A stretch of 64,000 nucleotides of DNA from Tetracentron sinense. Lineage: Eukaryota; Streptophyta; Magnoliopsida; Trochodendrales; Trochodendraceae. How positions within the stretch are numbered: the stretch's first letter is position 1; each line of letters starts with the position of its first letter. The translations under genes were made by a program, and so were the position numbers. The notes under the pieces were generated by a model. The model saw only the letters and a list, made by a program, of their open reading frames with translations, made no database searches and was not told the origin of the DNA. Below are positions 1 to 64,000 of this stretch, one piece after another. Location: contig CM026552.1 in the NCBI GenBank assembly GCA_015143295.1, positions 58,832,944 through 58,896,943 of the forward strand. The letters run 5' to 3'.

Positions 1-876
1 GGTGAAGCCCACCATTGGTGGTTCTCCACATTGAGGACACGGGACTTGACCATGCAAGGTCAACCGTGGACTTGGGAGGAGTTTAAGGATACGTTCTATA
101 AGAAGTATTTTCCGATTTGAAAGAGAGAGAATTCATCAACCTTGAGCAAGGTTCGATGTCAGTAGCACAATATGAGGCTAAGTTCTCGGAGCTCTCTAGA
201 TTTGTGCCTCACATGGTGGCTATTGAGGCAAGGAAGGCGAGGAGATTTGAGCAAGGACTCAAGGATGTTATTATGGAGAAAGTATCGGCTTTCAGGCACG
301 CTACTTATCCGGAAGTGGTAGACAAAGCCTTATTGATCGAGGCAAATTCTGAGGCGGTGTCCAAGAAGAGGGAGTTGGCAAGAGGCCAATCCAGTAGTTC
401 AGCACCTCTAGAGAGGCGGGCTCGTACCGGCCCTTATCAGTATGCGTGGCCAGCACCACCAATGAGGCCATCTTATGCGCCTCCAGCTCCACGGCAGTAT
501 GTGCCTCAGGCACCGCGACCTCAGGCTCTTCCGGCCCCACGGCTTGTTGCACCTCAGACGATGAGGTATGCTCCACCTCCGACTTATACACACGAGGTCT
601 GCACTTCATGCGACCGAAGGCACCCGGCAGGAGATTGCCGAAGAGCATCGGGTGGATGTTTTCATTGTGGTCGCCAGGGCCATATGATCAGGGATTACCC
701 CAGTCGGCATTTACCAGGCCAGTCTCAGGGGATTAGGCCACCAGCACGCCCAGCAGGATCATATCAGGTGTCATCTCAGACTACCCGGTCTACACCTCAG
801 TCTCGCCAGGCAAACCAGGGGTGAGTTTTTGCCTTGACAGAGGGTGATGCACTTGCATCTGATGATGTGGTGCAAG
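1..876 (+). pseudogene. gag: gag of element A (5' end missing, frameshifted)
   Basis: Capsid/nucleocapsid protein that would package element RNA. The first 120 bases read in frame 1 as a typical Tekay gag segment (HHWWF..., WTWEEFKDTFYKKYFP) and end at TGA 118-120. Compared with element D, a short stretch after FP is deleted, and reading resumes in frame 3 from 117 to 824. The Pro-rich spacer (about residues 95-160 of that segment) is followed by one zinc knuckle, CFHCGRQGH, whose fourth ligand is Tyr instead of Cys. A TGA at 822-824 lies where D has CGA. After it the same frame stays open (VFALTEGDALASDDVVQ) to the intron donor at 876. Confidence 0.88.
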
Positions 877-1020
877 GTACACGTTTGGAGTTTTTTTCTT
901 TATTCGTGATTGTTATGTTATGTTTTATTCCTTGTGTACGTACTTGGTATGCTATATATATATATACCTATGTGTATACACTGTTGATGCTTGAATTGAC
1001 TTAACTAGCTAAAATTTTAG
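877..1020 (+). other. Putative spliceosomal intron between gag and protease (A)
   Basis: The interval starts GTACAC and ends TTTTAG. It is T-rich, contains a TA repeat (near 952-966) and has TTAACTAG-like branch sequence near 1000. Removing its 144 bases joins CAAG to GAACC in phase 1, so the gag frame runs into the protease frame (Gln-Gly-Thr). Elements B, C and D have the same boundaries with lengths 135, 141 and 149. No RNA evidence is available here. Confidence 0.72.
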
Positions 1021-4000
1021 GAACCCTACTAGTCAATGAGTGTTTGGCTCGAGTGTTGATTGATACCGGGTCTACTCATTCGTTTGTCTCGCCGAGTTTT
1101 TCAGAAGGCTTTTCTGTGGAGCCTACTCAGCTAGAACCGGAGTTAGCCATTTCGACTCCTCTCGGCAAAACAGTATTGGCAGATAAAGTGTATAGAAATA
1201 GCGTGGTCCAAGTTGGAAGCCACGAGTTGGCGGTTGATCTCATCGTCCTTGGATTCCAAGACTTTGATGTTATATTGGGAATGGATTGGTTAGCAGCACA
1301 TCATGGGCATGTAGCTTGCTTTGAGAAAATGGTACTCTTCAAGCCAGTAGAAGGAAAACCATTCCACTTTCACGGGTTGAAAAGTAGATATATAGCTCGC
1401 TTTGCGGCATTGAGCTTAGTGAACCCCGAGGCAAAGGACTCTTCGACTATTCCGGTCGTGAGTGAATTCCTGGATGTATTTCCAGAGGAGTTGCCAGGAT
1501 TACCTCCAAACAGGGAGATTGAGTTTGTGATCGAGCTTGCACCAGGCACAACTCCTATATTCAGGGCTCCGTATAGAATGGCCCCTATTGAACTCAAAGA
1601 GTTAAAGACCCAGTTGGAAGAATTACAAGGTCTTGGCTTCATACGACCAAGTGTCTCACCGTGGGGTGCCCCGGTGTTGTTTGTTAAGAAGAAAGATGGC
1701 TCGATGCGGATGTGCGTCGATTACAGGCAATTGAACAAAGTCACTATAAAGAATAGGTATCCCTTGCCTAGGATTGATGACTTGTTCGATCAGTTGAAGG
1801 GAGCGAGATTTTTCTCAAAGATAGATCTTCGATCGGGCTATCACCAGTTGAAGATTAAGGCGGAAGATATTCCCAAAACGGCTTTCCGGACTCGATACGG
1901 ACACTACGAGTTCTTGGTAATGCCTTTGGTCTCACAAACGCGCCGGCAGCCTTTATGGATTTGATGAACCGGGTGTTCCGGCCATATCTTGATAGGTGCG
2001 TGATTGTATTTGTTGATGACATTTTGGTCTATTCCCAGACACAGGAAGATCACACACGCGACCTATGCCTTGATTTGGAAATGCTAAGAGAGCACAAGCT
2101 ATATGCCAAACTTAGCAAGTGTGAGTTTTGGTTGGAAGAGGTGGCATTCCTAGGCCACGTTGTTTCTGCAGAAGGTATTTCGGTGGATCCAAAGAAGATA
2201 GAGGCAGTCATGAGTTGGGCGAGGCCCAGGAGTTTCACCGAGATACGGAGCTTTCTTGGGTTGGCAGGCTACTACAGGAGATTCGTAGTGGGTTTCTCTA
2301 GCCTTGCAGCACCGCTCACTTACCTGACAAGGAAGAACGCCAAGTTTGTATGGAGTGATAAGTGCGAGATCAGTTTCACGGAACTGAAGAAGAGGCTTAC
2401 TACAGCCCCTGTCCTTACTGTTCCATCTGGACCTTATGGGTATGAGGTGTATAGTGATGCCTCACATGTTGGACTTGGGTGTGTCCTCATGCAGCACAAG
2501 AAAGTCATTGCCTATGCATCGAGGAAATTGAAGGAGCATGAGAAGAATTACCCCACGCACGACTTAGAGCTTGCCGCAGTCGTGTTTGCACTCAAGATCT
2601 GGCGACATTACTTATACGGGGTGGAATTCTATGTGTATACGGATCACAAGAGCCTCAAGTACCTCTTTTCCCAAAAGGAATTGAATCTAAGGCAACGGCG
2701 TTGGATGGAATTTTTGAAAGACTATGATTGTACCATTCAATACCACCCGGGTAAAGCAAATGTAGTGGCTGATGCTTTGAGTAGAAGACCTCCGGGGTTA
2801 TTAGCATGCATGTTAGTGCAGGAATGGAAGCTACTTGAAGACTTGGAAAATCTGGACATTAGTGTGAATGACTCTGTTCGTAGTCCTATCTTGGCAAATG
2901 TCATGGTTCGGCCATACATTATAGATTTGATCCAAGAATACCAAGCCACGGATGCTGAATTGTTGGCTTATTGGGACAAGGAAGTTGCTAAGGGTAGTGA
3001 GGAATTCTCTCTCACTAGTCGGGGTGCTATCACATTCAAGGGAAGGCTGTGCGTCCCAGCCAATGCAGATCTTCGAAGAGAGATTTTGGATGAAGCACAC
3101 CGTTCAAAGTACACAGTGCATCCAGGGGGTACAAAGATGTACCGGAACCTCAAGAGTCACTTTTGGTGGTGGAATATGAAGAGGGAGGTTACGGAATATG
3201 TAGCACGGTGCTTGGTGTGTCAACAGGTAAAAGCAGAACACATGCGGCCCGCAGGTCTATTACAGTCCCTTCCGATTCCCGAGTGGAAATGGGAGAACAT
3301 ATCCATGGATTTCATAGTTGGCTTGCCAAAGACGGCAAGGGGCTCAGATGCGATATGGGTAGTAGTGGATCATTTGACGAAGTCCGCTCACTTCTTACCT
3401 TACCGAACTACTTTCAACTCTAGTCAGTTAGCCGCTTTGTACATCAAGGAAGTGGTGAGGTTGCACGGAGTGCCCGTTAGTATTGTGTCAGATCGGGATC
3501 CAAGATTCACATCACGATTCTGGAAAAGCTTCCAGGAGGCTATGGGTTCCCAACTGGATTTCAGCACCGCTTTTCATCCACAGACGGATGGACAAACCGA
3601 GAGAGTGAACCAAGTCATTGAAGACATGCTTCGGGCTTGTATGTTGGATTTCAGAGGCAGTTGGGAAGAGCACTTGCCTTTGGTTGAATTCGCCTATAAT
3701 AACAGCTATCAGGCGAGTATCCAAATGGCACCATTTGAGGCCTTGTATGGGCGAAGTTGTAGGTCTCCTCTTTGTTGGGATGAAGTAGGAGAAAGGAAAG
3801 TACTTGGTCCGGAGTTGATTGAGCAAACTGCAGGCACAGTTAAGATCATTCGGGATCGATTGAAAGCCGCTCAAGATCGCCAGAAAAGTTATGCGGACAC
3901 GCGCCGTAGGGACTTGGAATTTCAAGTAGGGGATCAAGTTTTTGTGAAAGTATCTCCTAGCAAAGGGATCATGAGATTTGGAAAGCGAGGCAAGCTCAGT

Positions 4001-4345
4001 CCTCGGTATGTTGGGCCTTTTGAGATTATCACACGAGTTGGTGAGGTTTCTTACAGGGTAGCTCTCCCACCTCACATGGCCGCAGTTCACAACGTCTTCC
4101 ATGTGTCTACGCTTCGGAAGTACATTGCGGATCCTTCGCATGTCATAGACTTGGAATCGTTGGAGATTCGAGAGGACCTCACCTTGATTGAAATGCCGGT
4201 TCAGATTTTGGATCGAAGAGATCAGGTGCTTCGCAACAAGACAATCCCTTTGGTTCTTGTGCAAGGGCAACACCATGCTCAGGAAGAAGCTACATGGGAG
4301 CGTGAAGCCGAAGTCAAAGCAAAGTACCCAGAATTAATTGAATGA
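1021..4345 (+). pseudogene. pol: pro-pol of element A (one 1-nt frameshift)
   Basis: Polyprotein with protease ([12 protein letters not shown], catalytic DTG, about 1065-1100), reverse transcriptase ([16 protein letters not shown] at about 1723-1770; FVDDILVYS active site at about 2010), RNase H ([10 protein letters not shown]... TDHKSLKYL, about 2440-2790), integrase (HHCC near 3100-3240, then the D-D-E core MDF, SDRDPRF, ERVNQ at about 3300-3610) and a chromodomain-like tail in the last about 50 residues (PVQILD... EEATWE, 4195-4345). Reading is continuous from 1044 to about 1925, where a T run is one base short compared with D. The frame from 1955 to 4345 is then open for 796 codons. Confidence 0.93.
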
Positions 4346-4433
4346 GTTTTTGTATAAGTTTGTATATGACTGGTAATTTTCTTTTTGGTTTGTAATGCAA
4401 GTAGCGTCTAAATTTTGAGGATGAAATTTTTGT

Positions 4434-4445
4434 AAGGGGGGAGGA
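4434..4445 (+). promoter_or_regulatory. Polypurine tract (A)
   Basis: A run of A/G ending AAGGGGGGAGGA lies directly before the TGTAG that opens the LTR. It would prime plus-strand DNA synthesis. D has the same tract at 22803-22814. Confidence 0.85.
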
Positions 4446-4660
4446 TGTAGAGCCCCGGACCTTTTCACATTCAATGCATGACACTTTCGTTGCCATTTTG
4501 CCTTTAAAGAGGTATAATTAATAAATAAGGAAGAAATTGGAAATTCCGAAATCTTAGAAATGTTCTTTTTCGAAGTACGAACCCAACGCAAGTTGAATCG
4601 TCAAAATCGGACGAACGAGTCAAAAGATATGGCCAAAACAGTCTGGACCTGCAGGCAATC

Positions 4661-4737
4661 ATAGCTCGGAAGGCGCTAAGGACGTAGCTCGGAAGGCGCT
4701 AAGGACGTGGCTCGGAAGGCGCTAAGGACGTAGCTCT
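4661..4737 (+). repeat. 23-bp tandem repeat in LTR A
   Basis: Three copies plus a partial copy of a unit reading TAGCTCGGAAGGCGCTAAGG followed by ACG. It occupies the LTR position where other families carry CGATCG palindromes. E and J2 have the same unit. Confidence 0.85.
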
Positions 4738-4799
4738 GATCACGTGCTCTGACAACGTACTCTGATAACGTAGCTCGAGCTCTGATAACGTATACGTTG

Positions 4800-4885
4800 T
4801 GCATCCGTTGTGCAACAGCAACAACGGGTACATTGTACAGCAACAACGGGCACGTTGTACAGCAACAACGGGCACGTTGTACATA
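4800..4885 (+). repeat. About 22-bp tandem repeat in LTR A
   Basis: Three to four copies of TTGTACAGCAACAACGGGCA with CG appended. TTGTACA and GTACAAC give internal dyad symmetry. Confidence 0.75.
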
Positions 4886-4929
4886 AGACAACGGACAACG
4901 AGCTCAGCACTATGCACAACACAACGGAC

Positions 4930-5155
4930 AACGTGTTCAACACTGTTCACAGCACAATGTGTTCAGCACTGTTCACAGCACAACGTGTTCAGCACTGCTC
5001 ACAGCACAACGTGTTCAGCACTGTTCACAGCACAACGTGTTCAGCACTGTTCACAGCACAACGTGTTCAGCACTGTTCACAGCACGACGTGTTCAGTACT
5101 ATTCACAGCACAACGTGTTTGGCACTGTTCATAGCCCAACGTGTTCAGCACTCAT
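4930..5155 (+). repeat. 26-bp minisatellite in LTR A
   Basis: Eight full copies and one partial copy of a 26-bp unit beginning AACGTGTTCAGCACTGTTCA and ending CAGCAC. E carries 11 full copies and J2 about six, so copy number varies between otherwise similar LTRs. The period is not a multiple of three and the long reading frames across it are by-products of the repeat. Confidence 0.93.
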
Positions 5156-6062
5156 GTTTTGCAGAAATTTCAGTAAGGGTATTATGGTCTTTTGGTCGGT
5201 TCACTCTTACCTTAAGAGTTTAACCCGAGCCTTTAGGGCTTCATTTTCGACACTTAGAGAGATTGGGAGATAAGAAGAGAGGAGAGGGCGATTCCTAAAC
5301 CTAGGGTTTCCATTTTGGAGAGAAATCAAGGGGTTTGTGAACCCACACTCAACTCAAGCCCATTTTTCTTCAAGATCAAGGCACAAACTCGTGAGGAGCA
5401 TCTCCTCAAGCTAGGGCAGCAACTCACAGTCGTTTTTGGAAGGGGTTTCTCCCCTCATTGTTCAAGGTCGGTACTTCTTGCTACCCTCCTAGGTATAGTT
5501 CCTCTTTCCCCTTTATTTCTCTTTATTTTCCTTTATTTACACATGTGCTATGAGATGGATGGCTGTGAATGGTGAATGGAGATGGAATGGGCGACTGGAT
5601 GCCAATGGTTGTGTTGTGATGATTATAATGGGGAGGGCATTGTTCCAATAATGAACATACATGTATGATTTGAGTAAAACCCATCTAGAAAAGCATGTTG
5701 TAGGGTAAATCGATAATGAACACACCATGTTTGATGAAATGCCAAGGTGAATAAAGTGAGTTGTAATTTAGGAAATGCATGCCTAATAAATTATGGATAT
5801 TGCTAGGGCCTATGATAGTGTGTTTTCTTGCTTTCCCTAAATGACATGAATATTACATTGCTCAATCATTGATGTTATATGTGTTGTGAAATCACCCAAA
5901 TGTCATATTTAAATCTAAATGCAAGTATGTACACGGTTCCCACGAGCACGGCATACATGACATGATTTATCAAGGTTTTCAAGAACATGGTTAGAGGTGG
6001 GACATAACCTACGATGTGTTTTACCTCGCTTTTCACAAGAAGAAAAGAACCAACATTTCACG

Positions 6063-6205
6063 AGGGGTCTCCCCTCACTCACAAGTGCATATCATGAAGA
6101 AGGGCCTCCCTTCCCTCGCAAGTACATACATATCATGAAGAAGGGTCTCCCTTCCCTCGCAAGTGCATTGCATAAAGAAGGGTCTCCCTTCCCTCTCAAG
6201 GCATC
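6063..6205 (+). repeat. Array of triloop hairpin repeats in LTR A
   Basis: Four imperfect units of about 30-37 bp, each with a short inverted repeat around a three-base loop: GAGGGG-TCT-CCCCTC once and GAAGGG-(C/T)CT-CCCTTC three times, joined by CGCAAGTGCAT-like linkers. The A-T to G-C exchange in the second stem pair is compensatory. The same array occurs at the same place in D, C, E, H, I and J2. Confidence 0.82.
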
Positions 6206-6504
6206 TCTCAAGCGCATCTCACAAGGATATCTCACAAGTTACATGATCACAAGCAAGCACGCATGACATGCATGACATGACACGTACGACACGCTCGACA
6301 AGATCAAGTAAGACAAACACGACAAGCTTTCAAGTACGAAAAGATATTTCAAGCCAAGTCAAGTGCACGATGTTTTCAAGAGGTTTTATCGGCTTTCTAC
6401 GAAATACAAGCATGATTATAAATTGTTTTACTTCCTTGTATGATATGAATTGTTTCCTGCTTTATGTATGCTATCCGTATGCTATGACTGTTGGTTAGTG
6501 CTTA

Positions 6505-6536
6505 GTACCCACTGAGTATTCCATGCTCAGTCGTAC
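6505..6536 (+). other. Conserved LTR stem-loop with covariation (A)
   Basis: Outer GTAC/GTAC pair, inner stem ACTGAGTAT, loop TCC, 3' arm ATGCTCAGT. Other LTRs have GCTGAG and CTCAGC; here both ends changed together (G to A and C to T), keeping the pair. It lies 5 nt before the small ORF. Confidence 0.8.
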
Positions 6537-6541
6537 TTCTT

Positions 6542-6658
6542 ATGTCGGCAGGTTCTGAGGGAGCTGCTGCTCCATTTGATGTTTGTGCTCCTGGTCCATG
6601 GTTGGAGGAGTACGTCGAGGAGCCTTTGGAGGAAACTCCAGTAGAGGGTTACCATTAG
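6542..6658 (+). CDS. Conserved LTR small ORF, 38 aa (A copy)
   Basis: Starts MSAGSEGAAAPFDVCAPGPW and ends at TAG after a Glu-rich tail. The core FD(V/I)CxPxPWxEE(E)Y is shared by all Tekay-type LTRs here. This copy lacks one Glu codon relative to J2 by an in-frame 3-nt deletion. No signal peptide or membrane segment; strongly acidic. Function unknown. It would lie in the transcript leader (5' LTR) or the 3' untranslated part. Translation is an inference from codon conservation only. Confidence 0.55.
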   Translation: MSAGSEGAAAPFDVCAPGPWLEEYVEEPLEETPVEGYH

Positions 6659-6961
6659 GTGGTTGTAGATTCTGAGTGGATTAGCTGTGGTGAGAAGAGA
6701 GATTATATCCATGTATTTTGGCGGGTCTGTCCGCACTTTCTTTTGGTTACTTTTTGTATAAACTTGGATTTCCATGTGTATATACTTAGAGGCTTGTTAG
6801 ACTTCCACTATGCTATGTTAGAGTATGTTTCCGCTGTTTATATCCTCTATTGTATATGCTCTGTGGGTTTTTGCAGGTTGGTTTGTCAAGCAAGTCATGT
6901 AAGCCATGATTAGTCGTCCAAAGTTCACTCTAACTCCTAGGGTGGGTTTTGGGTCGCGACA

Positions 6962-8265
6962 GTGAGAGGTGTAGCCAAACTGGAGAATCCCTCCACAAAT
7001 TTCCGATAGTAGCCTGCCAATCCGAGGAAACTACGTATTTCCGTGACGCTCTTGGGGCTCTCCCAACTCATGACTGCCTCAACCTTGGCTGGATCTACAG
7101 AAATATCCTCGACCGACACTACGTGGCCTAGGAATGCCACCTTCTCCAACCTGTATTCGCACTTACTCAATTTGGCATATAGCCTATACTATCTCAACAT
7201 CTCCAGAGCAAAGCGGAGGTCTCGTGTGTGATCTTCCCGTGTCTGGGAATAGACCGAATTGTCATCAATGAATACAATCACGCATCGATCCAAATACGAT
7301 CGGAACACCCAGTTCATCAAATCCATGAATGCCGCCGGTGCATTCGTAAGCCCAAAAGGCATGACAAGGAACTCGTAGTGCCCATACCGAGTCCTGAAAG
7401 CCGTCTTCAGAACATCTTCCGACTTGATCTTTAACTGATGATACCCCGATCTAAGATTAATCTTGGAGAAGAACCTCGCTCCCTTTAGTTGGTCGAACAA
7501 GTCATCTATCCCTGGCAAGGGATAACGATTCTTGATAGTTACCTTGTTCAACTGACGGTAGTCTATACATATTCTCATCGACCTGTATTTTTTCTTCACA
7601 AAGAGGACCGGAGCCCCCCACGGTGACACACTTGGTTGGATGAAACCAAGTTGTTGTAACTCCTCAATCCGTTTCTTCAATTCTTCAAGCTCTATAGGGG
7701 CCATTCTATATGGTGCCCTTGAAATCAAAGCTGTACCCGGAGCAAGCTCTATAGCAACCTCGATCTCTCTATCAGGAGGTAATCCGGGAAGTTCTTCTGG
7801 GAACACATCTAAGAACTCACTCACAACCGGAATGGCCAAAGAGTTCAGTGCCTCTGGGTTTGCTATGCTCAAAGCCGCGAGGTGAGCAATGTCCCTTTCT
7901 CTCAATCCTCGAAAATGAAAAGGCTTAGCTCCTTCCGGGTTAAAGTTCACCATCTTTTCATAACACGCAACATGACCGTGGTGGTTTTCCAACCAATCCA
8001 TCCCTAGGATGACATCAAAATCCAAGTCTTGGAAATCTAGGACGATGAGATCGGCTAACAGTTCATTCTCCCCCACTTGAACCACACTATCTCTGAATAT
8101 CTTGTCCGTGTCAACTGACTTACCGAGTGGAGTTGTAATGGTCAACTCCCGCTCTAACGGAGTAGCCTTAGTCGAAAAGCCCTTTGCAAAACTGAGGGAA
8201 ACAAATGAGTGAGTGGATCCTGTGTCTATCAACACTCGGGCGAGACACTCATTCACTAATAAGGC
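6962..8265 (-). pseudogene. pol: pro-pol fragment of element B
   Basis: From the intron acceptor: protease ([13 protein letters not shown], about 8190-8235), then RT with [16 protein letters not shown] (about 7530-7575) and active-site segment FIDDNSVYS (about 7250), where other copies have DDILVYS. The frame is open from 8256 to 7189, then a stop; reading continues in another frame as [19 protein letters not shown]... to about 6962, where A begins. RNase H, integrase and chromodomain are outside the window. Confidence 0.9.
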
Positions 8266-8400
8266 GCCTGTGCGATTAAGTAACTAAGATCAGTAGATTT
8301 CAAACAATAACAAGCATCATACATAGGTAACCCGTAGTATAAATAGCCATATATCAACCATAGAAAATTCTCACAACTTAAACTCTAAATTCTTGCGTAC
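8266..8400 (-). other. Putative gag-pol intron (B)
   Basis: On the minus strand it starts GTACGC after a conserved AAG and ends CACAG before GCGCC, 135 bp. Exon joining gives the same phase-1 Gly codon as in A, C and D. The upstream Gln codon is TAA in this copy. Confidence 0.7.
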
Positions 8401-9599
8401 CTTACACAACATCGTCGGATGCACGTGCGTCCCTCTCGGATAAGGCAAAGACTCTGCCCTGGTTGGCTGGGCAAGGAGGCCGAGTAGATTGTGAGGCCCT
8501 CGAAGCCTGGGAAGAGCTAGGCTAGAATGTCTGCCTAATCAGGGGCCTTCTCCCCGAAGACTGAGCTGGAAAATGACGTCGGGGACAGTCTCTAACCATG
8601 TGGCCATGGTCACCATAATGGAAGCAACTTCCTGTAATCCTCCGACATTCTCCCGCTGGATGCCTCCTTCCACAAAGAGTGCAGACATCATTCGAATAGG
8701 GGGAAGGAGCATATGAGGTGGCCAGGCGAAAGGCCGGTGGAGGAAAAGGGCAGGGAGCCTGTGGTGCTGAATACATCCTCTGTGACTGAGCTAGCCCTGC
8801 GGACTGATACAAGCTAGTCCTTGCTCTTTTCTCCCCTGAACTACTTGACTGTCCTTTCTCCATTCCTCTTCTTTTAAAGAACTCCTAGGAGTTCGACTCG
8901 GCCAAAAGTGCCTTGTCCACCACTTCTGAGTATGTCTCATGTCTAAACATCGAGACTCGGTCCTTGAGGTAGGCCTTCAATCCTCTCAAATTTTTTGGCT
9001 TTTATAGCCTTGGTCGCTATCATATGTGGAGCAAACCGAGATAGCTCCGAAAACTTAGCCTCATAAGCTACTACTGACATATTACCTTGCTCCAAGATAA
9101 TGAACTCCACTTCCATCTTCTCTTTCATCCTGATCGAGAAGTACTTCTTGTTGAAAATGTCCAAGAATTCCTCTCAAGTCCAGTCTTGACCTTGTCGGGT
9201 CAACTCTCGAGTCTGAAGTGTGGACTTCCACCAATGATCGGCCTCACCTTCAAGCATGAAGGTGGCCCAAGTAACCCTTTCCGCCTCCGTAGGCGCCAAT
9301 ACAGAGAATATCTTTTCTAATTGCCGAATCCATCCTTCGGCAACAAGCGGGTCAGTACTCCCACAAAAGGTTGGAGGCCACATCCTCCGGAAAGCCTCTA
9401 TTCCAGCTTGTGCTTGATTAGGAGGAGCCGGTATAAGTGCGGCATTAGGCGGAGGGGCCGGTTGCCTTACCGCTAGCATAGCCAAGGTCTTAGCTATTGA
9501 AGTGAAAGCTTGGGCAAAGTCGGGTTGATCATCACCCGATGGAGCATCACCTTCATTGCCCTTTGTGTTGTACCTGTGACCCCAGGTATTGCGTCTCAT
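8401..9599 (-). pseudogene. gag: gag of element B (stops and frameshift)
   Basis: Start ATG at 9599 (MRRNTWGHRYNTKGNEG), homologous to the MRRGTRGRG start in D. The capsid region includes PPTFCGSTDPLVAEGWIRQ and HHWW-like HWWKS. A Trp codon is TGA near 9171. A frameshift follows near 8945-9000. The nucleocapsid region from 8863 is Pro/Ser-rich with CTLCGRRHPAGEC and a zinc knuckle CFHYGDHGHMVRDC in which the second Cys is Tyr. At the 3' end NQGRVFAL keeps Arg where A and C have a stop. Confidence 0.88.
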
Positions 9600-9931
9600 A
9601 ATTTCTCCTAAGAACGACAATACAACATGAGTCTACCTTGCATACGCATTTAGGAATAGTTCACAATTTACTCAATACATATTCATCAAGCATATTTACT
9701 AAGCACAAATCATGCACACATGGTATAAAATACAATATCATAACATACAATCCGTGTTCCTAGCGTAGGACTCTAAGTTCGGTCGAAGTTCAACCTGTTT
9801 TGACTAAGACTAATTTCTTAGTCTATACATGGAATACAACCCTTTTATAACATCTAATTCCTTGTTCACGTATGGTATCGAGTACTAAGTGACCTTAGGG
9901 ACTCTAATGCCTAGAGCTCTAATACCACCTC
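9600..9931 (-). promoter_or_regulatory. Primer binding site and leader of element B
   Basis: On the minus strand, four bases after the LTR end, 9927-9916 reads TGGTATTAGAGC, one change from the TGGTATCAGAGC seen in D. This is the complement of the initiator tRNA-Met 3' end, which primes minus-strand DNA synthesis. The remaining leader to the gag ATG shows no ORF. Confidence 0.82.
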
Positions 9932-10212
9932 TGTCGCACCGTAAAATACCCCCTAGGAGTTAAGGAATACTTTAGGTGTGACTATACGTACCTGCCAAAC
10001 CATCCTGTAATGAACAAGATAATTACAGTACTAAACAATGATAATCAGAGCGCGGAAGCTAAACATATTCATCAAGCGTAAACTAACTTTCTTCTAAGAT
10101 TTCCAAAATAGTATTCCAAGTTAACAAATATACAAAACATGTCTAAGTCTAAGGTGGACAGGTCCACCTATCAAAATGTCAAAATACATAAGCACCCTCT
10201 CGTACTCTCCCC

Positions 10213-10353
10213 TCAACAGTAGTCGAGGTACGGCCAAACATCAAGGTCTCGGTCTGCCTGAGACTGCAGTGGGATATACAGCTCTCTCTCCTCTATATAC
10301 TCTTCCTCGACCCAAGGCTTCGGGTAGAGGGCTCCCTCAGTACCTGCCGACAT
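10213..10353 (-). CDS. Conserved LTR small ORF, long form, 46 aa (B copy)
   Basis: Starts MSAGTEGALYPKPWVEEEY and ends with RDLDVWPYLDYC before TGA. The N-terminal FDxC motif is absent, but PWVEEEY is intact. The C-terminal RDLDxWPYxxY block is shared with J1 and G, and partly with M. The frame is uninterrupted although flanking DNA differs widely from the A and D families. Function unknown. Confidence 0.55.
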   Translation of the reverse strand: MSAGTEGALYPKPWVEEEYIEERELYIPLQSQADRDLDVWPYLDYC

Positions 10354-10357
10354 GAAA

Positions 10358-10389
10358 GTACGGCTGAGCATGGAATACTCAGCGAGTAC
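10358..10389 (-). other. Conserved LTR stem-loop (B)
   Basis: Minus strand: GTAC, TC, GCTGAGTAT, TCC, ATGCTCAGC, C, GTAC. Same stem and triloop as in D, C and E, 4 nt before the small ORF start. Confidence 0.78.
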
Positions 10390-10645
10390 AAGCTACTAGC
10401 TAACCATAACAATAATGAACACAACACCGGTAATACAGTACAAAGTAGAAATCAGAGCATCACAAAAGAAATAGCATAAGACATGGTACAGTGCAATCAT
10501 CTTGACGTGCGTGCATGAATGCGAAAACTCCAATAAAACTCATGCTTGAAAATCCGTTTCATGTCTCGGTATGGCTTGTAGAAATCATGTATGCGTGCAT
10601 GCATGAATGCCTTGTCATCATCTTGTAACCTTGCATCTTGTAACT

Positions 10646-10850
10646 TGTGAGCCAGAGGCTAGCACCCAAATCTCCCTGGGCTGCCAACCTCCTTGATATA
10701 TGGTTTTCTTGTGAGCCAGAGGCTAGTACCCGAATGTCCCTGGGCTACCAACCTCCTTGACAGTATGTGATTTTTATTACTTGTTTAGTTTTCTTGTGAG
10801 CCAGAGGCTAGTACCCGAATCTCCCTGGGCTACCAACCTCCTTGTCATGC
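10646..10850 (-). repeat. Tandem array unique to B/J1 LTR family
   Basis: Three units of about 50-75 bp with the plus-strand core TTGTGAGCCAGAGGCTAGTA, then CCCGAATGTCCCTGGGCTAC and CAACCTCC. It occupies the place of the triloop hairpin arrays in the other families. J1 has four units at 52720-53005. Confidence 0.85.
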
Positions 10851-11831
10851 AGTATTTTCTTGTTGGTTATTATATGCACATGCTCTTGAAATCTCAGTTC
10901 CTGCTAACATGCGTGCTCGTGTACGTGCCAATAGTGACAATCATGGGAATGAAGATAACAAAAGAGATATTGCATTTCATTTAGATTCATAGCATATCAT
11001 GTAAACATTTAGGTGATCAACATAGCATTTGGTCGAGTCATCATTTACAAGAACAATTACATAAGGCTTACATCCAATTCCTTTAAGTCATCATTTCATA
11101 GGTTAGGCATTTATCAAACACATAACATATGATGTCCATTAATATTTCATCTTCTTCTTCTTTAATGTATATTTTTCATCCAATCACATAAGGGTAAGTT
11201 TATTATTTGTAAAATGCCCATCCTCCATTTTCCATTTCCCACACCACATATATCACACATCATACATTTGGCATCCCATCGCCTCAATCAACATTTCATA
11301 CACATCCATATCCTTTTTCCTTATCTTGTTTATATTTATTGAGATGATACAATTCATAGGAAAGGAAAGCATAATATAAAGAATCACCATTTACAATAGA
11401 AAACCTAGGTTATTGCTAGGGAAAGTTAGTAGGGTGTACTAACCTTGAATCAAGGCTTGATCTTGGTTGTAAACCTTGATTGGAGCTCCAACTTGCAAGA
11501 AGGACTCTTGCTTGAGGAAGGCTTGAGTGGGAAGGAAACCCTCTTGAAAATAGCTTGGAGAATGCTGTCCTTGCTTGAGAGAGACTTCCCCACGAGTTTG
11601 AGGCTTGGCTTTGAGAGATCCAAGCAAAAGGAATGATCTTGGGTGTTTAAACCCTTGATTTCTTCACCAAGGATGCCCTAGGAGAAAACCCTCTTCTTCT
11701 CCTCCCCTTTCTCTCTAAATGTTCTAAGTTTAGTGAATAGGGCCCTAAGGCTCTGGCAAAGCCTTATAAGAAAGGGTTTAACCCCCAAAAGATGAAATAG
11801 CCCTTACTGAAATTTCTGCAAAAATGCGAAG

Positions 11832-12016
11832 ACCGAGTGATCGGTGGTTATGACCGATCGATCGGTTACCTACCGAGTGATCGGTGTTCTAACCGAGTGA
11901 CCAGTCAAAAACATGCTCTCTAAAAAAATTTCCCATACAAAATTTTTGACCAGTCGATAGCTACCGATCGATCGGTTTTGGACCGATCGATCGCTGAATG
12001 GACCGAGCGATCTGTG
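11832..12016 (-). repeat. CGATCG palindrome cassette in LTR B
   Basis: Six or more variants of CCGAKYGATCGGT, including the perfect 14-bp palindrome ACCGATCGATCGGT near 11965. Spaced about 20-60 bp and CpG-rich, flanked by the conserved TTTGCAGAAATTTCAG and CCATATCTTTTGACTC blocks of the LTR. Confidence 0.85.
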
Positions 12017-12224
12017 CTCTGTAGGTCAGAACTGTTTGGCCATATCTTTTGACTCGTTCGTCCGATTTCGACGATTCAACTTGCATTGGATTCGTCTTTC
12101 AAAAACGAACATTTCTAATGTTTCAAAATTTTCGATTTCTCCCTTATTTATTAATTAGACTACGAGAAGGACCAATTAGGCACGAAAGTACTATTCATTA
12201 AGTATGGAAAGTCCGGGGTGCTAC

Positions 12225-13071
12225 ATGTAAGGTCAACCTTGGATTTGGGAGGAGTTCAAGGATTCTTTTTATAAAAATTATTTTCCGGTTGGAGCTCAGG
12301 AAAAGAAGGAAAAGGAGTTCATCAACCTAGAGCAGTGTTCGATGATTGTGGCCGCTTATGAGGCCAAATTCTCAGAGCTCTCTAGATTTATGCCTCACAT
12401 GGTTGCTACTGAGGTAATGAAGGCGAGAAGGTTTGAGCATGGGCTCAAGGATGTTGTGATGGAGTAAGTCTCGATTTTCAGGCATGCTACCTACCCTAAG
12501 GTAGTAGACAAGGCCTTGTTGATCGAGGTAAATTCTGAGGCTGTGTCCAAGAAGAGAGATTTGGCGAGAGGCCAACCTAGCAGTTCAGCACCTCCAGAGA
12601 GGCGGGCTCGGACCGGCCCCTATCAGTACACGTGGCCAGCACCACCTATGAGGCCATCTTATGCACCTCCAGTTCCATGGTTGTACATGCCACAGGCACC
12701 GCGACCTCAGGCTCTTCCAGCTCCACAGCCAGTTGCACCTCAGGTGATGAGGTACGCACCACCTCTGGCCCCTCCAACCTATACACACGAGGTCTTCACT
12801 TCATGCTGCCAAAGGCACCCGACAGGAGATTGCCAAAGGGCATCGGGTGGATGTTTCCATTGTGGTCGTTAGGGCCATGTGATCAGGGATTGCCCTAGTC
12901 AGCATTTACCAAGACAGTCTCAGGGGATCAGGCCCCTAGCATGCCCAGCAGGATCCTACCAGGCATCCTCCCAGCCTACCCAGTCTACACCTCCGCCTCA
13001 CCAGGTGAATCAGGGGTGAGTATTTGCCTTGACAGAGGGTGATGCACTTGCATCGGATGATGTAGTGCAAG
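12225..13071 (+). pseudogene. gag: gag of element C (5' part displaced by B)
   Basis: Begins at the WTWEEFKD-equivalent segment. The frame reads FINLEQCSM... FSELSRFMPHMVAT..., with a stop at the end of KDVVME (12465-12467), then the Pro-rich spacer and a zinc knuckle CFHCGR*GHVIRDC containing a stop. A TGA at 13017-13019 is at the same codon as in A. After it VFALTEGDALASDDVVQ leads to the intron donor at 13071. Confidence 0.88.
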
Positions 13072-13212
13072 GTTTGCGTTTAAAGGTTTTTAATTGTCCA
13101 CCAATGTCATGTTATGCCTTATTCCTTATGTACGTGCATGGCATGTTATATATCTATATACCTATATATACGCTGTTGATGCATGGATTGACTCAGCTAG
13201 TTAAAATTTCAG
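13072..13212 (+). other. Putative gag-pol intron (C)
   Basis: 141 bp from GTTTGC to TTTCAG, then GAACATTACTAG. In this copy the interval happens to be open in frame, so unspliced RNA would also read from gag into protease. The A, B and D counterparts contain stops or differ in length by non-multiples of three. Confidence 0.68.
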
Positions 13213-15435
13213 GAACATTACTAGTCAACGAGTGTTTGGCTTGTGTGTTGATTGATACTGGGTCTACTCATTCATTTGTCTCGCCGATTTTTTCCCAAGG
13301 CTTTTCTATGGAGCCTAGTCAATTGGAGCCAGAGTTATCCATTTTGACTCCTCTCGGCAAAACGGTAGTGGCAAATAACATTTTTAGAGACAGTACAATC
13401 CAAGTGGGAAGCCATGAATTGGCAGTCGACATCATTGTCCTTGGATTCTACGACTTTGACGTTATCTTGGGGATGGATTGGTTGGCAGCTCATCGTGGGG
13501 ATGTAGCTTGCTTCGAAAAGATGGTACTCTTCAGGCCGGTGGAAGGGAAGCCATTTCATTTTAGAGGATTAAGAAGTAGAGATATTGCCCGTTTTGCGGC
13601 ATTGAGCCTAGCAAACCCCGAGGCAAAAGACTCTTCGACTATTCCAGTCGTGAGTGAATTCCTAGAGGTATTTCCAGAGGAGTTACCAGGGTTACCTCCA
13701 GATAGGGAGATTGAGTTTGTGATCGAGCTTGCACCAGGCACAGCTCCCATCTTCTGAGCTCCGTATAGAATGGCCCCGATTGAACTCAAGGAGTTGAAGA
13801 CACAGTTGGAGGAATTGCAAGGCCTTGGTTTCATTCGACCAAGTGTCTCACCGTGGGGTGCCCCAGTGTTATTTGTTAAGAAGAAGGATGGCTCGATGCA
13901 GATGTGCATCGATTACCGGTAATTGAACAAGGTCACTATAAAGAATAGATATCCATTGCCTAGGATTAATGACTTGTTCGATCAGCTAAAAGTAGCGAGA
14001 TTTTTCTCTAAGATTGATCTTCGATCGGGTTACCACCAGTTGAAGATCAAGGTTGAAGATGTTCCCAAAACTGCTTTCCAGACTCGATATGGGCAGTACG
14101 AGTTCTTGGTGATGCCTTTTAGTCTTACGAATGCGCCGGCAGCCTTTATGGATTTGATGAACTGGGTATTTCGGCCATATCTTGATTGATACATGATCGT
14201 GTTTGTCGATGACATCCTGATATATTCCTAGACACGGGAAGATCATGAGCGAGACCTTCGCCTTGCTTTGGAGATGTTGAGAGAGCACAAGCTGTACACC
14301 AAACTAAGCAAGTGTGAGTTTTGTTTGGAGGAGGTGGCATTCCTAGGCCACGTTGTGTTTGCAGAAGACATTTCAATAGATCCGAAGAAGATAGAGGTAG
14401 TCATGAGTTGGGCAAGGCCCAAGAATGTTACAGAGATACGACGTTTCCTTGGGTTGGTAGGCTACTACAGGAGATTTGTGGAGGATTTCTCTAGCCTCGC
14501 AGCGCCGCTCACTTACCTGACAAGGAAAAATGCAAAGTTCGTATGGAACGATAAGTGTGAGATCAGTTTCACGGAACTGAAGAAGAGGCTCACCACAGTA
14601 CCCATCCTTACTGTGCCATTCAGATGTGGTGGTTATGAAGTGTACAGTGATGCCTCGCACGTTGGACTTGGGTGTATTCTTATGCAGCACAAGAAAGTCA
14701 TTGCCTATGCATCGAGACAATTGAAGGAGCATGAAAAGAATTATCCCATGCATGACTTGGAACTTGCTGTAGTCATGTTTGCACTCAAGATTTGGCGACA
14801 TTACCTTTACAGGGTAAAATTCTATGTGTTCACGGATCACAAGAGCCTCAAGTACCTCTTTTCCTAAAAGGAGCTAAATTTACGATAATGGCGTTGGATG
14901 AAATTTTTGAAAGACTATGAATGCACCATCCAATACCACCCGAGCAAAGAAAATCTGGTGGCGGACGCTTTAAGTAGGAAACCGGGGTTGTTGGCTCATA
15001 TGTTAGTGCGAGAATGGAGATTATTAGAAGATTTGGCTAATTTGGACATCAGTGTGAATAATTCCGTTCATAGCCCTGTGTTGGCAAATGTCACGGTTCG
15101 ACCGTACATTATAGATTTGATCCAAGAGTATCAAGCCACGGATGCTGGTTTGTTGGCTTTCTGGGATAAGGAAGTTGCCAAGGATAGTGAGGAGTTCTCT
15201 CTCACTAGCCGGAGTGCTATTACATTCAAGGGAAGACTTTGTGTCCCAGACAATGCAGATCATCGAAGAGAGATTATGGATGAAGCTCACCGTTCGAAGT
15301 ACACAGTGCATCCTGGGGGTACAAAGATGTACCAGAACCTCAAGAATCACTTTTGGTGGTGGATTATGAAGAGGGATGTTGCGGAGTATGTGGCACGGTG
15401 CTTGGTGTGCCAATAGGTGAAGGTAGAGCACTTGA
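13213..15435 (+). pseudogene. pol: pro-pol of element C, first part (multiple stops)
   Basis: Protease [13 protein letters not shown] (about 13245-13285), RT (stops at 13755-13757 and 13918-13920, active site segment VFVDDILIYS near 14200 with stops on both sides), RNase H ([19 protein letters not shown]; stops after YLFS and in the LRQRR-equivalent), integrase zinc region ([16 protein letters not shown] then stop). Broken off at 15435 by D. Stop density is higher than in A, as expected for an older host. Confidence 0.9.
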
Positions 15436-15640
15436 TGTAGAGCCCCAGACTTTTTCATGATTAATGCATGGCACTTTCGTAGCCAATTTGCCTTTAAAGT
15501 AGTACAATTAATAAATAAGGAAGAAATTGGAAATTTTAAAATTCAAAAATATTCATTTTCGAAGTACGAACCCAATGCAAGTTGAATCATCAAAATCTGA
15601 CGAACAAGTCAAAAGATATGGCCAAAACAGTTTGGACCTG

Positions 15641-15811
15641 CAGAGCACCGATCGCTCGGTCCAAAACCGATCGATCGGTAGCTATCGACTGGTGGAAAAT
15701 TTTGTATGGGGAAATTTTCCAGAGAGTTGATTTTTGGTCGAGAGCTCGGTCAACACACCGATCGCTCGGTAGGCAACTGATCGATCGGTCATAAACGCCG
15801 ATCGCTCAATC
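15641..15811 (+). repeat. CGATCG palindrome cassette in LTR D (5')
   Basis: Five sites: ACCGATCGCTCGGT, ACCGATCGATCGGT (perfect palindrome, 15666-15679), ACCGATCGCTCGGT, CTGATCGATCGGT and CCGATCGCTC. Pattern alternates fully palindromic ATCGAT centres with ATCGCT centres. The 3' LTR carries the same order at 23025-23213 with one extra site. Confidence 0.88.
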
Positions 15812-16724
15812 TTCGCGTTTTTGCAGAAATTTCATGAAGGGTGTTTACATCTTTTGGGCTTTTCACTCATACCTTAAAGGCTTTGCCCGAACATTTAAGG
15901 GTTCATACACAACACTTAGAGTCTTTTGAGAGATAGAGAGAAAGCAGAAGGGGTTCCTTAACCTAGGGTTTGCTTTTGGGGAGAAATCAAAGGGGTTTCA
16001 AGACCCACAATCACCTCAAGCTTGGATTGCTTCAAGATTCCGGTTCAAGCACGCGAGGAGCAGTTCCTCCAAGCTAGGGCAGCGACTCACGGACGTTTTG
16101 GAAAGGGATTCTTTCCGTCATTTGTCAAGGTCGGTACTTCTTGCTACCCTCCTAGTCATAGTTCCTCTTTTCCTCCATGTTTCTTTGTTCTCCTTCATCT
16201 ATGCTTGTGCTATGAGTTGGGATGTGTGGATGTTGTGAATGGAGATGGAATGGGTGATTGGATGCCAATGGTTGTGTTGTGATAATTGAAATGGGGAGGG
16301 CATTGTATCCATAATGAACAAACATGTATGATGGAATTATAACCCACCTAGAAAAGCATGTTGTAGGGTTAACAAATAATGAACATACCAAGTTTGATGG
16401 AATGCCAAGGTGAATAAAATGAATAATAAATTAAGAAAATGCATGCTTAAAGTTTATGGAAATTGTTTGGGTTATGATAATGTGTTTTCGCGCTTTCCCT
16501 AAATTGTTAAATTTGTTACTTGTTTAAATGGTGATGTGCAATGTATTGTGAAAACCCCAAACATGTCATATTTAAATTCAATTGCAAGTATGCACACAAC
16601 TTCCATGAGCACGGCATGCATGACATGATTTATCGTATTTTCAAGAACATGATTAGAGGTGGGACATATCCTACGATATGTTTTACCTCGTATTTCACAA
16701 GAAAACAAAAACAAACATTCCACG

Positions 16725-16862
16725 AGGGGTCTCCCCTCACTCATAAGTGCATAGCATAAAGAAGGGCCTCCCTTCCCTCGCAAGTACATACATATCATGA
16801 AGAAGGATCTCCCTTCCCTCTCAAGTGCATTGCATAAAGAAGGGTCTCCCTTCCCCCTCAAG
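16725..16862 (+). repeat. Triloop hairpin array in LTR D (5')
   Basis: GAGGGG-TCT-CCCCTC followed by GAAGGG-CCT-CCCTTC, GAAGGA-TCT-CCCTTC and GAAGGG-TCT-CCCTTC units separated by CAAGTGCAT linkers. Repeated in the 3' LTR at about 24120-24262. Confidence 0.8.
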
Positions 16863-17196
16863 TGCATCTCACAAGTGCATCTCACAAGGATATCTCACAA
16901 GTTACATGATCACAAGCAAGCATGCATGACACGCATGGCATGGCATGACACACATGGCACGCTCGACAAGATCAAGCAGGACAAACACGAGAAGCTTTCA
17001 AGTATGAAAAAGATATTTCAAGCCAAGTCAAGTGCATGATGTTTTGAAGAGGTTTTATCGGCTTTCTACGAAATACAAGCATGATTATAAATTGCCTTAC
17101 TTCCTAGTATGATATGACTTTTTCCCGTTTTATATATATGAATTGCTCCTGCTTTATGTATTGCCATTTTATGCTATGACTGTTGGTTAGTATTTG

Positions 17197-17228
17197 GTAC
17201 CCGCTGAGTATTCCATGCTCAGCCGTAC
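17197..17228 (+). other. Conserved LTR stem-loop (D, 5' LTR)
   Basis: GTAC, CC, stem GCTGAGTAT, loop TCC, arm ATGCTCAGC, C, GTAC. The 3' LTR counterpart is 24609-24640, where the arm is ATGTTCAGC, turning a G-C pair into a G-T wobble. Confidence 0.8.
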
Positions 17229-17233
17229 TTCTT

Positions 17234-17349
17234 ATGTCGGCAGTGATAGCGGAGCGGCTGCTCCATTTGATGTCTGTGCTCCGAGCCCTTGGGTGGAGGA
17301 GTACGTTGAGGAGCCTGTGGAGGAACCTCAGGGTGAGGGTTATTATTAG
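17234..17349 (+). pseudogene. LTR small ORF broken by 1-nt deletion (D, 5' LTR)
   Basis: ATG TCG GCA matches the other copies, but one G is missing after GCAG, which shifts the frame. The downstream codons for PFDVC, PWVEE and the Glu-rich tail are recognisable in the shifted frame up to TAG. Confidence 0.7.
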
Positions 17350-17646
17350 GTGGTGGTAAATTCTGAGTGGATAGCTGTGGGTGAGCTTGAGAGTTAGATT
17401 TATGTATTTTGGCGGGCATGTCCGCACTTTCTTTTGTGTATCTTTTGTATAACTTGGATCACTTGTATATACATAGAGGTTTGGTTAAGTCTTCCGCTAT
17501 GCTTTGTTATATGTTTCTGCTATCGTGCCCTCTTTGTATATGCTTTGTGGTTTCTTTTGCAGGTTATTTGTCCAGCAAGTCACGAAAGTCATGATTGGTC
17601 GTCCAAGATTCACTCTAACTCCTAGGGTTGGTTTTGGGTCACGACA

Positions 17647-17995
17647 GAAGTGGTATCAGAGCTTAGGCTTTAGGTCTTTAGGGTCACTTAGAATCTATGC
17701 CACGGCTTGACAAGAGCATATGTCAGGAAACAAGTTAGGAATGAAGGAAGTCGGAAGCGAGTCGTGATCCAAGTGAAGGACTAAACTTTAGTCTTAGTCA
17801 AAATGGTCAACCAAGTATGAGTCTTAGGGAAGCTAGAACACCAAGGTGTAATATTATAAATACACCGATGGTTGTGATGCGATGTATATTAGTATTATAC
17901 AACAAATACAAATTGAATTATTGTGCAATGGAACTGTGATAAATTGTGGTTTCAAGTTAGACTCATGTGGTGCTATTGTTCTCAGGACTTTAGTC
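17647..17995 (+). promoter_or_regulatory. Primer binding site and leader of element D
   Basis: TGGTATCAGAGC at 17651-17662, four bases after the LTR, is complementary to the 3' end of initiator tRNA-Met. The leader to the gag ATG at 17996 has no notable ORF; the bases just before the ATG include TTCTCAGG, a possible splice acceptor. Confidence 0.9.
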
Positions 17996-19244
17996 ATGAG
18001 GCGGGGCACACGGGGTCGTGGACCACACACTAGAGCTTCATCTTCTTCTAGAGATGAGGATGAGCAGCCGGACCTCTCATGGGTCTTAGGCTCTATTGCT
18101 GAGACTCTTGCCATTCTGGCAGCTCGGCAGACTATACCTTCTTCGGCGGCACCTACTCCACCGCCTTCGGCTCCAGTACATCGTACAGCTGAGGTTGAAG
18201 CATTCAGGAGATTGAGGCCTCCATCATTCCATGGGAGTGTGGACCCTCTTGCTGCGGAGGCGTGGATCCTCCAGATGGAGAAGATCTTTCCGGTCCTCTC
18301 GCCCATAGAGGAGGATAGAGTAGCATGGGCTGTTTTCATGCTAGAGGGGGAGGCACATCACTAGTGGTTGTCCGCATTGAGGACACGGGATTTGACTATG
18401 CAGGGTCAACCTTGGACTTGGGAGGAGTTCAAGGATACTTTTTATAAGAAGTACTTTCCTGTTGGAGCACGGGAAAAGAAAGAAAGAGAGTTCATTGACC
18501 TAGAGCAAGGTTCGATGACTGTGGCCGCTTATGAGGCTAAGTTCTCGGAACTCTCTAGATTTGTGCCTCACATGATTGCTACTGAGGTAAGGAAGGCGAG
18601 GAGATTTGAGCAAGGGCTCAAGGATGTCATTATGGAGAAAGTATCGGCTTTCAGGCACGCTACTTATCCAGAAGTAGTAGACAAGACCTTATTGATTGAG
18701 GTAAATTCGGAGGCGGTGTCCAAGAAGAGGGAGTTGGCGAGAGGCCAACCTAGTAGTTCAGCACCTCCAGAGAGGCGGGCTCGTACCAGCCCTTATCAGT
18801 ACACGTGGCCAGCACCACCGATGAGGCCATCTTATGCGCCTCCAGTTCCACAGCCGTACATACCTCAGGCACAGCGACCTCAGGCTCTTCTAGCTCCACA
18901 ACCAGTTGCTCCTCAGACGGTGAGGTATGCTCCACCTCTTGCCCCTCCGACCTATACACACGAGGTCTGCACTTCGTACAGCCGAAGGCATCCAGCAGGA
19001 GATTGCCGAAGGGCACCAGGTGGATGTTTTCATTGTGGTCGCCAGGGCCACGTGATCAAGGATTGCCGTAGTCGGCATTTACCAGGCCAGTCACAGGGGA
19101 TTAGACCCCCAGCACGCCCAGCAGGATCATACCAGCGGTCTTCCCAGACTACCCGGTCTACACCTCCACCTCGCTAGGCGAACTAGGGGCGAGTTTTTGC
19201 CTTAATAGAGGGTGATGCACTTGCATCTGACGATGTAGTGCAAG
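17996..19244 (+). pseudogene. gag: gag of element D
   Basis: Start chosen at ATG 17996 (MRRGTRGRGPHTRASSSSR), conserved with B. Capsid: FRRLRPPSFHGSVDPLAAEA and WAVFMLEGEAHH, then TAG in place of Trp (18362-18364), and an open frame 18368-19177. Pro-rich spacer (about 18750-18960), CTSYSRRHPAGDC, and one zinc knuckle CFHCGRQGHVIKDC with all CCHC ligands intact (about 19022-19063). Two TAG codons follow (19175-19177 and near 19184), while the codon that is TGA in A and C is CGA here. Ends at the intron donor. Confidence 0.9.
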
Positions 19245-19393
19245 GTACGCAGTTGTAGTTTATTAAATTATCCTTAAAATATTTTGTTATGTATTATTCG
19301 ATTGTGTACATATATGGGATGATTATATGTATATATATACCGATATTTATACGATGTTGATGCATGGATTGACTTAGCTAGCTAAAATTTCAG
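19245..19393 (+). other. Putative gag-pol intron (D)
   Basis: 149 bp, GTACGC to TTTCAG, then GAACCGTACTAG. The length is not a multiple of three and the frame entering from gag stops within 15 bases (TTG TAG), so Pol could only be made after removal of this interval. Confidence 0.72.
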
Positions 19394-22300
19394 GAACCGT
19401 ACTAGTCAATGAATGTTTTGCTCGAGTGTTGATTGATACCGGGTCTACTCATTCGTTTGTCTCACCGAGTTTCTCAGAAGGCTTTTCTGTGGAGCCTAGT
19501 CAGCTAGAACCGGAGTTAGCCATTTCGACTCCTCTTGGCAAGACAGTATTGGCAGATAAAGTGTATAGAAACAGTGTGGTTCAAGTGGGGAGCCACGAGT
19601 TGGCGGTTGATCTAATCATCCTCGGATTTCAAGACTTTGATGTCATCTTGGGAATGGATTGGTTAGCAACACATCATGGGCATGTGGCTTGTTTTGAAAA
19701 GATGGTACTCTTCCGGCCAGTGGAAGGCAAGCCATTCCACTTTCGCGGGTTGAAAAGTAGAGATATTGCTCGTTTTACGACGTTGAGCTTAGCTAACCCT
19801 GAGGTAAAGGACTCATTGACTATTCCGGTTGTGAGTGAATTCCTGGATGTATTTCCAGAGGAGTTGCTAGGATTGCCTCCAGATAGGGAGATTGAGTTTG
19901 TGATCGAGCTTGCACCAGGCATAGCTCCCATTTTCAGGGCTCCGTATAGAATGGCCCCTATTGAACTCAAGGAGTTGAAGGTTCAGTTGGAGGAATTGCA
20001 AGGCCTTGGTTTCATACGACCAAGTGTCTCATCGAGGGGTGCCCCAGTGTTATTTGTTAAGAAGAAGGATGGCTCGATGCGGATGTGCGTCGATTACCGG
20101 CAGTTGAACAAGGTCACTATAAAGAATAGGTATCCATTGCCTAGGATTGATGACTTGTTCGATCAGTTGAAGGGAGCGAGGTTTTTCTCGAAGATAGATC
20201 TTCGGTCGAGTTATCACCAATTGAAGATTAAGGCGGAAGATGTGCCCAAAACTGCTTTTCGGACTCGATACAGACACTACGAGTTCTTGGTGATGCCTTT
20301 TGGTCTCACAAATGCGCTGGCAGCCTTTATGGATTTAATGAACTGGGTGTTCCGGCCATAACTGGATCGATGCGTGATCGTATTTGTCGATGATATCTTG
20401 GTGTATTCCCAGACACGAAAAGATCACATGCGAGACCTTCCTCTTGCTTTGGAAATGCTAAGAGAGCACAAGCTGTATGCCAAACTCAGGAAGTATGAAT
20501 TTTGGTTGGAAGAAGTGGCATTCCTAGGCCACGTTGTTTCTGCGGAAGGCATCTCTATTGATCCGAAGAAAATAGAGGCAGTTATGAGTTGGGCGAGGCC
20601 CAAGAGTGTCAAAGAGATACATAGCTTTCTTGAGTTGGCAGGCTACTATAGGAGATTCATAGAGGGTTTCTCCAGCCTTGCAGCACCGCTCACTTACCTG
20701 ACAAGGAAGAACGCCAAGTTTGTATGGAGTGATAAGTGTGAGATCAATTTCATGGAACTGAAGAAGAGGCTTACTACAGCTCCTGTGCTTATGTGCCATC
20801 CGGACCTTATGGGTATGAGGTGTATAGTGATGCCTCGCATGTTGGACTTGGGTGTGTACTCATGTAGCACAAGAAATTCATTGCCTATGCATCAAGGCAA
20901 TTGAAGGAGCATGAGAAGAATTACCCCACGCACGACTTGGAGCTTACCGCAGTCGTGTTTGCACTCAAGATTTGGCGACACTACCTTTACGGGGTAGAAT
21001 TCTGTGTATACGGATCACAAGAGCCTCAAGTATCTCTTTTCCCAAAAAAAGTTAAATCTAAGGCAATGGCGTTGGATGGAATTTTTGAAAGATTATGTTT
21101 GTACCATTTAATACCACCCGGGTAAAGCAAATGTAGTGGCTGATGCTTTGAGTAGAAGACCTCCGGGGTTATTAGCACACATGTTGGTGCAGGAATGGAA
21201 GCTACTTGAAGATTTGGTAAATCTGGACATCAGTGTGAATGACTCTGTCCGTAGTCCTATCTTGGCAAATGTCACAGTTCGGCCATACATTATAGATTTG
21301 ATCCAAGAATACCAAGCCACCGATGCTGAATTGTTGGCTTATCGGGACAAGGAAGTTGCCAAGGGTAGTGAAGACTTCTCTCTCATTAGCCAGGGTGCAT
21401 TACGTTCAAAGGAAGGTTATGTGTTCCAGCCAATGTAGATCTTCGAAGGGAGATTATGGATGAAGCACACCGATCAAAGTATACTGTGCATCCTGGGGGT
21501 ACGAAGATGTACCAGAACCTCAAGAGTCACTTTTGGTGGTGGAATATGAAGAGGGATGTTGCGGAATATGTGGCACGATGCTTGGTGTGCCAACAGGTGA
21601 AAGCAGAACACATGCGACCCACTGGTCTATTGCAGTCTCTTCCTATTCCTGAGTGGAAATGGGAGAACATATCCATGGATTTCATAGTTTGCTTGCCAAA
21701 GACGGCAAAGGGCTCAGATGCGATATGGGTAGTAGTGGATCATTTGACAAAGTCCGCTCATTTCCTACCTTACCGGACCACGTTCAATTCTAATCAGTTG
21801 GCCACTCTATACATCAAGGAAGTGGTTCGACTACACGGGGTGTCAGTCAGTATTGTCTTAGATCTGGATCCAAGATTCACATCAAGATTCTGGAAAAGTT
21901 TTCAGGAAGCTATGGGTTCCCGACTTTATTTCAGCACTGCTTTTCTCCACAGACGGATGGACAAACCGAGAGGGTGAACCAAGTTATAGAAGACATGCTT
22001 CGAGCTTGTATGCTGGATTTCAAAGGCAGTTGGGAAGAGCACTTGCCTTTGGTAGAGTTCGCCTACAACAATAGCTATCAGGCGAGTATCCAAATGGCTC
22101 TATTCGAGGCTTTATATGGGCGAAGCTGCAGGTCTCCTCTCTACTGGGATGAGGTAGGAGAACGAAAGTTGTTAGGTCCGGAGTTGATCGAGCAAATTGC
22201 TAGTATAGTCAAGATCATCCGGGATCGGTTGAAAGCCGCTGAAGATCATCAAGAGAGCTAAGCGGACACATGCTGTAGGGACTTGGAATTCCAGGTTGGG

Positions 22301-22714
22301 GATCAAGTCTTTGTGAAGGTATCTCCTAGCAAGGGGACTATGAGATTTGGCAGGTGAGGCAAGCTTAGTCCTCGATATGTTGGCCCGTTTGTGATCATCA
22401 CACGATTGGGTGAGGTTGCTTACAGGGTAGCTCTTCCACCTCACATGACCACGGTCCACAACGTTTTCCATGTGTCTATGCTTCGGAAGTACATTGCGGA
22501 TCCCTCGCATGTCATAGACTTGGAACCGTTGGAAATTCGAGAGGACCTCACTTTAGTTGAGAGGCCAGTTCACATATTGGATCAAAGAGATCAAGTCCTT
22601 CGCAACAAAACGATTCCGTTGGTTCTCGTGCAGTGGCAACATCATACTAGAGAAGAGTCTACGTGGGAGCAAGAGGCCGAAGTCAAAGCGAAGTATCCAG
22701 AATTGTTTGAATGA
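19394..22714 (+). pseudogene. pol: pro-pol of element D (several stops and frameshifts)
   Basis: Protease [12 protein letters not shown] (19426 on), RT with [20 protein letters not shown], stop TAA at 20359-20361, active site [10 protein letters not shown] (about 20385), frameshift around 20795 in the RT/RNase H linker, RNase H ([20 protein letters not shown], about 20930-20995, then a second frameshift), linker and integrase zinc region (21456-21600), core MDFIV, LDLDPRF where A has SDRDPRF, a frameshift after STAF (about 21940), ERVNQ, then stop near 22260. The C-terminus (22391-22714) with the chromodomain-like tail is open. Confidence 0.92.
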
Positions 22715-22802
22715 TTTTTTGTATAGGTTTAGTATATGACTTGTAATTTTTTTTTGGTTTGTAATGCAAGTATCGTCTAAATTTCGAGGATGAAATTTTT
22801 GT

Positions 22803-22814
22803 AAGGGGGGAGGA
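22803..22814 (+). promoter_or_regulatory. Polypurine tract (D)
   Basis: AAGGGGGGAGGA directly before the 3' LTR, identical to A. Confidence 0.85.
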
Positions 22815-24608
22815 TGTAGAGCCCTAGACTTTTTCATGCTTAATGCATGACACTTTCGTAGCCAATTTGCCTTTAAAGTAGTACAATTAATAAATAAGGA
22901 AGAAATTAGAAATTTTGAAATGTCAAAAATATTCCTTTTCGAAGTACGACCCAATGCAAGTTGAATCGTCAAAATCCGAAGAACCAGTCAAAAGATATGG
23001 CCAAAACAGTTTGGACCTACAGAGCACTGATCGCTCGGTCCATGGAGCGATCAATCGGTCCAAAACCGATCGATCGATAGCTATCGACTGGTGGAAAATT
23101 TTGTATGGGGAAATTTTCTAAAGAGTTGATTTTTGGTCGAGAGCTCGGTCAACACACCGATCGCTCGGTAGGCAACCGGTCGATCGGTCACAAACACCGA
23201 TCGCTCGGTCTTCGCGTTTTTGCAGAAATTTCATTAAGGGTGTTTTCATCTTTTGGGAGTTTCACTCATGCCTTAAAGGCTTTGCCCGAACATTTGAGGG
23301 TTCATACACAACACTTAGAGTCTTTTGAGAGATAGAGAGAAAGGAGAAGGGGTTCCCTAACCTAGGGTTTGCTTTTGGGGAGAAATCAAAGGGGTTTCAA
23401 TACCCACAATCACCTCAAGCTTGGATTGCTTCAAGATTCTAGTTCAAGCACGCGAGGAACAGTTCCTCCAAGCTAGGGCAGCGACTCACGGACGTTTTGG
23501 AAGGGGATTCTTTCTCTCATTTGTCAAGGTCGGTACTTCTTGCTACCCTCCTAGTCATAGTTCCTCTTTTCCTCCATGTTTCTTTGTTTTCCTTCATCTA
23601 TGCTTGTGCTATGAGTTGGGATGTGTGGATGTTGTGAATGGAGATGGAATGGGCGATTGGATGCCAATGGTTGTGTTGTGATAATTGAAATGGGGAGGGC
23701 ATTGTATCCACAATGAACAAACATGTATGATGGAATTATAACCCACCTAGAAAAGCATGTTGTAGGGTTAACAAATAATAAACATACCATGTGTGATGGA
23801 ATGCCTAGGTGAATAAAAAGAATAATAAATTAAGAAAATGCATGCTTAAAGTTTATGGAAATTGTTTGGGTTATGATAATGTGTTTTCGCGCTTTCCCTA
23901 AATTGTTAAATTTGTTACTTGTTTAAATGGTGATGTGCAATGTATTGTGAAATCCCCAAACATGTCATATTTAAATTCAATTGCAAGTATGCACACGACT
24001 TCCATGAGCACAGCATGCATGACATGATTTATCATATTTTCAAGAACATGATTAGAGGTGGGACATATCCTACGATATGTTTTATCTCGTATTTCACAAG
24101 AAAACAAGAACAAACATTCCACGAGGGGTCTCCCCTCACTCACAAGTGCATAGCATAAAGAAGGGCCTCCCTTCCCTCGCAAGTACATACATATCATGAA
24201 GAAGGATCTCCCTTCCCTCTCAAGTGCATTGCATAAAGTAGGGTCTCCCTTCCCTCTCAAGTGCATCTCACAAGCGCATCTCACAAGGATATCTCACAAG
24301 TGTATCTCACAAGTTACATGATCACAAGCAAGCACGCATGAATTGCATGGCATGGCATGACACGCATGGCACGCTCGACAAGATCAAGCAAGACAAACAC
24401 GACAAGCTTTCAAGTACGGAAAAGATATTTCAAGCCAAGTCAAGTGCACGATGTTTTCAAGAGGTTTTATTAGCTTTCTATGAAATACAAGCATGATTAT
24501 AAATTGCCTTACTTCCTAGTATGATATAACTTGTTCCCGTTTTACATATATGAATTGCTCCTGCTTTATGTATTGCCATTTTATGCTATGACTGTTGGTT
24601 AGTATTTG

Positions 24609-24640
24609 GTACCCGCTGAGTATTCCATGTTCAGCCGTAC
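24609..24640 (+). other. Conserved LTR stem-loop (D, 3' LTR)
   Basis: Same geometry as 17197-17228, with one G-T wobble in the stem (arm ATGTTCAGC) and GTAC outer pairs retained. Confidence 0.78.
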
Positions 24641-24645
24641 TTCTT

Positions 24646-24765
24646 ATGTCGGCAGGTGATAGCAGAGCGGCTGCTCCATTTGATGTCTGTGCTCCGAGCC
24701 CTTGGGTGGAGGAGGAGTACGTTGAGGAGCCTGTGGAGGAACCTCAGGGTGAGGGTTATTATTAG
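24646..24765 (+). CDS. Conserved LTR small ORF, 39 aa (D, 3' LTR)
   Basis: Starts MSAGDSRAAAPFDVCAPSPW, continues VEEEYVEEPVEEPQGEGYY and stops at TAG. Intact, unlike the copy in the 5' LTR of the same element. Compared with J2, most differences are third-position or conservative, and the FDVCAP and PWVEEEYVEEP blocks are kept. Function unknown. Confidence 0.58.
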   Translation: MSAGDSRAAAPFDVCAPSPWVEEEYVEEPVEEPQGEGYY

Positions 24766-25063
24766 GTGGTGGTAGATTCTGAGTGGATAGCTATGGGTGA
24801 GCTTGAGAGTTAGATTTATGTATTTTGGCGGGCATGTCCGTATTTTCCTTTGTGTATCTTTTGTATAACTTGGATCACTTGTATATACATAGAGGTTTGG
24901 TTAAGTCTTCCGCTATGCTTTGTTATATGTTTCTGCTATCGTGTCCTCTTTGTATATGCTTTGTGGTTTCTTTTGCAGGTTATTTGGTCAAGCAAGTCAC
25001 GAAAGTCATGATTGGTTGTCCAAGATTCACTCTAACTCCTAGGGTGGGTTTTGGGTCACGACA

Positions 25064-25442
25064 TTTGAGACCGGCGGGTCTATTACAGTCTCTCCCTATT
25101 TCCTAGTGGAAATGAGAGCACATTTCCATGGACTTCATTGAAGTTTCTTACTGGGTAGCTCTTCCATCTCACATGGCCGCAGTTCACAACATTTTCCATG
25201 TGTCTATGCTTCGGAAGTACATTGCGGACCCTTTGCATGTCCTAGAGTTGAAACCATTGGAAATCTGAGAAGATCTCACATTGGTTGAAAATCCAGTTCA
25301 TATCTTGGAATGGAGAGATCAAGTCCTTCGCAACAAGTCTATTCCATTGGTTCTCGTGCAATGACAACATCATCCTCGAGAAGAGGATACATTGGAGGGC
25401 AAAGCCAAAGTTAAAGCGAAGTACCCGAAATTGTTTGAATGA
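25064..25442 (+). pseudogene. pol: pol tail of element C after D (internal deletion)
   Basis: Resumes at [13 protein letters not shown], then a stop. After the MDF-equivalent bases (about 25140) the sequence jumps to the integrase C-terminus (VSYWVALPSHMAAVHN), so most of the D-D-E core, about 0.9 kb relative to A, is deleted. The chromodomain-like tail is recognisable ([20 protein letters not shown]) with stops, and the frame ends at TGA 25440-25442. Confidence 0.88.
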
Positions 25443-25533
25443 GTTTTGTAATGTGATTTGTAATTTTGTTTTGGCCTTGTAATGCAAGTATCGTCTAAAT
25501 TTCAAGGACGAAATTTTTGTAAATTGGGGAGGA

Positions 25534-26093
25534 TGTAGAACCCCAGAATTTTCTGTACTTAATGAATAGCACTTTCGTAGCCAATTGGCCTTTAACGTAA
25601 TCCAAATAAATAAATAAGACAGAAATTGAAAATTCTGAAATGTCAAAAATGTTCCTTCTCAAAGTACGAACCCAACGTAAGTTGAATCATCAAAATCCAA
25701 CGAACGAGTCAAAAGAAATGGCCAAAACGGTAAAATGGGTCAAAAATCTGCAGAGCACCGATTGCTAGGGATCGATCAGTTCACAACCGATCGCTCAGTC
25801 CAAATTAGCGATCGATAAGTATCTATTGACTGGTTAACTTTTTTGTATGGAGAAATTTTCCAGAGAACGTGTTTTTGACCGAGAGCTTGGTCAAGAACAT
25901 CGATCGCTCGGTAGGCAACCGATCGCTCGGTATTAACCACCGATTGATCGATATATCGCGTTTTGCAGAAATTTCAGTAAGGGCTTTTTCATCTTTTGGG
26001 AGTTAAATGCTTGCCTCTTAAGGCTTGCCCGAGCCTTTAGAGTCTTATTCACCTCACTTGGAGTATTTGAGAGATAAGAGAGAGGAGAAAAGG
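25534..26093 (+). repeat. 3' LTR of element C, left part, with polypurine tract
   Basis: Preceded by AAATTGGGGAGGA (25521-25533). Begins TGTAGAACCCC. Palindrome cassette at 25753-25958 with degraded CGATCG sites. Interrupted at 26093/26094 by solo LTR E, whose target duplication AAAGG is 26089-26093. Confidence 0.92.
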
Positions 26094-26395
26094 TGTCGCG
26101 ACCCAAAACCCACCCTAGGAGTTAGAGTGAACTTTGGACGACTAATCATGGCTTACATGACTTGCTTGACAAACCAACCTGCAAAAACCCACAGAGCATA
26201 TACAATAGAGGACATTATAGCGGAAACATAACCATAAAGCACAGCGGAAGTCTACCAAACCTCTATGTATATACATACGCAAATCCAAGTCTTCACAAAA
26301 GGAATCCAAAAGAAAGTGCGGACAGACCCGCCAAAATACATGGATGTATATCTCTCATCTCACCCACAGCTAATCCACTCAGAATCTAACACCAC

Positions 26396-26515
26396 CTACT
26401 GATAACCCTCTACGGGAGGTTCCTCAAAAGGATCCTCAACGAACTCCTCTTCCACCCATGGACCAGGAGCACAAACATCAAATGGAGCAGCAGCTCCCTC
26501 AGAACCTGCCGACAT
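26396..26515 (-). CDS. Conserved LTR small ORF, 39 aa (E)
   Basis: Minus strand MSAGSEGAAAPFDVCAPGPW, then VEEEFVEDPFEEPPVEGYQ and TAG. Intact in a solo LTR. Changes relative to J2 include Tyr to Phe and Glu to Asp, both conservative. Function unknown. Confidence 0.57.
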   Translation of the reverse strand: MSAGSEGAAAPFDVCAPGPWVEEEFVEDPFEEPPVEGYQ

Positions 26516-26520
26516 GAGAA

Positions 26521-26552
26521 GTACGGCTGAGCATGGAATACTCAGCGGGTAC
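26521..26552 (-). other. Conserved LTR stem-loop (E)
   Basis: GTAC/GTAC outer pair, GCTGAGTAT stem, TCC loop, ATGCTCAGC arm on the minus strand; consensus form. Confidence 0.8.
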
Positions 26553-26825
26553 TAAATACTAACCAATAGTCATAGCAAAACCATAGCAGTATAGGAAGCA
26601 GGAAGCATTTAACATATATAAAGCAGGAGCCATCAATATCATAATAAGGAAATAAGGCAATTTATAATCATGCTTGCATTTCATGAAAAGCCAATAACAC
26701 CCTTGAAAACACCGTGCACTTGACTTGACTGAAAATACCATTTCCGTGCTTGAAAACTTGTCATGTTTGTCTTATCTTATCATATCATGCGTGTCATGCC
26801 ATGTCATGCTTGCTTGGAAAAGTAA

Positions 26826-27125
26826 ACTACTTGTGAGGGAAGGGAGACCCTTCTTCCTAAATGCCCATGCTTGTCATGCCATGTATCATGCTTGCTTGTT
26901 CGGAAAAGTAATCTACTTGTGAGGGAAGGGAGACCCTTCTTCCTAAATTGCTCATGCTTGTCATGCTTGTATCATGCTTGGAAAAGTAAACTACTTGTGA
27001 GGGAAGGGAGACCCTTCTTCCTAAATGCTCATGTCATGTCCTTTCACTTGTGAGATGTACTTGCGAGGGAAGGGAAACCCTTCTTATGATATGTATGTAC
27101 TTGCGAGGGAAGGGAGACCCTTCTT
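26826..27125 (-). repeat. Triloop hairpin array in solo LTR E
   Basis: Five GAGGGAAGGGAGACCCTTC or GAAACCCTTC units on the plus strand. Three lie within longer repeats of about 70 bp that also contain CATGCTTGTCATGC and GGAAAAGTAAACTACTTGTG, an expansion not seen in A. Confidence 0.8.
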
Positions 27126-28025
27126 ATGATAATGCATGATTGACTTGTCCTTGCCAAGAGCGAGGTAAAACATATCGTAGGATATGTCCCACCTCTAACC
27201 ATGTTCTTGAAAACCTCGATAAATCATGTCATGCATGCCGTGCTCGTGGGAACCGTGTACATACTTGCATTTAAATTTAAATATGACATTTGGGTAATTT
27301 CACAACACATATAACATCAATGATTGAGCAATGTAATATTCATATCATTTAGGGAAAGCAAGAAAACACACTATCATAGGCCCTAGCAATATCCATAATT
27401 TATTAGGCATGCATTTCCTAATTTACAACTCACTTTATTCACCTTGGCATTTCATCAAACATAGTGTGTTCATTATTCATTATTCATTTAAACCTAAATC
27501 ATGCTTTTCTAGGTGGGTTATGCTCACATCACACTTGTATGTTCATTATTAGTATAGTGCCCTTTCCCATTCATTCATCACATCATCCACACGGCATCCA
27601 TTCGCCAATATCCACCTCCATTCACCATTCACAACCATCCATCTCATAGCACATGTGTAAATGAAAGAAAATCAAAAGAAATAAAGGGTAGTAAGAAGTA
27701 CCGACCTTGATCAAGTGAGGAAAAAATCCCCTTTCCAAAACCACTGTGTAGCTGCTGCCCTAGCTTGGAGAACGCTCTCCACGAGTGCTTGAGCCGAGAT
27801 CTTGGAGAAGAGCCGAGCTTGAAGTGATCTAGGGTCTCAAACCCCTTTGATTTCTCTTCCAAAGACAAGCCCTAGGTTGGAATCGCCTTCTCCCCTTTCC
27901 CCTATTCTCTCAAACTCTCTAAGTGTTGAATGATGCCCTAAAGGCTCGGGTTAAACTCTTAAGGTAAGAGTGAACCGACCAAAAGACCATAATACCCTTA
28001 CTGAAATTTCTGCAAGGACACGAGT

Positions 28026-28326
28026 GCCAAACACGTTGTGCTGTGAACAGTGCCAAACACGTTGTGCTGTGAACAGTGACAAACACGTTGTGCTATGAAT
28101 AGTGTCAAACACGTTGTGCTGTGAATAGTGCTGAACACGTTGTACTGTGAACAATGCCAAACACGTTGTGCTGTGAACAGTGCCAAACACGTTGTGCTGT
28201 GAACAGTGTCAAACACGTTGTGCTGTGAACAGTGCCAAACACGTTGTGCTGTGAACAGTGTCAAACACGTTGTGCTGTGAATAGTGTCAAACACGTTGTG
28301 CTGTGAATAGTGCCAAACACGTTGTC
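28026..28326 (-). repeat. 26-bp minisatellite in solo LTR E
   Basis: Eleven full copies plus one partial copy of the unit found in A (reverse orientation here), with point variation such as GTGCCAAA/GTGTCAAA between units. Followed by the TTGTACAG-type and TAGCTCGGAAGG-type arrays to about 28575. Confidence 0.92.
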
Positions 28327-29962
28327 CGTTGTCTTATGTATAACGTGCCCGTCGTGAGCTGTACAACGTACCCGTTGTTTGCTGTACAACGTACCCGTTG
28401 TCTGTTGCACAACGGATGCACAATGTATACGTTATCAGAGCTCGAGCTACGTTATCAAAGTACGTTGTCTGTGCCTTATCAGAGCACGTCCTTAGTACCT
28501 TCCGAGCTACGTCCTTAGCACCTTCCGAGCTACGTCCTTAGCGCCTTCCGAGCTACGTCCTTAGCGCCTTCCAAGCTACCGATTGCCTTCAGGTCCAGAC
28601 TGTTTTGGCCATATCTTTTGACTCGTTCGTCCGATTTTGACGATTCAACTTGCGTTGGGTTCGTACTTCGAAAAGGAACATTTCTGACATTTCGAAATTT
28701 CCAATTTCTTCCTTATTTATTAATTATTCCTCTTTAAAGGAAAAATGGCAACGAAAGTGTCATGCATTAAATGTGAAAAGGTCCGGGGCTCTACAAAAGG
28801 GTTTCCAAACCTAGGGTTTGCATTTGAGAAGGAATTAAGGGGTTGGAAGACCCAAGATCATCACAAACTCGAAGTTCTTCAAGTCCACGGCTAAGCAAGC
28901 GAGGAGCCCGTTCTCCAAAGCTAGGGCAGCGTTCAACCTCGACTCTTACAAGGGGTTTCTTTCCTCTATTCAAGGTCAGTACCTTTTGCTACCCTCCTAG
29001 TTCATACCCTCTTCTTTTCTTCTTCTTTGTCTTGCCAAAGGTATGAACCTAATGGAAGATAAATGTATGTGGTGTGAAGATGGACGTTGGGCGATGGATG
29101 CCATATGAATGTGATGTGATGAATAAAATGGGAAGGGCATTGTATTAATAATAAACACACATGTGCGCTATGAGCTTAACCCATCTAGAAAAGCAAGATT
29201 TAGGTAATGACAAATAATGTACACACTACGTGTTTGATGAAATGCCAAGGTGAAGGAAATGAGTGTAAATCAAGAAATGCATGCTTAAAAGCTTATTGAA
29301 TTGCTAGGGTTTATGATAGTGTGATTTCTTGTTTTCCCTAAATGGCATGAATATTTATTTGCTCAATTTATTGATATGAGATGTATTGTTGAAATCCCCA
29401 AATGTCATATTTAATTTCAAATGGAAGTGTGCACACGATTCCATGAGCACGGCATGCATGACATGTTTTACCGGCTTGTCCAAGAACAAGGTTTAGAGGT
29501 GGGACATATCTTATGATATGTTTTACCTCACTTTTGACACGAGGACAAGAACAAGCACCGCATAGGAGGGAGTTTACACTTCCCTTCCTTCCATGAGGGG
29601 TCTCCCCTCACTCATAAGTGCATATCATGAAAGAAGGGTCTCCCTTCCCTCTCAAGTGCATCTCATTAAAGAAGGGCTTCCCTTCCCTCTCAAGTGCATC
29701 TCACAAGTACATGAGCATGTTTAAATTCCAAGCAAGCACGCATGACACGCTCGACAAAAACAAGCAAGACAGACATGATAAGTTTTCAAGCACAAAATGA
29801 GTATTTTAAGTCAAGTCAAGTGCACGATGATTTTAAGAGTTTTTATTGGCTTTTATGTGATGCAAGCATGACTATAAACTGCTTTACTTTCCTGTTATCA
29901 TATGAATTGTTTCCTACTTTATATATTGCTTTTGTTGTGCCATGACTGTTGGTTAGTATTTG

Positions 29963-29994
29963 GTACCCGCTGAGTATTCCATGCTCAGCCGTAC
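29963..29994 (+). other. Conserved LTR stem-loop (C)
   Basis: Consensus form: GTAC, CC, GCTGAGTAT, TCC, ATGCTCAGC, C, GTAC; 5 nt before the small ORF. Confidence 0.8.
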
Positions 29995-29999
29995 TTCTC

Positions 30000-30119
30000 A
30001 TGTCGGCAGGTGATAGTGGAGCGGCTGCTCCTTTTGATATCTGTGTTCTTGGCCTTTGGGTAGAAGAGGAGTACGTTGAGGAACTTGTGGAGGAACCTCG
30101 GGTCGAGGGCTACTATTAG
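30000..30119 (+). CDS. Conserved LTR small ORF, 39 aa (C)
   Basis: MSAGDSGAAAPFDICVLGLW then VEEEYVEELVEEPRVEGYY and TAG. Open although the pol of the same element carries many stops. The three Pro codons of the CAPxP and EEP motifs have changed to Leu or Val, the clearest sign of decay in an otherwise intact copy. Confidence 0.52.
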   Translation: MSAGDSGAAAPFDICVLGLWVEEEYVEELVEEPRVEGYY

Positions 30120-30410
30120 GTGATAGATTTTGAGTGAGTGAGCTATGGGTAAGCTTGAGAGAGTATACTGATGTACTTTTGGTGGGCCTGTCCGCACTCT
30201 CTTTTGTGAATTCTTGTTGTACACAACTTGGATCATGTATATATATATACTAGAGGTATGGTTAGTCTTCCGCTGTGCATGGTAGTTATATTTCCACTTT
30301 TATTGTTGCCTATTGTATATACTTCAGGTATTCTGCAGGTTGGATTGTCAAGCAAGTCAGGTAAGTCATGGTAAGTCGTCCAAGATTAGGGTGAATTTTG
30401 GGTTGCGACA

Positions 30411-31690
30411 AACATTGTAATGCTATGGGCAATTACAGGAAGCCCTATTCACCTTACTCTGAGACTTATAACCCAACTTGGAAAAATCATCCTAACTTTA
30501 GCTGGAGTAGTAATTCTCAAACCCCTCAACAATAGATGCCTCCTAGAAATTTCACTACACCTCAATTTTCTGCACCTAATACATCATTAACATCTAGGAG
30601 TTCTCTTGAGGAGATATTGCATGCTTTTATAAAAGTTCAAGGTAAAACCAATAAAAAATTTAAAGCATTGTTCACTCAAATGGCTGAGGAATTTAAGGAA
30701 GTTAAAAGTCATGTATCTAAATTGACACATTCTTTGAGTTTTAATGAGAAAGGGAGATTTCCTTCCCAAACTCAACAAAACCCTCAAGGTCAACATATGA
30801 TACAAGAGTCTATCCTCGAGAAGAAAGAATTTTAGCAAATTAATGTTATTACTACTCGTAGTGGAAAAGCAAAAGACATCCTTAACTCTACCCAAGAATT
30901 AGAGGATGAAACAACTGACACGAGTAATACTGATATTAATGTGCCCGAAATTAGTGAGGTAGTTCAAAGTCCTATCTCTGTGCCATTTCCTCAAGCCTTA
31001 AAATCATCAAGAAAATCAGATTGTCATACTAAAATCTTAGAAAATCTTACGCAAGTGAAAATAAATCTCTCACTTCTGCATATTATCAAACAAGTGCCCA
31101 CTTATGCCAAGGTTTTAAAAGATTTATGCACCATCAAAAGGAAACATCATGTGAAGAAAACTGCTTTTCTCACAGAACCGGTAAGTGCTCTAATTCAACA
31201 CAGGATTCCTCTCAAATATAAAGACCCTGGGTGCCCTAAAATTTCTTGTATTATTGGGGACCATGATTTTGAACAAGCTTTGTTTGATCTTGGGGCAAGT
31301 GTTAACTTAATGCCCTACTCAGTTTATTTATAGCTTGGCCTAGGAGAAATACAACCCACTACTGTAGTGTTACAATTGGCTGACCGTTCTGTAAGGAAAC
31401 TGAGGGGGGTAATGGAGGATGTTTTAGTCCAGATAGATAAATTTTATTAGCCTGTTAATTTTCTTATCTTGGACACACAATCTGTGGTGAATGCTGACTC
31501 TAAAATCCCAATTATTCTTGGTAGACCTTTCCATGCTGCATCTAATGCTTTAATTAATTGTAGGATTGGGCTAATGAAATTATCTTTTGGAATAATGACC
31601 CTAGAGGTTAATATTTTCAATATTGGTAAACAATTGCCGGGACATGATGAGTGCGAAACTACAAATTGGATCGAAGCAGTTGTGTAAGAA
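30411..31690 (+). pseudogene. gag (C-terminal part) and protease of element F
   Basis: One frame with stops at 30532-30534 and near 30833: SYNPTW-type gag end, a coiled-coil-like stretch (FIKVQGKTNKKFKALFTQMA, about 30620-30700), ITTRSGKA, then YAKVLKDLCTIKRKHHVKK and the aspartic protease with DLGASVN (about 31279-31300) in place of DTG, as is usual in the Athila/Tat branch. Further stops at about 31333 and 31448. Confidence 0.85.
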
Positions 31691-31699
31691 GAATTCGAA

Positions 31700-32990
31700 T
31701 CACCAAATTTGTCTAACTCTCTTGAAACTCTGCTTGCTAATTCTCAAATTGATATTAATTCTTTCGATAAAAATGAGCTTGCTGAAATTTGTGTTTTATT
31801 TGATGCACAGGTTTCAGGGAAAATAGGTTGGCAACCGCGATTTGAGGAGCTACCTAAGGAAAAGCCAAAGTCTCTACCCTCCAGTGTTGAAGTGCCAAAT
31901 CTAGAGCTTAAGAAACTGCCAAATGGTTTGAAACATGCCTTTTTAGGCCCAAGTGATACCTTCCCTGTTGTAATTTCTTCTGTATTATCTCAACTTCAAG
32001 AAGGTAAATTACTAAAAATTTTAAATGACCATAAATTTGCTATTGGGTGGACTATAGCAGACATTAAGGGAATAAGCCCTTTAGTATGCACCCACAAGAT
32101 AAATCTTGAAGAAGAGGCTAAGGCTTCTAGAGACCCCCAGCTCAGACTAAACCCAACTATGAAAGAAGTTGTAAAATCTGAAGTTTTAAAACTATTGGAT
32201 GCGGGTATTATTTACCCAATTGCCAATAGTAAATGGGTTAGTCCTACGTAGGTGGTACCTAAAAAGTCATGAGTCACTGTTGTGCAGAATGAGCTTGGAG
32301 AGCTAGTCCCCACTAAATTAGTGACCAGGTGGCGAATGTGCATTGACTATAGATAATTAAATGCTGCATCCCGAAAAGATCACTTTCCTTTACCCTTCAT
32401 TGACCAAATATTAGAGAGGGTGGCTGGGCATTCATTCTATTGCTTTTTAGATGGCTATTCTGGTTATTATCAAATTGAAATTGCCTTAGAGGACTAGGAT
32501 AAGACCACTTTTACTTGTCCTTTTGGCACTTATGCATTTCGAAGGATGCCATTTGGACAATGCAATGCCCCAGCCACTTTTCAAAGATGCATGATGAGCA
32601 TGTTTAGTGATATGGTAGAAGATTGTATAGAACTCTTCAAGGATGACCTTACAGTCTTTGGAGATTCTTTTGATGCTTGTCTGCTTAATTTAAAAAAGGG
32701 TATTGATTAGGTGTGAAGAAAAGAACCTTGTGCTTAATTGGGAGAAGTGCCATTTTATGGTATCTTCTGGAATTGTTTTAGGCCACATTGCCTCTTCTAG
32801 AGGGATAGAAGTAGACAAATCAAAAATTGAAATAATACAAAATTTACCCACCCCCAAGACCGTGAAAGATGTGAGATCTTTTCTTGGTCATGTTGGTTTT
32901 TACAGGAGATTTATACAAGATTTTAGTCTTATTTCTAGACCTTTATGTAGTCTCCTTCTCAAGGTTGCTCCCTTTGACTAGACTAAAGCA
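31700..32990 (+). pseudogene. pol: Reverse transcriptase of element F
   Basis: N-terminal linker (PKSLPSSVEVPNLELKKLPN), then RT: AGIIYPIANSKWVSPT, stop, MCIDYR, stop, FLDGYSGYYQIEIA, stop, MPFGQCNAPATFQRCM. The active-site segment is ELFKDDLTVFGDSF (about 32632-32670), with Lys before DD. A frameshift near 32698 moves to CEEKNLVLNWEKCHF and the LGHVGFYRRFI thumb region. Confidence 0.88.
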
Positions 32991-33835
32991 TGCCAAGAAG
33001 CCTTTATAAAGCTAATTGGTAAACTTACGTCCGCTCTCATCATGCAACCACCAGATTGGAATCTTTCATTTGAAATTATGTGTGATGCTAGTGATTATGC
33101 CGTGGGAGCAGTTTTAGGACAACGGAGAGATAAGAAACCATGTATGATCTACTATGCTAGTAGAACCCTTAACAGTGCTCAAATGAATTATACAACAATT
33201 GAAAATGAGTTGCTAGCTGTAGTATTTGCTTTAGATAAATTTCATGCCTATTTGATTGGTTCGCCTATTGGTAACTTTACGGACCATGCGGGGCTTAAGT
33301 ACATTCTTACAAAGAAGGATGCTAAAGCACGACTCATTAGGTGGATTTTATTATTGCAGGAGTTTGATATCACAATTAAGGATAAAAAGGGTGTGGAGAA
33401 TGTAGTGGCTGATCACCTATCAAGACTTGTTTGTGAAAATAATCAGGAAACAATGCTTATTCATGATGATTTTCCAGATGAACATTTATTTTCTATCTCT
33501 AAACTACCATGGTACGCTGATATTGTTAATTATCTTGCTGCAGGAGAGATCCCATTGAATTGGAACACCCAGGATAAACGCAAATTTTTGGTTGAGGTAC
33601 GCAATTTTTATTGGGATGATCCCTATTTGTTCAAATATTGCCTTGACCAAATTATGAGGAGGTGTGTTCCTAATGACGATTTTATGAGTGTCTTAAACTT
33701 TTGTCATTCTGAGGCATGTGGTGGGTACTTTTCTATGAAAAAGACTGTTGCAAAAATTCTGCAGTGGAGATTTTATTATGTCGTTCTTGTGATAGATACC
33801 AGAAATTGGGGGCCATTTCTCACCGGAATATGATG
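32991..33835 (+). pseudogene. pol: RNase H and integrase N-terminus of element F
   Basis: RNase H: EIMCDASDYAVGAVLGQR, YASRTLNSAQMNYTTIENEL, DHAGLKYIL and ENVVADHLSRL. This domain is open for 263 codons from 33042. It continues into the integrase zinc region ([20 protein letters not shown]), which is cut short by a deletion after WRFYY. Confidence 0.86.
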
Positions 33836-34771
33836 CCCCTAAACCCCATTCTAATAATTGAAATTTTTGATTGTTGGGGTATTGACTTTATGGGCCCTTT
33901 TCCCCCATCTTTTGGTTACCTGTATATTTTGGTTGGTGTGGAATATGTGTCCAAGTGGGTTGAGGCCGTGGCTTGCAAATCCAATGATAATAAGACCGTT
34001 ATTAAATTCTTAAAAGAACATATTTTGTCCAGATTCGGGATGCCACAGGCCATCATTAGTGATCAAGGCACCCACTTTTGTAATAGACCTTTTAAGACCT
34101 TAATGAAAAAGTATGGAATTGTTCATAGAGTTTTCACCTCTTACCACGCCCAGACAAGTGGCCAAGTGGAACTTGCCAATAGGGAGATAAAACAAATTCT
34201 TGAAAAGACAGTTAATCCCTACCGTAAGGATTGATCTTTATGACTAACCGACGCGCTTTGGGCATACCGCACTGCTTATAAATCTTCCCTTGGTATGTCC
34301 CCCTATAGGCTTGTTTTTAGAAAGCCTTGCCACTTACCTATGGAGCTTGAACATAAAGCTTTTTGGGCTATTAAAGCCTTTAATTTTGAATTGGGTGAGG
34401 CTAGAAAGTTACGAAAATTCCAATTAACTAAATTGGAAGAGCTTAGAAATGACTCTTATGAGAGCTCTAGAATCTACAAACACAAGATGAAGGTTTTTCA
34501 TGATAAAAGAATTTTGAGAAAATATTTTGAACTGAATCAAAAAGTGTACTTGTATGATTCTAGACTCCATAAGCATCTGGGAAAATTAAGGTCTAGATGG
34601 TATGGCCCCGTCATGGTTAAAAGAGTATTTGATCACGGGGCTGTTGAGGTAGAAGACCCTCGAGACGGTAGAATTTTTAAAGTCAATGGCCACAGACTCA
34701 AGCCCACTCTCGAGAGGCTTCTGGCCGAAGAAGAAATTACCCCTTTTACGGATCCCGTTTACCAGGATTGA
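33836..34771 (+). pseudogene. pol: Integrase of element F
   Basis: In the frame from 33716: [33 protein letters not shown] with the first catalytic Asp, [10 protein letters not shown] with the second, and [10 protein letters not shown] with the Glu. Stop at 34232-34234. C-terminal part (34295-34771) from [20 protein letters not shown] to the [16 protein letters not shown] beta-barrel region is open. Confidence 0.88.
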
Positions 34772-36355
34772 CTTACCTTTGTAAGTCTCTGCATCTTTGT
34801 ATATTAGTTTTTTTTGTTTGTTTGAGCTCACCTAGCAGGTTCCCACTATTGGAAGTTCACTCATATTCTCAAGTGCTATCTACCCTTCCATGTGTTCCTT
34901 TTCCTTATCTTTTATTTCATTTATGGAACATTGAGGACAATGTCTGATTTAGGTTGGGGGGATGATAGTCAAATCTTAATCAAATATCTTTGTCATTTCT
35001 TTTTGCATGAATTGTGGTTTTGCTGTTGAGCGTGAAAATAGGGTGTTTTAATTGAGTCATCTAGACTATTCTTGTCATCTGTTATGAGCAAACTCAAATT
35101 TTTCTTGTACACGTAAGGCATAGTGGATGTTGGTTGTTAAACTCATACTTTAAGAAGACATCTCAGATTTAAGCTAAGACCAATAACCCCTGTGAGTTTT
35201 TGAGCCCTTCGCGTCTTTGGGAGAGATTATTATTATTATTCGGTGTTTTTATTTCATGCGGCATTATTCCCTTATTGGATCTCATTATTTTCTTCACTCC
35301 GTTGTCCATTGGAAATGTCATTACATGGGTTATTGTTTGTTTGGTTGAATCGCCTAAGAAATGATACAGGTCAGTGTAGAAAGTTTGAGCCTTTCAAGCC
35401 AACCCTTATCATTAACAATAAGAGCCACTTTGAGCCTAAAAGAAGCCTTTCTTGAGAAATCCACATGATCTTACCCACTCCACATTGGAGTTGAGCCTAT
35501 TTTATACATTCCATTACCCTTTAAACCAGAGTTTATGCTAGGGATGATAGTTTTGTGGTATTGGAAATTAAAGTGGTATATTGTAAATTCAAAAAAAAAA
35601 AAAAAAAATGACTGCAAATTCAGGTCATGGAAAATTCAGTTGGGATAATGCTGTTCAAAAAAAGAAATGTGTGTTGACAATTTAGAAGTACAAGTTTTGT
35701 TCTACAATGGGAAAAATCAGAAAAAAAGAAGAATAAAGAAGGAAATTTTGAATTGGAAAAGAAGAAGGAACTTATGGATGTTTGGAATAGTTGTTTCACA
35801 ATGAAGATGTATCAATATTCCTAGCATATACCTGGTTTTGTTGATTATCCTTATTCCTTCTTTCTTACAAACCCTACCATTTAGCCCCATTACAACCCCT
35901 GTTGCTGTCCTTTTGATCTTAGGTGGGTTTGTGGTGTGAATAGAGGAATTCCCAATGGATGACATTCCTTCCTTGAGATCTTATTATTATTTGTTTTGGC
36001 TCTTGCAATCTATTTTTCATATGACTGAGAGAAGACCCATAAATCTCTGAGTGCATTATTCTGAGTGATTTAAAATCCTTGTGAGATTTGTTGTCAAAGC
36101 TTTTATCTAGATGTATATCTTATTTGTATGTGTTTTGGGTTTGTTGGCAAGAATGGTTATGAGCTTAGCACACACACACAAATTCTGAGTTTGCTTATTG
36201 ATGGAGAAACTTGGATGTTGTGGTGAATTTCTTGCAAAACCCTTTTTTGAATGATTTGAATGTTGTAGCCTATATTCATGAAGATCGATTGATTAAGTGA
36301 TTTGCTTGAGAGTTGATTTATTGCTAGGGACTAGCAATATTCAGGTTGGGGGGTG
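34772..36355 (+). other. Non-coding 3' region of element F with polypurine tract
   Basis: About 1.6 kb between integrase and LTR with no ORF above 82 codons and no recognised domain; Athila elements often have an env-like ORF or long spacer here. Contains TTTAGGTTGGGGGGATGATAG near 34948, resembling a duplicated polypurine tract, an 18-A run (35591-35608), a CACACACA stretch near 36172 and the terminal tract CAGGTTGGGGGG before the LTR. Confidence 0.7.
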
Positions 36356-37549
36356 TGATGAGTGTGCAAAAGTACACTCAAAACCAGTTATTTTGTAACC
36401 CTTTAGAACCCCTTTTAGTCTGAATTATTGATTTAAAGCCTACATTCTAAACTTGTTTCCTCATTTGTTGATTGCAAATTCTAATCATTTTATATGATAT
36501 TTTATGTAGGGAATTCGAGTAAAAAAGTCTCATGGAAATCAGCAAAAGGAAAAGAGTCAAAAAAGATGAAAAAATAGGCAAAGTGGCGAAACGGCGATCT
36601 AGGCGATTGATCGGCGATCCTCGGCGATCGATCGGAAGGCGATGATTGTTTCTGGATTTTTGCGATTAAAGGCCCGATCGATCAGCACCCTTGCCCGATC
36701 GATCGGTGGTTGTGGGACTAGCGTTTTTGGCTGTGAATTGACTATTTTGATCGAGATGTTTTGGGAACTTTCTCTTTTTGCTTAGTTTCATTCTTCTTTT
36801 TCCCTTTTAGTTATTTAAACTCATAAAGGAGTGTTGGGAGGATAGCTCTGAACCTCGGACCCTTGAATCATCTCTTTTCTCTTATTGTTTTGGTTTTTCT
36901 CTCTGTATGGATTGCTAAAACCCTAGCCTTGACTAGGGTGAAATTCTCTTGATAAGGTAATGTTAGTTTGAGTTAATCCAATTAGTGCTTTTAACGTCTA
37001 TGATTTCTATGTTAGTTGTTCTTCTTGTTTGATCTCTTTAAATTGAATCTCTGGGATTTAAACCTTTTCATGAGTTCAGTCAGGCTTTTCTCGTAGTTGA
37101 GTAATAATTCTTGATTTCTCAAACGAAGAACCTTCATCTTAGCGGACATTAATCTTTGCTGTGGTATTGCCTCCGGGTATATCGTCGTCCTCGAGTTTTT
37201 TCGATAAAGTGCGAGCTTGGGTTAAAATTCGTTTTGAATAATTGACTATAGATCTATTTTAACTTTTTATTATAATCTGAATTTCTAAAATCTTCCGATT
37301 AAGGGTTTGGGATGTGAAACCCTCAATTGAGTTATACCTTGGACAATCAAATTGACATTATACCATTAAGGGGAGGAAACCTGATGCCTTGGCGCTTTTT
37401 CTCACTGATATCTTCCTCAATTTAGTTAAACATTTTCTAACAAAGATCCAACAAACCCTTCTCCATTATTGTTCCTTATCTTCACTACTCTCTATGGTTC
37501 GACAACCCCCTTTACTGTACTGCAAAGTACCACGTATCTTTGAGCGACA
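36356..37549 (+). repeat. 3' LTR of element F
   Basis: Starts TGATGAGTGTGCAAAAG (boundary within 2 bases) and ends TTGAGCGACA, about 1.19 kb. Contains GGCGATCTAGGCGATTGATC and CCGATCGATC sites at 36593-36712, a motif otherwise found in the Tekay-type LTRs of this window. Confidence 0.78.
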
Positions 37550-38019
37550 TTAGGGCATATTCAAGGATATGTCATATCTAGCTCACAAGAAAATAAGACA
37601 AGCATGACAGTGCTGGACATTGGGCCAGTCAAGGATGTTGGTGCACATTTTCTATTTTTGCTAAAGAGTATTTACATACCCAGCTCACAAGTCATTATAA
37701 GGGCACTAACATCTAGCTCACAAGATAAGCATGACAAGTCAAGACAATACAAGCATGACAAGACAAGTATGATTCTAAACAAGAACAAGACAAGACATGC
37801 ATGATTCTGACGAGACAAGAACAAGACAAGTATGAGCTTTTAAACACGACAAGCAAGTTTTTGAAAATACGAAAAGCTATTTTCAAGAATAAGTTATGAA
37901 TTTGAGCACGGGTTTTATTCGGAGTTTTTGCATATAGTTTCACGCATGCCATGGTATCATGTTTAATGAGTTGAAATTGTAATTGTTATCATGTTATTAC
38001 TATTGTTAGCTAGTAGCTT

Positions 38020-38051
38020 GTACTCGCTAAGTATTCCATACTCAGCCGTAC
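38020..38051 (+). other. Conserved LTR stem-loop (G), with covarying pair
   Basis: GTAC, TC, stem GCTAAGTAT, loop TCC, arm ATACTCAGC, C, GTAC. The G-T wobble of other copies is a T-A pair here (ATAC for ATGC), while one other pair is lost (A opposite C). Confidence 0.72.
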
Positions 38052-38057
38052 ATATTG

Positions 38058-38183
38058 ATGTCGGCAGGTACACAGTTCGACATTTGTGCTCCTGTTCCTT
38101 GGATCGAGGAGGATTACGGTGAGGAGGAGCCTCAGGTGGAGGTCAGAGACCTAGATAGTTGGCCTTACCCAGAGTACTCTTGA
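38058..38183 (+). CDS. Conserved LTR small ORF, 41 aa (G)
   Basis: MSAGTQFDICAPVPWIEEDY, then GEEEPQVEVRDLDSWPYPEYS and TGA. It combines the N-terminal FDICAPxPW motif of the A/D families with the C-terminal RDLDxWPYxxY motif of B and J1, so both motifs appear ancestral. Function unknown. Confidence 0.57.
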   Translation: MSAGTQFDICAPVPWIEEDYGEEEPQVEVRDLDSWPYPEYS

Positions 38184-38450
38184 GAGAGAGAGACTTTCAT
38201 GATTTTGTATTTTGATGGTGGCCATGTCCACCTTTACTTGTATGTTTTGTATCTAACTTGGAATACTGGCCAGGTATATAGAAAGAACAAATTTTAGTTT
38301 ACGTTTCCGCATTGACTTAGCTTCCGCACTCTGTATCATGTCTTCATTATATTATGTTATGCCTTGTTCAGTATACAGGATGGTTTGCCAGGTTATGTAT
38401 AGTACACCTAAAGTCTCACCTAATTCCTAGGGGGATTAGGGGGCACAACA

Positions 38451-38530
38451 TAATGAGAGTTACAAATCAGCAACATTGAAGGTTACTAAAACTTTCATAC
38501 CACCTAGTAGCTTAATTTCTCAAGCGTTAT
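38451..38530 (-). pseudogene. Element O: Reina-type gypsy pol remnant, C-terminal piece
   Basis: On the minus strand, continuing from 40753 after removal of solo LTR H: YDNA*EIKLLGGMKVLVTFN, then VADL. This matches the integrase C-terminal end of Reina-type chromoviruses (pattern NDNAY...LP...TFNVxDL, recalled). It is cut by G at 38450. Weathered, with stops. Confidence 0.6.
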
Positions 38531-38831
38531 TGTCGCGACCCAAAACCCACCCTAGGAGTTAGAGTGAACTTTGGACAACTAATCATGACTTACATAACTT
38601 GCTTGACAAACCATCCTGCGAAAACCCACAGAGCATATACAAAAGAGGACATAAATAGCAGAAACATACTCTAACATGGCACAGAGGAAGACTTAACCAA
38701 ACCTCTATGTATACATGTGATCCAAGTTTATACAAAAAGATACACAAAAGAAAGTGCGGATAGGCCCGCCAAAATACATGAACATATATCTCTGAACTCA
38801 CCCACAGCTATTCACTCATAATCTACCACCT

Positions 38832-38951
38832 CTAGTAATAACCCGCTGCCGAAGGTTCCTCTACAGGTTCCTCGACATACTCCTCCTCCATCTAAGGGCT
38901 CGAAGCACAGATATCGAAAGGAGCAGCTGCTCCGCAGTCACCTGTCGACAT
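38832..38951 (-). pseudogene. LTR small ORF with Trp-to-stop (H)
   Basis: MSTGDCGAAAPFDICASSP, then TAG in place of the invariant Trp, followed by MEEEYVEEPVEEPSAAGYY and TAG. Apart from the stop, the frame is the same length as in D, C, E and J2. Confidence 0.7.
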
Positions 38952-38956
38952 AAGAA

Positions 38957-38988
38957 GTACGGCTGAGCATGGAATACTTAGCGGGTAC
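38957..38988 (-). other. Conserved LTR stem-loop (H)
   Basis: GTAC/GTAC outer pair, stem GCTAAGTAT, loop TCC, arm ATGCTCAGC; one A-C mismatch. Confidence 0.72.
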
Positions 38989-39265
38989 CAAATGCTAACC
39001 AACAGTCATAGCAAAACCATAGCAATATAGAAAGCATGAAGCAGTTCACATATATAAAGCAGGAACAATTCATATCATCACCAGAAAGTAAAGCAGTTTA
39101 TAATCATGCTTGCATTCGTAAAAGCCGATAAGATCATTGAAAACATCGTGCACTTGACTTGACTTAAAACACCATTTTCGTGCTTGAAAACCTGTCTTGT
39201 CTCTCTTGCTTGATCATGTCGAGCGTGTCAAGCGTGCTTGCTTGGAATTTAAACATGTCCATGCT

Positions 39266-39450
39266 ACTTGTGAGGGAAGGGAGATCCTTCTTCCTAAATG
39301 CTCATGCTTGCCATGTCATGTTCCATGCTTGCTTGGAAAATAAACTACTTGTGAGGGAAGGGAGACCCTTCTTCCTAAATGCACTTACGAGGGAAGGGAA
39401 ACCCTTCTTTATGATATGTACTTGCGAGGGAAGGGGGACCCTTCTTTATG
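39266..39450 (-). repeat. Triloop hairpin array in solo LTR H
   Basis: Four GAGGGAAGGG(A/G)GAYCCTTC units on the plus strand with TACTTGTG or TACTTGCG linkers; equivalent to the arrays in A and D. Confidence 0.78.
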
Positions 39451-40347
39451 CATGATAGTCTTGTTCTTGCCAAAAGTGAGGTAAAACATATCGTAGGATA
39501 TGTCCCACCTCTAATTCTCGTTCTTGAAAAACCTCAGTAAATCATGTCATGCATGCCGTGCCCGTGGAATCGTGTGCATACTTGCATTTGAATTTACATA
39601 TGACAATTGGGTAATTCACAATACACATAACCTCAATAATTTGAGCAAGTCAATATTCATGTAATTTAGGGAAAACAAGAAAGCACACTATCATAGGCCC
39701 TAGCAACTTCCATAATTAATGAAGCATGCATTTCTTAATTTACAGCTCATTTTATTCACCTTGGCATTTCATCAAACATGGGGTGTGTTCATCATTTATT
39801 AAACCTACATTATGCTTTTCTAGGTGGATTGATGCTCACATCACACATGTATGTTCATTATATATACAATGCCCTCTCCATTTCATTCATCACAATCATA
39901 CACATGGCATCCAATCGCCCATTTACATCCAACAACCATCCATTCATCCCATTAGGTTCACACATTAGGGAAACTATAAGGAAAAAGGGAAGAAAAGAGG
40001 TATGAACTAGGAGGGTAGTAAAAGGTACCGACCTTAACAAATGAGGGAAGAAACCCCTTGCAAAAACGTGCGTGAGTCGCTGCCCTAGCTTGGGGAAAGT
40101 GCTCCCCACGAGCTTGAGCCGAGAACTTGAAGAAGAACGAGCTTGTGATGATCTAGGGTTCTTAAAACCCTTTGATTTCTTCCCAAAAGTAAACCCTAGG
40201 TTAGAATCCCCTTTCTGCTCTCTCCTTATCTCTCAAATACTCTAAGTGTAGTGAATGGAGCCCTAAGGGCTCGAGCAAGCCTTAATAGGAAAGGGTTTAA
40301 TGTCCAAAAGACGAAAAAGCCTTTACTGAAATTCTGTAAAACGCGAT

Positions 40348-40534
40348 ATACCGATCGATCGGTGGTAACTACCGAGCGATCGGTCGCCTACCGAGCGATC
40401 GGTGTTCTTGACTGAGCTCTCGGTCAAAAACATGATCTCTAGAAAATTTTCCCATACAAAAAAGTTAACCAGTCGATAGCTACCGATCGATCGGTTGTGG
40501 ACGGATCGATTGCTGTTGTGGACCGAGCGATCGG
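40348..40534 (-). repeat. CGATCG palindrome cassette in solo LTR H
   Basis: Six sites including two perfect ACCGATCGATCGGT palindromes and three CCGAGCGATCGGT variants, in the same order as D read in reverse. Confidence 0.87.
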
Positions 40535-40752
40535 TGCTCTCCAGGTCGAAACTGTTTTGGCCATATCTTTTGACTCGTTCGTCGGATTTTGACGATTCAA
40601 CTTGCGTTGGGTTCGTACTTCGAAAAGGAACATTTTTGACATTTCAGAATTTTTAATTTCTTCCTTATTTATTAATTGTACTACATTAAAGGCAAATTGG
40701 CTACGAAATTACCATGCATTAAGCATGAAAAAGTCCGGGGCTCTATAGTTAT

Positions 40753-40974
40753 CATAAAGACACTTCAACACCTAAATGGTTCATTATCCCTAACACATAA
40801 GTTGCCATAGTTTCCTCTTGAAAATCTCTCCTTATGAATATAGATACAAATCAATTTTCATTCTTTGAACTTTACATGTCTTTGATGTTTGCTGACTACT
40901 TTCTTATACTTCTTGTTAGTGTCTTCTAATATCTTCCTGGAAAGTATGCCGCTTCTTAATTTTAGAAAAACAGT
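40753..40974 (-). pseudogene. Element O: Reina-type gypsy pol remnant, integrase C-terminal piece
   Basis: Minus strand reads NKKYKKVVSKHQRHVKFKE, a stop, LICIYIHKERFSRGNYGNL and RDNEPF with a frameshift, and continues across H into 38530. KERF...G.Y...L...GPF is the C-terminal integrase signature of Reina-type chromoviruses (recalled pattern). O is the oldest layer seen: H, G and the copia LTR K all interrupt it. Confidence 0.62.
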
Positions 40975-41425
40975 TCTTGGGGGGCAAACAACGAATCCCA
41001 AGATCTGACTATGACTCTAATTGATTTTATTCAATGAAGGATAAAAAGAACAATAACCTTTGCGACTTTGATATTGATAAGTCAAATCCACGTTATAGAA
41101 CGATACCTGCAAAACTTCCCAAGTGTAAAGTGTCCTTCGTGATTCACATGAACCTTCTTTATCTTCTAAAGTTTTTCTCTAATGGAAGTTAATGGCTCTT
41201 CCAATTCAAGCTCTATGATCTTTTGTTCTTTTCTTGAACTCAAGATCCTTTCTTGATTAACAAGATTGGTTCTGCTTTTGTTCAAGATCCAAACTAGAAT
41301 CAAGAGAAAAGAAAATGGGAGTATGACCTTACAACTACTACAAGAAGGAGAGAGGGGCATGAGCTAGAGAAGAGGGAGAGAGAAAAATGTTGGGGAGGAT
41401 TAACTCCAAGGGGTGGACGTCCCAC

Positions 41426-41437
41426 CTTATATATAGA
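41426..41437 (-). promoter_or_regulatory. Putative TATA box in copia K LTR
   Basis: Minus strand TATATATAAGG followed about 30 nt later by CTTGGAGTTAATCC and a CT-rich initiator-like region. Position within the LTR fits the U3/R border. Confidence 0.5.
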
Positions 41438-41581
41438 ATCTCTTGGATTGCTTTCTTGCAATCCAAGACTCCTCTCTCTAATCCTAATCCAATTAGAATT
41501 CCCTCAAAAGATTCCTTAATGATAATTCTCAATTAATTAGGATTTATCTTAGTAAGAAATTAACCTTATGCTTTAGTAACA

Positions 41582-41621
41582 AACTAATCTTATCTTTATC
41601 TATTAGGATAATTAATTAGTA
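41582..41621 (+). repeat. Target-site duplication of LINE P, left copy (40 bp)
   Basis: Matches 48344-48383 at 38 of 40 positions (a CT/TC swap). It sits in the copia K LTR on both sides. Unusually long for a LINE duplication. Confidence 0.82.
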
Positions 41622-41714
41622 GTGCTATGAATATTGAAGAGTTCTGGAGGTGCATTTTAGCATAGGTTTTTCTAGGTGCATGTTAGCACTTAAATTTGGT
41701 AAGTTCTCTATCTT

Positions 41715-43500
41715 TTGCCATGGAAATCCCTAGGGTTTCCAGCTGCTTGGTGGGGGGATCATCCTCACGACCACCTAATCCCCCCCCCCCCTCTCTCCTT
41801 TGCTACTCTTGTAGGAAACCAAAATAGAGGTGCTGAATCTCATCAAGCTATCATTCCAATCAAAAAACCTGCAACTTATAAGGGACAACCAGCCCTTTTC
41901 TCCTCGGAAGAGGAAACCAAGCTCCTTGCTGCACCCCACCGCTTATCATTGGTAGCAAAGTGTAGTTATGGGCGGCCCTCATTAGATGTTATCAAGATTT
42001 TTATGAAAAAATCTGCTGGTATTCGACTTGCATTCTCGGTGGGAATTTTAGATTCGCGTCATCCTCTTTTTAGGTTTTCTTCCGAAGAAGACTATCTAAT
42101 TATATGGATCAAAGAAGTGATTTACATAAATGGTTTTTTGTTCAGATTTTTCAAGTGGACTCCTTCCTTTGTTTCCGGAGTAGAACCGTCTATAGTTCCG
42201 ATATAGGTGAGTTTCCCGAATCTTCCTCTTCACCTATTCAACGAATTAGCCATTAGATATATAGGGAGTATCATCGGTAAGGTGCTGAAATTAGATGGTG
42301 CAACCCAATCTTTTTCCCGCCCAAGTGTTGCTAGAGCTTGCATAGAAGTTGATCTCCTTAAGCAAAACCCATAAAGATTTTGGTTGGGTATTGGAGATCA
42401 AGGGAGATGGCAAGTAATAGAATACGAAAAAACTTTTTTGTTTTGTAAAAAGTGCAAGAAGCTTGGCCATGGGTTGCATAACTACTCAGTGGGTAAGAGT
42501 AACGAAAACCTAGACTCGTTGAAAATAGAAAAGGGGAAGAAGGAGAACAATACAAAAACTCTAAGATCTGGGTGGTTAAGTAATCTGCCCCCATTGATAA
42601 TTCTTCAAAAGATGTCGCAAATCAGCACAATAATTCCTCTCCCACTGATATAGAACAAAATATGGAGGATATTCATTATAGAGAGAAAATACCAACACCC
42701 AAAACAGCGAGGGATTCAGATATTTTGGTCCAGAAAACTGCTGTCTCTTCCTTGCCAATAAAAGTAGAGTCTCCAGATTGCACAATGCATTTAAGGGATG
42801 GAGCAGCTGCAAATTCATTCCCTCCAAAGGTAGCTATACCAACATTACAAGGTATTGATAGCGATGCAAATCCCCAATTTTTTCAAGATCCAATTACATC
42901 ATCCATTGATGTTCCTACCCCAGCGTTGCAAGAGATTAGAGATGAAGATGCTGATCCAGACAATAACTTAATGAGGCAGTGGGTCTTGAAAGCATTCAGT
43001 TTGGCGGAAAGGGGTGCAAAAGACCTTTCTTCATCGACAGAAATTAACTCTAATGCTGCCCCGATTATCTCGATCATTGAATCAACACAAAATTCCTCGT
43101 TGGAAGATCTAAATATAGTCAAGGATGATAGGATTCATAGCCGTGAATCAAATCAGATCCAAGGTTCAAAGGAGATTTATTTCTAACTAATCAAGTCTCT
43201 CCTTCTTGTTCAGCTGATGTTGAGATTATGAAAGCTGGTGCAGCCCAAAATCCAAGATTGCATGATACATCTTTATCTCTTTCAGTAGCTATTGAGAAGA
43301 TTGGTAAGGCTAATTTATCCATCCCTAATTCAGAAATTATCCATCTCGCTTCCACAGGTATGATCTCGAGTCTTGGTTCTTTAGATTATCTAATAAATAT
43401 TTTTGATAATCCTGTGAATGTTGAAGAAAACTTTAAGATTGTTGATGGAAGCTTAAATAATCAAGTTGAGTCAGAATTGGATTCGGACGAAGAATGATAT
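41715..43500 (+). pseudogene. ORF1 of LINE P (DUF4283-type, zinc knuckle)
   Basis: Starts around ATG 41719 in a changed frame, since a run of 12 C (41780-41791) precedes the conserved part. DUF4283-like core: LVAKCSYGRPSLDVIKIF, IRLAFSVGILDSRHPLFRFS and FKWTPSF (about 41940-42190). It continues in another frame as the VSFPNLPLHLF...IARLIG-like part, then FWLGIGDQGRWQVIEYEK (about 42377-42430) and a knuckle CKKCKKLGHGLHNY with Tyr for the last Cys. A Ser/Asp-rich tail runs to about 43496. Expected to be the RNA-binding protein of the element. Confidence 0.82.
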
Positions 43501-44029
43501 AGCTCTCCACAATTAAATAAAATGCTTGATTTAAATCATAAGAAAGCTACCGAAAACTCTTGGTTGGAATCTATTAGTTCTAAAAAAAATTAGGGGAGTT
43601 AAAAATATTCTCTCTCAACCTAAACTAAAAGGTCTTAAATTAAATGAAAATTCTTATGCTCGAATTAATTTTCTTCATTCTCAGCATTATCAAATGTGGA
43701 AGAAAGCAACTAGAAGATTGTAAGGGACTTATAACTATAATGAGAATTTTAAAGTGGATAATATTCTACAGGAAACCTCTCAATCTTATGAATATCATGC
43801 TGACAAACATAATTCTTTGTTTAAGGATATTGAGATATTTAAGGAAGAAGGTAAAAAAATTTCTCAACGATTGCTCAAATCTGAATTATTTTCTAACTTC
43901 CAATCTATAGTTTTTAAGAGAAAACTCAAAACTAAAAATAGGAAGAATGTACATGTTTCTGATAGAATAATTAGATCTAGAACTGCGTTTCCTCCCTTGT
44001 TTACTGATTTTAATAAAGTTATTAATGAA
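43501..44029 (+). other. LINE P inter-domain region
   Basis: Broken frames rich in Lys and Asn (for example FKRKLKTKNRKNVHVSDRII near 43915-43975) that probably belong to the ORF1 tail or linker before the endonuclease. No domain recognised. Confidence 0.45.
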
Positions 44030-44720
44030 TAATTTTCTTTTTTGGAATATTTGAGGTATTGGTAATCTTGCTTCTAAAACTAGACTTAAGCAATTAATTT
44101 CTTCTAACAAAATTTTGTTGACTGCTATTATGGAACCCAAATTTTTTTTTGATTCTATGCAGTATATTTTCTCTTTTATTGGAATGGATCATCATTTAGA
44201 CTCTTCCTTTTCCCATTCTAATATTTGGCTACTGACCAAATGATCATAGTTGATGTCTCTTCTGCTAGTTTTTCTCCCATAGGATGTGCTTTTATTTATA
44301 CTAAATGCACTAGCAGAGAGAGAATGTCCCTATGGATGGATCTTTGTACTTCCTTCTCTTCTTTCTCAAGTCCTTTTTTCCTTGGAGGTGATTTTAATGC
44401 TATCACTAACTCTGAAGAAAAGTTGGGTGGTAGGGATGTCAATATTGAATCCCTCACTGATTTTAACGCTATGATTTATGATTTGGGTTTGATGGATGCA
44501 GGTTTTAATGGTAATAAATTTACTTGGTGTAATAACCAGGCTGGTTTGAATCATATTTATGCGCGTTTAGATAGAGTTCTTTTGAGTCATGATTGGAGCT
44601 TTAATTTTGAATTTTCTTCGGTTTCTCATTTATCTTGATTAGCTTCTGACCATTCTCCCCTCCTTTTTGCTTTTGGCAAGAACAATTCTAGGATTCCTTC
44701 TTCTTTTAAATTTCAACAAA
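44030..44720 (+). pseudogene. LINE P ORF2: endonuclease domain
   Basis: Begins MNNFLFWNI, then a stop where Arg is usual, GIGNLASKTRLKQLI and AIMEPKF. After a frameshift: FFLGGDFNAITNSEEKLGGR (GGDFN catalytic motif, about 44385-44440), FTWCNNQAGLNHIYARLDRV and SDHSPLLF (about 44645-44670). These are the apurinic-endonuclease (EEP fold) motifs that nick target DNA. Confidence 0.88.
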
Positions 44721-46993
44721 TGTGGATTCATCATCCTGATTTTTTAAGAGTTGTTTCTGAATCCTGGGATATTCCTATTTCTTCTAATCATCTTATGTCT
44801 TTTTTTCTCAAGCTTAAAAGACTTAAGATTTCGCTTAAGAGTTGGAATATAAACGTTTTTGGAAATATTTTTCAAAAAATCAAAGATTTTGATCTTCAAA
44901 TTAACAACCTTGAAGAAGACCTTCAACATAATTGGGATATTGATAAAGCGACTCAACTTAATAATCTTAAGGATGAGATGCAAACTGTTCTTTTACAAGA
45001 AGAAATTTATTGGCACCAAAAGTCCCATATTAAATGGCTTCAAGAAGGTGATAATAATATTAAATTCTTCCATATGGTCTCTAACTCTAGGAGAGGTAAG
45101 AACTGTATTTCTCGTATTCAAGATTCTCGAGGTAATTGGTTGGAATCGAGAGAGGATATTGGTAATGCTGCTATCTCTCATTTTAAAGATATTTTATCCT
45201 CTTCTAATTGCATTATTGATCAAAACTTATCAATCATATTCCTTGTCTTATTTCAGAAGAGGATAATAATGCAATTTCTATCTCTCCTACTTTGGAAGAA
45301 ATTAAAAAAGTGGTCTTTAGCATGTCTGCAGATAGTGCCCCTGGTCTTGATGGATTTTCGGGACATTTTTATCAGTCTTGTTGGGATATTATTAAAGTTG
45401 ATCTCTTAAATTTTATTACTTCTTTCTTTGTTTATGGAGATATCCCAAAAGCCATTAATGCAACTGCTATTGCTTTAATTCCTAAATGTAGCTCTCCTAT
45501 ATCTTTTTCGGGACTTTAGACTTTTTAGCCTTTGTAATTTTCTTTACAAAATTATTTCGCATTTATTGTCTGATAGAATAGGTCTTTTACTACCCACTAT
45601 TATTTCTGAAGAACAAAGTGGTTTTGTTAAGGGTAGGAGTATTACTGATAACATTAATTTAGCTCATGAAATGGTGCAGGACATTGATAGACCTTCTCCA
45701 GGAGGTAATATCATTTTTAAACTTGATATTTCCAAAGCCTATGATCGTATGGAATGGAAATTCATTACAGTAGTTCTGCAAAAGATGGGTTTTAATTATG
45801 CAGTTAACAGATTGATTTATGCTTGTCTTTGTAATCAATCCTTTTCTATCATTATTAATGGTAGTCTTCAAGGTTTTTTTCAGAGCTCGCGTGGTCTTCG
45901 TCAAGGTGACCCTCTCTCTCCTGCTCTTTTTATTTTGGCTGAAGAAGTTCTTAGCAGAGGTCTGAATGGTATTTTTGATAGTCTATCTCTAAACTATAAA
46001 TTGGGCAGGTATGGCTTTCCAACTTCCCATCTTCTTTTTGCAGATGATACCTTAATCTTTTGTAATGGTAAAAAGCATTATAGTAAAAAAATCTTTGATT
46101 TTATTCATGCTTATGAGGTTTCATCGGGTCAGCTTCTTAATAAGGCCAAAAGTGCTTTTTATTGTTCTTCTAAAATGTCTAGGGCTCATCATCTTGCTAT
46201 TTTTAATTGGATTGAGATTCCTAATAAGAATTTTCCGTTCACTTATCTTGGTGTCCCCATTTACAAAGGGAGATTAAAAAATGTTTATTTTAATCCCTTA
46301 ATTGATAAAATTCTTCATAAAATTTGGAGTTGGAAGGGTAAGTTCTTATCTTCTGGTGGGAGACTCATTCTTATTAAACATGTTTTGTCATCTATTCCTA
46401 TTCATCTTCTTGCTTGGATTCATGTTCCGAAAGCCTCTGTCCTTATTGATAGATATTTGGCTAAATTTTTTTGGAATAATAGAAGTGATTCTAAAAAGCC
46501 TCATTGGATAAATTGGAATTCTTGTGCTCTTCCCCTTTCTGAAGGTGGTTTAGGAATTAGGAAAATGCATGAATTTTCATCTGCTTTTAGAATCAAGCAA
46601 GCTTGGAAGCTTTACACATACAATAATTTGTGGTCAAAATTTTTTAAATCCAAATTTCAAATTAATCATATTTGGTATGCTACATCTAGACCTGATTCTT
46701 CTAAAACTTGGTCTCAAATTACAAAATATTGTAAAGATGTAGTTTATAATTCGATTGCTTTAATTGGTAATGGAACTAAAATCAATTTTTGGTTAGATTA
46801 TTGGTTTGGAGAGGATCCTCTTATAATGCTATCTACTTTTATTCCTCATAATTTTCCTTATATTTCAGATATGCTTAATCATAATGGTCGATGGGACCTT
46901 AGCCTTGTTAGAGAGCATTTACCTGAGTTTATTAGGACTGATATTAGAAATGCAGGATACTTTACTTCTGATTCAAAAGATTCTTTCATTTGA
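44721..46993 (+). pseudogene. LINE P ORF2: reverse transcriptase domain
   Basis: Linker with WLQEGDNNIKFFHMVSNSRR (about 45025-45090), SADSAPGLDGFSGHFYQSCW (RT fingers, 45320), FVKGRSITDNINLAHEMVQD, KLDISKAYDRMEWKF (catalytic Asp, about 45720), RGLRQGDPLSPALF and HLLFADDTLIF (FADD box, about 46030). Frameshifts near 45235 and 45520. From 45566 it is open for 475 codons, including the WSWKGKFLSSGGRLILIKHV region after the RT domain. Confidence 0.92.
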
Positions 46994-48109
46994 AAGTTAG
47001 GTCCTAAAGGTAATTTTACAGTGAAATCAGCTTAGGATTTTATTAGATATTCTTCTAATCTGATAGACTGGTCCAGGTATGTTTGGTTTAATATTATTCC
47101 CAAGAAAATTCAGATTTTTGGTTGGAAAGTTATGTATGGTGCGGTTCCTATTGATTCTTTGGTTCAATCTATTGGAATCCCTCTAGCTAGTTGTTGTTCT
47201 TGTTGTTCCCAAGGTAATATTGAAATATTATCTTATCTTTTATTACATAGTGATATTGCAGGTGAGATATGGAGATTTTTTGGCAATCTTTGCTATGTTC
47301 GATCGCTCAGTGGGGATAATATTCAGTGTTTTCTTATGCGATGGTTTAGAGCGTTGGATATATAGCATAATGAGGTTCTCATTATTCTTCCCCTTATTAT
47401 TATTTGGGAGATTTGGAAAGAAAGATACTCCCGTAGATTCAAGGAGGTGAGTAAGCCAGTAGATGTGATTCTTGCTAAAATTCATAAATGGATGGTTGAG
47501 TTGGGTTCATTACCTTATAAAAAAACCTTTGGATCTTTCTATTATAAATGGCCCATATATTATTGCTCAACAAAGATCCATCATTACTGTTGTCAAATGG
47601 ATTAGACCTCTTCAGGGTAGAGTGAAATTAAATGTGGATGGAGCTTCAAAAGGTAATCCGGGCTTATTAGGTGGAGGAGGTATTATCCGAGATTATTTTG
47701 GAGCGATGATTGCCTATTTCTATACTTTTTATGAGAAATGTTCTAACTATACTGGAGAAACTAGAGCTCATTTAAATGGGCTTAACCTTTGCAAGAAACT
47801 TGGCCTTAGTCAAGTTGAGGTTGAATCTGATGCTAAAATTTGGTTAAAGCTTGGAAGGGTTTCTTAAGCCATCCTTGGAATGCATGGTATTGGAATAAGA
47901 AGATTCATCAAGTAAGGAATATTTGGTCTTCTTTTAATAACATCTACAGAGAAGCTAACATGGTAGCTGATTTTCTTGCTAATAAAGGTTGTATTACTCA
48001 ATCTTCAGGTGAATTTTTCCCGGATATTGATAACCCTCCTAGACTTAAAACTCTTATATCTCTTGATAAAGCAGGTTATGGTTATGTCAGAATGGTTAAT
48101 ATGGCTTGA
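46994..48109 (+). pseudogene. LINE P ORF2: zinc-binding region and RNase H
   Basis: After a stop at 46991-46993 comes the zf-RVT-like part (FGWKVMYGAVPIDSLV, CCSCCSQGNIE, LLLHSDIAGEIW, 47115-47270). RNase H of the plant LINE type follows: KLNVDGASKGNPGLLGGGGI (about 47625-47690), GETRAHLNGLNLC and a shifted frame with REANMVADFLANKG (about 47950-47990). Three frame changes. Confidence 0.86.
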
Positions 48110-48343
48110 GTTAGTTGGATTGATTCTTTGTATAGGGGTGAGGTTTATGTCCCCTTTTTTTTCCTTATCTTTGGTTTTCCTTTGTAGGACGGTTTAATGT
48201 CCCCCCCTCTTTTTTTCTTTTTGAGTCCTTGTAGGGGTAAGGTTTTATGTCCCCCTCATTTTTTTTTTATTATTAATAAAATCGATAGGGGTCCGCCAAA
48301 CCCCCCACTCCTTCTGAGTGGCTTTTAAAAAAAATAAATAACT

Positions 48344-49836
48344 AACTAATCTTATTCTTATCTATTAGGATAATTAATTAGTAACTAACTAATTCAATCC
48401 CAATTAAATAGGGATTCTTTAATAGCAACCGAGCAATCTAATCCCTAACTATTAGGAGATAAGATCAACTAAAGTGATAAGATTCCTCATGAAGTGGACG
48501 TCCCACTCTAGGTGGGCACCACTTTTACACGCCCCTTTTGAGTTCTAAACCTTGTTGGTCTAGTTTTGATCTTTATCAAAATCCCCTATGGGTCCTACCC
48601 ATATGGTTAATCACATCCTATGTGATTTGACCTATTAGAGCTCCACTATACCATGTAGTGATATTCTTAGAGAAATTAATTAATTTAATTAATAATAAAA
48701 TTAAAAGCTTTAAGAAGGTTCTAGTGTATAGGATCAAAAGGGATCTCCTATTTCCGGTTGTGGGACCAAGTGTTTCACCTTTTGGTTGAAGCCTTGTTGC
48801 TAGGAAACACTTTCCTATATAACCATTAGGATTATAGAATTTTATCTATGTCCCTGGACTTCCACTAATCACAATAATGTCCATTAACACAATGTGACTA
48901 ACTCCCAAAAAATAGAGAATTACTTGCAGGTCTTTCTATTACAAGATTTATTTACAGATGCGTCCTTCCACTTCCAATATTGTTATAAGCTTACGGGACA
49001 ATATCTTATTCTGTCTATAATCCCTAGCTTATAATGAGAACCATTCTCTTTGATACTTTTAGTCAAACTTGGACTTTCAAAACTATTTTTAGAAACTCTT
49101 TAACTGAAATAATAATTATTATTATATTCCTTTTATATAAAAATAAACTTCTCGATAAAACTATTTCATCGATAAATACCAGCGCTGGTTTTCCAAGTCC
49201 GGTTTGACAAGTATCAACTCAATATAAATTACTCTAGAAGATTAGTGGAATCCTTGTTGAGCGTACACACACTTCTTCTAGTATAGCGTACATAACCCAA
49301 CGAGCCTGTATTTAGTCTGGTGTGTTGGACATTAATGATTGATTACATCAAAGCTATATAGGCAAATAATAGAGAAGATGTCAACCTCTCAGGTTAAGGA
49401 CAATCTGTCAAATGGACTACCCTAAACATGTAGACAATATATTTCTAAGGATATCAACTGAGCGATTTAGTTGTAATATAAGTACTTCTTACTTATATCC
49501 ACATCTTAGTCAACAGACCATTTCTCTCAGTGATTGAGATTCATCACTCCATCACATGGGATGAACAATGTGTAAGTTAGTAGGCATACATTATCCAGAT
49601 GTATCCTAAATAACTTAGAACAATTCTAGGTCTACAAGGAACCGGAAAACCATATCTCCTTAGCAATTAGTTAAAAACTAATTGGATGGTTTTCCTACAA
49701 TGTTACCTAAGGGACAAAGTATTCTCATTTAATGAGATACTTTTGATATGTTACCCAATGTAGATGATAATGTGTGAATTGATTAAGTAGACTAATACAA
49801 TTCTGAAATGACTTTCGTGAGCATATATGTCTAATA
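48344..49836 (-). repeat. 3' LTR of copia K, right part (U3 side) with LINE duplication
   Basis: The first 40 bases (48344-48383) are the right target duplication of LINE P. The rest is AT-rich U3-like sequence without ORFs, ending (minus-strand start) TATTAGACATATATG beside the polypurine tract AAGTGGGAGA at about 49837-49847. The usual TG start is TA here. Confidence 0.75.
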
Positions 49837-52005
49837 ATCTCCCACTTGCACTCAAAGCCAATATCCTATGTATCTAATACCCATCGTCTCTAGATGTTTC
49901 TCAAACACCTTCCGAGGAAGAGCTTTAGTAAATGGGTCTACCGCGTTATCTGCTGACGTAATCTTGGATAACTCAATGTCTCCTCTCTTGATAATGTCTC
50001 GAATCAGATGGAATCTCCTTTCAATGTGCTTAATCTTCTGATGTGCTCTATGCTCTATGGCTTGAGCTACTATACCACTATTATCACAATAAAGTGTGAT
50101 AGGAGATTCAATTGAGGAAACAACACCAAGTTCAAGAATGAACTTCTTTATCCACACTGCTTCCTCTGCATCATCACATGTAGTAATGTACTATACTTCA
50201 GTTGTTAAGTCAGCAGTTGTTGTTTGCTTACAACTCCTCCAACTAAAAGCTCCTTTCTCAAGAGTAAATACAAATCCTAAGGTGGACCTTCTATCATCTA
50301 TATCTGCCTAAAAATCTGAATATGTGTACCCTACAACAGTTAGATCTTCTCTACTGTAAACCAAACAGTGATGCATAGTCCTCCTCAAATACTTGAAAAT
50401 GTGCTTAACTGCTGTCCAATGCTCAAGACCCAGGTTTGATTGATATCTACTAACGATACTCACTGCGTGACAAATATCAAGTCTTGTGCACAACATAGCA
50501 TACATAAAACTTCTCACTGCTAATGCATATGGGCAATGGCTCATCTTCTCTCTTTCATCATCAGTCTTTGGAGACTTTGATTTGGAGAGACTAATTCCAT
50601 GCCTAAAGGGTAATATCCCTTTCTTGAAATTTTTCATGCTATATTCGCACAAGATCTTGTTAATATAATTGACTTGGGACAATCCCAACATCATTTTCTT
50701 TCGATGTCTAAACAATTTAAGACCAAGAATATAGGAGGCTTCACCATGGTCTTTCATAGCAAAGTTACATGACAACTAGATTTTAACAGTTGATAACATT
50801 CCTGCATCATTCTCAATGAGTAGAATATCATCTACATAAAGAACTAGGAAAGCTATTGCACTCCCACTGATCTTCTTGTACACACATGCCTCATCCATGT
50901 TTTGGTGAAAACCAAATGATTTGATTGATTCATCAAAACGGATGTTCCAACTCCGAGAAGCTTGCTCAAGACCATAAATAGATTTTATCAATTTGCATAC
51001 TTTATTATTTTGGCTATTGATTTCAAAACCTTTGGGCTAGTTCATGTAAATATCCTCTTGAATGTTTCCACTTTAGAAAGCGGTTTTGACATCCATCTGT
51101 CAAATTTCATAATCATAGTAAGCAACAATTGAAAACATAATTCTGATGGACTTTAGCATTGCTACTGGTGAAAAGGTTTCCTCATAGTCGATACCAGCTC
51201 TTTGACTATAGCCTTTCGTTACAAGCTTTGCTTTCAAGGTCTCTACCTTTCCATCAGATCCACGTTTCCTCTTATATACCCATTTGCACCCAATGGGTCT
51301 AATTCCCTCAGGCTTTTCAAGGTATAGACATTATTCACGTACATGGAGTCCATTTCAGATTCCATGGCCTTATGCCAATTATCAAAATCAATATCACATA
51401 TTGCCTCTTGATAAGTGTAAGGACCATCATCTAAAGAATTTGATTCCATATAATATACCTCATATTGATAAGACAATCTATCTAGAGGTTGACTAATCCT
51501 TATCATTCTCCTAGACTGCTGTGTACTTAAATGTTTAGTTAAGATAGGTTTAACCATGGTCATTTTATTCTGATTTTGCTCCTCAAGATCTATTCTAAAT
51601 CCACTTTCTCTATTGAGGAATAAATCTTCTTTTAGAAAAATGGCATTCCTGCTTACAAACACCATTTGTTCGCTAGGATTATAGAAATAGTATCCATGAG
51701 TTTCATTTGGGTATCGTATAAATAGGCACTTCTCAGTCCTACTTTCCAACTTGCCAAAGTTCTACTTTCACACATGAACTGGACAACACCATATCCTAAC
51801 ATGCTTTAGACTAGGCTTTTGCCCCATCCATAGCTCAATTGGAGTTTTGAAAACAGACTTAGAAGGTACCCTATTCAATAGATAGATAGCAGTTTCTAAT
51901 GCATATCCCCAAAAAGAAATTGGCAAATCAATATTATTCATCATTGAACGAACCATATCCAATAAGTTTCAATTTCTTTTTTCTGAAACACCATTAAGCT
52001 GAGGT
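49837..52005 (-). pseudogene. pol: Copia K pol: integrase C-terminus, RT, RNase H
   Basis: Minus strand from 52005: QLNGVSEKRN, LDMVRSMMNNIDLPISFWG and ELWMGQKPSLKHVRIW (integrase end), CLFIRYPNETHGYYFYNPSE, then RT: GCKWVYKRKRG, KAKLVTKGYSQ, YGLEQASRSWNIRFDE and LVLYVDDILLIEN (YVDD, about 50840-50815), EASYILGLKLFRHR. RNase H ends LYCDNSGIVAQAIEHRAHQK, DPFTKALPRKVFEKHL and GYWL at 49852. Several stops and at least two frameshifts. Confidence 0.9.
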
Positions 52006-52295
52006 TGTTGCGCCCCAAAATACCCCCTAGGAGTTAAGGGATACTTTAGGTGTGACTATACGTACCTGCCAAACCATCCTGTAATGAATAAGATAATTAC
52101 AGTACTAAACCATGATAATCAGAGCGCGGAAGCTAAACATAAATGCGGAAGCGTAAACTAACTTTTTTTTTTCTTCTAAGATTTCTAAAATAGTATTCCA
52201 AGTTAACATATATACAAAACATGTCTAAGTCTAAGGTGGACAGACCCACCTATCAAAATGTCAAAATACATAAAAGACCCTCTTGTACTCTCCCC

Positions 52296-52436
52296 TCAAC
52301 AGTAGTCGAGGTATGGCCACAGGTCAAGGTCTCGGTCCGCCTGAGACTGCAGTGGAATAGACGGCTCTCTCTCCTCAATATACTCTTCCTCGACCCAAGG
52401 CTCTGGGTCGAGGGCTCCCTCAGTACCTGCCGACAT
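52296..52436 (-). CDS. Conserved LTR small ORF, long form, 46 aa (J1)
   Basis: MSAGTEGALDPEPWVEEEY, then IEEREPSIPLQSQADRDLDL, WPYLDYC and TGA. Same length as in B, with substitutions (YPK to DPE, L to P, V to L) but no indel or stop, in a solo LTR of a different insertion. Confidence 0.57.
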   Translation of the reverse strand: MSAGTEGALDPEPWVEEEYIEEREPSIPLQSQADRDLDLWPYLDYC

Positions 52437-52440
52437 GAAA

Positions 52441-52472
52441 GTACAGCTGAGCATGTAATACTCAGCGAGTAC
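52441..52472 (-). other. Conserved LTR stem-loop (J1)
   Basis: GTAC, TC, GCTGAGTAT, loop TAC, ATGCTCAGC, T, GTAC on the minus strand; loop changed, stem kept. Confidence 0.76.
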
Positions 52473-52719
52473 AAGCTACTAGCTAATAAACACGCAAGGA
52501 GTAGTACAATACCAATCATCAATTCCAGGCAGTAGTAAAATCATAGAATTAAACAATATTAAACATGAAGAAATATTATCATCTTAATGTGCATGAATGC
52601 AAAAACGCCGATAAAACTCATGCTTGAAAACCCGTTTCCATGTCTCGGTATGCGTTATAGAATTCATGTATGCGTGCATGCATGAATGTCTTGTCATCAT
52701 CTTGAAACCTTGCATCTTG

Positions 52720-53005
52720 TAACTTGTGAGCCAGAGGCTAGCACCCAAATCTCCTTGGGCTGCCAACCTCCTTGATAGATGGTTTTCTTGTGAGCTAGAG
52801 GCTAGTACCCGAATGTCCCTGGGCTACCAACCTCCTTGACAATAGGTGATTTTTATTACTTGCTTAGTTTTCTTGTGAGCCAGAGGCTAGTACCCGAATG
52901 TCCCTGGGCTACCAACCTCCTTTACAATATGTATTTTAGGGGTTTTCTTGTGAGCCAGAGGCTAGTACCCAAATGTCCCTGGGCTACCAACCTCCTTGAC
53001 ATGCA
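52720..53005 (-). repeat. Tandem array in solo LTR J1
   Basis: Four units with TTGTGAGCCAGAGGCTAGTA and CCCTGGGCTACCAACCTCC, against three in B, and a duplicated TATGTATTTTAGGGG-like spacer. Confidence 0.85.
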
Positions 53006-54474
53006 ATATTTTCTTGTTGGTTATTATATGTATATGCTCTTGAAATCTCGGTTCATGCTATCATGCGTGCTCATGTACATGTCAATCGTGACAACCATGG
53101 AATAAGGATAATAAGAGAGGTATAACATCACCATTCAATTCACAATATATGCATATAAGAATTTGAGTAATCAACATGGTATTTAAATCCATTCATCATT
53201 CATAAGAATACATGTATAAGGCCTATTTCCCTTTTTCTTCCTTCAAATCATTATTTCATAGTTTAGGCATTTTTTCAAACACATCACATGCAATGTTCCT
53301 CCATAGTTCATCTTCTTATTTTTAGTGCATATTTTCCATCCAATAATCAAAGTGAGTTCATTATTGGTAAAATGCCCATCCTCCATTTTTCCATTACACA
53401 AACCACACATACCACACATCATACATTCGGCATCCCATCGCCTCAATCAATCTCCCATCCACACATCCATATCCTTTTTCCTTTTCTTGTTTATAATTAT
53501 TAGAATGATACATTTTACAAGAAAGGAAACCTACTAACATGAATCACATTTCACATAAAAAGCCTAGATTATCGCTAGGGAAAGTTAGTAGGGTGTACTA
53601 ACCTTAGATCAAGGCTTGATCTTGGTAGGAAACCTTGATTTGAGCTCCAACTTGAAAGAAGAAGCCCTTACTTGAAGAAAGCTTGAGTTGAGGAAGAAAC
53701 CCCTTGGAAAAACTTGTGTGAGTTGCTACCCTAACTTTGGAGGAGGAGTCCCACACGAGTTGAACCTTGGATTTGAAGAATCCAAGCCTTGAAATAAACC
53801 TTGGGTAGCCCACACTCTTGATTTCTTCTCAAGAGGAAAACCTAGGTTAGGAAATCCCCTTCTCCTCTCTCTCTATCTCTCCAAATACTCTAAGGATGGT
53901 AAATGAGGCCCTAAAGGCTCGGGCAAGCCCTTATGGGTAAGGGTTTTGTAGACCCCCGGACCTTTTCACATTCAATGTATGACACTTTCGTTGCCATTTT
54001 GCCTTTAAAGAGGTATAATTAATAAATAAGGAAGAAATTGGAAATTCTGAAATGTTAGAAATATTCCTTTTCGAAGTACGAACCCAACGCAAGTTAAATC
54101 GTCAAAATCGGACGAACGAGTCAAAAGATATGGCCAAAACAGTTTGGACCTGCAGGCAATCGTAGCTCGGAATGCGCTAAGGACGTAGCTCGGAAGGTGC
54201 TAAGGACGTAGCTCGGAAGGCGCTAAGGACGTAGCTCGGAAGGCACTAAGGACGTAGCTCTGATCATGTGCTCTGACAACGTACTCTGATAACGTAGCTC
54301 GAGCTCTGATAACGTATACGTTGTGCATCCGTTGTGCAACAGACAACGGGTACGTTGTACAGCAACAACGGGTACGTTGTACAGCAACAACGTGTACGTT
54401 GTACAGCTCACAACGGCACGTTGTACATAAGACAACGGACAACGAGCTCAGCACTATGCACAACACAACGTGAC

Positions 54475-54649
54475 AACGGGTTCGGCACCCTTCACAGCAC
54501 AACGTGTTTGGCACTGTTCACAGCACAACGTGTTCAGCACTATTCACAGCACAACGTGTTTGGCACTGTTCACAGCACAACGTGTTCAGCACTGTTCACT
54601 GCACAACGTGTTCAGCACTGTTCACAGCACGACGTGTTCGGCACTCGTG
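54475..54649 (+). repeat. 26-bp minisatellite in solo LTR J2
   Basis: About six copies of the unit seen eight times in A and eleven times in E; both CGTGTTTGGCACTG and CGTGTTCAGCACTG variants occur. Confidence 0.9.
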
Positions 54650-55559
54650 TTTTTGCAGAAATTTCAATAAGGGTATTATGGTCTTTTGGTCGGTCCACTC
54701 TTACCTTAAGAGTTTAACCCGAGCCTTTAGGGCATCATTCAACACTTAGAGAGTTTGAGAGAATAGGAGAAAGGGGAGAAGGCGATTCCAACCTAGGGCT
54801 TGTCTTTGGAAGAGAAATCAAAGGGTTTTGAGACCCTAGATCACTTCAAGTCTGGTTTTTCTCCAAGATCACGGCTCAAGCACTCGTGGAGAGCGTTCTC
54901 CAAGCTAGGGCAGCAGCTACATAGTCGTTTTGGAAAGGGGATTTCTTCCTCATTTCTTCAAGGTCGGTACTTCTTACTACCCTCCTAGTTATAGTTCCTC
55001 ATTTCCATTTATTTCTTTTGATTTTCTTTCATTTACACATGTGCTATGAGATGGATGGTTGTGAATGGTGAATGGAGATGGAATGGGCGATTGGATGCCA
55101 AGAGCTGTGTTGTGATGATTAAAATGGGAAGGGCATTGTATCCATAATAAATACACCTTTATGATGTGAGTAAACTCACCTAGAAAAACATGATTTAGGT
55201 TTAAAGGAATAATGAATAATGAACACACCATGTTTGATGAAATGCCAAGGTGAATAAAATGAATTGTAAATGAGGAAATACATGCCTAATAAATTCTGAA
55301 TATTGCTAGGGCCTATGATAGTGTGTTTTCTTGCTTTCCCTAATGATATGAATATTACATTGCTCAATCGTTGATGTTATATATGTTGTGAAATTACCCA
55401 AATGTCATGTTTAAATTTAAATGCAAGTATGTACACGGTTTCCACGAGCACGACATGCATGACATGATTTATCGAGGTTTCCAAGAACATGGTTAGAGGT
55501 GGGACATATCCTACGATATGTTTTACCTCGCTTTTCACAAGAAAACAAGAACCAACATT

Positions 55560-55705
55560 CCACGAGGGGTCTCCCCTCACTCACAAGTGCATATCATGAA
55601 GAAGGGCCTCCCTTCCCTCGCAAGTACATACATATCATGAAGAAGGGTCTCCCTTCCCTCGCAAGTGCATTGCATAAAGAAGGGTCTCCCTTCCCTCTCA
55701 AGACA
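55560..55705 (+). repeat. Triloop hairpin array in solo LTR J2
   Basis: GAGGGG-TCT-CCCCTC, then three GAAGGG-(C/T)CT-CCCTTC units, nearly identical in order to A. Confidence 0.8.
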
Positions 55706-56020
55706 TCTCTCAAGCGCATCTCACAAGGATATCTCACAAGTGTATCGCACAAGTTACATGATCACAAGCAAGCACGCATGACATGCATGACATGACATGT
55801 ACGACACGACATACAAGAATCAAGCAAGATAGACAAGATAAGCTTTCAGGTACGAAAAGATATTTCAAGCCAAGTCAAGTGCACGATGTTTTCAAGAGGT
55901 TTTATCGGCTTTCTACGAAATACAAGCATGATTATAAATTGCTTTACTTCCTTGTATGATATGAATTGTTTCCTGCTTTATGTATGCTATCCGTATGCTA
56001 TGACTATTGGTTAGTGCTTA

Positions 56021-56052
56021 GTACCCGCTGAGTATTCCATGCTCAGCCGTAC
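56021..56052 (+). other. Conserved LTR stem-loop (J2)
   Basis: Consensus form, GTAC pairs, GCTGAGTAT stem, TCC loop; 5 nt before the small ORF. Confidence 0.8.
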
Positions 56053-56057
56053 TTCTT

Positions 56058-56177
56058 ATGTCAATAGGTCCTGAGGGAGCTGCTGCTCCATTTGATGTTT
56101 GTGCTCCTGGTCCATGGGTGGAAGAGGAGTACGTCGAGGAGCCTTTGGAGGAACCTCCAGTAGAGGGTTACCATTAG
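56058..56177 (+). CDS. Conserved LTR small ORF, 39 aa (J2)
   Basis: MSIGPEGAAAPFDVCAPGPW, then VEEEYVEEPLEEPPVEGYH and TAG. Intact. The GCAGGT following ATGTCG in other copies is changed to ATAGGT, so the possible splice donor is lost while the reading frame is kept. Confidence 0.58.
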   Translation: MSIGPEGAAAPFDVCAPGPWVEEEYVEEPLEEPPVEGYH

Positions 56178-56523
56178 GTGGTTGTAGATTCTGAGTGGAT
56201 TAGCTGTGGTGAGAAGAGAGATTTTATCCATGTATTTTGGCGGGTCTGTCCGCACTTTCTTTTGGATTCCTTTTGTATAAACTTGGATTTGCGTATGTTT
56301 ATACATAGAGGTTAGGTAGACTTCCGCTGTGCTTTATGGTTATGTTTCCGCTATAATGTCCTCTATTGTATATGCTCTGTGGGTTTTGCAGGTTAGTTGT
56401 CAAGCAAGTCGTGATTAGTCGTCCAAAGTTCACTCTAACTCCTAGGGTGGATTTTGGGTCGCGACAAGTTTAACGCCCAAAAGACAAAAATGGCCTTACA
56501 AAAATTTCTGCAAAACACGGGGC

Positions 56524-56707
56524 CCGAGCGATCGGTGGTTATGACCGATCGATCGGTTACCTACCGAGCGATCGGTACTCTGACCGAGCGACCGGTCAAA
56601 AAACTACTATCTGGAAAATTTCCTCATACAAAATTTTTGACCGTGCGATAGCTACCGATCGATCGGTTTTGGATCGATCGATCGCTGACTGGACCGAGCA
56701 ATCGGTG
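56524..56707 (-). repeat. CGATCG palindrome cassette in J1
   Basis: CCGAGCGATCGGT, ACCGATCGATCGGT (twice), CCGAGCGACCGGT and CCGAGCAATCGGT sites, same order as in B. Confidence 0.86.
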
Positions 56708-56918
56708 CTCTGCAGGTCTGGACTGTTTTGGCCATATCTTTTGACTCGCTCGTCCGATTTTGTCGATTCAACTTGCGTTGGGTTCGTCTTTCGAAAATGA
56801 ACATTTCTGACATTTCAGAATTTCCGATTTCTCCCTTATTTATTAATTAGACTATGAGGAAGGCCAATTAGCTACGAAAACGGTATTCATTAAGTATAGA
56901 AAAGTCCGGGGTGCTACA

Positions 56919-57478
56919 GAGGTGTTCCTAGGGGAGTCCATTCAGATAAAATTCTATTATCTCTAAGATAATCCGTGAACTCATTCGAGAGGCACTCTCC
57001 TCCTCAGTCGGATCTGAGAGTTTTAATACTTTTACCCAATTACTTTTCTACTTCATTTAAGAATTCTTTGAACTTTTTAAAAGATTCCGACTTATGTTTT
57101 CTTAGATATATATAACCATATCTAGAATAATAATTTGTGTGTTATGAAGTAGATAAAGCCACCTCTAGCTGAATGATTCATAGGTCCACATGCATCAGTG
57201 TGAATTAATTCCAATATACTAGTGGCTCTCTTTGGTTTGCCTGTAAATGGTCTTTTGGTCATTTTACCTATAAAACAAGGTTCACAAGTTGGAGAAGGTT
57301 CAACATGTATATGGTTTAAAGGACCATCATTTACCAATCTGTTGATCCTATCCAAATTGATATGGATAGAATAATCTTCAATGTTATAAACAGAATTGCA
57401 TATGTGATCAAGATAATAAAGACCACTAGACAATGTTCCAGAAACAATAAAAGTATTATTGTACTTGATAACTACACT
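56919..57478 (-). pseudogene. pol: Copia K integrase, central part
   Basis: Between solo LTRs I and J1. Minus strand: VVIKYNNTFIVSGTLSSGLY, RINRLVNDGPLNHIHVEPSP and CEPCFIGKMTKRPF (zinc-binding H and C residues), HTDACGPM with the first catalytic Asp, then a frameshift and SDRGGE (second Asp, about 57015) toward the SEWTPLGTP stretch that J1 interrupts. Confidence 0.88.
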
Positions 57479-58073
57479 TGTAGAGGCCCGAAACTTTTGT
57501 CCATGTATTGGAACTTGTACCAAGGCTTTAATCCTTTGTAATCTTCTTTTTCTTTATGAAATGAAAAATTAGAAATCTTTTATAGTTTTAATAAGTTATT
57601 AAGAGGATGTATTATTGTATTACAAAGGCCCTAGGAATATTCATGGGTGTTAAAACAAAGGATGGAAAGGGTTTTAAGTGTTAAAAGGAAAATGTCTTAA
57701 CCCTACCCTCAACTTGAAAAAGCTTTAGTTCGCTCATATCTAATTGGAATAGAGTGATTCTTGAATTTTTGGAAATTTATTGAAACCCTCTTCGAGGTTT
57801 ATGTTGAATACTTTTCCAGATTTTGAGTCGAGGTAGAGTCAAATGTCAGATTTCCAGAAGCGGATCTGCTGCAAAAACGAGTTAATGAAACCCATTCGCA
57901 TGTCAGTCAGCTTTAGGGGCAAAATGGTCTAAGAACAAAGAAGAATTAGAAAAAATGCAAAACAAGAAAGTTGTTCCTCCTTGAAAGAAAATCCAACGCA
58001 AGTTGAATCGTCAAAATCCAATAAGGGAGTTAAAAGTTATTGCGAAAATACCAAAGTGCATTTTTGCAAAAAA

Positions 58074-58181
58074 ACTCGCTCGAGCGAGATCCGAACTCGC
58101 TCGAGCAAGATTAACCAAAAATGAGTTTTTGAATCTCGGGAGTAACTCGCTTGAGCGAGTCCCAAGCCCGCTCGAGCGAGA
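58074..58181 (+). repeat. CTCGAG palindrome cassette in LTR I
   Basis: Four sites: ACTCGCTCGAGCGAG (twice the 14-bp palindrome CTCGCTCGAGCGAG or one-base variants), CTCGCTTGAGCGAG and CCGCTCGAGCGAG. Occupies the place of the CGATCG or 26-bp repeats in other families, after GTTGAATCGTCAAAATCC. Confidence 0.85.
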
Positions 58182-59199
58182 TTGCCCAAAAATGTTTTTT
58201 TTTTGGTTTTTCACAACCCACACGATATATATACCCAATTTTCAGGGTTCTAAGGTTTCTAACACTTAAAAAGGGACTTTTTGAGAGGAAAAGAAGGAAA
58301 CCTAGGTTTCCAAAGAGGGATTTCATGGGAGACCAAGGAGGAGCTCGAAATCCTCCCTTCTATAAGCTTCCACAAGCTTGAATCTTCTTCTTAGAGTGTG
58401 GATCTCCATCTCCAAGCCCAAGCTCGTGTTAGATCATCCTCAAACCCTTGGATTCTTCAAATCCAAGGCAAGGGAAGCAAAGAGCACCTCCTCCAAGCAC
58501 GAACAACAACTTTTACGACCATTTTCATGGGATTCTCTCCTATTTGAAAGTCGGTACCTTTTGCTACCCTTCTAGTTCATATTTTTCTCCTTTTTCTTCC
58601 TTTCTATGATTTTTCCCCATTATCTAAATATGTTAATACTATGGGATGAATCAATGGAGGATGTTGGGCGATGAATGCCATGTGTTCGTTGTGATGAATG
58701 AAATGGGAAGGGTATTGTACTAATAACAAACATACATGTGTGTTGTGAACATTAACCCACCTAGTAATGCAAGATTTAGGTATTAATCATAATGAACATA
58801 CCAAGTGTTTGATGAAATGCCAAAATGAATAAAATGCTAATGATTCTTAGAAAATACATGTGTGAATTTTCTTTACTTCATAGAATGGTATGTTATTAGA
58901 TTAATTGCTTATTTATTTGATTTAATTGTTGATCAAATACAAATATTCTTTATATGTCATTGTCATCCTAAATTGTACACGGAACCACGAGCACGGCATG
59001 TAGTCCACGAGTAGGGTTTCAAGCACTAAACATCGTGTTTTGTTTTCAAGGTTTTATTACCGATTCACGACCACCATGACAAGGCCAAACGAAAAGGTCG
59101 GTAAATAGAGGTAGGGCATATCTTAAGATATGTTTTGCCTCGCTTTTTGACACGAACAAGAACGCCCCAAGCATGCATGTTACATTCAATGCATTTCGT

Positions 59200-59425
59200 T
59201 AAAAAGGGGTCTCCCCTCCCTCACAAGCTGTTTCTCATTTAGGAAGAGGGGTCACCCCTCCCTCAAAAGTAGCATGAACATGTTTATTTTCCAAGCAAGC
59301 AAACAAGCATGATACATGACATAACACGCATGACAAGCATGACAAGTGCATTGCATAAGAAAGGGTTTCACACCACCTTCCCTCACATATTGCATAAGAG
59401 GGGTCTCCCCTCCCTCACAAGTGCA
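59200..59425 (+). repeat. Triloop hairpin array in LTR I
   Basis: AAGGGG-TCT-CCCCTC, GAGGGG-TCA-CCCCTC and GAGGGG-TCT-CCCCTC units plus a degenerate GAAAGGGTTTCACACCACCTTC, separated by CATGACAAGCATGACA stretches. Confidence 0.75.
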
Positions 59426-59707
59426 TTTCATTCCAAGCAAGCATGGTACGACATGACACGCATGACAAGCATGACACACATGATACAAAAAGACAAGCAT
59501 GACAAAACACGATAAGACAAGTTTTCAAGCACGAAAAGAGTGTTTTAAGTCGAGTCAAGTGCACGATGATTTTCAAGAGTTTTTCCCGGCTTTTTTATGT
59601 GATGCAAGCATGAAATATATATTGTTTTCTTTCCTGTTATTTATACTAAGTGCTTCCTACTTTATATTGTGATTAATTGCTATGCTATGACTGTTGGTTA
59701 GTATTTG

Positions 59708-59739
59708 GTACACGCTGAGTATTTCATGCTCAGCCGTAC
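59708..59739 (+). other. Conserved LTR stem-loop (I)
   Basis: GTAC, AC, GCTGAGTAT, loop TTC, ATGCTCAGC, C, GTAC. Stem unchanged in a strongly diverged LTR. Confidence 0.8.
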
Positions 59740-59743
59740 GTTT

Positions 59744-59878
59744 ATGTCGGCAGGTACTGAGGGAGCTGCTACTCCATTCGACATTTGTTCTCCTGGCCCA
59801 TGGGTGGAAGAGGAGTACATTGAGGAACCTGTAGAGGAACCTCCCCGTAGAGGGCTACTACTAGGTGGTAGATTCTGA
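59744..59878 (+). CDS. LTR small ORF, 44 aa with shifted C-terminus (I)
   Basis: MSAGTEGAATPFDICSPGPW and VEEEYIEEPVEEPP match the core. One extra C after CCTCC then shifts the tail to RRGLLLGGRF and TGA, skipping the usual TAG. The first 34 codons are conserved. Confidence 0.5.
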   Translation: MSAGTEGAATPFDICSPGPWVEEEYIEEPVEEPPRRGLLLGGRF

Positions 59879-60156
59879 GTGATTTGCTATTGGTGTGAGC
59901 TTGAGAGATTAGATTGATGTATTTTGGCGGGCCTGTCTGCACTTTATTTTGTGTATCTTTTGTATCACTTGGATCATGTATATATACACATAGAGGTTTT
60001 GGTTAGACTTCTGTTGTGCTCAGTAGTTAGGTTTCCACTTTTATGTCCTCTATTGTATATGCTCCAGGTACATTTTGTAGGTTGGGTTGTCAAGCAAGTC
60101 ATGATAAGTCGTCCAAGATTCACTCTAACTCCTAGGGTGGGTTTTGGGGCGCGACA

Positions 60157-61129
60157 ACACTATTATCAAAATACACTGAATAACCAGTAGAAATTAAACT
60201 AGAAAAAAAAATCAAATTTCTTTGCATGTCTAGCACATATAAACAGTCTTTCAAAAATAAGATCCTATCTAAAGCAAATTCTAAAACATAAGTCCCAATG
60301 GCAATCGCAGTAAAATTGCTTCCGTTCTCATCCTTATATTGACTTCCCATCACTGAGCTTTCTGATTTTCTGAAACCCCTGTAACATATTGCAAATATGT
60401 GAGGTAGATCTAGTATCTACACACCAAGAGTTGGAGGAACCAACAATGAAGTTGGATTCAATAATGAAAGATTCGAACATACCGTCCAAAGGTTTGTCCT
60501 TAATGGATTTTAAGTAAACTCGGCATTGCCTCTTCCAGTGACCTGGTTTCTTGTAATAGAAGCAGACATTCTGATTCTTATCCTTTTCCTTCTCAAAAGA
60601 TGCTTTCTTATTCTTTCCTTTCTTGCCTTTGAGAAACTTGGAGAAACTGGACTTCTTCTTTTCTTGCCTTTGCCCTTAGGCTTAGGCCTTGAAGGTCCAA
60701 CTCCCTCTGCCACATATGCAAAGAGCTTAGTACACTTCATAAGGTCTTTAACTCATTGCAATATGTTTAGGAGCTCTGGCAAAGCAGTCTCTAACTTGTT
60801 CATGTTGAAATTCAACACAACCACGGAAAAGGATTCCGGGAGAGAGTTTAGGATCACATCCGTTTGACTCTATTGATCAAGATCTACACCAAGAGTCAAG
60901 AGTTCATTAATGAACCCCATAATCTTGATGACATGCTCCCGGACTGGGCTTCATCAGATATCCTGGTTCCCATTAGTCATTTCATAGCCAACTGCCTAGC
61001 AGTCCTAATTTGTTCCCCAATCATCTCCCTGGGATTTGTCATTATGTCCTTAGCAGTACAGAAACCCTCGTGTTGCTCTTGAAGGACATTCGACATAGAT
61101 GCAAGACTGTAGCATTTGGCCAAACTATT
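60157..61129 (-). pseudogene. gag-pro: Copia K gag and protease
   Basis: Minus strand from about 61125: CYSLASMSNVLQEQHEGFCT, AKDIMTNPREMIGEQ (UBN2-type gag), several stops, LMKCTKLFAYVAEGVGPSRP and a Lys-rich stretch, knuckle CFYYKKPGHWKRQC (second ligand Tyr, 60522-60567), protease WCVDTRSTSHIC (DTR for DTG, about 60392-60430) and MQRNLIFFSSLISTGYSVYF up to solo LTR I. Reading frame shifts at least three times. Confidence 0.86.
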
Positions 61130-62121
61130 TGTAATGACCCCAAAATCTTACCTTGACCAAAATAGGACTTTGGGTCGCCACCTTTCTTAAACCAGCTTAA
61201 ATCTCATGACATCCAAGGCATACAACATGAGTCTCCAAAAATGAGAGTAATAAAATTTTGATATATAAAACCAAGTCATCCTGCTCAAGTCTATGGTCAA
61301 CATAAACAATCCACTATAAACAAAATAGTCTGATACACAATTACAAAGAAGTCTGATAAGCAACATCATCTAAGAGTCTATTACAATTCTCTTAACCGAA
61401 ACAAATGTAAACTAATAGGGGTAGCTATCAAAACCCCTGGCTCCGTCCTAGGAAGGCTCACCTTCTCCTTCTTTGACCTAAGCCTTCTCAATCCATGGCT
61501 CACTTACAAACTTGGGCTCCACACCTGCCAAGACAAAAGTCTGGCTGAGTACAAAAACACCTGGTATATATAAAATCCAATAGCATAATAAAATAATCAG
61601 AGTGCAGAAGAACATGTGCTCATATACATTATATCATCACCTTGACTCGTGTACTTGTGGAAACCTTAGACTTCGAAGACAACATACTTATGAGATCTTA
61701 TTCTTATGAGACCATGTGCTAATGAGATGCTTATGCTTATAAGTCTTGGAGCAGCTTATTCAGAACATGCACTTATTCAGATCCCTCATTGGGCTTATTC
61801 AGTCTGTCAAGCGTATGCAATGCTTATGCTTATGAGTTCTTGAGCAGCTTATTCAGATCATACACTTATTCAGATCCCTCATTAGGCTTATTCAGTCTGT
61901 CAGGCGTATGCAATGCTTATGCTTGTGGTCCACATGTGTGACTTGTGAGATTTTTACCTTAACATACATGTGAATTTGTGCATAAGTGTCGCAATTAACA
62001 CTCGAGTTGGTAATCGCTTAAATTCCGATCTCCCACCATGAAAACTCCACTATATTTTCCCATACCATATAGTTAGAGAATTCCCGGTTTGAAAGATTTT
62101 CCTCTAAGTTCTTACCTTCCC
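61130..62121 (-). repeat. Element N: partial, diverged LTR in copia K gag
   Basis: Left end TGTAATGACCCC resembles the TGTCGTGACCC termini of the Tekay-type LTRs. Contains the CTGGCTGAGTAC half of the stem-loop (near 61543) and, before it on the minus strand, a remnant of the small ORF (frame LAGVEPKFVSEPWIEKA, then stop, about 61527-61474). Two tandem units of about 93 bp (61728-61920; GCTTATTCAGATCCCTCATT). Cut at 62121 by M; the remainder is off-window. Confidence 0.72.
61728..61920 (-). repeat. About 93-bp tandem duplication in LTR N
   Basis: Two units beginning GCTTATGCTTAT and containing GAGCAGCTTATTCAG and CTTATTCAGTCTGTC, with about 8 differences, plus the start of a third. Confidence 0.85.
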
Positions 62122-62373
62122 TGTCGTAACCCAAAATACCCCCTAAGAGTTAGGGATACTTCGACTCGTGACCGCTGTATCATACCTCCAATATGATACA
62201 TAAGGCACGCATAAAAACCTGTCAGAGAACACAACATACATAGCGAAAATCATTTACAATGCACAGTGGAAAAAAAACATAAATAACATAGCAGAAGCCA
62301 AAATACGGAACTAAATACTCCTATTACTTGGTCCAAGTTTGAACCAACAATATATCAAGTCTTTCTAAGTCAA

Positions 62374-62517
62374 TTAACAGAAGTCGAAGTCACGACACCT
62401 ATCTAACGATCCATCATCCTGATAGTGATCCATAGAAGGCTCCGGGTCGAAGTACTCTTCTTCTACCCAAGGCTCTGTACCACATAAATCGAAAGGAACC
62501 CGAACACCTACCGATGA
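62374..62517 (-). pseudogene. LTR small ORF, diverged, start codon lost (M)
   Basis: Minus strand frame: SSVGVRVPFDLCGTEPWVEEE, then YFDPEPS..., ending RDFDFC and TAA at 62374. The ATG position reads TCA after a local change. PFDxC, PWVEEEY and a RDxD near the C-terminus survive in the most divergent LTR of the set. Confidence 0.5.
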
Positions 62518-62528
62518 TAACAAATATC

Positions 62529-62552
62529 GGTTGAGCGTGGAATACTCAGCGT
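62529..62552 (-). other. Stem-loop remnant (M)
   Basis: Minus strand GCTGAGTAT, TCC, ACGCTCAAC with two changes in the 3' arm; outer GTAC pair replaced by TATAC/ATAT. Confidence 0.6.
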
Positions 62553-63489
62553 ATACAAACTACTAACAATAAAGCAATAATAGCATAGAGCATGCGAATC
62601 ATGGAGAATGAAACACTTAAAACCGTAAAGATAACACATATGATGAAATTCGAAACCAAAACCATGTGAGTCAAGCGATAATCATAGCCTTGTGAGTTCT
62701 TAGAGTTCATAGAGTTCATGGAGTTTCTTAGAGTCATTTATGATCCTTAGAGACATAGAGCAAATACCATAGAGCATATCCATAGAGCAAAACATAGAGA
62801 TCTTAGAGCATTTGTACTTATGATCCTTAGAGCTTGTGAACTGATCTTAGAGCTTATCATAGAGTTCTTGTAAGTTTAATGTGATCCTTTTGAGCTTGTG
62901 AACCGATCTTAGACAAATCATGGAGTGGCTTAGAATCATTCATATAAGTCACTTATTCAAAACCCTTTTCGTACTTTGAGAAATCCATGGAAAAACCTCA
63001 ATTCATGCGAGACATGCGAACATATGAGCATATGAAAGTACTAGCATATTTAGACACCCAAAGACCCTTAGAGGCATTTACACAAACACATAGAGTGCAT
63101 AATAGTGATAGCTTACATCCAAGTATAGAATTAACATCTCACACCATGACGAAACAAAGCTTATAGTATAGAATGAGAAGAATAACATGTGGTAACTAGT
63201 AGTATCACAAGATTGGTAGTAGAGTGTATCTACCTTGATGAAATCAGTGATTTTGAATCCAAAAGCTTGGAACAAGTGAGAACCTTGAGTTCTTGGTTGA
63301 AAATCACCCAAGGAGGGAAGAACTTGATCTCTCCTTCAAGCTTGAGCAACAACCTAGCTTCTCCTCTCAAATCCCTCTCAGAATAGTGCACAAAGGGTTT
63401 CTAAAACCCTAAGGCATGAACAAGCCTTTATATAGGCCAAGGGGTAGTGGCTAAAGTCTTAAACACCCTTAATGAAGAAAATCTACGTA

Positions 63490-63682
63490 TGACCGATCGA
63501 TCGGTGGTACAGATCGAGCGATCGGTGGCTGGCTGAGCGATTAGTGGTTTCAACCGGGCGATCAGTTGATAACACCCTCTTTGGAATTTTTCCCCATACA
63601 AATAAGTTAACTGATCGATAGCTACTGAGCAATCGGTAGAAGGCTAATCGATCGGAGGTTATGACCGAGCGATCAGTGATCC
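63490..63682 (-). repeat. CGATCG palindrome cassette in LTR M
   Basis: ACCGATCGATCGGT (perfect), TCGAGCGATCGGT, CTGAGCGATTAGT, CCGGGCGATCAGT, CTGAGCAATCGGT and CCGAGCGATCAGT, same spacing logic as D. Confidence 0.83.
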
Positions 63683-63913
63683 CCTGTTTTGCTGTAAAAC
63701 CTTGTTTTCACTACTTTAGACCTTTCCAATCCCATTTCCAACACCTTTTATGCTTTAAACACACTTCCTAAGGATATGTAGACCTATTAAAACATGCACG
63801 CCATAAATCCAAACACGTATATTAATATAAGGCCCATTAGTGTACAATACCACACTTGAGCACAATTCATAAACCATTCACCACTTAGTGAAATGCGGAT
63901 TCGAGGTTCTACA

Positions 63914-64000
63914 TCCCTCCCTCCTTACAAGAATTTCATCCTTGAAATTAGAACGACACTAAAAGCATAGCAAGAACAAAATACAGAACATCCAACACCA
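63914..64000 (-). promoter_or_regulatory. Polypurine tract and internal 3' end of element M
   Basis: Minus strand: CTAATTTCAAGGATGAAATT, CTTGTAAGGAGGGAGGGA, then the LTR. Same arrangement as A (4411-4445). No coding sequence in the visible part. Confidence 0.82.

Follow-up and report, generated by a model that had tools for sequence, protein, structure and literature searches.

A short reading frame deep inside the LTRs of plant Ty3/gypsy elements evolves as protein code and may be a terminal coding exon

LTRs are normally treated as non-coding, and the recurrence of a short open reading frame (sORF) in the LTRs of the 64,000-nucleotide stretch analysed here, hereafter the window, raised the question of whether this frame encodes a protein and, if so, from which transcript. 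The elements are Ty3/gypsy by the order of their domains (Retrotrans_gag, RVP_2, RVT_1, Integrase_H2C2 and SH3_Tf2-1, with rve below its cut-off), and no Chromo model was among the profile matches at E up to 0.01. We tentatively take them to be Tekay-type, from general resemblance and from the label used in the first-pass annotation of this DNA. That annotation had named 13 LTR places for the frame, which was borne out when each was read directly. Eight of them (A, B, D3, E, C, G, J1 and J2) carry intact open frames at exactly the coordinates that it had given, and the damage in D5, H, I, M and N was found as it had described. The 13 places are as follows.

6542..6658, + strand: LTR A, open sORF, frame read directly
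10213..10353, - strand: LTR B, open sORF, 46 aa
17234..17349, + strand: LTR D 5' copy (D5), one G lost directly after GGCAG
24646..24765, + strand: LTR D 3' copy (D3), intact, 39 aa
26396..26515, - strand: LTR E, sORF of 39 aa
30000..30119, + strand: LTR C, sORF of 39 aa
38058..38183, + strand: LTR G, sORF of 41 aa, query copy for a large diverse family (G-type)
38832..38951, - strand: LTR H copy, Trp codon reads TAG
52296..52436, - strand: LTR J1, sORF of 46 aa
56058..56177, + strand: LTR J2, sORF of 39 aa, acceptor ATAG and not GCAG
59744..59865, + strand: LTR I copy, tail shifted by one base
61415..61534, - strand: LTR N, decayed, with in-frame stops and no ATG, TCTTGGCAG/GT retained
62374..62517, - strand: LTR M, frame without ATG, 47 codons open, query copy for an ATG-less family (M-type)

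In LTR A the frame is situated some 2.1 kb from the start of the LTR, and its acidic peptide has the core (F)D(V/I/L)C..PW(V/I)EE(E/D)Y and in some types ends in WPY..Y. It can be aligned between LTRs that have strongly diverged elsewhere, in agreement with the persistence of the motif noted before. The in-frame 3-nt indel reported between A and J2 was recovered as one Glu codon that A lacks relative to J2; D5 also lacks one GAG codon. These are in-frame length differences, and frameshifted dead copies also occur, for example 4 of 38 in the M-type sample described below.

The first-pass annotation had proposed that the frame is coding and had offered dN/dS as the test, and by this test the proposal held. 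In a codon model of 12 rows, omega was 0.249 with lnL of -838.11, in agreement with an IQ-TREE GY fit, against -863.08 at omega 1 (2dlnL 49.9); N was absent and M included, the stop of H was masked, I was cut before its shift, D5 was taken after its deletion and the first four codons were dropped. On a tree made from LTR sequence outside the sORF (11 LTRs, M and N absent), the changes at codon positions 1, 2 and 3 were 33, 30 and 67, an excess at the third position that none of 20,000 within-codon permutations equalled; in the first 24 codons they were 23, 15 and 43 (p 0.00025). The excess was not reached in any of 1,115 overlapping windows of the flanking LTR sequence (maximum 0.6 vs 1.0 for the sORF). 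Pairwise dN/dS between LTR types was mostly 0.1-0.45 for pairs with unsaturated dS, no ratio being computable for the saturated pairs, and the closest pairs gave 1.5 (A-J2), 0.57 (A-E) and 0.48 (E-J2).

Genomic copies were sampled by their upstream flank DNA and not by the frame, which separates decay after insertion from selection in the source lineages. Among 38 M-type copies, variants found in at most two copies were synonymous/nonsynonymous in 19/58 cases and those found in at least four copies in 31/18; among 20 G-type copies the corresponding counts were 22/73 and 14/7 (Fisher p 3e-5 and 4e-4, respectively). The first four codons and the variants in exactly 3 copies were dropped, and the synonymous share expected of random changes is about 0.23. 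A stop or a shift marked 9 of the 38 M-type copies as dead, 29 having no internal stop or frameshift, and the same was true of 13 G-type copies among the 19 that were read in frame. Rare variants thus look neutral and shared ones are mostly synonymous, which argues that decay is neutral in dead copies and that the protein is maintained in active lineages. A pooled 60-copy set gave 12/76 for rare and 41/47 for shared variants and includes 40 G-type regions that are biased by their choice through protein similarity; 30 M-type loci were chosen in the same biased way, and of the variant counts this pooled one alone uses the G-type regions. There is very little room for doubt that the LTR frame is protein code whose amino acids are kept by purifying selection. 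The inverted repeat adjoining the frame and the conserved LTR sequence around it would also fit a conserved element that acts as RNA or DNA and is open by chance; such an element is highly improbable in view of the low omega, a third-position excess not seen in the flank windows and a synonymous excess restricted to shared variants, and the window from 4400 to 7000 gave no Rfam match at E up to 0.1.

First-look searches of the genome returned 27,088 candidates with the M query, 34,546 with the G query and 31,802 with the outside protein P0002, all being candidates and not counted copies, and 150 from each search were scored; among the 150 scored, P0002 reached 67% at best. Three outside proteins from short ENA contigs (P0001-P0003) keep ..APxPW(V/I)EE(D/E)YVEEP...WPY. 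In the protein database, query A1 retrieved P0001 only, P0001 retrieved itself and P0002, and query A2 retrieved P0001-P0003. Searches of Pfam with five peptides and of PDB gave no match, and IUPAC motif scans of viral contigs gave 0 matches.

The presence of a start codon was found to depend on the lineage. The sORF ATG is present at 11 of the 13 window places, in all 20 flank-sampled G-type copies (one by offset) and in 40 of 40 G-type copies picked by tblastn. It is present in none of the 38 flank-sampled M-type copies, where the place of ATGTCGGCAGGT reads TCATCGGCAGGT, and a conserved in-frame ATG is therefore not shared by every lineage that keeps the frame. A chance in-frame ATG lies seven codons upstream in 4 of the 38 M-type copies, two of these four being frameshifted (L112 and L113); the other 34 have none at that place, and window copy M has ACG there. 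The outside proteins have LAS, LAG and MAG in place of MSAG before the motif, and in P0001 and P0002 a methionine stands another four to five codons upstream. Hence the usual ATG is not required for selection on the frame in the M-type, and in most M-type copies translation would begin elsewhere or at a non-AUG codon. Of the earlier view of a self-contained ORF read from its own ATG, the coding part stands and the self-contained part does not, as all 38 M-type copies are without the ATG and yet their shared variants are mostly synonymous. A branch with no start codon at the usual place makes a spliced exon likelier than a free-standing peptide, and we consider it probable that the frame is a terminal exon rather than a free ORF.

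The sequence around the frame was examined in the LTRs, and the features of LTR A that bear on splicing are listed here (a slash marks the putative splice site).

5250..5466, + strand: leader, ATG-free, 5' end approximate, ends CAAG/GTCGGTAC
5467..6551, + strand: proposed intron, ATG-rich, from leader donor to sORF acceptor
6511..6531, + strand: inverted repeat ACTGAGTAT-TCC-ATGCTCAGT, directly 5' of the acceptor
6552: proposed exon start, after the acceptor AG (6550-6551), GGT codon split after base 1 (phase 1)
6871..6876, + strand: second acceptor-like TTGCAG/GTTGG, in U5

The constant feature at the start of the frame is YAG/GT, the signature of a predicted phase-1 splice acceptor. YAG is kept at all 13 window places and is followed by GT in 12 of them, D5 having lost a G. 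In the flank-sampled M-type copies the A is present in 38/38, the G in 36/38 and a pyrimidine at -3 in 37/38; in the G-type, with one of the 20 copies dropped (L157, offset), the -3 base is C in 9, T in 8 and A in 2, the A is present in 19/19 and the G in 15/19. Codon 3 of the G-type therefore varies at its second base and always has A at its third, the opposite of how a codon normally varies, and just what YAG requires. The inverted repeat beside the acceptor, (C)TGAGTAT-TCC-ATRCTCAG, occurs in LTRs of types A, B, G and M and is conserved with weak covariation; one-sided changes often leave it unpaired (A-C, C-A), so no structural claim is made for it. A second inverted repeat (GCGGGTCTGTCCGC / GGTGGACCTGTCCACC / GTGGGACTTGTCCAC) follows the sORF stop at 6721-6734, 56240-56253 and 10153-10168 (- strand) and in M-type LTRs, and its arms seem to change together between types.

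The leader has 0 ATGs in all 10 copies measured and ends in a donor-like AAG/GT that is conserved in A-, B- and M-type LTRs. Between it and the sORF lie 723-1190 nt with 37-65 ATGs (10 copies), the number of ATGs being above that of shuffles, and cap scanning would thus hardly reach the unspliced frame. In M-type LTRs the leader is preceded by a TATA box, near position 548 of their majority sequence. From this box the frame is probably located in R and not in U5, so that of the U5/R placement given earlier the R part probably stands and the U5 part probably does not. The leader was rejected as a coding partner exon, as it has no ATG and stops break its three frames in most copies. It could instead be spliced to a site just upstream of the frame, such as CTCAG/ in the inverted repeat's 3' arm; the sORF ATG would then be the first AUG in a short mRNA that ends within this LTR, and the product would be a free microprotein. 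Such an LTR mini-gene would explain the ATG kept at 11 window places and in the G-type samples, the ATG-free leader and its conserved donor. It would, however, require the M-type, selected with no ATG in 38 of 38 copies, to initiate at a non-AUG codon, and the outside proteins have other residues at the place of the Met. The absence of ATGs is also not rare in itself, as shuffles give none in 24-70% of cases per copy (P(0) 0.24-0.70), which makes it weak evidence in any single copy. Junction probes joining the leader to the sORF gave 0 matches in the genome, which also counts against the mini-gene, as did those joining the leader to U5. We therefore regard the mini-gene as rather unlikely.

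Because a terminal exon needs a coding partner upstream, the splice sites around gag are given below.

877..1020, + strand: gag/PR intron of the element before LTR A, donor GTGCAAG/GTACACG, phase 1
8268..8400, - strand: gag/PR intron of element B, donor phase 1
9597..9610, - strand: acceptor TTCTTAG/GAGAAATT directly before the gag ATG, element B
17984..17998, + strand: acceptor TTCTCAG/GACTTTAGTC directly before the gag ATG, element D
19245..19393, + strand: gag/PR intron of element D, donor phase 1

The gag/PR intron with its phase-1 G/GT donor was also found in the M-type element L045, and the M-type copy L043 (near 3790) lacks it precisely in comparison with L045 3641-3796. An intron-less gag/PR junction was found at 20 places in the genome at <=3 mismatches, the reversed-pattern control giving 0; many of these places are near-identical and may represent one event that multiplied. 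The exact loss in L043 together with the 20 junctions indicates that the gag/PR donor is really spliced, as at the gag/PR border of BARE1. By a plant donor score table this donor ranks 7th of 275 GTs in A, 3rd of 293 in D and 11th of 385 in L045; several GT sites score above it, and the table singles out no donor. Upstream, B, D and L045 have an acceptor YAG/GA 8-10 bases ahead of the first ATG of gag, consistent with a leader intron that would begin at the LTR donor; this acceptor is damaged in L043 (CTCGG). L045 has in addition a direct duplication at 2220-2340, in the leader between PBS and gag.

The best explanation that we can offer, for which the case is evenly balanced, is a coding terminal LTR exon whose 3' LTR copy would be spliced in phase to the gag donor. 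In the element transcript, the 3' LTR copy of the frame would be joined to an upstream coding exon, the partner donor being most likely the phase-1 gag/PR DVVQ-G/GT that is otherwise spliced to the PR acceptor. Splicing to the PR acceptor would yield Gag-Pol, and splicing to the 3' LTR would yield Gag with an acidic LTR-encoded tail and no Pol, as one route to an excess of Gag; gag would become the first ORF through a leader intron running from the end of the ATG-free LTR leader to the acceptor just before the gag ATG. Since the gag donor and the LTR exon are both phase 1, the frame would be kept as ...DDVVQ-G-(S/T/A/D)...PWVEEEY..., an agreement of phase that arises in 1 of 3 cases by chance. 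The genome was searched for gag-to-LTR junctions, and none was found for the A-type at <=1 mismatch (9 matches, all unspliced), for the M-type at <=3 mismatches (0 matches) or for the G-type at <=2 mismatches (0 matches). An RNA of this kind would be without PPT and U3, and an integrated copy of it is therefore not expected.

The terminal exon could also have another partner, such as a small exon within the LTR, a donor in pol or an adjacent host gene, as its exon character names no partner and several GTs outscore the gag donor. Against this, the LTR alignment from A position 5250 on (scored 72-nt windows outside U3) holds no second coding-like stretch, the maximum window excess being 0.6 vs 1.0, at which an exon of a few codons would escape, and no conserved, in-phase good donor was seen by eye near the end of pol. 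Another partner is thus improbable, and gag as the partner exon is a candidate for which we see equal weight on either side. The wider proposal, that each LTR of a large plant group is a coding terminal exon and that the choice of the gag donor between PR and a site about 5 kb away in the 3' LTR would set Gag against Gag-Pol and add a tail conserved outside this genome, is held slightly less firmly still.

Protein code inside the 3' LTR, expressed from spliced RNA, is known in MMTV sag and HIV nef, which are unlike the present frame in being retroviral, in encoding unrelated proteins, in lying mainly in U3 and in having their own AUG. In the CRM group A centromeric retrotransposons, the available text describes protein code partly in the chromovirus 3' LTR, with the CR motif, as a coding region that runs on into the LTR (PMC3059260). 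In A and D, in contrast, the pol coding region ends some 100 nt short of the LTR and does not run on into it, and the sORF is found about 2.1 kb inside LTR A, behind YAG/GT; the likeness concerns the location of the code, peptides aside. BARE1 is a plant LTR element with one polyprotein ORF in which splicing at the gag/PR border gives Gag only; as far as the available text goes, removal of its 104-nt intron leads to a stop three residues after Gag, with no LTR exon (PMC3735527). The facultative intron of Ogre, in the polyprotein region of a plant Ty3/gypsy element of another lineage, lies between GAG-PROT and RT, and an LTR-coded tail is unmentioned in the available part of that source (PMC6317226). 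The spliced mRNA of Cer1 CERV joins gag-frame exons of an LTR retrotransposon to a downstream exon; it encodes a 517-aa nematode protein, and the available text places no exon in the LTR (PMC10309623). Short GAG isoforms are described in sunflower, where Tekay elements are absent from the expressed set in the available text (PMC7730604), and 'Tekay' and 'within the LTR' are absent from the available main text of a review on the additional ORFs of plant LTR elements (PMC7264820). Compared with all these systems, the present exon is short, lies deep in the LTR and has no obligatory start codon. A coding exon in Tekay LTRs was not named in the open-access literature searched, and a selected protein sequence inside the LTRs of a very common family of plant elements seems to have gone unnoticed there. 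If true, a Gag tail obtained by 3' LTR splicing would allow single-ORF chromoviruses to produce Gag in excess of Pol.

Other repeats were seen in the LTRs. Clusters of CCGATCGATCGGT / CCGAGTGATCGGT-type palindromes occur at window 11830-12000 and in the U3 of M-type LTRs, tandem GTTCAGCACTGTTCACAGCACAAC-type repeats occupy 4915-5150 in the U3 of LTR A, and a GAGCCAGAGGCTAGTACCCGAATCTCCCTGGGCTACCAACCTCC-type unit is present in three copies at 10640-10850 in LTR B.
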